A stretch of DNA of 31,861 bases from a virus, in the IMG/VR virus record IMGVR_UViG_3300023184_000361, positions 1-31,861 of that record; one strand, 5' to 3'. The translations under genes and the position numbers were made by a program. The notes beneath the pieces were generated by a model. That model had not been told where the DNA came from, made no database searches, and was given only the letters and a program-made list of their open reading frames with translations. Below are positions 1 through 31,861 of this stretch, piece after piece (within the stretch, counting starts at the first letter, position 1; the number at the start of each line of letters is the position of its first letter).

Positions 1-336
1 TCTGACTATAAAGTATATGATTATAAGCAATTTCCGTCAACCCCTAAACCAAAATCTATTAAACTTTATAAAGAAGAACAATTAAACGAGATATCTTATC
101 GTCGTTTTAATGAAAGTGTTTCTAAAGTAACGCCTGAACGTAAAATTACTCGCGCATTATCTGAAGTAAAAAAACGCATTAGAGAAATAGAGCAAGTAAT
201 TGAATATTCTTCTAGATTAAAAGACGAAAATATAATAAAAAAGGAGACATTTTGGGTATCTAAGATAGAGCAACTTGAAGATTTATCTGAAAGGTTACAT
301 ACATTATCTCAAAACGTTAAAAAACTATCAAAATAA
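1..336 (+). CDS. C-terminal part of a basic, helical phage protein (5' truncated)
   Basis: The frame is open from base 1 and ends with TAA at 334-336, giving 111 residues without a start inside the window. After a Pro/Lys-rich stretch (FPSTPKPKSIK) the rest is rich in Lys, Glu, Arg and Leu and looks like one long helix or coiled coil, around KVTPERKITRALSEVKKRIR. Its stop overlaps the next start as TAATG, so the two are probably translationally coupled. Its place upstream of the prohead protease is where T4-like phages keep portal and prohead-core genes. I see no portal signature, and I do not assign a function. That it is coding is fairly sure, because the frame is long, ends at the next start and has the same Lys/Glu-rich style as its neighbours. 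Confidence 0.7.
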   Translation, partial: SDYKVYDYKQFPSTPKPKSIKLYKEEQLNEISYRRFNESVSKVTPERKITRALSEVKKRIREIEQVIEYSSRLKDENIIKKETFWVSKIEQLEDLSERLHTLSQNVKKLSK

Positions 337-863
337 TGAAAGACGAAGCAAGAAAAGTATTAAGTAAAGACCAACTTAAAGCAAAATTAGACGAATTAGG
401 CGATGAAATAAAATATCGTGTAGAAGAAGCTAAAAAATCTGGTGCTAGTGTTGGTGGGGCTCATAAAACCGATATAAGTGAATTAATGAAAGATTATCGT
501 ACGATGAAAGAAGCGTATGGTAGAATATTAAATACTGAAAAAGAATCTTTACAACTTGAAGATATTTTGTCTACATTAGCTGAAGAGAAAGAAGAAGATA
601 CTAAAAAAGTAAAAGAAAGAGAAGAACTTCAAGCATCTAGAATTGATTCATTTGGTGAACTTATTGAACTAGTTACTAAAATCAAATCGGCTTTACCAAA
701 AGCTAAAAAAGAAACTGAAAAATTCTATAAAACAAATCCAAAATCATTTGCCATAGTATTCCCTACTGATCAAATGAAAAAAGATTTAGAAGATATATTA
801 GAAAAATTAGTAGGAAAAGATGAAACTGTTGACGAAAGCGTTGACGATAATAATATAGAATAA
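336..863 (+). CDS. Helical charged protein, possible prohead core component
   Basis: This 175-residue protein is dominated by Lys and Glu and is probably mostly helical or coiled coil, for example LDELGDEIKYRVEEAKK near residue 20 and EEKEEDTKKVKEREE near residue 85. It has no signal peptide, membrane segment or catalytic motif that I can see. The ATG at 336 overlaps the previous stop (TAATG), and its own stop at 861-863 overlaps the next ATG in the same way, so three genes form a coupled series. The position just upstream of the gp21-type protease is where T4 has the core proteins gp67 and gp68. A role in the prohead core is therefore possible by position, but no sequence match to them is recognisable. 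The function is otherwise unknown. Confidence 0.75.
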   Translation: MKDEARKVLSKDQLKAKLDELGDEIKYRVEEAKKSGASVGGAHKTDISELMKDYRTMKEAYGRILNTEKESLQLEDILSTLAEEKEEDTKKVKEREELQASRIDSFGELIELVTKIKSALPKAKKETEKFYKTNPKSFAIVFPTDQMKKDLEDILEKLVGKDETVDESVDDNNIE

Positions 864-1837
864 TGAAAAATATTAGCTTACAATATCAAGACTTAAAAGA
901 GGGTAAAATGACCCAAGCCCAATTTTTGCGCAATGCAAGAATGATGTTTCCTAGTTTTGTTACTAATCATAATTCATACGATGACTCAGTTAAAATTCTA
1001 AAAACTAAAGGAATGTTAGTAGAAGGCGATGCCGTTAAAGGAGCTCCTGATAAAGAACCAACATATGATTCACCAACACCCGATGCTAAAACTAAATATA
1101 AAAAAGTTGAGCAATCTCCTGAGGTAGATGAGCAAGATGGTGTTTATCCTGCTACAACATTAACTGATATTCCTAAAATTAAAACGAATAAAAAAGTTAA
1201 GGATACCTCTTCTGGTTTAGAGCCTATTAAAGATAAGGATACTAAAAACGAAATGAAAAAAGTTAAAGTCGTTAAAGAAGGAATCCACGATAAAAATATT
1301 ACATCAGCTTCTCACACAAATATAAAAACTCCACCTAAGGGAGTAGGAGATTATGATCCTAAAGAAAGAGCAGCTTTATTAGCACGTCTAAAAAACATAG
1401 GGCCTAAAAAAGATGTAAAAGAAACTCAATTAAATGAGAGATCATTTGACGATATATTTGGAAACTTTATTAAAACTGATGATGCTACTGAAATAAAAGC
1501 ATTTATTAAAGCAAAAGGTAAAGAAGCTATAGCTAAAATTAAAGCTAAATTGCCTCAACTTAAAGATCAAGCTAGACAGAAATTAGCTAAATTAATGAAA
1601 GTTGAATTAGACGAAGCCAGATTTAAAAAAGGTACAGATATTGGAAAACCAGGTCATGGTTTTGCTAAAATAGAAAAAGCTGCTGAAAAAGAATATGGTT
1701 CCAAAGAAGCAGGACAGAAAGTAGCCGGTGCTATTCTAAAAAAAGTACTTAACAAAGAATCAGATATTAGAGAAAGATTAAAACCAGCTATTACTAAGTT
1801 AGTTCAAGAAGTATTAGACGAAATGGGTCAAGAATAA
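863..1837 (+). CDS. Lys-rich protein with YGSKEAG C-terminal motif, possible prohead core protein
   Basis: The protein has 324 residues in three visible parts. The N-terminal 50 residues look folded (FLRNARMMFPSF, then SVKILKTKGML). A low-complexity Lys/Asp/Thr/Pro-rich middle runs from about residue 55 to 185. The C-terminal helical region from about 190 contains AEKEYGSKEAGQKVAGAILK and ends in an amphipathic helix. Several Leu-x-Glu sequences (such as QLNE near residue 190) resemble sites cut by T4-type prohead proteases, but this is only suggestive. The start overlaps the upstream stop (TAATG), and the protease gene begins one base after the stop. Position and composition suggest a head-assembly or internal protein; I do not recognise a named family. 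Confidence 0.75.
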   Translation: MKNISLQYQDLKEGKMTQAQFLRNARMMFPSFVTNHNSYDDSVKILKTKGMLVEGDAVKGAPDKEPTYDSPTPDAKTKYKKVEQSPEVDEQDGVYPATTLTDIPKIKTNKKVKDTSSGLEPIKDKDTKNEMKKVKVVKEGIHDKNITSASHTNIKTPPKGVGDYDPKERAALLARLKNIGPKKDVKETQLNERSFDDIFGNFIKTDDATEIKAFIKAKGKEAIAKIKAKLPQLKDQARQKLAKLMKVELDEARFKKGTDIGKPGHGFAKIEKAAEKEYGSKEAGQKVAGAILKKVLNKESDIRERLKPAITKLVQEVLDEMGQE

Positions 1838-1838
1838 T

Positions 1839-2477
1839 ATGAGCAAAGAATTATTAATAGAACGTATTTCCACCATTACATTAACTCCTCAATTATTACA
1901 AGAGTCAGTTAGAGTAAATAAAGGCCGTCTTATTGTTGAAGGTGTAGTACAACGTGCTGATGCTAAAAACGGTAATGGTCGTGTGTATCCTAAAGATACA
2001 TTAGAACGAGAAATACAAAAATACAAAGACACATATATTAAGGAAAATAGAGCACTAGGTGAACTAGACCACCCAGAATCTCCGATCATTAATTTAAAAA
2101 ATGTATGTCATAATATATTAGAATTATGGTGGAACGGAGATGATGTAATGGGTAAAATTGAAATATTACCTACACCATCTGGAAATATACTAAAAGAATT
2201 ACTTTTAGCTGGTATTACTGTTGGTATTTCATCTCGCGCTATGGGTTCTGTAAAGCAAATTGGTGAAACAGTTGAAGTACAAGACGATTTAGATATTGTA
2301 TGTTGGGATTTTGTTTCAACACCATCAACACAAGGTGCGTTTATGGAAATAGTTAATGAATCTATTAATTATAATCAACCTAAAAACGATAAACTTAATA
2401 AAATTAACGAATTAATAACAGATATTCTTTGCAATAGAGCTGGATTTTGCTCTTGTGAATTACCAAATACTAAATAA
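1839..2477 (+). CDS. 21: Prohead core protease (T4 gp21-like)
   Basis: This is the maturation protease of the T4-like head: it cuts scaffold, core proteins and the capsid N-terminus inside the prohead. The 212 residues match the usual length of the gp21 family (T4 gp21 is 212). Visible motifs in order are RLIVEGVVQRADAKNGNGRVYP (about residues 30-50), the GELDHPESP motif with the likely catalytic His78, GITVGISSRAMGS with the likely nucleophile Ser131 or Ser132, and DIVCWDFVSTPS about 25 residues later. The order His, then GxSSR serine, then (D)xVS-type segment is that of the S77/S80 prohead proteases. It sits between putative core proteins and the scaffold/capsid pair, as in T4. The start is one base after the previous stop. 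The poorly conserved tail ends in a Cys-containing segment (CNRAGFCSC), an odd feature of unknown meaning. Confidence 0.9.
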   Translation: MSKELLIERISTITLTPQLLQESVRVNKGRLIVEGVVQRADAKNGNGRVYPKDTLEREIQKYKDTYIKENRALGELDHPESPIINLKNVCHNILELWWNGDDVMGKIEILPTPSGNILKELLLAGITVGISSRAMGSVKQIGETVEVQDDLDIVCWDFVSTPSTQGAFMEIVNESINYNQPKNDKLNKINELITDILCNRAGFCSCELPNTK

Positions 2478-2479
2478 CA

Positions 2480-2851
2480 ATGGAAGAATTAGCATCAATT
2501 TTATTTCACTCTAGAACTCAAACACACGTATTTCATTTAGGAGTAAGTGGAGCAGGAGCATATGCTGCTCATGTTGCATTACAAGGTTACTATGAAGAAA
2601 TAGTAGGTTTAACTGATGGTTTAGTTGAATCATATCAAGGAAAAAATGGATTAATTGAATTCAAACCAGTAGCTGGTTTAGATAATAATTGTGATACAAG
2701 AAATATAATTGCATATTTTGATAAATTAATTGCTATTGTTAAAACATTAAGACAAGCCCCTGATTTAGCTTGTAGCTACATTCAAAATCAAATAGATACC
2801 GTTGAAGAATTACTTTACTCAACTAAATATAAACTAGTAAACTTACAATAA
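2480..2851 (+). CDS. DUF5856-like helical protein, possibly Dps/ferritin-like
   Basis: This 123-residue protein is probably an all-helical bundle. The pattern HSRTQTHVFHL (residues 10-20), then AAHVALQGYYEEIVGLTDGL (29-48) and VESYQGKNG resembles a conserved family in marine T4-like phages that I recall as DUF5856. His10, His16, His19, His31, Glu39, Glu40, Asp46 and Glu50 lie at helix-like spacing, which recalls the metal sites of Dps and ferritin-like four-helix proteins. That functional reading is an inference; the family is formally uncharacterised. The gene starts two bases after the protease stop and ends one base before the next start, inside the head-assembly group, so it may be packaged in or attached to the head. 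The ATG at 2480 has no Shine-Dalgarno sequence. Confidence 0.7.
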   Translation: MEELASILFHSRTQTHVFHLGVSGAGAYAAHVALQGYYEEIVGLTDGLVESYQGKNGLIEFKPVAGLDNNCDTRNIIAYFDKLIAIVKTLRQAPDLACSYIQNQIDTVEELLYSTKYKLVNLQ

Positions 2852-2852
2852 T

Positions 2853-3116
2853 ATGGGATTTCCATCAGCCGTCCTACTACGTCAAGGACAATCAATAACA
2901 GGATCATTTAATAGAATACAGTGTTTTGCTTCAGGCTCAACTTCAGCTGTAGGTGGCCACATATCAGCTTTAAAAGATGGTAATGGAAATGCTTTTTCTC
3001 TTGGTACTACTCCTGCTACTGGATTATTTTTACCCCCAGGAACAGTAATGGAATTAATGATAACAAGTGCTTCTTTAGATGCAACAAGCGCTCCAATAAT
3101 GTTTTATACAATATAA
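2853..3116 (+). CDS. Small beta-rich putative virion protein
   Basis: This 87-residue protein has few charges and is rich in Gly, Ser and Ala with alternating hydrophobic residues (SAVLLRQGQSITGSFNRIQCF, broken here at residue 24), typical of a small beta-sandwich or fibre-type fold. It has no enzyme motif, signal peptide or membrane helix. Later segments such as ATGLFLPPGTVMELMITS fit further strands and loops. It begins one base after the DUF5856-like gene and precedes the 48-residue basic gene, all in the unit closed by the 3287 terminator. A capsid-surface or head-tail accessory role is likely by context only. Confidence 0.6.
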   Translation: MGFPSAVLLRQGQSITGSFNRIQCFASGSTSAVGGHISALKDGNGNAFSLGTTPATGLFLPPGTVMELMITSASLDATSAPIMFYTI

Positions 3117-3134
3117 AATAATAAATTTATTCCA

Positions 3135-3281
3135 ATGGCAGCAAAAGCAAAAACCAGTTCTGTAACTAGTTACATAGCAAAACCTAAAAGAAAACGACCA
3201 GGTGTTCATTCAAAAAGTAAAACATCTAAGTTAAAATCAAGTAAGAATTATCAAAAACTACCTACAGGTCAAGGAAAATAA
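3135..3281 (+). CDS. 48-residue strongly basic protein at the end of the head-assembly unit
   Basis: ATG at 3135 opens a 48-codon frame with TAA at 3279-3281. About one third of the residues are Lys or Arg, with the central segment IAKPKRKRPGVHSKSKTSK and no acidic residue. Such a composition suggests binding to DNA, RNA or the very acidic scaffold encoded just downstream; this is inference. The gene fits between the 87-residue gene and a perfect terminator that starts 5 bases after its stop, which supports it being a real last gene of the unit. In T4 the small prohead core protein gp67 occupies a comparable place, but it is acidic, so this is not an obvious equivalent. Confidence 0.65.
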   Translation: MAAKAKTSSVTSYIAKPKRKRPGVHSKSKTSKLKSSKNYQKLPTGQGK

Positions 3282-3286
3282 AAAAG

Positions 3287-3317
3287 AACCGCAACTACGT
3301 TGCGGTTTTTATTTTTT
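3287..3317 (+). terminator. Rho-independent terminator after the head-assembly genes
   Basis: AACCGCAAC at 3287-3295 pairs perfectly with GTTGCGGTT at 3299-3307 around a TAC loop, giving a 9-bp stem, followed at once by a T-rich tract to about 3317. It lies 5 bases after the stop of the basic 48-residue gene and just before an ATATTTAT box, so it separates two transcription units. Confidence 0.9.
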
Positions 3318-3321
3318 CTAT

Positions 3322-3329
3322 ATATTTAT
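3322..3329 (+). promoter_or_regulatory. ATATTTAT box, putative phage late promoter for scaffold and capsid genes
   Basis: Exact copy of the recurring intergenic box, 5 bases after the end of the terminator and about 100 bases before the scaffold start. There is no shared -35 element next to it, as in T4 late promoters, which consist of a -10-type box alone. The promoter role is inferred from recurrence and position. Confidence 0.5.
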
Positions 3330-3432
3330 GTTTGACCAATGAGATATCCTTATATATCTCGTCACTACGAAACAAATCCCTATTAAGCTTTTACTCAATA
3401 AGCTTATTCCACAAAACAAATTTTAGGAAAAA
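3330..3432 (+). promoter_or_regulatory. Structured 5' leader of the scaffold-capsid unit
   Basis: About 100 non-coding bases separate the box at 3322 from the scaffold ATG, much longer than other leaders in the window. GAGATAT at 3341-3347 can pair with ATATCTC at 3354-3360 around a 6-base loop. Further on, two nearby AAGCTT palindromes within TTAAGCTTTT and AATAAGCTTATT could form alternative hairpins. The scaffold start is preceded by TAGGAAAAA, the nearest thing to a ribosome binding site in the window. A stabilising or translation-tuning leader is plausible for the most highly expressed genes; no known riboswitch is recognised. Confidence 0.4.
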
Positions 3433-4512
3433 ATGAAAAACACAAAAGACCTTTTAAAGGAGGCTATTGCTGATGCTAAAGCTGTTCGTGAGACTGCTCT
3501 TACTCAAGCAAAACTTGCCCTTGAAGAAGCTTTTACTCCACGTTTACAATCTATGTTTGCTGCTAAATTGCAAGAACAATATGATGAAGAAATAGAAATG
3601 GAAGAAGGCATGATGGATGACATCCCTATGGAGGGAGCGACTCAGGAAGAATATACTGATCGTGACAACAGAATGGATGAAATCGACCTTGACGAAATTC
3701 TAGCAGAATTAGACAATGAATTAAACGAAGCTAAAGGTGACGATGAAGAAGAAGTAATCGATGCTGAAGAAGATGTTGACGACATTGAAGATGATGTTAA
3801 AGAAGACGAAGACGAGGAAAAAGAAGTTAAAGATTTATCTATGGATGAATTAGAAGACTTAATTAAAGACATTGTTGCTCAGGAAACTGGGGGTACAGGT
3901 GACGGAGAAGGCTACGAAGACGCAGCTGGAGTTGACGCTATGGACATGGTCGGAGATGCAGAAATGCCCGAAGATGAAAACTTAGAAGAAGACTTAGATG
4001 CATTATTAGCTGAGTTATTAGGTGAAGAAGATGAATTAAACGAACGTAAAAAATACGGTGGTAATAAAGGAGATGTTCCTGCTGCTAAACGTGGTGACAA
4101 AAAAGACACTGCTGAAGAAGAAGGAGTTGAAGACTACAAAAAGAAATTGAAAGAAGAATTAACATTAGCTTTAGAAGCTGTTGAAACTCTTCGTTCTGAA
4201 CTTAATGAAGTTAATTTATTAAACGCTAAATTACTTTACGTTAACAAAATCTTTAACGCTAGAAACTTAAACGAGTCACAAAAATTAAAGGTTGTAAAAG
4301 CATTTGACAAAGCAGAATCTGCTAAAGAAGCTAAATTAGTATATGAGTCACTTTCAGAAGCATTCACTGCTCCTGCTAAAGCTGGAAAAACTCAACTAAA
4401 AGAATCATTAGGATTCGCTTCTAAACCAGCAGGTATGGCTCCTGGAAAAGCTCCAATCGTTGAAAACAATGAATGGATAGCTAGGATGCAAAAATTAGCA
4501 AATATTAAATAA
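3433..4512 (+). CDS. 22: Prohead scaffold/core protein (T4 gp22-like)
   Basis: This 359-residue protein is the likely internal scaffold around which the capsid assembles and which the gp21 protease later digests. It lies directly between the protease group and the major capsid gene, as gene 22 does in T4. The N-terminal about 60 residues are helical (LLKEAIADAKAVRETALTQA). Residues about 60-200 are extremely acidic, with runs such as DDEEEVIDAEEDVDDIEDD. After a short Lys/Gly-rich hinge the C-terminal part is helical again (LKEELTLALEAVETLRSELN), the usual coiled-coil region of gp22. It is longer than T4 gp22 (269 residues), with the acidic centre as the obvious extension. LNE and LEE sequences that could be protease sites recur along it. 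The assignment rests on position plus composition, since scaffolds diverge quickly. Confidence 0.8.
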   Translation: MKNTKDLLKEAIADAKAVRETALTQAKLALEEAFTPRLQSMFAAKLQEQYDEEIEMEEGMMDDIPMEGATQEEYTDRDNRMDEIDLDEILAELDNELNEAKGDDEEEVIDAEEDVDDIEDDVKEDEDEEKEVKDLSMDELEDLIKDIVAQETGGTGDGEGYEDAAGVDAMDMVGDAEMPEDENLEEDLDALLAELLGEEDELNERKKYGGNKGDVPAAKRGDKKDTAEEEGVEDYKKKLKEELTLALEAVETLRSELNEVNLLNAKLLYVNKIFNARNLNESQKLKVVKAFDKAESAKEAKLVYESLSEAFTAPAKAGKTQLKESLGFASKPAGMAPGKAPIVENNEWIARMQKLANIK

Positions 4513-4539
4513 AATTAAAAAACACAAAAATTTAAACAA

Positions 4540-6207
4540 ATGGACAATTTAAACATGCTCTTAGAAGGAGCAAATCCATGGAAAAGCCAGCAAGCGGAAG
4601 CAGCCAAAGTTGCTAACAAATGGGCTAAAAGTGGACTTCTTGAAGGAATCAGTAGCGAGATTGAAAAAAACAACATGGCTATGATTCTTGAGAATCAAGC
4701 AAAACAATTAGTAGTTGAAACTAACGTTACTAGTGGTACAAACTCAATGCTTGGTGGTACTGGTGAAAACTGGGCTGGTATTGCATTACCTTTAGTACGT
4801 AGAGTATTCGCTGAAATCGTAGCTAAAGATTTCGTATCTGTACAACCAATGGCTATGCCTTCTGGTCTTGTATTCTATCTAGATTTTCAATATGGGGATA
4901 GTAAAACTCCATTCTCTGCTGGAAAATCACTTTACGGTTCATTAGCTGACGTTCAAGCTACTAACTACGACATCACTAATGTTGATCCAACTGGTGGTCT
5001 TTACGGACAAGGTAGATATGGTTACTCTGTTAACCAGTTCTCTGCTTCTGTAACTTATTCTGCATCTTTAGTAAATTCATTGAGCCAAGTTAACTGGGAT
5101 TCTCGTTATGAGTCTTCTACAGGTTCGTTATATGTAATTAACATTTCTAATACTCAAGCTGCTACTCTTACATTAGCTGATTTCTTAGCTGCACAAGCAT
5201 TTATTCCAAGTAGCTCTTTAGTTAGTGGAATTAACGTATTACAACAATTTACTAACTACGTTAGTGGATCTACAAACTCAGCTTTAACATTTGTTACAAC
5301 GGCTGCATTAACAGGTGCTAATTCATCTGGTTCTATTGCAATTTACTACGAAAAAGAAACAACTCCTGCATTAAGAGGTGATTTTGAAGCTGATAATACT
5401 GGAATCGCTATTCCTAATGCCGCTAGCACACAACAAATTGTTATTCCAACAGTAAACATCCAGATGAAGTCTGACTCTATTGTTGCTAAAACAAGAAAAT
5501 TAAAAGCGCAATGGACACCAGAACTTGCTCAAGATTTGAATGCTTACCAAAACATCGATGCTGAAGCTGAATTAACAGGATTGTTATCTCAATATATTGC
5601 TATGGAGATTGACTTAGAAATCTTAGGTATGTTGACTGAAGAAGCAGCTACTGTAGGATATTGGTCAGCAGAAAACAATAAAGTTTGGAATGGTTCAACA
5701 TTCGTTCAAACTTCAACTACAACAGGTGGTTTCTATAACACACAAGGTGGTTGGTTCGCAACTTTAGGTACAGTATTACAATCAGTATCTAACAAAATCT
5801 TACAAAAGACTCTTAGAGGTCAAGCTAACTTCTTGGTAATTTCTCCAGCTGTTGCTACTATAATGCAGTCTATTCCTGGATATGCTTCAGACGCAGGTGC
5901 TGAGTTAGACAAAGTATTTAACTTTGGTAGCCAAAAAATCGGTACTTTAAACTCTCGTTATAAAGTATATGTAAACCCTTACTTCAGTGATAACGTAATT
6001 CTTATGGGTTATAAAGGTGCTCAATTCTTAGAATCAGGTGCTGTTTATGCTCCATACGTTCCGTTATTAATGACTCCACTTGTGTACGATCCAGATACTT
6101 TCACTCCAAGAAAAGGTATCATGACTCGTTACGCTAAGAAAATGGTACGTCCTGAATTCTATGGTAAAGTATTTGTTAATGGTTTAAATGCTTTAGGTAT
6201 TAACTAA
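4540..6207 (+). CDS. 23: Major capsid protein (T4 gp23-like)
   Basis: This 555-residue protein forms the shell of the head. Family signatures include the central WTPELAQDLNAYQNIDAEAE (about residue 327) followed by the ELTGLLSQYIAMEIDLEIL helix, and the late segment KVYVNPYFSDNVILMGYKG with YAPYVPLLMTPLVYDPDTF and ITRYAKK-like MTRYAKKMVRPEFYGK. The N-terminal about 60 residues are helical and probably removed at maturation: LVVE-T at residue 60 lies close to the T4 cleavage point (after residue 65), and LLE-G sequences at 9 and 35 also resemble gp21 sites. It is somewhat longer than T4 gp23 (521), with Ser/Thr-rich inserted material around residues 190-290. The gene follows the scaffold and is closed by the terminator at 6231. 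Confidence 0.95.
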   Translation: MDNLNMLLEGANPWKSQQAEAAKVANKWAKSGLLEGISSEIEKNNMAMILENQAKQLVVETNVTSGTNSMLGGTGENWAGIALPLVRRVFAEIVAKDFVSVQPMAMPSGLVFYLDFQYGDSKTPFSAGKSLYGSLADVQATNYDITNVDPTGGLYGQGRYGYSVNQFSASVTYSASLVNSLSQVNWDSRYESSTGSLYVINISNTQAATLTLADFLAAQAFIPSSSLVSGINVLQQFTNYVSGSTNSALTFVTTAALTGANSSGSIAIYYEKETTPALRGDFEADNTGIAIPNAASTQQIVIPTVNIQMKSDSIVAKTRKLKAQWTPELAQDLNAYQNIDAEAELTGLLSQYIAMEIDLEILGMLTEEAATVGYWSAENNKVWNGSTFVQTSTTTGGFYNTQGGWFATLGTVLQSVSNKILQKTLRGQANFLVISPAVATIMQSIPGYASDAGAELDKVFNFGSQKIGTLNSRYKVYVNPYFSDNVILMGYKGAQFLESGAVYAPYVPLLMTPLVYDPDTFTPRKGIMTRYAKKMVRPEFYGKVFVNGLNALGIN

Positions 6208-6230
6208 TAACCAAATATTTAACAAAAATT

Positions 6231-6261
6231 AGAGTCGAGCGCAAGCTCGGCTCTTTTTTTT
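6231..6261 (+). terminator. Rho-independent terminator after the capsid gene
   Basis: AGAGTCGAGC at 6231-6240 pairs with GCTCGGCTCT at 6245-6254 (10 bp with one G-T pair) around a GCAA tetraloop, followed by eight T to 6261. It closes the scaffold-capsid unit and is followed one base later by an ATATTTAT box. Confidence 0.92.
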
Positions 6262-6262
6262 C

Positions 6263-6270
6263 ATATTTAT
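6263..6270 (+). promoter_or_regulatory. ATATTTAT box upstream of phoH
   Basis: Exact copy of the recurring box, immediately after the capsid terminator and 21 bases before the PhoH start. A terminator followed directly by this box argues that transcription restarts here. The role is inferred. Confidence 0.5.
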
Positions 6271-6291
6271 ACGAAACCAAAACGTTACATT

Positions 6292-6978
6292 ATGGCTTCA
6301 AACCATCACACTGATGAGGTTTTCACTCCTAAAAGAAAACCAAAAAACCCAATTAAGTTCAACTTGCAACTTAATGAAGAACAAAAACAAGCAAAAGCTC
6401 TTATCATTGAAAACCCAGTAGTAGTCCTTAAAGGAATGGCAGGCTCCGGAAAAACTCTAGTAGCGGTACAAGCTGCTTTAGATATGCTATTTAATAGAGA
6501 GATAGAGAAAATTGTTATTACAAGACCTACAGTAGCTAAAGAAGAACTAGGATTTCTACCAGGCGATCTTAAGGAAAAAATGGACCCTTGGTTAGCACCA
6601 ATATATCATAACCTATATATGTTATATGGTAAAGATAAGGTTGATAAAGAATTAGAGTATGGTAATATTGAAATTGTACCGTTTGCATTTATGAGAGGTA
6701 GAACATTTGTTAACTCTTTTGTAATAGTAGATGAAGCACAAAACGTAACTCATGATCAAATGGAAACTGTATTAGGTCGTTTAGGTAAAGGTTCTAAAAT
6801 GGTAGTATGTGGTGACTTAGCTCAAATTGATCTAAAAGTAAAAAAAGAAACAGGATTTTCATTTTTAACTAGAGTTGAAGAACAAGTAAAAGGATTTAGA
6901 GTATTTGCATTACAAGCTAATCATAGACACAATATAGTTGCTCCTATACTAAAAGTGTACCAAGACTTCAGAGACTAA
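6292..6978 (+). CDS. phoH: PhoH-like ATPase
   Basis: This 228-residue protein is a single P-loop NTPase domain of the PhoH family, common in marine and other environmental phages. A charged N-terminus (KRKPKNPIKF) is followed by LNEEQKQAKALI, Walker A GMAGSGKT (residues 48-55), KIVITRPTVAKEELGFLPGD (about 80-98) typical of PhoH, Walker B FVIVDEAQN with Asp147 and Glu148, and VVCGDLAQIDL, a sensor-type segment. The length is that of the short PhoH-core proteins. The molecular role in phages is unsettled; RNA-related or phosphate-stress roles have been proposed for the family, and its bacterial relatives include RNA-binding ATPases. It stands alone between capsid and fibre genes with its own terminator and box upstream, so it could be expressed with the late genes, an unusual context. 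Confidence 0.92.
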   Translation: MASNHHTDEVFTPKRKPKNPIKFNLQLNEEQKQAKALIIENPVVVLKGMAGSGKTLVAVQAALDMLFNREIEKIVITRPTVAKEELGFLPGDLKEKMDPWLAPIYHNLYMLYGKDKVDKELEYGNIEIVPFAFMRGRTFVNSFVIVDEAQNVTHDQMETVLGRLGKGSKMVVCGDLAQIDLKVKKETGFSFLTRVEEQVKGFRVFALQANHRHNIVAPILKVYQDFRD

Positions 6979-6988
6979 ATAAGGTTTA

Positions 6989-6996
6989 ATATTTAT
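6989..6996 (+). promoter_or_regulatory. ATATTTAT box upstream of the 7018 gene
   Basis: Exact box copy in the 39-base gap after phoH, ending 21 bases before the next ATG, the same spacing as at phoH. Promoter role inferred from recurrence. Confidence 0.45.
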
Positions 6997-7017
6997 CGGT
7001 AGTAATTCCACATAAAC

Positions 7018-7398
7018 ATGGCCGCAGGTAAATATTCTTTTACAATTGAACAAGGTTCAACAGTTGAAATCCCATTAATCTATAAAGATAATCTTGGAGT
7101 ACCTGTTAACCTTACTCAATATAGTTCTAAAATGCAAATTAGAAACTCATATAGCTCTAGTATTCCAATTATTACACTAACAAGTACATTAAATCCAGAT
7201 GGTACTGGATTAAACATGTCTAATGCTGTATCAGGTGGGATTACTATATACATTGCTTCATGTACTTCTTCTATGTTTAATTTTATCGATGCTGTTTATG
7301 ATTTAGATATAATCTCCGGAAGTGGAAATTGTCCAATAGTAAATAGAATACTTGAAGGTAAAGTTAGATTAAGTAAAGAAGTTACTGTCATAAGTTAA
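7018..7398 (+). CDS. Beta-rich virion protein, possible fibre or baseplate attachment domain
   Basis: This 126-residue protein has the layout YSFTIEQGSTVEIPLIYKD (residues 6-24), PVNLTQYSSKMQIRNSYSS and DAVYDLDII near residue 95, ending in an EGKVRLSKEVT strand. I associate this pattern (FxIEQG, a Lys-Asp turn, an LTxY strand, a YDL strand and EGxVxxSxEVT) with an Ig-like domain widespread in environmental phage structural proteins and similar in outline to N-terminal domains of baseplate or fibre adaptors. No family name is certain. The stop overlaps the next ATG (TAATG), so it is coupled with the collagen-containing gene, and the two may form one appendage. Confidence 0.65.
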   Translation: MAAGKYSFTIEQGSTVEIPLIYKDNLGVPVNLTQYSSKMQIRNSYSSSIPIITLTSTLNPDGTGLNMSNAVSGGITIYIASCTSSMFNFIDAVYDLDIISGSGNCPIVNRILEGKVRLSKEVTVIS

Positions 7399-7988
7399 TG
7401 AGTCAAATTGAAATTAATAATACAATAAATAGTGTTAATGTAGAGAGTACATTCAATACAGTAGATGTTAATAATGATATTAGCAATGTATTGGTTATAC
7501 CTCAACAAATTACTAGTGTTGTTGAAGTTGTTACTCCTGGTCCTCAAGGACCTCCTGGTCCTGCTGGTTCAGGTTCATTTGTCGATACAGGATCTTTTGT
7601 TACTACATCCTCCTTTAATAACTTTACATCATCTTATAATACCGGATCATTTACTGGATCATTTGAGGGGTCATTAATAATTTCTGATCAATTTTTATTA
7701 TTAGCTGCTAATTCAACTACTAATGTAGATGGAGGTATTATTGTCCAAAACAATACTGATGGGTCAGGACATACATTTGGGTATACTACTCCAGAAAATC
7801 GATGGGTGTTACAATCAAGTTTAAACCATTTATCTACATCTTTTAGTTCTATAGATGGGTATGCAAATACAACTCAATATGGTACACTCTTAGCATTACC
7901 TGTTGAACCCTCTTATGGAGGGTCTACTTATGGGTATGGGAATATGTATGTTACTACAGATACAGGTGATATATTTATATGGGCTTAA
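7398..7988 (+). CDS. Short fibre-like protein with collagen-type segment
   Basis: This 196-residue protein starts with a Val/Asn/Ile-rich beta segment of about 45 residues, then a short collagen-like Gly-x-y stretch PGPQGPPGPAG (47-57), then Ser/Thr/Gly/Phe repeats (GSFVDTGSFVTTSSF, TGSFTGSFEGSL) like those of the larger fibre genes at 16203 and 19295. The C-terminal about 100 residues look globular and end in TDTGDIFIWA. Collagen segments in phage proteins usually indicate trimeric fibres. It is coupled to the preceding gene by a TAATG overlap. It is probably a small trimeric surface or whisker protein; the receptor or exact site is unknown. Confidence 0.65.
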   Translation: MSQIEINNTINSVNVESTFNTVDVNNDISNVLVIPQQITSVVEVVTPGPQGPPGPAGSGSFVDTGSFVTTSSFNNFTSSYNTGSFTGSFEGSLIISDQFLLLAANSTTNVDGGIIVQNNTDGSGHTFGYTTPENRWVLQSSLNHLSTSFSSIDGYANTTQYGTLLALPVEPSYGGSTYGYGNMYVTTDTGDIFIWA

Positions 7989-8001
7989 AATATTATAAAT
8001 A
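7971..8001 (+). promoter_or_regulatory. ATATTTAT box with adjacent TATAAATA, upstream of the 54-residue gene
   Basis: ATATTTAT occurs at 7971-7978 inside the last codons of the fibre-like gene, and TATAAATA, the classical T4 late-promoter sequence, lies at 7994-8001, 18 bases before the next ATG. Either could drive the small gene at 8020. One of the two may be chance in such AT-rich DNA. Confidence 0.35.
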
Positions 8002-8019
8002 ATTAATAAATCAAAAGTT

Positions 8020-8184
8020 ATGTTTACATTACAAGAATTAATTGTATTACGTTCGTCTCTTGAACTTGTACAAATTTTAGGAAAAGACGCTAAAGCTGTT
8101 GCTGCACTTCAAACTAAATTAGAAGAATTTATTGCTCAAAAGGAACAAGCTCAACAAGAAACAACATCACAAGATAAAAAGTAA
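8020..8184 (+). CDS. 54-residue helical protein, function unknown
   Basis: ATG at 8020 opens a 54-codon frame ending in TAA at 8182-8184. The product is probably one or two helices: LQELIVLRSSLELVQILGKD, then AVAALQTKLEEFIAQKEQAQ and a polar Gln/Thr/Ser/Lys tail. Leu/Ile spacing fits a coiled coil. There is no other gene in this interval and the codon style matches the neighbours, so it is probably real although short. It could be an assembly partner of the fibres; nothing in the sequence proves that. Confidence 0.6.
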   Translation: MFTLQELIVLRSSLELVQILGKDAKAVAALQTKLEEFIAQKEQAQQETTSQDKK

Positions 8185-8198
8185 CTAAACATATTGTT

Positions 8199-8206
8199 AT
8201 ATTTAT
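8199..8206 (+). promoter_or_regulatory. ATATTTAT box upstream of the 1801-residue gene
   Basis: Exact box copy in the gap 8185-8258, ending 52 bases before the ATG of the very large gene. Promoter role inferred. Confidence 0.45.
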
Positions 8207-8258
8207 ACTATGAAACACTGTTATATAAAAATCATAGTAAATAATAAAATATTAAATA

Positions 8259-11200
8259 ATGGCCGGTAAAAAATGGTTAGTTCAAAGTTGTTGTACTAAA
8301 GGGCTTACTCAAATAGTAGAGGATATTGAGAATAAATTGCTTCCGGGATATGTTTTCCCCGATTCTTTAGGTAATTGTTATACTGTATTAACGGCTACTG
8401 AAGGTGTCCCTACAATATTGATAATAGATTATAATATTTACAAATCTTGTAAAGAATGCGGTAGTTGCCCCTCACCATCTCCAACACCAACACGTTCTAT
8501 AACTCAAACCCCCGCCCCTACTCAACCAGTATCACCATCGGTATCTGTTACACCATCACCAACTACTTATATTTTTGTTAGTAAAACACCTAGTGTAACC
8601 CCATCACCATCACTTTGTGCTTGTACATATAGGAATGTTATTATAAATTCCGATGATATAAATGGTGCTGTACGAAATTCTAATCCATTATTAAACAATA
8701 CAGTTTTTATAGCATATTATGATTGTAATAACAATTATGTTTCTAAATCATATACATCTTCAGGATCATACTCTAACGATATTTGTTGGCGAGTAAGTAC
8801 ACCTAACCCAATTTCATATTATTTTATAGATAATAATCAATCTTCAGGTAAAAGTACAACAACTAATACGGCAAATTGCTGCGTACCTGTAAGTCCAACA
8901 CCAACACCATCACCTACACCAGTTAGTGGATCTGCTGTGATTATAGATGATTTATGTATGGATATAACATTCGGTCCTGCTCCTTCACCTAGTGCAACTC
9001 CATCTAAAACAGTATCGGTAACACCTTCAATAACGGTAAGTCCATCATCTTATCCTATATTTCCTTCACTATCACCAGCAGCAACACCATCTGTTACTCC
9101 AAGTAAAACACCTAGTAAAACACCATCTAATAGTGTTTCAACAACACCAAGCACTACACCAAGTGTAACACCAACCAATACGGTTACACCAAGTATTAGT
9201 GTATCAAGAACACCATCAATAACTGTATCTCCAAGTAAAACACCATCACCTACACCTAGCCCGTCATCTGGATCTTTAGTAGTATCTAATTGTTCGGTAA
9301 TATATAACGGACCTAATGTTAATGAGATTTATGCATATAATAGTGTTACTAATGTTTCTACATTATTAAATCTAGGTACTTCTCCATTACAAGGAGGTTC
9401 ACGTGATATTGCTCATACTTCTAATAAACTTTGGTTATATAGAACATCAAAATCTACAACAACTCTTTACGAATACAATATAACATTAAATCCATTCACT
9501 TCAGCATTTAATAGATCTATTAATTTACCTGTAGGAACATCTTTAGGAGCTGGTTTATGTGCTATCAATGATACAACTTTAATATCATCAATATTAACAG
9601 CTCAAGTACTTGGTTTTAATGTTAATCCAAATCGGATTGTTAAAATTAATTTAAACTCTATTACTAATACAGTTACTTTAACAAATTTATTTTCACTACC
9701 TTCTGGAAGAACAGTATCTGGAGATATACTATATACTGTAGATAATAAAATTATAGTAACAACACAAACAATAAATGCTCCTTATTCATATTGGATTTCT
9801 CAATATACTTTAGAAGGAACATTAGAATTTGATTTATCTATTACTACTACTGCTCCTTGGCCTTATGGTTTAGCAACAATAAATGGTGGTATTTATATTT
9901 TTAGTGGAACTAATTTAAAACAAATAAGTACTACATTCCCTTATACTATTACTCAAGTAAACAATATAAATAATTTATTAGAAGGAGCATCACAAATACC
10001 TAGTTGTAATAATGTTACATTTCAACCAAATATAATACCATCTTCAGTATCAGCATCACCATCAGTAACACCAACGGTAACACCATCAATAACAGTGTCA
10101 CCTAGTGTAACACCGTCTAGAACACCTACACCAACACCATCACCATCTGCTGCTAATAGCAATTGTACTGGAGCACTTCCATTACCTGGGGGTAGTCTTG
10201 TTTATAATGGGGTTATTGTAACAGCTAGTGGAACTGGAGCCCTTACATCGTATCCTAATTATTTAGCATCATGCGCAGTAACATCACAAACTAATACTAT
10301 AGATTTAGGATATCCAGGACCTTTACTTCCTTTTTCATATACATTAACATTTAGTCAACCTGTTAATAATATAAAATTAATATTAACTGCTATAGGAGGT
10401 ATTGCCCCTTATGTTGAAAATATTACATTTACTACTAGTGTTGGAACTCCAACTATACTAAGTACAGACGCATGTTGGGTAAATATTTCTGGAAATACAA
10501 TAACTGGGACTTTCTTAAATGGAGGAGGTACTTTTACTATATCTGCTCCTAGCTCATATACTACTTTAACAGTTTCCGGATTAGGAGGAGGAAATAATGG
10601 ACAAGGAGTAGCAAATACACCAATGTCTATTGATTGTAATTCAATAGCACCATTTCAATCAAGTTGTGTTTCTTGTGATATACAATCACTTCCTGTAGGA
10701 GGTAATGGGACTACAACTTTTAATAATACTACTTTAACTACTACTTATAGTGGTCCTCAAATTCCAACAAATATATTACCTAATCCTACCAATATGACTT
10801 GTGTAGGTTTAGCAAGTCCTTCACCGTTTCAAACAGTTACTCTAGGTTATAATAGTGGAGCTTTTATATATACTATAAATTTTAGCCAAGCTGTTAATAA
10901 TATTAAATTTTTAATTAGTGGTGCTGGTGCAACTCCAGATCCTACATCATTTGAATACTTTACGTTTAATACTGATGGGGGAGTTCCTACTCTTACTTCT
11001 TGTGGACCATCATGTGCTACTACAATAAACGACAATACATTACAAATGGGTTTTATTTTACCCTATGGAGGAGCTATTTTAGCCCAAGTTAGTGCTGCTA
11101 GTAATTACACCTCTATAATAATTACAGGACCCGGAGGTTTAAACGGTTCTACATTTGCTTTATGCGCCGATACAGCAATACCATTACCATCACTATCACC

Positions 11201-13664
11201 ATCACCAACACCATCAATAACAGCTACACCAAGTAAAACACCATCTGTAACTGCTACTCCTAGTTTAACACCTAGTAAAACACCAAGTGTAACTGTATCA
11301 CCTAGTAAAACACCTAGTATAACACCATCACCATCATCTGGATTTGCTGCGCTTTGTAATAATATACTTTATAGAACTCAAACTAGTCAATATTATTCAT
11401 ATAATTTTACAACTAATGTATCAACCTTGTTGAATGTAGCAGTAAATCCTAATCCAACATTAGATACAAGTAATAAAGTTCCTATTACTCTAGCAAACAC
11501 TACTACTAAATCATGGGTATATGCTTGGGATAGTATAACTAACGCCACTGTATTAAGAGAAAGTAATATAACATTAAATCCCTTTACTTCTACATTTAAT
11601 AGAAACATAAATCTCCCAGCTGGATATAAACCTGCTAATGGTTTAGTTGCTTTAAATAATACAACATTGATTGGAGTAAATTTAGTTCCACAACCATCTA
11701 CTTTTAGTAGTGGGATTAAACAAAAAGGATATTACTATGTTGTGGAATACGACATATCAGGAGCTACAGCTGTGCCTACAGTTAAATTTATGCTTCCTAT
11801 ATTTACTGAACCTGCAGGAGGATTACTTTATGTAGGAGGAGTTACTCCAAAGATTATTATGTACGTTAAAGATCCTCTAAATGGAGGATGGACATCTATT
11901 GTTCAATGGGTATATAATACAGGACAATTAGAAGTTAGAACATTTACTAGTTATAATAGTATAGCTCAACCTGCCGCACCTAATTTAACTACTCCTAGTG
12001 GTTTATCTATAATAAATGGAAATTTATATCTTATAGGGTATAATGTGTATGAAGTAGATTTAACTGCTCCATATAGTAAAACTCTAATACAAACTCCAGG
12101 AACGCAAATAGTTAATTCTTCACAATTAGTAGAATGTTCTACTGTATCTTTAACACGTCCATCTTGTGGTTTTCCAACAGTCGCAAACCCATATAATTTT
12201 GACGGAGGACTTCCCCCTTTAAATGCACCTAATACTGTAACATATAATGGAATTACAATATCAGCTAGCGGAACTGGATTAGCTGATAATATGTGGCCGT
12301 ATTGGTATAATGATACTGCGCTTACTGATTGCCCAGGTTACGTAGGTACTCCTTATCAAAGTGTTGGATTAGGAGCCAATCCATTTAACCCTGGACTTTC
12401 TAATTATTCATTTAGTTATACTATGAATTTTAGCCAACCTGTTAATAATATAAAACTTTATTTATCTGCTTTAGATAATGGCGAGACTTTTACTTTTACT
12501 AGTAACGGAGGAAGTATAACTATTACTAGTAATAATAATTGCTCATGCTACATCTCAGGTAATGTAATTATAACTAATGAAATTAATGGAAATATACCTG
12601 GATCTGGAATATTTTTAATCTCAGCTCCATCTGCTTTTACAACTTTAACTGTTACTGGACCTGGAGGCCAAGGAGGGACTACTATGGGTATAGATTGCTC
12701 TACTGTAATACCAGCACCCGTTGTTAGTCCATCACCAAGTCTAAGTCCAAGTCCAAGTTTAACCCCAACCCCAACACCTTCGACTTCACCTATTACTAAC
12801 CCATTAGGATGTGTTTATTATAGCTTAAATAATAATACATACAATTACAACCCAATCACAAATATATCAACTCAAGTTACATTACCTGGAGATACATTTA
12901 GTGATTTTGCTGAAACTCACACATCAACTAAATATTGGAAAGGAAATCAAACAAGCACCATAAAAGAATGGATACCAACTAATGATCCAACAACATTAGC
13001 TCTTAACAGAACTATAACAATTTCGGGGATAACAAGTAATTCTGGAAATTATTTTACCTTTTTACAAGCTGTTGATAATACAACATTACTTACTACAATT
13101 ACAAACTCTCAATCAACACCTGCGGGGAATGTTAAAGCTACATTAATTCGCTTAGACATAACAGCTAATACAGTAACGACAGCACAGATGACAGCATTAT
13201 TTGATATATATGCTCCTGCTGGTTTAGATTCAATATTATTAACATCAACTAATAAATTAATAACAGTTGGAAGACGCAATACACCATCAGCTCAAAATGT
13301 GTATTACTTATCTCAATATTCATACCCTAATGGAGTTTTAGAATTAGATATTAACATATCGTCTATGGCACCTGACCTATCAATTACACAAATTTATTTA
13401 TTTGAATCAAATGGAAATTTATATTTAAGTGCACAATACCCTTATCCATTATCAACATTATATGTCGTTAACTTAAACAGCCCTTATACATTAACTCCTG
13501 TTTACACTAATATGAATTTATTTGAAGCTACATTCAATTCATCAATTAACTGCAACACAGTTAATTTAATACCACCACCAATACCATCACCATCACCAAC
13601 ACCGTCCCCATCAGCACCATCAAATGCTTTTAGAACAATATACAAATATTTAGATATTCAATAA
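8259..13664 (+). CDS. 1801-residue mosaic surface protein with Pro/Ser/Thr linkers and repeated domains
   Basis: This is the largest gene in the window. The N-terminal about 70 residues form a Cys-containing domain (WLVQSCCTKGL, then CKECGSC). Pro/Ser/Thr linkers of the type PSVTPSKTPS separate the later domains. A small domain lies at about 120-210. Three copies of a roughly 260-residue A domain begin near residues 338, 1028 and 1516; they share NPFTSxFNRxINLP in the first two, and recurring short strand pairs suggest a beta-propeller. Three copies of a roughly 170-residue B domain begin near 634, 801 and 1303 and share FSQxVNNIK and a closing Gly-rich turn. The order is A-B-B-A-B-A. Cys residues are frequent, so extracellular disulphides are possible. 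The protease gene follows one base after its stop. A host-binding adhesin or long virion appendage is the best reading; no tail-fibre tip, signal peptide or membrane anchor is visible. Confidence 0.75.
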   Translation: MAGKKWLVQSCCTKGLTQIVEDIENKLLPGYVFPDSLGNCYTVLTATEGVPTILIIDYNIYKSCKECGSCPSPSPTPTRSITQTPAPTQPVSPSVSVTPSPTTYIFVSKTPSVTPSPSLCACTYRNVIINSDDINGAVRNSNPLLNNTVFIAYYDCNNNYVSKSYTSSGSYSNDICWRVSTPNPISYYFIDNNQSSGKSTTTNTANCCVPVSPTPTPSPTPVSGSAVIIDDLCMDITFGPAPSPSATPSKTVSVTPSITVSPSSYPIFPSLSPAATPSVTPSKTPSKTPSNSVSTTPSTTPSVTPTNTVTPSISVSRTPSITVSPSKTPSPTPSPSSGSLVVSNCSVIYNGPNVNEIYAYNSVTNVSTLLNLGTSPLQGGSRDIAHTSNKLWLYRTSKSTTTLYEYNITLNPFTSAFNRSINLPVGTSLGAGLCAINDTTLISSILTAQVLGFNVNPNRIVKINLNSITNTVTLTNLFSLPSGRTVSGDILYTVDNKIIVTTQTINAPYSYWISQYTLEGTLEFDLSITTTAPWPYGLATINGGIYIFSGTNLKQISTTFPYTITQVNNINNLLEGASQIPSCNNVTFQPNIIPSSVSASPSVTPTVTPSITVSPSVTPSRTPTPTPSPSAANSNCTGALPLPGGSLVYNGVIVTASGTGALTSYPNYLASCAVTSQTNTIDLGYPGPLLPFSYTLTFSQPVNNIKLILTAIGGIAPYVENITFTTSVGTPTILSTDACWVNISGNTITGTFLNGGGTFTISAPSSYTTLTVSGLGGGNNGQGVANTPMSIDCNSIAPFQSSCVSCDIQSLPVGGNGTTTFNNTTLTTTYSGPQIPTNILPNPTNMTCVGLASPSPFQTVTLGYNSGAFIYTINFSQAVNNIKFLISGAGATPDPTSFEYFTFNTDGGVPTLTSCGPSCATTINDNTLQMGFILPYGGAILAQVSAASNYTSIIITGPGGLNGSTFALCADTAIPLPSLSPSPTPSITATPSKTPSVTATPSLTPSKTPSVTVSPSKTPSITPSPSSGFAALCNNILYRTQTSQYYSYNFTTNVSTLLNVAVNPNPTLDTSNKVPITLANTTTKSWVYAWDSITNATVLRESNITLNPFTSTFNRNINLPAGYKPANGLVALNNTTLIGVNLVPQPSTFSSGIKQKGYYYVVEYDISGATAVPTVKFMLPIFTEPAGGLLYVGGVTPKIIMYVKDPLNGGWTSIVQWVYNTGQLEVRTFTSYNSIAQPAAPNLTTPSGLSIINGNLYLIGYNVYEVDLTAPYSKTLIQTPGTQIVNSSQLVECSTVSLTRPSCGFPTVANPYNFDGGLPPLNAPNTVTYNGITISASGTGLADNMWPYWYNDTALTDCPGYVGTPYQSVGLGANPFNPGLSNYSFSYTMNFSQPVNNIKLYLSALDNGETFTFTSNGGSITITSNNNCSCYISGNVIITNEINGNIPGSGIFLISAPSAFTTLTVTGPGGQGGTTMGIDCSTVIPAPVVSPSPSLSPSPSLTPTPTPSTSPITNPLGCVYYSLNNNTYNYNPITNISTQVTLPGDTFSDFAETHTSTKYWKGNQTSTIKEWIPTNDPTTLALNRTITISGITSNSGNYFTFLQAVDNTTLLTTITNSQSTPAGNVKATLIRLDITANTVTTAQMTALFDIYAPAGLDSILLTSTNKLITVGRRNTPSAQNVYYLSQYSYPNGVLELDINISSMAPDLSITQIYLFESNGNLYLSAQYPYPLSTLYVVNLNSPYTLTPVYTNMNLFEATFNSSINCNTVNLIPPPIPSPSPTPSPSAPSNAFRTIYKYLDIQ
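9270..13575 (+). repeat. A-B-B-A-B-A domain repeats inside the 1801-residue gene
   Basis: A copies lie at about 9270-10030, 11342-12155 and 12806-13575; B copies at about 10160-10640, 10660-11170 and 12165-12700. Homology is visible in protein and, for A1/A2, in DNA (AATATAACATTAAATCC near 9478 and 11566). Boundaries are estimated by eye from shared motifs and linkers. Confidence 0.65.
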
Positions 13665-13665
13665 T

Positions 13666-14955
13666 ATGTTAACAGAACCAATTAAACAAAAAATAGAAGA
13701 TTTATTTAATTCTACTCCGGATTATGTGGGAGTAGGATGGGGTAATAAAATTAGTGATAAACAACATACTGGAGAACGTTCTATAGTATTTCATGTAACT
13801 AAAAAACAACCATTAAGTGAAATACCTGAAGAAGAACATTTACCATCAACTGTAGAAATTGATGGGGTTACTTATAAAACAGACGTTGTTGAAGTTGGAG
13901 AAATTACTGCATTTGCTTGCCCTACTACAACATTAACTAATTGTTATAGTTGGACCGATTTTTATTTTAACGAATATACTGGAGGACCAACATATGGTGG
14001 GGGTGGAGCTACTCCTCCTGGAAATAGAGGAGTTATACGTCCTATGCAAGGTGGTATTTCTATTACATCACAAAATCAATTAGGTACTGTAGGTACTTTA
14101 GGTTTTTTAGCAGTAGATAATGAAAAAGGTGCTTTAGTTGGTGTTACAAATAATCATGTTGTAATTGGGGATGCTTTTTTTACTACATATAGAACTTTAC
14201 CCAATTCTAATGAATATCAAGATCAATATTACCAATCTGGAGAAGGAGGATTTCAAGGAAATCCAAATTATGTTGTAGGTGAAGTTGTTAGATATGTTCC
14301 TATAAATCCGACACCTGCTTTAAATTTAGTAGATGGTGCTTTAGTTTCAATTGATCCTAGTAAAGTAACAAATGCTGAATCTTATAAATTATATGGTACA
14401 AGTATTTTAACACCTATGCCTTTTGCTACTACTGCTGAATTAGATAATCTTTTAATAACTAACCCACCTTTAGCTAGTTCTGGAAGAACATCAGGTGTTA
14501 AACAAGACTCTCCTTGTGGTTTAAAAATATTTTCTGTTGGTAGTGCTTCGGCGGTATCTGGTTATAAATTAGAGGGAGTAGCACAAAATGTTAATTATAC
14601 TTCCCTAATCACATTTATTAGAAACAGCCCAGACCAAACAACATTAGCAGAATGTCCTTATCCTATATATCCGGGAGATTCAGGATCAGCATTAGCTGCA
14701 TATATTGATGGTGTTTGGAAAATTATAGGATTATGTTTTGCTGGATCTACTTATTATGGGATGGCCTGTAGAATAGATAATGTAGCCGCTCAACTAAATA
14801 TATCTGCTTGGGATGGTACAACTAAAAACTATTTTAATACTGGCTCAAGACAATACATAACTACTATTGGGGGTAGTACTGATAAAACATTAACTTGTGC
14901 TAGTAATATTTATTGGCAGGTAGGAACAACAAGTTTAACTAATCCTTGCCCATAA
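13666..14955 (+). CDS. Trypsin-like serine protease encoded among surface-protein genes
   Basis: This 429-residue protein has a complete chymotrypsin-type triad: NNHVV with His164, LVDGALVSID with Asp223 and the nucleophile motif PGDSGSA with Ser339, in the correct order. The strand IDGVWKIIGLCFAG follows the serine as expected. The N-terminal about 85 residues (VGVGWGNKISDKQHTGERSI, then VTKKQPLSEIP) resemble a pro- or accessory domain found before some bacterial and NAL1-like trypsin folds. A Tyr/Gly-rich linker (GGPTYGGGGATPPGNRG) joins it to the catalytic domain. No signal peptide is visible, so it would reach the outside as part of the virion or by lysis. It sits 1 base after the 1801-residue gene and 3 bases before another Pro/Ser/Thr-linked gene. 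It might process these proteins or cut a host surface protein. It is unrelated to the gp21 prohead protease at 1839. Confidence 0.88.
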   Translation: MLTEPIKQKIEDLFNSTPDYVGVGWGNKISDKQHTGERSIVFHVTKKQPLSEIPEEEHLPSTVEIDGVTYKTDVVEVGEITAFACPTTTLTNCYSWTDFYFNEYTGGPTYGGGGATPPGNRGVIRPMQGGISITSQNQLGTVGTLGFLAVDNEKGALVGVTNNHVVIGDAFFTTYRTLPNSNEYQDQYYQSGEGGFQGNPNYVVGEVVRYVPINPTPALNLVDGALVSIDPSKVTNAESYKLYGTSILTPMPFATTAELDNLLITNPPLASSGRTSGVKQDSPCGLKIFSVGSASAVSGYKLEGVAQNVNYTSLITFIRNSPDQTTLAECPYPIYPGDSGSALAAYIDGVWKIIGLCFAGSTYYGMACRIDNVAAQLNISAWDGTTKNYFNTGSRQYITTIGGSTDKTLTCASNIYWQVGTTSLTNPCP

Positions 14956-14958
14956 ATC

Positions 14959-15996
14959 ATGGAACACGTTACTTTTATATTTAATGGTATTATTAATGGA
15001 CGTCCTTCTTGGGCAGGAGCTTATGGATCTTCCGAATTAACCATTTTATGGAACGGAACATATTGGGTAATGTACGGATGGCCTTATGATGGTGAACCTA
15101 GAAATTATACTGATACTCTTGACCCAACAACTGGGTGGGCTTTATATAATAATACAACATTAACAGCAACATTTAATGTAGTATTAGGGGCTTGTCCTAT
15201 TCCAACACCTTCACCAACTGTTACACCATCAAAAACACCTACACCTAGTGTAACACCTGGTATATCACGTACACCAACACCAACACCAACACCATCCCAA
15301 ACATGTAGTGCTCCTATATTAAATAGTGTTACTCTTAATGCTGCAGCTCGTTCTATTTCTAGTTATACTTTTGGTTTATTCTTTACACCAACATCTACTT
15401 GTGGTGATATGATTTATGAATATTCTTGTGATGGAACTAATTGGACTTCATGTGGTTACAGTACATGTGGAGCCGGATTTGGATGTGTTTCACCTGTTGA
15501 GGTATCAATAGATTCTATAAATATTTGTACTGTTTGTAGTGGAAATTGGTATTTTAGAATTAAACAATGCTGTGGAAACCTACAAAGTAACTATTCAAAT
15601 GTAATAACATTTGTACCTGTATCATTAACACCAACTAGAACACCTTCAGTTACTAGAACACCAACTAGAACACCTTCTTTAACCCCAACTAAAACTATAA
15701 CACCATCTGTAACCGCAACTCCTTCAATAACAGTAACCCCATCACCATCAGCTACCCCTGGTTTGTGTCGTTATGTAACTTCACTTGAATCTAAAACTGA
15801 ACGAGGAGGTTTTGTTAAAGTTGGATACACAAATTGTAATAAAGAATTACAAGTATTTAATGTTTATCTCCCTACAGGATCAAATATTGTAGATATTAGT
15901 ACTTTAAATATTTGTATGTTAGTAGGAACCTCTTTAACTGTATCATCAATTTATGTTATTAGTCTACAACCAATATTTGGTGCTTATTGCTCGTAA
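14959..15996 (+). CDS. Pro/Ser/Thr-linked multidomain surface protein
   Basis: This 345-residue protein shares architecture with the 1801-residue protein. An N-terminal domain of about 80 residues is rich in Trp and Tyr (WNGTYWVMYGWPYDGEPRNY), suggesting a small carbohydrate-binding-type beta domain. A linker (TPSPTVTPSKTPTPSVTPG) leads to a Cys-rich domain at about 115-215 with fibronectin-III-like strands (YEYSCDGTNWTSCGYSTCG). A second linker leads to a C-terminal domain from about 270 (CRYVTSLESKTERGG, YTNCNKELQVF) that resembles the small domain near residue 120 of the 1801-residue protein (YYDCNNNYVSKSYT). It starts three bases after the protease stop, forming a three-gene cassette. An adhesin role is likely; the ligand is unknown. 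Confidence 0.7.
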   Translation: MEHVTFIFNGIINGRPSWAGAYGSSELTILWNGTYWVMYGWPYDGEPRNYTDTLDPTTGWALYNNTTLTATFNVVLGACPIPTPSPTVTPSKTPTPSVTPGISRTPTPTPTPSQTCSAPILNSVTLNAAARSISSYTFGLFFTPTSTCGDMIYEYSCDGTNWTSCGYSTCGAGFGCVSPVEVSIDSINICTVCSGNWYFRIKQCCGNLQSNYSNVITFVPVSLTPTRTPSVTRTPTRTPSLTPTKTITPSVTATPSITVTPSPSATPGLCRYVTSLESKTERGGFVKVGYTNCNKELQVFNVYLPTGSNIVDISTLNICMLVGTSLTVSSIYVISLQPIFGAYCS

Positions 15997-16202
15997 TTTA
16001 GTGCATAACGCGCAGATTATCGCTTACCATACATAAAACAATATCTTATATATTTACTATTTTATTATTGTTTATTTCGTGCATTTATTTTTTATATTTT
16101 ACATGAAATGATTTTTTATCCTTATATATTTATTGATGTATTATAGACCCTTTAGGGGAAGTGGGCAAGCAGTCTTGTAACCAATCATAATAAATTTTAT
16201 AC
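15997..16202 (+). promoter_or_regulatory. 206-base non-coding gap before the large fibre gene, with an ATATTTAT box
   Basis: No ORF with a plausible start occurs here. It is very AT-rich in its first 140 bases. ATATTTAT lies at 16126-16133, with a near-copy (ATATTTAC) near 16050. From 16145 on, a short GC-richer stretch contains CCCTTTAGGGG and CAAGCAGTCTTG, which can form small hairpins. It is followed by 69 bases from the box to the ATG at 16203. It probably carries the promoter and a structured leader for the fibre genes. No strong terminator was found after 15996. Confidence 0.45.
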
Positions 16203-18701
16203 ATGCCTAGTTGGAAAAAAATTATAACGAGTGGCTCTGATGCCTCGTTAAATTCTCTTACCGTTATAAACGGAATTACAGGATCTTTATTAGGTACTGC
16301 TTCCTTTGCTACAAATACCTTAAGTGCTTCTTTTGCATCACAAGCATTAAGTTCATCATATGCATTAAGCTCTTCTCAAGCACAAAATAGTGTAAGCAGC
16401 TCCTTTGCGACATCAGCATCTTGGGCACCTACAGCAGCTACTGCTTCTTATGCCCTACAAGCATTAAGTTCATCATATGCACTGTCAAGTTCTTTTGCAA
16501 TTTCCTCTTCAATAACAGTATCAAGTTCATTTGCAACTACAGCTTCCTTTGTACAAAATGCTCAAAGTGCTTCTTATGTCTTAAACGCAGTATCAAGTTC
16601 ATTTGCAACTACAGCTTCCTTTGCAATAAATGCAGCAACAGCTTCAAATATATTAGGAGGTAAAGCAACTCACATTCCTTTTTTTAAAACAGATACAACT
16701 CTAGCAACAAGTTCAATATACCAATCAGGATCAAGTACTGTAATTATCAATCAAGATAATGCAACAACAGCAAATCCAGAAGCACTATATGTTTGGCAAC
16801 CATCACCAACTTCTTTTAATGTAATATCAGGAAAAGGAGATATAAACAACTACTTACAATTAAACATACAGAATACTAATCAAGGAAATAATGCCTCTTC
16901 AGACGTTGTAGCAACTGCTAACAATGGAAATGAAAGTACGAACTACATTGATATGGGTATTAATAGTGAGAACTATAATGTTAATTTTATTGGTAATGCT
17001 AATGATGCTTATTTGTATTCTACAGGAAATGATCTACATATAGGAAATGCCTCAAATAAACCAGTTCAAATATTTGCAGGAGGAAGTGATGTCGATATAC
17101 ATAATAAATTAATACTTAATCCAAATAACCAACATTCAATGTCAGGTTCATTGGATGTAAGTGGAAGTGTTAAAGCATTTTCATTTACAGGTTCCTTACA
17201 AGGTAATGCATCTACAGCAACAACAGCAACAAATGCTACAAGTGCTTCATATGCCTTAGTAGCCGATAGTGCAACTTTTGCTACAACAGCAGGAAATGGT
17301 GGTGTAACAAGCATTATAGCAGGATCAGGAATAACGCTTCCTTTTGGAGGAACTGGAAATGTTACAGTAGTAGCTTCAGGAGGTGGAGGAGTTACAATTA
17401 TTTCAGGATCAGCTGTAACATCTTCATTTGTTAATTCAAGTACTTGGACGTTTAATCATAATTTAGGAACAAGAACACCAACTATAACAGTATTTGATTC
17501 AAACTATAATCAAATTATTCCACAAAATATATCATTAGATACTACTTCAAGTGCTACAATTACTTTCCCAACTCTAGAAAGCGGATTTGCAATAGCATCA
17601 ACTGGAGGAACAACAGGTACAGCTTTATCATCTTCATATGCATTATTTTCAACATATGCAACATCTGCTTCATATTACCCTGAAACAGATCCTGTATTTG
17701 TAGCAAAAAGTGGATCATTAGCAACTACGGGTTCAAATAGGTTTAATGGTAATCAGGTTATAACAGGATCTTTAATAGTAAGTGGTTCAAGTACATTTAC
17801 AAATATAGGACCTGCAGTCTTTATAGGCAGCACTACAATAACAGGTTCTTTAAATTTATCAGGCAGTTTTAATGTAATAGGGGATCAAATAACTATTGGA
17901 AATAGAATATTGACAGGTTCATGGAATGTAACAGGGTCTTCAACACAAGTAGGAAATACTTCATTAGTAGGAAGTACAACAATAACTGGTTCATTTAGTA
18001 TAACAGGATCAACTATCCAAACAGGAAATAACACACTAATTGGAAATACTGTTTTAAGTGGTAGTATAGATGTAAGTGGATCTTCCAATTTTCATAATAG
18101 TACATTCATTGTAACAGGGTCTACTTTTATTAAAGGAGTAACAAATATAAGTGGTAGTACAAATATTACAGGTTCACTTAACGTTATAGATGGAAATATT
18201 AATATAGTAAGCGGTTCATCTTTTACAAGATGGGGTAACAAATTATTTAATTACGGACAATTTTCAAGTACAGAAACACAATCAGGCTCTGCTGATACAG
18301 CATACTCAATGAAATTTAATACAACTGATTCTTCATTAAATGTACGTATAGTTAGTAGCAGCAGAATAACAGTTGATAATACAGGAATTTACAATTTACA
18401 ATTTTCAACTCAATTAGGAAATACAGCAAATAGTGCTATTGATTTTGATATATGGTTTGCATACACTGGAAGTAATGTAGCAAATTCAAATACACAAATG
18501 ACATTAAATAAAGTACCAGGATCAACGGGTAGATTAGTAGCAGCTTGGAATTTTATGACACCAATAACAGCTGGTGATTATGTAGAGATTAAGTGGAGCT
18601 GTAATGCCGCAACAGGCCAGTTACAAGCCCAAGGAACCCAAACAGTACCTACCCGACCAGCCATACCATCAGTAATAGCAACACTAACACAGATAGCATA
18701 A
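16203..18701 (+). CDS. Large tail-fibre-type protein with Ala/Ser and Thr-Gly-Ser repeats
   Basis: This 832-residue protein starts with MPSWKKIITSGSDASLNSL, an N-terminus I associate with environmental phage fibres and a possible attachment domain. Residues about 30-150 are tandem Ala/Ser repeats (SSSFATTASFA, SSSYALSSS) that would form a fibrous shaft. A globular insert follows (about 155-320), then more shaft. From about 500 to 670 there are Thr-Gly-Ser strands (TITGSFSITGS, LVGSTTITGS) typical of a triple beta-helix. The C-terminal about 140 residues look like a jelly-roll tip of the C1q/TNF type (IYNLQFSTQLG, IDFDIWFAYTG, AGDYVEIKW), a likely receptor-binding head. The S74 intramolecular chaperone is absent. 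Its stop is one base before the next related gene. It is likely a side tail fibre. Confidence 0.8.
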   Translation: MPSWKKIITSGSDASLNSLTVINGITGSLLGTASFATNTLSASFASQALSSSYALSSSQAQNSVSSSFATSASWAPTAATASYALQALSSSYALSSSFAISSSITVSSSFATTASFVQNAQSASYVLNAVSSSFATTASFAINAATASNILGGKATHIPFFKTDTTLATSSIYQSGSSTVIINQDNATTANPEALYVWQPSPTSFNVISGKGDINNYLQLNIQNTNQGNNASSDVVATANNGNESTNYIDMGINSENYNVNFIGNANDAYLYSTGNDLHIGNASNKPVQIFAGGSDVDIHNKLILNPNNQHSMSGSLDVSGSVKAFSFTGSLQGNASTATTATNATSASYALVADSATFATTAGNGGVTSIIAGSGITLPFGGTGNVTVVASGGGGVTIISGSAVTSSFVNSSTWTFNHNLGTRTPTITVFDSNYNQIIPQNISLDTTSSATITFPTLESGFAIASTGGTTGTALSSSYALFSTYATSASYYPETDPVFVAKSGSLATTGSNRFNGNQVITGSLIVSGSSTFTNIGPAVFIGSTTITGSLNLSGSFNVIGDQITIGNRILTGSWNVTGSSTQVGNTSLVGSTTITGSFSITGSTIQTGNNTLIGNTVLSGSIDVSGSSNFHNSTFIVTGSTFIKGVTNISGSTNITGSLNVIDGNINIVSGSSFTRWGNKLFNYGQFSSTETQSGSADTAYSMKFNTTDSSLNVRIVSSSRITVDNTGIYNLQFSTQLGNTANSAIDFDIWFAYTGSNVANSNTQMTLNKVPGSTGRLVAAWNFMTPITAGDYVEIKWSCNAATGQLQAQGTQTVPTRPAIPSVIATLTQIA
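16516..16623 (+). repeat. Exact 36-base direct repeat in the fibre shaft
   Basis: The 36 bases at 16516-16551 (starting CAGTATCAAGTTCATTTG) recur exactly at 16588-16623, a period of 72 bases or 24 codons. Similar pieces recur at 16343/16461 and, as TCATTTGCAACTACAGC, in the other fibre gene near 19863. Near-identity at the DNA level suggests recent copying or recombination between shaft modules. Confidence 0.85.
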
Positions 18702-18702
18702 G

Positions 18703-19248
18703 ATGAAAATATTTCAACCCATAATATCAGGATCATTTACAACATCAGGATCTGTATTTTTAAAAGGTTTAACATCAACTGCTCAATCTAATATTGTTTT
18801 AATTGATACAGGTTCTGGGCAATTATATGTAACAGCATCCTCAGCAATTGCTCCACCAGCAACCTCTCCTTTCCCTTTTACAGGAACAGCACAAATAACT
18901 GGTTCACTTATAGTAACAAATACTGTTCAAATAGACGAATCTCTTATAGATTATTCTTCTGTAGCTTCATCTATAGTTGGAAATAATAATTTATACCAAA
19001 TAGCAACAGGATCTTATACTGCAGCATTTACAAAGTATGTAGTAAGTAATGGAGCAAATGCTAGAGCAGGAGAATTTGTAACAGTTTGGAACGGAACAAC
19101 TGTAGTAAATTACGATAACTCAACAACAGATATTGGAAATACAACAGATGTAACATTTACATCAGCAATAGTTACAAGTCAAATAAAAATAGATGTAGTT
19201 ACAGCAACATCAGCATGGTTAATTAAATCAACTACAACTTTTATATAA
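18703..19248 (+). CDS. Small fibre-like protein
   Basis: This 181-residue protein begins with FQPIISGSFTTSGSVFLKGL, the same Thr/Gly/Ser strand style as the large fibre, then GSGQLYVTASSAIAPPA and TAQITGSLIVTN at about 60-75. The C-terminal about 100 residues look like a beta-sandwich tip (GSYTAAFTKYVVSNGANARA, TVWNGTTVVNY, TSAWLIKSTTTF). It starts one base after the stop of the large fibre and has no Shine-Dalgarno sequence, so it is probably co-expressed. It is likely a second, shorter fibre or an alternative tip; attachment and target are unknown. Confidence 0.7.
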   Translation: MKIFQPIISGSFTTSGSVFLKGLTSTAQSNIVLIDTGSGQLYVTASSAIAPPATSPFPFTGTAQITGSLIVTNTVQIDESLIDYSSVASSIVGNNNLYQIATGSYTAAFTKYVVSNGANARAGEFVTVWNGTTVVNYDNSTTDIGNTTDVTFTSAIVTSQIKIDVVTATSAWLIKSTTTFI

Positions 19249-19253
19249 AGTAA

Positions 19254-19261
19254 ATATTTAT
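19254..19261 (+). promoter_or_regulatory. ATATTTAT box upstream of the 19295 fibre gene
   Basis: Exact box copy in the 46-base gap after 19248, ending 33 bases before the next ATG. Promoter role inferred from recurrence. Confidence 0.45.
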
Positions 19262-19294
19262 TATAAATTAGTTGGATAGGGAAAACTAAATATT

Positions 19295-19963
19295 ATGGCA
19301 AACGAATTCATAGCTCGTAATGGGCTAATCTCACAAAATAATTCCGTAGTAACTGGATCTTTAATAGTTACACAAGGTATCACTGGATCTTTGCAGGGTA
19401 CCGCAACAACAGCTTCTTACGTTTTACAAGCAGTATCAAGTTCAAGAGCAGTTAGTAGTTCCTATGCTTTAACAGCTTCACTAGCTCCACTATACTTGCC
19501 TTTAACAGGAGGTACATTAACAGGAGATTTGAGTATAACTTATTTTGGTAATAGGACCTTTACAATGCAAGCTAACAATGTTGGAGGAACTGAAATAAGA
19601 CTACTTCCAAACACCTCATCTGGGTATGCTAGAATTAATGTAGGTAATACAACTCAACCATTGGATTTTCAAATGAATAGCACTAATGTGATGAGACTTA
19701 CCCAGGCAGGTTTTGTAGGTATTGGTACAACATCACCAAATGCAACTCTAGATGTAAGTGGAAGTGTAATTATATCAGGACCTTTAACAGTAACAGGATC
19801 ACTTAATATTTCAGGTTCAGTAACAGCAACTAATTTTACAGGAAGCTTATTTGGTACATCTTCATTTGCAACTACAGCATCCTTTGCTTTAAACGCAGGA
19901 ACAGGAGGAACTAGCACTGGATTAGTTCAGGCAATGACAGTTGGATTACAAAATATTTTTTAA
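19295..19963 (+). CDS. Tail-fibre shaft protein, apparently without a tip domain
   Basis: This 222-residue protein starts with MANEFIARNGLISQNNSVVTG, then shaft repeats (ATTASYVLQAVSSSRAVSSS), PLTGGTLTGDLSI at about 70-85, and VGIGTTSPNATLDVSG at about 145-160. The last is a motif typically found just before the C-terminal S74 peptidase/chaperone or a tip in phage fibres. Here only about 60 more residues of Thr/Gly/Ser and Ala/Ser shaft follow and the protein ends in AMTVGLQNIF, with no S74 His/Ser/Lys catalytic region. It may be truncated by recombination or completed by a separately encoded tip such as the next gene. The spacing of 25 bases to that gene fits such a pair, but this is inference. 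Confidence 0.72.
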   Translation: MANEFIARNGLISQNNSVVTGSLIVTQGITGSLQGTATTASYVLQAVSSSRAVSSSYALTASLAPLYLPLTGGTLTGDLSITYFGNRTFTMQANNVGGTEIRLLPNTSSGYARINVGNTTQPLDFQMNSTNVMRLTQAGFVGIGTTSPNATLDVSGSVIISGPLTVTGSLNISGSVTATNFTGSLFGTSSFATTASFALNAGTGGTSTGLVQAMTVGLQNIF

Positions 19964-19988
19964 TATATTAACATAAAAACAATAAAAC

Positions 19989-20417
19989 ATGGCAGCAAAT
20001 ACAGCACCCATTTTTTCAGGAACCGGAGACGTTCAGTGGACTACAGTACAAACAGCAGCAAATACAACTTTTGATGGAACAATAGGGACACCTGCTCTTG
20101 CTTTCTCAGCTTCTATATCCGGAAGTTTTATTCAAAGAATAAGATTTAGAGCATCAGGTTCTGCAACAGCAACTGTAGCTAGAGTATTCATTAATAATGG
20201 ACAATCAACCGGATCATTAGCAAATAATGTACTATTTGACGAAATCACTCTAGCAGGTACAACTGTTTCACAAACAGCAGCACAAGCAGTTTATGAACTA
20301 CCTCTTAACTACGCTTTACCCCCAGGATACAGAATCCTAACAACTTTAGGTACTGTACAATCAGCAGGTGGTGGGTGGTATGCCTCTGTAATAGCCGGAT
20401 CTTACGCAACAATTTAA
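19989..20417 (+). CDS. Beta-sandwich surface protein (NTAPIF type)
   Basis: This 142-residue protein starts with MAANTAPIFSGTGDVQW and contains AANTTFDGTIGTP (about 23-35), RIRFRASGSATATVARVFIN (about 50-68), LFDEITLAGT and PLNYALPPGYRIL (about 110-122). I recall this pattern, NTAPIF at the start and a late LPPGY segment, from small structural proteins common in marine phages, where it is usually annotated as hypothetical or capsid/tail decoration. No catalytic motif is present. It follows a tip-less shaft gene and precedes small adhesin-type genes, so a tip or decoration role is reasonable. The product is likely a compact beta-sandwich. Confidence 0.65.
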   Translation: MAANTAPIFSGTGDVQWTTVQTAANTTFDGTIGTPALAFSASISGSFIQRIRFRASGSATATVARVFINNGQSTGSLANNVLFDEITLAGTTVSQTAAQAVYELPLNYALPPGYRILTTLGTVQSAGGGWYASVIAGSYATI

Positions 20418-20434
20418 CACTAAATTTATATATT

Positions 20435-20617
20435 ATGCACTACGAATTAATGCAAAGAGATATAGAACCGTTTGATCAGTTCTATTACGTAGTAGACTCA
20501 CAAGATTGGAACATCTTTATTAAAGCAGTTGATTTAAACTGCAATGAAATAGGATTACCAGGAGCATTTCACATAGTAGATTTGAATCCACCATTACCTA
20601 TTTGCGCACAACCTTAA
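20435..20617 (+). CDS. 60-residue hypothetical protein before the glycine-rich adhesins
   Basis: The start at 20435 is preferred: an upstream in-frame ATG at 20375 would overlap the preceding gene by 43 bases and adds an unlikely 20-residue extension. The 60-residue product is acidic and aromatic (RDIEPFDQFYYVVDSQDWN) and ends in a Pro-rich tail (DLNPPLPICAQP). It ends three bases before the first glycine-rich gene and so is probably co-translated with it. It may be an accessory or attachment protein for those products; nothing more can be said. Confidence 0.6.
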   Translation: MHYELMQRDIEPFDQFYYVVDSQDWNIFIKAVDLNCNEIGLPGAFHIVDLNPPLPICAQP

Positions 20618-20620
20618 TAT

Positions 20621-21481
20621 ATGTTAGACCTTTCTCACATACCTTCTCAACAACAGCAAACTGTTACCTTTTATGCAATATCGGGTTCTAACTCATGGCA
20701 GACATGGAATAAACCTCGTAATGCTAAAATGATAGAAATATTCTGTTTAGGAGGTGGAGCCGGTGGAGCATCAGCTATTGGTGGTGGAACAGCAAGAAAT
20801 GGAGGTGCAAGTGGCGGTGGTGCAGGGATAGTTAGAGGTATTATACCTGCTTTTTTATTACCTGATAATCTATACATTCAAGTAGGAAAAGGAGGAGCAG
20901 GAGGAGTAGGTGGTGTAGGTGGAGAAAACGGAGGTATAAGTTATATAGGATTACAACCATCAACATCCGAACAAACTCTTATATGTAAATCATCAACAAC
21001 TTCCCCAGCAACTTCCCCAACAGCAGCAACAATTTCAACAGTATCATTATCAGCATTCGGTAATTTAGGATTATTCACAGCAATTGCAGGTATTGGAGGA
21101 ATAGGTGCCAGTGGAGGTGTAGGAGGAAATCAAACTGCTTTAGCAACAAGCTTAGTTACTGGTGGAGCTGGAGGCGGAGCTAAAGGTACAGGAACATTTT
21201 TTGTAGGAGGAAACATAATATCTGCATCAGCTATATTAACAACACAAGTAAATGGTGGAGTTACAGCAGGACAAAATGGAGCTGATGGATATGGTACATT
21301 AATTCCTTTTTGTGGAACAGGAGGAGCAGGAGGAGCAGGTTCAGGCGCAGGTAGTCCAGGTAATGGAGGTAATGGTTTTTATGGATGTGGCGGTGGAGGC
21401 AGTGGCGCTGGTACAACATCTGCAGGAGTCAGAGGAGGTAATGGTGGAGATGGATTAGTAATAATTACAGTTATAACATAA
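20621..21481 (+). CDS. Glycine-rich adhesin-type protein, paralogue 1
   Basis: This 286-residue protein is the first of three tandem paralogues. The N-terminus MLDLSHIPSQQQQ leads to a conserved WQTWNKPRNAKMIEIFCLGG (about 27-46). It then carries long Gly-rich runs (GGASGGGAGIVRG, GGAGGVGGVGGENGG), a less repetitive centre at about 110-190, and a Gly-rich end (GCGGGGSGAGTTSAGVRGGN) closed by GDGLVIITVIT. The Trp-Pro-Gly-rich layout is that of the glycine-rich domain family found in phage tail fibres. The polyglycine runs recall the receptor-binding gp38 adhesins of T-even phages, which fold as polyglycine-II sandwiches. It is likely a host-recognition tip. The stop overlaps the next ATG (TAATG). 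Confidence 0.75.
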   Translation: MLDLSHIPSQQQQTVTFYAISGSNSWQTWNKPRNAKMIEIFCLGGGAGGASAIGGGTARNGGASGGGAGIVRGIIPAFLLPDNLYIQVGKGGAGGVGGVGGENGGISYIGLQPSTSEQTLICKSSTTSPATSPTAATISTVSLSAFGNLGLFTAIAGIGGIGASGGVGGNQTALATSLVTGGAGGGAKGTGTFFVGGNIISASAILTTQVNGGVTAGQNGADGYGTLIPFCGTGGAGGAGSGAGSPGNGGNGFYGCGGGGSGAGTTSAGVRGGNGGDGLVIITVIT

Positions 21482-22359
21482 TGTTAGATTTATCATATTT
21501 TCAAAATCAAAACTCAAATGTACAAGGTTTCTTTAATGGAGGAACTTGGCAGACTTGGATAAAACCGAGGGGTGCTAAACTTGTCAATATTATTTGTCAA
21601 GGTTCAGGTGCAGGAGGAGGAGGTGGTTTACAAAGTGCAGGAACTAAAGCAGGAGGAGGAAGTGGTGGCTCAGGAGCTACTGCAAGATTAACTATAGACG
21701 CAAAATTACTTCCCGATATATTCTATGTACTCCCAGGAATTGGAGGAGCAGGTGGATTAGGAGGAGCACCAGCAACAGCAGGTTCTCCAGGACAAAATAG
21801 TTTTGTAACTCTTATACCTAGTACAGGCTCAATATCAAATGTAGTTTTACGTTCAGGAACTACGCCTGCAACAGGTGGAGGAGCAGGTACAACTGCAGCA
21901 GGAGCAGCAGGAGCAGCAGAAACAATATTATTAATTGCAAATAGTATTTTTACAAATTTAGGAATATTTACTTTTCAAGCAGGAGTAACTGGACAAGTAG
22001 GTTGGTATGGTTCAGTACAAATCTCCATAACACCATCAAATTTTTTAGTTGGAGCTGGCGGAGGAGGAGGTACAGTAGGTAATGGTGTTGTAGCAACAGG
22101 AGTTTTTCCAGGGTTACCAAGTACAGGTCAATTACAAAATGGTCAAGATGGACCAATTTACTATAAACCAACTCTAATGTTATATGGTGGTAGAGGTGGA
22201 GTAGGTTCAGGAACTGCAGGAACAAATGGTGGTAATGGAGGAGCAGGAGCACCAGGATGTGGCGGAGGTGGTGGTGGAACTGGTTGGAATGTAGGAGTAA
22301 ATGCAGGTAATGGAGGAAGAGGAGGAGACGGTTTTATAATAATAACAACAAGTTTATAA
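21481..22359 (+). CDS. Glycine-rich adhesin-type protein, paralogue 2
   Basis: This 292-residue paralogue of its neighbours starts MLDLSYFQNQNSN, then GGTWQTWIKPRGAKLVNIIC (about 20-40) and Gly-rich runs (GSGAGGGGGLQSAG, GGAGGLGGAPATAG). A variable central region at about 110-195 differs from paralogues 1 and 3, and a terminal Gly block (GGAGAPGCGGGGGGTGWN) leads to GGRGGDGFIIITTSL. Conserved ends with a diverse centre are what is expected if the centre recognises different receptors. Its ATG overlaps the stop of paralogue 1, and one base separates its stop from paralogue 3. Antisense ORFs across it are compositional shadows. Confidence 0.75.
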   Translation: MLDLSYFQNQNSNVQGFFNGGTWQTWIKPRGAKLVNIICQGSGAGGGGGLQSAGTKAGGGSGGSGATARLTIDAKLLPDIFYVLPGIGGAGGLGGAPATAGSPGQNSFVTLIPSTGSISNVVLRSGTTPATGGGAGTTAAGAAGAAETILLIANSIFTNLGIFTFQAGVTGQVGWYGSVQISITPSNFLVGAGGGGGTVGNGVVATGVFPGLPSTGQLQNGQDGPIYYKPTLMLYGGRGGVGSGTAGTNGGNGGAGAPGCGGGGGGTGWNVGVNAGNGGRGGDGFIIITTSL

Positions 22360-22360
22360 T

Positions 22361-23263
22361 ATGTTAGATTTATCTCATATACCAAATAGTCAACAAGACG
22401 TAAAAGTGTTTTACTCAAACGGAGTTACAAATGCTTGGCAAACATGGAACAAACCTAGAAAATGTAATTATGTTTGGATAATGTGTATTGGAGGTGGTGG
22501 TGGCGGTGGCGGTGGACATACCTACACAGGAACATACCTTGCAGGAGGTTCGGGAGGAGGATCTGGAGCAGTTACAAGAGTATTGTACAATGCCCAACAA
22601 TTACCCGATACTTTATATGTTCAAGTAGGATTAGGAGGAGCACCAGGCACAGGCTCAGCAGGAGGTTATGTTTATGGACAAAACGGTTTTGCAGGAACAA
22701 GAAGTTGGGTAGCTTTACAACCGACAGTACTTGCTCAAAATATAGTAGCAGGTTCAGGGGCAACAGCTGCAGCAGGTGGCCCAGCATCAACAGGACAAGG
22801 ATTATCAGCTGCAGGAGAAGTTGCAATAGGGCAAGCAACAGCTACTTTTATTACTCTAGCAAATTTTATATCAACAACAGGACAAGCCTCACCAGTATAT
22901 ACTGTAGGAAATGTACAACCTCTAACTTCACAAATAACATGTGCTGGAGCAACAGGCGGACCATTTTCCGGTGGTGGAGCAAGTGTACTATCAACTGCTT
23001 TTTCCCCAATTCTTCCAGGAGGAAGTTTTGAAACAGCTTCTGGTTCTAATGCAACTAATGGAGCAAACGGAATAACATCTTGGAAACCATTTTTTTCAAC
23101 AGGAGGAGCGGGAGGAGGAAATGCTCTAAGCGGCTCTGGAGGAAATGGCGGAAATGGTGGAATAGGTTGTGGTGGCGGTGGAGGCGGTTGTGGTGCATTT
23201 AGCTCTGTTGCAGGAAACGGAGGAAAAGGTGGAGACGGATTAGTAGTAATTATTTCTTTCTAA
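22361..23263 (+). CDS. Glycine-rich adhesin-type protein, paralogue 3
   Basis: This 300-residue protein has an N-terminus (MLDLSHIPNSQQ, then NAWQTWNKPRKCNYVWIMC) closer to paralogue 1 than to paralogue 2. Gly blocks follow (GGGGGGGGHTYTG, GGSGGGSGAV), a variable middle at about 120-215 with AGATGGPFSGGGASV, and the closing block GGNGGNGGIGCGGGGGGCGA before GGKGGDGLVVIISF. Cys residues recur inside the Gly blocks. It is the last gene of the 15-kb fibre/adhesin region; the next gene belongs to the neck. It is likely another receptor-binding variant, although all three could also be subunits of one structure. Confidence 0.75.
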   Translation: MLDLSHIPNSQQDVKVFYSNGVTNAWQTWNKPRKCNYVWIMCIGGGGGGGGGHTYTGTYLAGGSGGGSGAVTRVLYNAQQLPDTLYVQVGLGGAPGTGSAGGYVYGQNGFAGTRSWVALQPTVLAQNIVAGSGATAAAGGPASTGQGLSAAGEVAIGQATATFITLANFISTTGQASPVYTVGNVQPLTSQITCAGATGGPFSGGGASVLSTAFSPILPGGSFETASGSNATNGANGITSWKPFFSTGGAGGGNALSGSGGNGGNGGIGCGGGGGGCGAFSSVAGNGGKGGDGLVVIISF

Positions 23264-23308
23264 ACCTATATCTATAAATAAAAAACAATTATAATCTTAC
23301 TTTTTTCA

Positions 23309-23316
23309 ATATTTAT
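23309..23316 (+). promoter_or_regulatory. ATATTTAT box upstream of the neck genes
   Basis: Exact box copy, ending 14 bases before the ATG at 23331, in the gap after the adhesins. CTATAAATA also occurs near 23272. Probably starts the neck-gene unit; inferred. Confidence 0.45.
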
Positions 23317-23330
23317 TACAAAATACAAAG

Positions 23331-24503
23331 ATGGCTGATATTCCTGTATATGATGGTACTTCCCAATTCTTTCCGGGCGACACTGCTTTTGGATTTTATG
23401 ATTATCAATATGATTTCCAAACAGACGCTGATAATGTTGTAGTATTTGTTACTAGACGTTTAGGATGGCCTATTGAAGTAGTTGAACTCCAACCAGTTCA
23501 AATATATACTGCTTTTGAAGAAGCTGTAACTGTATATGGAAATGAAGTATATCAATTCCAAGTACAGGAAAATATGCTTTCAATGGAAGGAAACCCAACT
23601 GGTTCTGGTCCATTCAATCAATTATTAATGACTCCTTCATTAGGAGGTGCTATTAGATTAGCAGAAAACTACGGTGAAGAAGCTGGTGTAGGTGGTAATG
23701 TTACTTACTATAGTGGAGCTCTTAAAACAGTAACAGGTGTTCAATCGTATGATATGAATCTATGGGCTCAACAATCAGCATCTATTGGACCTAATGATTA
23801 TATTGAAATTAAACGTGTATTCTTTGAAGCTCCACCAGCAGCAATGAGGTATTTTGACCCTTATGTTGGTATTGGGTATAGTTATGAAGGTTTATTAAAT
23901 AGTTTTGGATTTGGAGCATATTCACCTGCTATTACATTTTTATTAATGCCTTTATTTTTTGACTTACAAAGAATTCAAGCCATTAAATTAAACGATCAAA
24001 TTAGAAGAGCACAATTTTCATTTGAAATTCAAAACAATCAATTAAAAATATTCCCGGTTCCACCATCTAGCTATAACATATGGATAGAATATGTTAAAGG
24101 GTCAGAAAGAGATAGTGTAATTGGTGGAAGAACAGCAAGCGGCTCTGCAGCAACTAATTTGATTACTAATCCTTCTAATGTACCTTATATAAACCCTAAC
24201 TACAACTATATTAATTCTATAGGTAGAATGTGGATTTATCAATATACATTGGCACTATGTAGAGAAATATTGGGGTATGTTAGAGGTAAATATAGCGTTG
24301 TACCTATCCCTGGCTCAGAAGTAACATTAAATCAACAAGATTTATTAACTGACGCTAGAGCAACTAAGGAAGCATTACTAACTCAATTAAGAGATATGTT
24401 AGAAAAAACAGGACGCCAAGCTCAATTAGAAAAACTAGCAGCTAACTCTGAAAACTTAAATAAAACATTAAACGACGTTCCAATGGGCTTATATATTTTT
24501 TAA
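23331..24503 (+). CDS. 13: Putative neck/head-completion protein (T4 gp13-like)
   Basis: This 390-residue protein begins MADIPVYDGTSQFFPGDTAF, then VTRRLGWPIEVVELQPVQIY (about 42-61) and FEEAVTVYGNEVYQFQ, with a helical segment NYNYINSIGRMWIYQYTLAL (about 288-307) and a long C-terminal helix (REILGYVRGKYS to EKTGRQAQLEKLAANS). The layout and its place as first of three connector-size genes before the sheath point to the gp13 neck protein of T4-like phages, which joins the portal to the tail. It is longer than T4 gp13 (309), as in many environmental relatives. The identification rests on general resemblance and gene order rather than a diagnostic motif. The next gene starts one base after its stop. 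Confidence 0.6.
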   Translation: MADIPVYDGTSQFFPGDTAFGFYDYQYDFQTDADNVVVFVTRRLGWPIEVVELQPVQIYTAFEEAVTVYGNEVYQFQVQENMLSMEGNPTGSGPFNQLLMTPSLGGAIRLAENYGEEAGVGGNVTYYSGALKTVTGVQSYDMNLWAQQSASIGPNDYIEIKRVFFEAPPAAMRYFDPYVGIGYSYEGLLNSFGFGAYSPAITFLLMPLFFDLQRIQAIKLNDQIRRAQFSFEIQNNQLKIFPVPPSSYNIWIEYVKGSERDSVIGGRTASGSAATNLITNPSNVPYINPNYNYINSIGRMWIYQYTLALCREILGYVRGKYSVVPIPGSEVTLNQQDLLTDARATKEALLTQLRDMLEKTGRQAQLEKLAANSENLNKTLNDVPMGLYIF

Positions 24504-24504
24504 T

Positions 24505-24837
24505 ATGGGATATTTAGAAACACTATTAACAGAAGCATCATTTGAAACATTTTTTGTACAAATAATACTTAAAATGAAGAATGATTTTAATTTTACTGAA
24601 ATATATAATCAAATCCGTGGTATAAAAGATGTTATTGTTGTTAAAGTAATAGACAATGAACAGTTACAAGCGGCTTCAAATGATTTATACAACTATTCTT
24701 TACTAGAAATGAAATATCTTTCTCAAGGAAACTCTCTAGATTCAATAAAACGAATCAAATCAGAAGCTTTAAAAATCCCAGGATTAGTAAAATTTGAAGT
24801 TAGAACAAAAACAATATTAAAAATTAGAAATTACTAA
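24505..24837 (+). CDS. Small alpha/beta structural protein, unassigned
   Basis: This 110-residue protein has a helix (LETLLTEASFETFF) followed by strand-helix-strand elements (FTEIYNQIRGIKDVIVVKVI, about 31-50; SLLEMKYLSQGNS; GLVKFEVRTKTIL), an order typical of a ferredoxin-like fold. No catalytic or binding residues stand out. It lies between the gp13- and gp14-like candidates with gaps of one and two bases. Similar short proteins occur at this place in pelagic T4-like phages as far as I recall, without assigned function. It is probably a connector or tail-completion component, by context only. Confidence 0.6.
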   Translation: MGYLETLLTEASFETFFVQIILKMKNDFNFTEIYNQIRGIKDVIVVKVIDNEQLQAASNDLYNYSLLEMKYLSQGNSLDSIKRIKSEALKIPGLVKFEVRTKTILKIRNY

Positions 24838-24839
24838 TA

Positions 24840-25337
24840 ATGGCTTTATACGGATCATCTCGTGATATTTCATTCTTCCACGTCATTAATGCTGAATTAT
24901 TACATAATATTATTGAACAAAACGTTGGATACTATCAGATATCGCTAGACGAAACTTCAACTAATGTTTATGGTGAGGCTGAGGGTGGTACTAAGATGTA
25001 TAATCCACCTGTTTTAATAGTTTGTTTAATTGACAGAGGAGATTATGACGGAACATATAGTGAAGCAGGACCTAATTTCACTAGAGATTTTAAATTTAGA
25101 TTCTTACGTAAAGATTTAGTAGCACAAAACATTATCCCTCAAATAGGAGATGTTGTGTTATGGAATAACGATTATTATGAAATAAATTTAGTAAACGAGA
25201 ACCAAGATATAGTTGGTAAAGTACCTGAATATAATTACAATGGAGCGTATATGGATGACTTTGGAACAAGCTTCTCAATTATAGTTAGTGCTCATTATGT
25301 ATCTCCTGAAAGCTTAGGATTAACTCAATCTAGATAA
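24840..25337 (+). CDS. 14: Putative neck protein (T4 gp14-like)
   Basis: This 165-residue beta-rich protein starts MALYGSSRDISFFHVINAEL and contains VLIVCLIDRGDYDGTY (about 58-73), DFKFRFLRKDLVAQNIIPQIG (21 residues in sequence; key parts FKFRFLRKDL and IPQIGDVVLWNNDYYEI at about 98-114). That last segment, an Ile-Gly-Asp turn followed by aromatic strands, is typical of neck and head-closure folds that place a protein under an early strand. It is shorter than T4 gp14 (256). It ends overlapping the gp15-like ATG (TAATG). The gp14 call depends mainly on its place between gp13- and gp15-like genes. Confidence 0.55.
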   Translation: MALYGSSRDISFFHVINAELLHNIIEQNVGYYQISLDETSTNVYGEAEGGTKMYNPPVLIVCLIDRGDYDGTYSEAGPNFTRDFKFRFLRKDLVAQNIIPQIGDVVLWNNDYYEINLVNENQDIVGKVPEYNYNGAYMDDFGTSFSIIVSAHYVSPESLGLTQSR

Positions 25338-26215
25338 TGTCTCAACAACTTCCCATATTACCTAACACTCCAGCTAGACGAGTAAACGAGCAGATTGATC
25401 CATATATTTCACCTGCTGATGTGCCTGTTTTACCTGAGGATAAAATAAATCGTGCTAATCAAATATCTGTCGATATTGAAAACGATATTACTCCTATTTC
25501 ATTTGGTTTACAAGACATAGATGAAGCGGTATTTTTTTATTTTGATGACGTTATTAAACCCGTAGTAGTACAAAACGGAAATCAAATTCCTGTACCTACG
25601 ATATATGGTTCACAAGAAAGATGGGTAGCTGTTCAAAAAGATGGGTATTACCGTGACAAAAATGGTAAAATTATGTACCCAATCATAATGATTAGACGAA
25701 CTGGATTTGAAAAAAATAGAACATTAGCAAATAAATTAGATGGTAACGGAGTAAATAATTTTGCTGTTGCACAAGGACGATACAATTCAAAAAATCAATA
25801 TACTAATTTTGATGTTTTAAACAATTACTTACCATCTGAGAAATTCTATTTAACACCCGTGCCTGACTATATTAATGTAACATATGATTGTGTTATTATT
25901 ACTAACTTTATTCAGGAAAATAATAAAATAGTAGAATCTATTGAATTTGCCTCAGACTCATATTGGGGTAATAAAGAACGTTACCAATTTAGAACATATA
26001 TTGACAGATTTGATTCAACTAATGAATATTCAATTAATGAACAACGTGTATCTAAAACAAGCTTAAGTATAACATTGTATGGATACATTATACCTGAAAC
26101 AATTAACAGAGATCTAGCAACTAATGGACAACGCCAATTTTTTTCAAAATCAGTGGTTTCTATTACTGCTGAAACTGTAAAAAATGTTAATAATACTAGA
26201 GCAGGAGAATTATAA
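25337..26215 (+). CDS. 15: Putative tail completion/sheath stabiliser (T4 gp15-like)
   Basis: This 292-residue protein has a Pro-rich N-terminus (LPILPNTPARRVNEQIDPYI) and then a conserved run in the central third: DIDEAVFFYFDDVIKPVV (about 59-76), VPTIYGSQERWVAVQKDGYY (about 84-103) and GKIMYPIIMIRRTGFEKN. I associate the order 'IKP, then VP-YG--ERW, then RD-GKI--P-I--RR' with the gp15 family, which caps the tail tube and binds the terminal sheath ring. T4 gp15 is 272 residues, close to this. The gene overlaps the gp14-like stop (TAATG) and precedes, after two small genes, the sheath and tube. Confidence 0.65.
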   Translation: MSQQLPILPNTPARRVNEQIDPYISPADVPVLPEDKINRANQISVDIENDITPISFGLQDIDEAVFFYFDDVIKPVVVQNGNQIPVPTIYGSQERWVAVQKDGYYRDKNGKIMYPIIMIRRTGFEKNRTLANKLDGNGVNNFAVAQGRYNSKNQYTNFDVLNNYLPSEKFYLTPVPDYINVTYDCVIITNFIQENNKIVESIEFASDSYWGNKERYQFRTYIDRFDSTNEYSINEQRVSKTSLSITLYGYIIPETINRDLATNGQRQFFSKSVVSITAETVKNVNNTRAGEL

Positions 26216-26235
26216 AATATTTGGATATCTAAAAT

Positions 26236-26243
26236 ATATTTAT
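26236..26243 (+). promoter_or_regulatory. ATATTTAT box upstream of the zinc-ribbon gene
   Basis: Exact box copy ending 12 bases before the preferred ATG at 26256. With so short a distance, the leader would be only a few bases if this is the promoter. Inferred. Confidence 0.4.
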
Positions 26244-26255
26244 TATAATAGCGTT

Positions 26256-26498
26256 ATGTTTAAAAAATTTAAAACAATAGCTTCTGCTTGGATAGAAGCA
26301 GAAAACCCATCACCGGAAAGTAAAGCCTTAGCTGAGCGTAGAGCAGCTGTATGTAATGGATGTGAATTTCGTAAAAAAAATACAACATTAATTGACTTCT
26401 ATTACTGTGGATTATGTGGGTGTCCATTAAGCAAAAAAATATTTTCCCCTGTAGATTTAGAAACAAACCCATGCCCTGAAAATAAATGGGATAAATAA
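26256..26498 (+). CDS. Small zinc-ribbon protein
   Basis: The start at 26256 is preferred over an in-frame ATG at 26184, which lies inside the gp15-like gene and adds 24 unlikely residues. The 80-residue product has a basic helical start (MFKKFKTIASAWIEAENPSP), then Cys33-x2-Cys36 (CNGC) and Cys51-x2-Cys54 with Cys56 (CGLCGCP) and Cys73. Two CxxC knuckles 15 residues apart make a zinc-binding ribbon very likely. Such proteins are frequent in environmental myoviruses among late genes, but their role is unknown; RNA, DNA or protein binding are all possible. The next gene begins 18 bases after its stop. Confidence 0.7.
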   Translation: MFKKFKTIASAWIEAENPSPESKALAERRAAVCNGCEFRKKNTTLIDFYYCGLCGCPLSKKIFSPVDLETNPCPENKWDK

Positions 26499-26516
26499 TA
26501 ATTAAAAACCAACGTT

Positions 26517-26810
26517 ATGTTAAAAGGAAACGCAGAAGAACAAACACAATTAACAGATCAATTAACTGTAGAAGAATTAGCTGAATTTAAAAGTGTTCAT
26601 GAAAATTATCAAAAAGCACTATTTGATTTAGGAATAGTAGTTATTACTATTGAAGAAACTAAGAAAAAATTAGATGAATTAAACGGAAATAAAATAGATT
26701 TAATTGACTATATTAATGAAACTAATGAAAAACGTTTAGCTTTAACCGCTAAATTAGGTGACAAATATGGAGACAAGCAAGTTGATTTAGAAACAGGCAA
26801 ACTTAAATAA
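26517..26810 (+). CDS. Small coiled-coil protein upstream of the tail sheath
   Basis: This 97-residue protein is rich in Leu, Glu, Lys and Asp. Two helices are apparent, ELAEFKSVHENYQKALFDLG (about 21-40) and IEETKKKLDELNGNKIDLI (about 45-63), followed by INETNEKRLALTAKLGDKYG. The heptad-like spacing suggests a coiled-coil hairpin. The end (VDLETGKLK) is polar. It sits between the zinc-ribbon gene and the sheath gene, separated from the latter by an 80-base gap with an ATATTTAT box. Possibly an assembly helper; no family recognised. Confidence 0.65.
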   Translation: MLKGNAEEQTQLTDQLTVEELAEFKSVHENYQKALFDLGIVVITIEETKKKLDELNGNKIDLIDYINETNEKRLALTAKLGDKYGDKQVDLETGKLK

Positions 26811-26839
26811 TTTTATTTTAGGTTTGTAAGGGTTTTAGA

Positions 26840-26847
26840 ATATTTAT
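26840..26847 (+). promoter_or_regulatory. ATATTTAT box upstream of the tail sheath gene
   Basis: Exact box copy in the 80-base gap 26811-26890, ending 43 bases before the sheath ATG. No convincing terminator was found in this gap. Inferred promoter for a highly expressed gene. Confidence 0.5.
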
Positions 26848-26890
26848 CATTAGAATAACACCTAATACAATTTAAAATAACAACATAAAA

Positions 26891-29029
26891 ATGGCAGAAG
26901 CAATTATCTCTCCTGGTGTATATACCAATGAAAACGACCAGAGCGCAGTAACACAAGGCCCTATTGAAGCTGGTGCAGCTATCATTGGACCAACTGTTAA
27001 TGGTATTCCTTATGTTCCAACATTAGTCACTTCATATAGTGAATATATTGCAAAATTTGGAACTACTTTTAACAATGGAGCAAGTGGCTCTATGGAATAT
27101 TTTACCTCATTAGCAGCTAAAAACTATTTCGATAATGGAGGTACAACTCTATTAGTAACTAGAATCACAAACCAAGGAACAGGTTCAGCATTAGAACAAT
27201 TTTCTTCTGCAAGTATTCCGATTGTAGGATTTGATGCAACTTCTTCTATGAGTGTAGCTGGCCTACATAAAGATGATGGTGGTGCTGGAACAGTATTTTT
27301 CCTATTATCAGGTTCTGCTAATGGGGTTACTACTGGATCTTTTGGTAAATTCATAATGACAGGTAGTACTACTCAAATAGATGCTGCTCCTATTTACTAT
27401 GTTACAACAGGTTCAACAGCTACAGCTACAGCCGATAATATTACAGCTAAAATCAATTCATTACAATCTACGTTTAGAACGGTGGCAACATCATCTGCAA
27501 CTAATTTAGCTGTAACTGCTAGTGTAAATTATAATGAAACTTTAGGTAACTCATTCCGTATAGTATCATCAAGTATTACTAATGTCTTTGCTGGTGGTTT
27601 AACAGGTGCAGAATGTTTTGAAATCGAAACATTAGCTTGGGGCGCTCAAATGAACAACTCCGGATCTGTATTAGCTTCAGGTGCTTTAGTAAGTGGTAGT
27701 GCTACTAATGTACGTTGGCAAGTTCAAAACGTAAATACTACACAAGGTACATTTACATTAGTTGTAAGAAGCGGTAATGATACAGATGCTCAACCAAATG
27801 TTCTTGAAACATGGACTAACTTATGTATGGATGTTAACCAACCAAACTATATAGCTAGAGTAATCGGTAACACAAAACCAGTTTATACTTACTCAACAGC
27901 AGATGGTCAAGGATATATTGATTATAATGGTGATTTTCCAAATGCTTCAAGATATATTAGAATAGCTAATGTACCTAAAGCACAATTTGGTACATTTGAT
28001 AACAATGGTCTTTACCAATCAGCATTATTCAGTGGAAGTTTACCAGAAAATGGAGATGGAGGTTTAGCAGGTGCTTTTAATGGTGGTCAAATAGATACTT
28101 CATTACCAAGATTTATGTACGAAAACATAATTTCAGGTGTAACAAATGCTCAAGGATTTACAACAGCAGATTACTTCCCAGCAATCAACTTATTAAACAA
28201 TTCAGACGAATATATATTTAATATATTATTAACTCCTGGTTTATTTTTAGCAGGTGGTAATTCAAATATTAATATTGGTGCTAACGGTGCTGATCCAATC
28301 GCATTGTGTGAAGGAAGAGCAGATGCTCTATCAGTAGTTGATCCTGTTCCTTATGGAGGTACAGTTACAAGTGCTAAAACAGCAGCAAATGCTTCAAATT
28401 CTAGCTACGCAGCAACATACTGGCCATGGTGTCAAGTATTTAGCTCAGCAATGGGTAGATTAGTATGGGTTCCCGCTTCAGTATTAATGGGTGGTGTATT
28501 TGCCTTTACAGATCAAGTATCAGCTCCATGGTTCGCTCCAGCAGGTATTACTAGAGGTGGTATTCCAAACGTAGTAAAAGTTGAAAGAAGATTATCATTA
28601 AGCGATAGAAACAACTTATATTTAGATAATGTAAACCCATTATCTACATTCCCTGGAAACGGTGTTGTGGTATTTGGTCAGAAAACATTACAACAAAAAG
28701 CAACAGCTTTAGATAGAGTAAATGTTAGAAGATTATTAATTGCGTTGAAAGGATATATTAGTGGAATATCTCGTTCATTAGTATTTGAACAAAACACAGC
28801 AGTTACAAGAAATAAATTCTTAAACCAAGTAAACCCATACTTAGACTCAGTAGTACAAAGACAAGGTTTATATGCGTTTAAAGTAATAATGGATGAATCA
28901 AATAACACACCAAGTGTTGTAGATAGAAACCAATTAGTAGGTCAAATTTACATCCAACCAACTAAAACTGCTGAATTCGTAATATTAGATTTCACAATTT
29001 TACCAACTGGTGTATCATTTCCATCTTAA
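26891..29029 (+). CDS. 18: Tail sheath protein (T4 gp18-like)
   Basis: This 712-residue protein is the contractile sheath subunit. The N-terminus ISPGVYTNENDQSAVTQGP matches the SPGVY start common to contractile sheaths. The C-terminal region carries the conserved sheath domain: RRLLIALKGYISGISRSLVF (about 614-633), EQNTAVTRNKFLNQVNPYLD and VGQIYIQPTKTAEFVILDF near the end. The central about 150-350 is Ser/Thr/Gly-rich and probably an exposed insertion. Length is close to T4 gp18 (659). The gp19-type tube gene follows after 39 bases, the usual order. It would polymerise around the tube and shorten on host contact. An ATATTTAT box lies both before and after it. Confidence 0.95.
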   Translation: MAEAIISPGVYTNENDQSAVTQGPIEAGAAIIGPTVNGIPYVPTLVTSYSEYIAKFGTTFNNGASGSMEYFTSLAAKNYFDNGGTTLLVTRITNQGTGSALEQFSSASIPIVGFDATSSMSVAGLHKDDGGAGTVFFLLSGSANGVTTGSFGKFIMTGSTTQIDAAPIYYVTTGSTATATADNITAKINSLQSTFRTVATSSATNLAVTASVNYNETLGNSFRIVSSSITNVFAGGLTGAECFEIETLAWGAQMNNSGSVLASGALVSGSATNVRWQVQNVNTTQGTFTLVVRSGNDTDAQPNVLETWTNLCMDVNQPNYIARVIGNTKPVYTYSTADGQGYIDYNGDFPNASRYIRIANVPKAQFGTFDNNGLYQSALFSGSLPENGDGGLAGAFNGGQIDTSLPRFMYENIISGVTNAQGFTTADYFPAINLLNNSDEYIFNILLTPGLFLAGGNSNINIGANGADPIALCEGRADALSVVDPVPYGGTVTSAKTAANASNSSYAATYWPWCQVFSSAMGRLVWVPASVLMGGVFAFTDQVSAPWFAPAGITRGGIPNVVKVERRLSLSDRNNLYLDNVNPLSTFPGNGVVVFGQKTLQQKATALDRVNVRRLLIALKGYISGISRSLVFEQNTAVTRNKFLNQVNPYLDSVVQRQGLYAFKVIMDESNNTPSVVDRNQLVGQIYIQPTKTAEFVILDFTILPTGVSFPS

Positions 29030-29032
29030 GTA

Positions 29033-29040
29033 ATATTTAT
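29033..29040 (+). promoter_or_regulatory. ATATTTAT box upstream of the tail tube gene
   Basis: Exact box copy only 4 bases after the sheath stop and 28 bases before the tube ATG. A separate start would allow high tube expression. Inferred. Confidence 0.45.
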
Positions 29041-29068
29041 AATAAACAATTAATAAATACAACATAAC

Positions 29069-29560
29069 ATGCCTATATTAAACGCAAACGAAATTATGTT
29101 TACCCAATATGAACCTAAAGTACCAAATAGGTTTATAATGTATGTAAACGGTATTCCATCATATATCATTAAAGGTGTTAGTGCCGTAAATTTCGATGAT
29201 GGAGAAATTATTCTAGATCACATTAACACCTATAGAAAAATTCGTAGCGGAAAAAGGCTATGGGGTGATATGACATTTACATTATTTGACCCAATTGCTC
29301 CATCAGGTGCACAAGTAGTAATGGAATGGGCTCGTTTAGCATATGAATCAATTACTGGTAGAGCAGGTTACTCGGATTTTTATAAAAAAGACATTACATT
29401 TAATGTTTTAGGTCCAGTTGGTGACGTAGTATCAGAATGGGTTGTTAAAGGTGCTTTTATCAAAACTGCAAACTTTGACGATTACGATTGGTCAACATAC
29501 ACAGAAGCAGTTAATCTTACTATGACTATTGGTATGGATTACTGTATATTAAACTACTAA
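29069..29560 (+). CDS. 19: Tail tube protein (T4 gp19-like)
   Basis: This 163-residue protein equals T4 gp19 in length (163). It builds the inner tube through which DNA passes. Family features visible are KVPNRFIMYVNGIPSYIIKG (about 17-36), the SAVNFDDGEIILDHIN strand region with the typical conserved acid-polar loop (about 38-53), RSGKRLWGDMTFTLFDPIAP (about 59-78) and a C-terminal strand pair ending DYDWSTYTEAVNLTMTIGMD. The Trp-Gly-Asp-Met-Thr-Phe strand is typical of gp19-type tubes. It follows the sheath gene and is followed after one base by an 81-residue gene. Confidence 0.92.
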   Translation: MPILNANEIMFTQYEPKVPNRFIMYVNGIPSYIIKGVSAVNFDDGEIILDHINTYRKIRSGKRLWGDMTFTLFDPIAPSGAQVVMEWARLAYESITGRAGYSDFYKKDITFNVLGPVGDVVSEWVVKGAFIKTANFDDYDWSTYTEAVNLTMTIGMDYCILNY

Positions 29561-29561
29561 T

Positions 29562-29807
29562 ATGAATAAAAAAGATCTTCAACAATTAATTCAAGAATGC
29601 ATTTCTGAAATCATCGACAGAGATGTAGATCAACACAGAAATAGTGTTGATAATATGTTAAAAGGATTCTCATATATGTTAGATGAATTAGATATATTAA
29701 ATGATTATAATAAGTTGACAGATCGAGAGCAAGCAGATTTCCTCTCAGGAATGAAAGGATATATTGATCGCTATTTTTCAGATAGATCAGATGCTCCTAG
29801 ACACTAA
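29562..29807 (+). CDS. 81-residue helical protein, unassigned
   Basis: The product starts with a helix, MNKKDLQQLIQECISEIIDR, then a His/Asp/Asn-rich turn and further helices (SVDNMLKGFSYMLDELDIL, TDREQADFLSGMKGYIDRYF). It is acidic and has no Cys or signal peptide. It follows the tube gene by one base and is closed by the perfect terminator at 29823, so it ends the sheath-tube unit. A small chaperone or regulator for tail assembly is possible, but nothing specific supports it. Confidence 0.65.
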   Translation: MNKKDLQQLIQECISEIIDRDVDQHRNSVDNMLKGFSYMLDELDILNDYNKLTDREQADFLSGMKGYIDRYFSDRSDAPRH

Positions 29808-29822
29808 ACATAAGTAAATAAA

Positions 29823-29852
29823 AAACCCGATAGAAATATCGGGTTTCTTTTT
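29823..29852 (+). terminator. Rho-independent terminator after the tube unit
   Basis: AAACCCGATA at 29823-29832 pairs perfectly with TATCGGGTTT at 29837-29846 around a GAAA tetraloop (10 bp), followed by TTTCTTTTTT-like tract. It lies 15 bases after the 81-residue gene. An ATATTTAT box follows about 20 bases later. Confidence 0.93.
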
Positions 29853-29871
29853 CAAAAAACATAGTTTCGTT

Positions 29872-29879
29872 ATATTTAT
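29872..29879 (+). promoter_or_regulatory. ATATTTAT box upstream of the gp26-like gene
   Basis: Exact box copy after the terminator and 23 bases before the ATG at 29903. Third clear terminator-then-box arrangement in the window. Inferred promoter of the tail-assembly unit. Confidence 0.5.
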
Positions 29880-29902
29880 ATATATAAAATTAAAATAAGT
29901 TT

Positions 29903-30664
29903 ATGGCAGATTTAAAAATTCCAACAGAAATCGTTACATTACCATCAAAAGGTCTTGTTTATCCCGAAACCTCATTACTAGCTAAGGGAGAAATTGAAAT
30001 GCGTTATATGAGCGCAAGAGATGAAGATATTTTAACCAATATCAACTTCATTAAGCAAGGAACAGCTATTGATAAATTGTTAAAATCACTTATTGTATCC
30101 CCTATCGATATTGATGATATGGTTACAGGTGATAAGAATGCAGTTTTATTTGCTGCTCGTATTTTAGGATACGGAAAAGATTACACATTCAAATTTAGAA
30201 ATGAATTAACAGGCGCTGATGATGAATATACTGTAGATTTAACTACATTAGATGACAAACCGCTAGATGAAAATTTATTTGAAAAAGGTAAGAATGAATT
30301 TATATTTACTTTACCTAAATCTGGTAATGTAGTAACTTTTAAGTTATTAACTGGTCAAGATGAAAAATCAATAGACGCGGAAATTAAAGGACTTCAAAAA
30401 ATTGACGCAAACGGGTCATTTGATAATACTACGCGTTTAAAACACATGATAATCGCAATTAACGGTAAAACTGATCGCGTGTCAATAATAGACTTTGTAG
30501 ATAATTACCTACTAGTACCAGATTCAAGAGCATTTAAAAAGTACTATGCTGAAATATCTCCGGACATTGAAACTACAATAACTTTAAATAAAGATGGATA
30601 CGTTCAGGAGGGCGTAACTATCCCAATAGGGATTAGCTTTTTTTGGCCTGACGCCCAAATATAG
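29903..30664 (+). CDS. 26: Baseplate hub / tail-assembly protein (T4 gp26-like)
   Basis: This 253-residue protein has IVTLPSKGLVYPETSLLAKG (about 10-29) followed by EIEMRYMSARDEDILTNINF (about 31-50). That is the signature of the T4 gp26-type baseplate family: LPSKG-xx-Y near the start and a MxAxxED-ILT helix. DKLLKSLIVSPIDID and a conserved middle with AARILGYGKDYTFKF follow. T4 gp26 is 208 residues. The end, IPIGISFFWPDAQI, is encoded across a run of seven T (30638-30644). The following ORF in the +1 frame starts inside this gene without a start codon of its own, so part of the ribosomes may shift there and make a roughly 333-residue extended form. The gene lies before a tape-measure candidate, the place of tail-assembly chaperones in many phages. 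Confidence 0.85.
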   Translation: MADLKIPTEIVTLPSKGLVYPETSLLAKGEIEMRYMSARDEDILTNINFIKQGTAIDKLLKSLIVSPIDIDDMVTGDKNAVLFAARILGYGKDYTFKFRNELTGADDEYTVDLTTLDDKPLDENLFEKGKNEFIFTLPKSGNVVTFKLLTGQDEKSIDAEIKGLQKIDANGSFDNTTRLKHMIIAINGKTDRVSIIDFVDNYLLVPDSRAFKKYYAEISPDIETTITLNKDGYVQEGVTIPIGISFFWPDAQI

Positions 30665-30905
30665 AGAATATTTATTTTCTAAAATACATGAAATTTGTTT
30701 TTATGGGCAAGGAGGATATGATTGGGAAACTATTTATAATATGCCTATTTCACATCGTGACTTTATTTATAATAAAATAAGGGAACATTATGAAAAACAA
30801 AACACGGAAGCTGAAAAACAGCAAAAATCAATGAAATCTAGAACGGCAACAACTGCTAAACCTCCAATAAATCCGACATATACATCGAAAGCGTCTAAAA
30901 AATAG
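30630..30905 (+). CDS. +1-frame ORF overlapping gp26-like gene, probably expressed by frameshift
   Basis: Frame open from 30630 (after TAG at 30627-30629) to TAG at 30903-30905. The first ATG is at 30741, only 54 codons before the end, yet the sequence upstream of it looks coding and well structured: PKYREYLFSKIHEICFYGQG, GYDWETIYNMPISHRDFIYN, then a Lys/Gln/Thr-rich tail. No ATG, GTG or TTG in good context lies before 30741. The frame is +1 (or -2) relative to the gp26-like gene, and the shared window 30630-30664 contains the TTTTTTT run. A shift there would fuse 247 residues of the first frame to 86 of the second. The alternative is a single-base assembly error: six T would give one continuous 333-codon gene. 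The tail resembles proteins following gp26-type genes in relatives as far as I recall, but no family is certain. Confidence 0.7.
   Translation, partial: GLAFFGLTPKYREYLFSKIHEICFYGQGGYDWETIYNMPISHRDFIYNKIREHYEKQNTEAEKQQKSMKSRTATTAKPPINPTYTSKASKK
30638..30644 (+). other. Seven-T slippery sequence, candidate programmed frameshift site
   Basis: TTT TTT TGG in the gp26-like frame encodes Phe-Phe-Trp. Moving one base forward gives TTT TTT GGC CTG ACG and enters the downstream frame. It is the only homopolymer within the 35-base window where both frames are open. No clear stimulatory hairpin was identified by eye immediately downstream. Confidence 0.6.
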
Positions 30906-30914
30906 GGCGCTTTC
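30887..30914 (+). other. Weak hairpin at the end of the frameshift ORF
   Basis: GAAAGCG at 30887-30893 can pair with CGCTTTC at 30908-30914 (7 bp) across a 14-base loop that includes the stop codon. It is directly followed by an ATATTTAT box. No T run follows, so it is at best a partial terminator or a processing signal. Confidence 0.35.
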
Positions 30915-30922
30915 ATATTTAT
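30915..30922 (+). promoter_or_regulatory. ATATTTAT box upstream of the tape-measure candidate
   Basis: Exact box copy in the 34-base gap before the next gene, ending 17 bases before the ATG at 30940. Another exact copy at 30668-30675 lies inside the frameshift ORF and may be chance. Inferred. Confidence 0.45.
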
Positions 30923-30939
30923 CTATATAATATACTTTT

Positions 30940-31861
30940 ATGGCTGATAATTTTAATAAGCAAGATCTTCAAGATAATACCGGAGAATTAAATAAATTTA
31001 ATGATTCATTACGTGAATCTATAGATTTGTCTAGATCTTTATCTAAAAATGTTAAATCTGTTACTGATGCTCTTAAACTTTCTAAAGGAGCTAACAGTGA
31101 ACTTTACGCTGATTTAGGTAAATATAATGATGCTTTAAAACAAGCCCAAAGTTTATCTAAAAGGTTACTTACTGGGCGTGTGAAAGAATTAGAAGTATCT
31201 ACTGCTTTATCAAATATTCAAAAGACTTATGGAGAGTATATAGCTCGAAATAATAAATCATTTGGTGAAAGAGGTAGATTTACTATAAGACAAAAAAGTC
31301 TCCAAGAAGAACTTAATAAATTAGCCGATAAAGAAGTTAAACGTCAAGAGGATATAGCTAATGCTGATGCTCGTATTGATAGTCTTAGACGTAATTTAGC
31401 AAATCAAGAGGAAATCCGAAACGCTACAATATCTTCTACTCAACGAAAGATAGAAGAAAGAGCAGTTCAAGCTATTAAAACCCAAATTAAAGAAGAATCT
31501 GAACTCATCAGAGTTATTGAAGGTGGAGCTAAAAATAATGAAAGAATAATCACTAGGAAAACTCAAGAGCTAGAAAAAGTTAATGAGATACTAGAAGCTC
31601 ATGAAGGCATCCAACGCCAATATGAAGATGAGATAAAAGCTAATGAAATTCTTCTTGATCAAGTTAAAAAACAAAATTTACAATATAGACTTACTAAAGG
31701 AGGAATTGATGGTTTATCTAGTGGATTAAAAGATATCAAAGCCTTACTCAACCCGTTCTCAGCCATATTTGAATTTATTAAAAAAATAGCATTTGGTGCC
31801 TCTGATCAAGTAGTAAGAATACAAAAAGGTTTAGTTGCAAGTAAAGAAGAAGCATATGCTT
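30940..31861 (+). CDS. N-terminal part of a coiled-coil tape-measure-like protein (3' truncated)
   Basis: ATG at 30940 begins a frame that stays open to the window end (307 codons visible). The visible part is almost entirely helical and highly charged, e.g. DLSRSLSKNVKSVTDALKLS (about 29-48), KSLQEELNKLADKEVKRQED (about 118-137) and ERIITRKTQELEKVNEILEA. Near the end a more hydrophobic segment, LLNPFSAIFEFIKKIAFGAS (about 269-288), may begin the hydrophobic region usual in tape measures. Long coiled coils, placement after a gp26-type gene with a possible frameshift, and being 3' of the tube gene all fit a tail tape measure, which sets tail length. In T4 this role is played by gp29. The start has no Shine-Dalgarno sequence, like its neighbours. 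The rest lies outside the window. Confidence 0.7.
   Translation, partial: MADNFNKQDLQDNTGELNKFNDSLRESIDLSRSLSKNVKSVTDALKLSKGANSELYADLGKYNDALKQAQSLSKRLLTGRVKELEVSTALSNIQKTYGEYIARNNKSFGERGRFTIRQKSLQEELNKLADKEVKRQEDIANADARIDSLRRNLANQEEIRNATISSTQRKIEERAVQAIKTQIKEESELIRVIEGGAKNNERIITRKTQELEKVNEILEAHEGIQRQYEDEIKANEILLDQVKKQNLQYRLTKGGIDGLSSGLKDIKALLNPFSAIFEFIKKIAFGASDQVVRIQKGLVASKEEAYA

Follow-up and report, generated by a model that had tools for sequence, protein, structure and literature searches.

The window, by which we mean the whole 31,861-nucleotide stretch of viral DNA that was analyzed, carries tail genes in the order sheath, tube, small ORF, gp26-like gene, extension and long ORF (Table 1), and the order in Flavobacterium phage immuto is identical. 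The gp26-like ORF and a second open frame, which is +1 relative to it, overlap by 35 bases, and computed translation through a +1 shift in this overlap gives a product of 333 residues. The first ATG of the second frame lies at 30741, and the stretch GGA TTA GCT TTT TTT GGC CTG upstream of it is devoid of ATG, GTG and TTG. An earlier reading of this DNA, made from the sequence only (the sequence-only reading), had given the two ORFs, their overlap, a run of seven Ts (T7) within it, the late ATG and the product length, and all of these coordinates were found to be correct.

Table 1. Overlapping frames, putative slippery site and neighboring tail genes in the window.
Feature	Position	Strand	Remarks
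Tail sheath protein	26891..29029	+	PHROG_23 (E 3.3e-69), PF04984
Tail tube protein	29069..29560	+	PHROG_4542 (E 3.3e-14)
gp26-like ORF, TAC-N short form	29903..30664	+	253 aa; C-terminus ...GISFFWPDAQI, then stop
+1-frame open frame (TAC-C)	30630..30905	+	Would be read from 30645 after the shift; 86-residue C-terminal extension
Base before the T run	30637	+	C in the window; proposed blocker of the -1 option (U UUU UUU)
Putative slippery site TTT TTT TGG	30638..30646	+	Contains the T7 run, 30638-30644
Probable tape measure protein gene	30940..31861	+	Runs off the window; assigned from position and length only

The overlapping ORFs lie between the tail tube gene and the tape measure gene, as in G/GT-type arrangements, the latter gene being recognized from its position and length. 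An annotated tape measure gene occupies the equivalent position in immuto, and closed relatives encode 665-1480 aa there. Pfam and PHROG profile searches with the tape-measure-like ORF of the window gave no family match of note, and its similarity to the immuto tape measure was marginal only. A search of the window for tRNA genes found none. Immediately 5' of the gp26-like gene, at 29823-29846, there is a strong, intrinsic-terminator-like hairpin (AAACCCGATAGAAATATCGGGTTT followed by CTTTTT), and because of this hairpin the chaperone gene and the tape measure gene may together constitute a separate transcription unit. Another hairpin (GAAAGCGTCTAAAAAATAGGGCGCTTTC, 30887-30914) covers the end of the extension and its stop codon, ahead of the tape-measure-like gene. 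Farther upstream, a small Cys-rich ORF at 26184-26498 (CNGCEFRKKN...YYCGLCGCPL...CPENKW) overlaps the end of the preceding gene; it has a zinc-ribbon-like look and had no clear family match in the profile search.

The product of the first ORF had been called gp26-like, and this identity was upheld by profile and structure comparisons. The short protein matched PHROG_150 (baseplate hub) with an E value of 4.2e-9 and PF12322 with an E value of 3.3e-4 and 20.8 bits, which is under the gathering cut-off of 24.5; this cut-off was passed by three of four close relatives, and the proteins of SP-15, LIS04 and LR756508 gave strong PF12322 scores. The AlphaFold model of the short protein (pLDDT 91) had T4-like baseplate hub (assembly) proteins among its top Foldseek matches, and the hub protein of Bacillus phage SP-15 matched it with a TM score of 0.83. 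Relatives with a solved structure were sought by sequence and by fold, and none was found. PF12322 also includes both T4 gp26 and T4 gp51, and an hhalign comparison showed these two proteins to be homologous (P 99.5). The gene is a member of the T4 gp26/gp51 tail-assembly-chaperone family (PHROG_150/PF12322), and its short protein has 80 viral relatives at 57-92% identity. Two relatives of 161-166 kb each carry one family member, and a separate gp51-like gene was not found in either of them.

Homologues of the extension were found in Flavobacterium and Microcystis phages and, with a single extension protein as the query, in 277 viral stretches. Their consensus is GLtp.Yr..l...If.l.yhG.GGf.w..vYnmPiwlR.Fy..ki.e, and the extension, which was modelled separately from the short protein, was predicted with moderate confidence (pLDDT 77) to form a three-helix domain. 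The +1 frame was open for at least 65 codons in 95 of 95 complete dereplicated loci, and the median for the -1 frame was one codon. Beyond the zero-frame stop, dN/dS was less than 1 in 93% of 581 pairs, with a median of 0.61 that is a rough value given how divergent many of the pairs are. Using hhalign, the extension aligned collinearly but weakly with the C-terminus of gp51 (E 0.014 for +1 extensions and 5e-4 for the -1 extensions described below), and it had no match to the single T4 gp51 sequence. Databases split or miss the extension, which carries either a hypothetical-protein annotation or a late start. In BFVD, the protein pairs A0A343LED6/A0A343LED7 (Leptospira phage LE4) and A0A8S5QRT9/A0A8S5QR30 (Myoviridae sp. 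ctgXL3) each consist of one chaperone-fold match and one weak extension-fold match; these are possibly further frameshift pairs.

The case for frameshifting rests on comparison, because the window is AT-rich and T7 runs are no rarity in it: 18 were observed and 34 expected. As judged from the alignments, the run by itself is ordinary here and its conservation is far beyond chance. Across 179 loci, which are the relatives with a recognizable site, the motif was TTTTTTTGG (exact TTT-TTT-TGG) in 154, TTCTTTTGG in 14, CTTTTTTGG in three, TTTTTTTAC in two and six others in one each, and most of the variants retain YTT-Y. The downstream extension was open in the +1 frame at all of these loci except five, which comprise a truncated contig, a single -1 case and three cases with two genes. 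In 77 of 78 complete close relatives the site reads AAC/AGC-TTT-TTT-TGG-CCT and the +1 frame is open (cut by the contig end in one of the 77), and the same site and +1 relation recur at almost every one of about 95 more distant loci, found with Microcystis and LR756508 proteins. One locus, L273, has the same site together with an in-frame stop within its short gene. A search from the extension side, which was not fully independent because one query peptide (FFGLTPKY) spanned the site, yielded the YTT-Y site and the +1 arrangement in all 78 analysable loci.

After dereplication at 90% nucleotide identity, 106 loci were used to compute synonymous conservation. Codons 247, 249 and 246 (Phe247, Pro249 and Phe246) ranked highest among 172 columns, with values of 0.98, 0.97 and 0.96, respectively, against a mean across the gene of 0.53 (s.d. 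0.15). The Phe codons are the cleaner signal in this comparison, because dual coding (Gly-Leu in +1) can likewise preserve Pro CCT and Trp TGG; elsewhere in these genes, 234 of 1004 Phe codons are TTC. A conserved slippery sequence thus stands at the frame transition, as in G/GT-type systems, and the alignment of relatives bore out the expectation of the sequence-only reading that the T run and the +1 relation would be conserved while both frames keep coding.

That reading had proposed a shift of +1 or -2. Taken alone, the T7 run of the window fits both equally by sequence, and the same applies to SP-15 (TTT TTT CAC) and LIS04 (TTT TTT AGT). A -2 ribosomal frameshift, which is known for phage Mu tails (PMC5009743), would let the P-site UUU re-pair two bases back within T7 and would yield a 334-residue product (...SFFFGLT). 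The variant sites of relatives weigh on this point: at TTC TTT TGG (14 loci), TTC TTT CGT and TTT CTA TTC, the P-site tRNA could re-pair at +1 and never at -2, and in immuto CTT TGG constitutes a CUU_U RF2 site with a sense codon behind it. The -2 shift is therefore ruled out in the relatives with TTC-TTT-TGG and TTC-TTT-CGT, and as an explanation for the whole it appears very unlikely. The comparative evidence favors +1 over -2, such that the first half of the original proposal stands and the second fails at these variants.

Another explanation, to which we give a very low probability, is that the extension is a separate gene, translated from an internal start and unfused to the chaperone. 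This is exactly the situation in three relatives, L072, L186 and L191, and some Microcystis-type relatives have a +1-frame ATG just upstream; overall, a +1-frame ATG precedes the site in about 30% of dereplicated relatives. An additional product could arise in those relatives by internal initiation, though not in the window, which has no ATG, GTG or TTG before the conserved residues and where a start at ATG 30741 would drop the first half of the conserved domain. Furthermore, the lineages with a separate start have lost the T run, suggesting that the run is important where no separate start exists.

These two-gene relatives serve as natural controls. L072 encodes the same FFW residues with TTC TTC TGG, a GIY-YIG endonuclease ORF follows the stop codon, and the extension has its own ATG, starting MIPYKDKKVLEFFGITEEN. 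L186 and L191 have TTC TTG TAT and TTC CTT TGG CCA, respectively, and no +1 ORF; their extension is ATG-started within a few bases of the stop. Because the tree places L072 (sister to L062, which has TTTTTTTGG) apart from L186/L191 (sister to immuto, which has TTTCTTTGG), both inside the frameshifting clade, loss of the slippery site with acquisition of an ATG for the extension is, on this tree, the outcome of two separate replacements; the one-change count that the tree gives for the two-gene label omits ungrouped rows lying between. An ATG-started second ORF with no slippery run, the pattern named beforehand as speaking against a frameshift, was found only as these exceptions. They indicate that frameshifting, and not the encoded residues, is the reason why the site has been retained; they also indicate that the extension is capable of existing as a protein on its own. 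The insertion in L072 (L072:5833-6446) is a GIY-YIG homing endonuclease-like ORF lying exactly between the chaperone gene and the extension; a group I intron was considered at this place and rejected, as there was no Rfam match, and the arrangement looks like a free-standing GIY-YIG ORF plus a separate extension gene.

Transcriptional slippage on the T7 run, which would fuse the frames through mRNAs that are one T shorter, is highly improbable. Long runs can make phage or host RNA polymerases slip, and the site is a T7 homopolymer, but relatives with only T3 or T4 (TTTCTTTGG, TTCTTTTGG) retain the same +1 architecture. Although a homopolymer at a two-frame junction is a classic artefact, a sequencing error (six Ts in reality) or a decayed gene can be dismissed, as T7, the point on which the sequence-only reading had asked for seven Ts to be distinguished from six, occurs in 154 of 179 loci, among them that of the isolate Microcystis phage Mel-JY01, and also in the very divergent isolate Rhodothermus phage RM378 (TTT TTT TGG with a +1 extension), while both frames are conserved as protein and the synonymous sites of the junction are frozen.

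From the comparison of sequences, then, the site is shown to be under selection, both frames to be coding and the site to be lost when an independent start is present. It is very probable that a programmed +1 frameshift at this site makes the short and long tail assembly chaperones of a contractile-tailed phage. The slip itself, the ratio of short to long product and the functions of the two proteins are what we infer for this process. Most ribosomes would produce the short protein of 253 residues. In a minority, the P-site tRNA-Phe, paired with the second UUU (30641-30643) while the UGG codon waits, would slip by +1 (UUU_U to UUU) onto 30642-30644, so that base 30644 would be passed over and GGC (30645-30647) read next. 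A further 86 codons would then complete a long protein of 333 residues, whose extra part is a predicted helical domain. If lambda G/GT is taken as the model, the tape measure is probably coated by the short form, and the few long forms would recruit tail tube subunits.

A conserved RNA stimulator was considered and rejected: a stem around the site in the window (z -1.97) had both of its arms kept in only 29 of 47 close relatives. A terminator-like hairpin is located just before the T run, at 30620-30633, and appears to be absent in sequences of more distant run-keeping clades.

In distant jumbo phages, namely XacN1, RAS14, Atu_ph07 and the uncultured LR756511, a homologous extension (hhalign P 97) is in the -1 frame at U_UUU_UUY, on the same Phe-Phe codons. 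The -1 extension is unannotated or split in all of these loci (L089, L091, L092 and L093 for XacN1, Atu_ph07, RAS14 and LR756511, respectively). A T directly precedes the run in four of four, while among 93 dereplicated +1 T7 loci the base at this place is C in 71, G in 18, A in four and T in none; from same-gene codon usage T would be expected in about 50 of the 93, a figure for loci that are related and not independent. This pattern suggests that T is avoided before the run to remove the -1 heptamer, although T might instead be avoided for other reasons, i.e. against a run of eight Ts. According to the proposed switch, U before UUU-UUU would lead to a -1 slip, and C, G or A to a +1 slip. We tentatively consider, at somewhat less than even chance, that Phe-Phe frameshifting is ancient in the T4-type chaperone family, that its direction is set by one base and that the two-gene forms, in T4 and in the relatives described here, are later replacements.

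These results indicate that frameshifting does occur among relatives of the T4 chaperone, mostly by +1 and at a site that is unusually strict; the phages in question have hosts among the Bacteroidota, cyanobacteria and Firmicutes, as well as many uncultured hosts. The family would thus use a lambda-like strategy by means of an RF2-like +1 shift, which is of note because T4 is the cited exception, with separate short and long genes. It also represents a natural experiment in which +1, -1 and two-gene solutions, including two clean losses, are found at the same codons, and it contributes an example, widespread among phages, of likely +1 slippage at UUU_U while the A site holds a sense codon. The sequence-only reading had supposed that frameshifting was never described for gp26. 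This appears to hold for +1 at YUU_U, and does not extend to the T4 gp26/gp51 pair or to poly-T -1 signals, which were already published. New here appear to be the probable +1 shift at YUU_U in the gp26/gp51 family, its deep conservation, the candidate one-base switch of direction and the two natural losses.

Vladimirov, Gautam and Davidson reportedly identified T4 gp26 and gp51 as a short/long tail assembly chaperone pair in 2022. PMC10885494, which cites Vladimirov et al. 2022, describes T4-like phages as having a short gene together with a long gene that is a fusion. The protein of the window belongs to the same family as T4 gp26/gp51 (PHROG_150, PF12322), but T4 uses two genes and the window one gene with a putative frameshift, and the C-terminus of gp51 resembles the window-type extension weakly. 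Poly-T -1 signals are known in TAC-N genes of some T4-like phages, according to PMC12846349. Vandenendeviridae/Andersonviridae similarly have a poly-T site (GTTTTT) near the end of a contractile-phage chaperone gene, with a shift of -1 there (PMC12846349) and probably of +1 here. XacN1, RAS14, Atu_ph07 and LR756511 share with the window a related N-domain, a homologous extension and the same Phe-Phe codons, and differ in the -1 frame of the extension, the U_UUU_UUY motif and the T before the run.

In bacterial RF2 the conserved +1 site is CUU_U, with UUU_U occurring in a minority of species (PMC5009743). As in the RF2 gene (prfB), a P-site YUU would slip onto the next U, the motif being UUU_U in the window and CUU_U in immuto. 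In contrast to prfB, there is no close Shine-Dalgarno sequence here, the nearest AGGAGG being about 26 nt upstream of the T run, and the A site holds a sense codon (mostly UGG) instead of a stop codon. Atkins et al. 2016 (PMC5009743) describe G-T frameshifting as a conserved trait of long-tailed phages, T4 excepted, and lambda G/GT uses a -1 shift (PMC5009743). Similar to lambda G/GT, and also to many siphophages, P2 and Mu, the window would express a short and a C-terminally extended form from overlapping frames that lie between the tail tube and tape measure genes, with the site at the 3' end of the short gene. Whereas lambda shifts by -1, the shift here appears to be +1 at YUU_U, and the likeness we propose is one of strategy rather than of sequence kinship.
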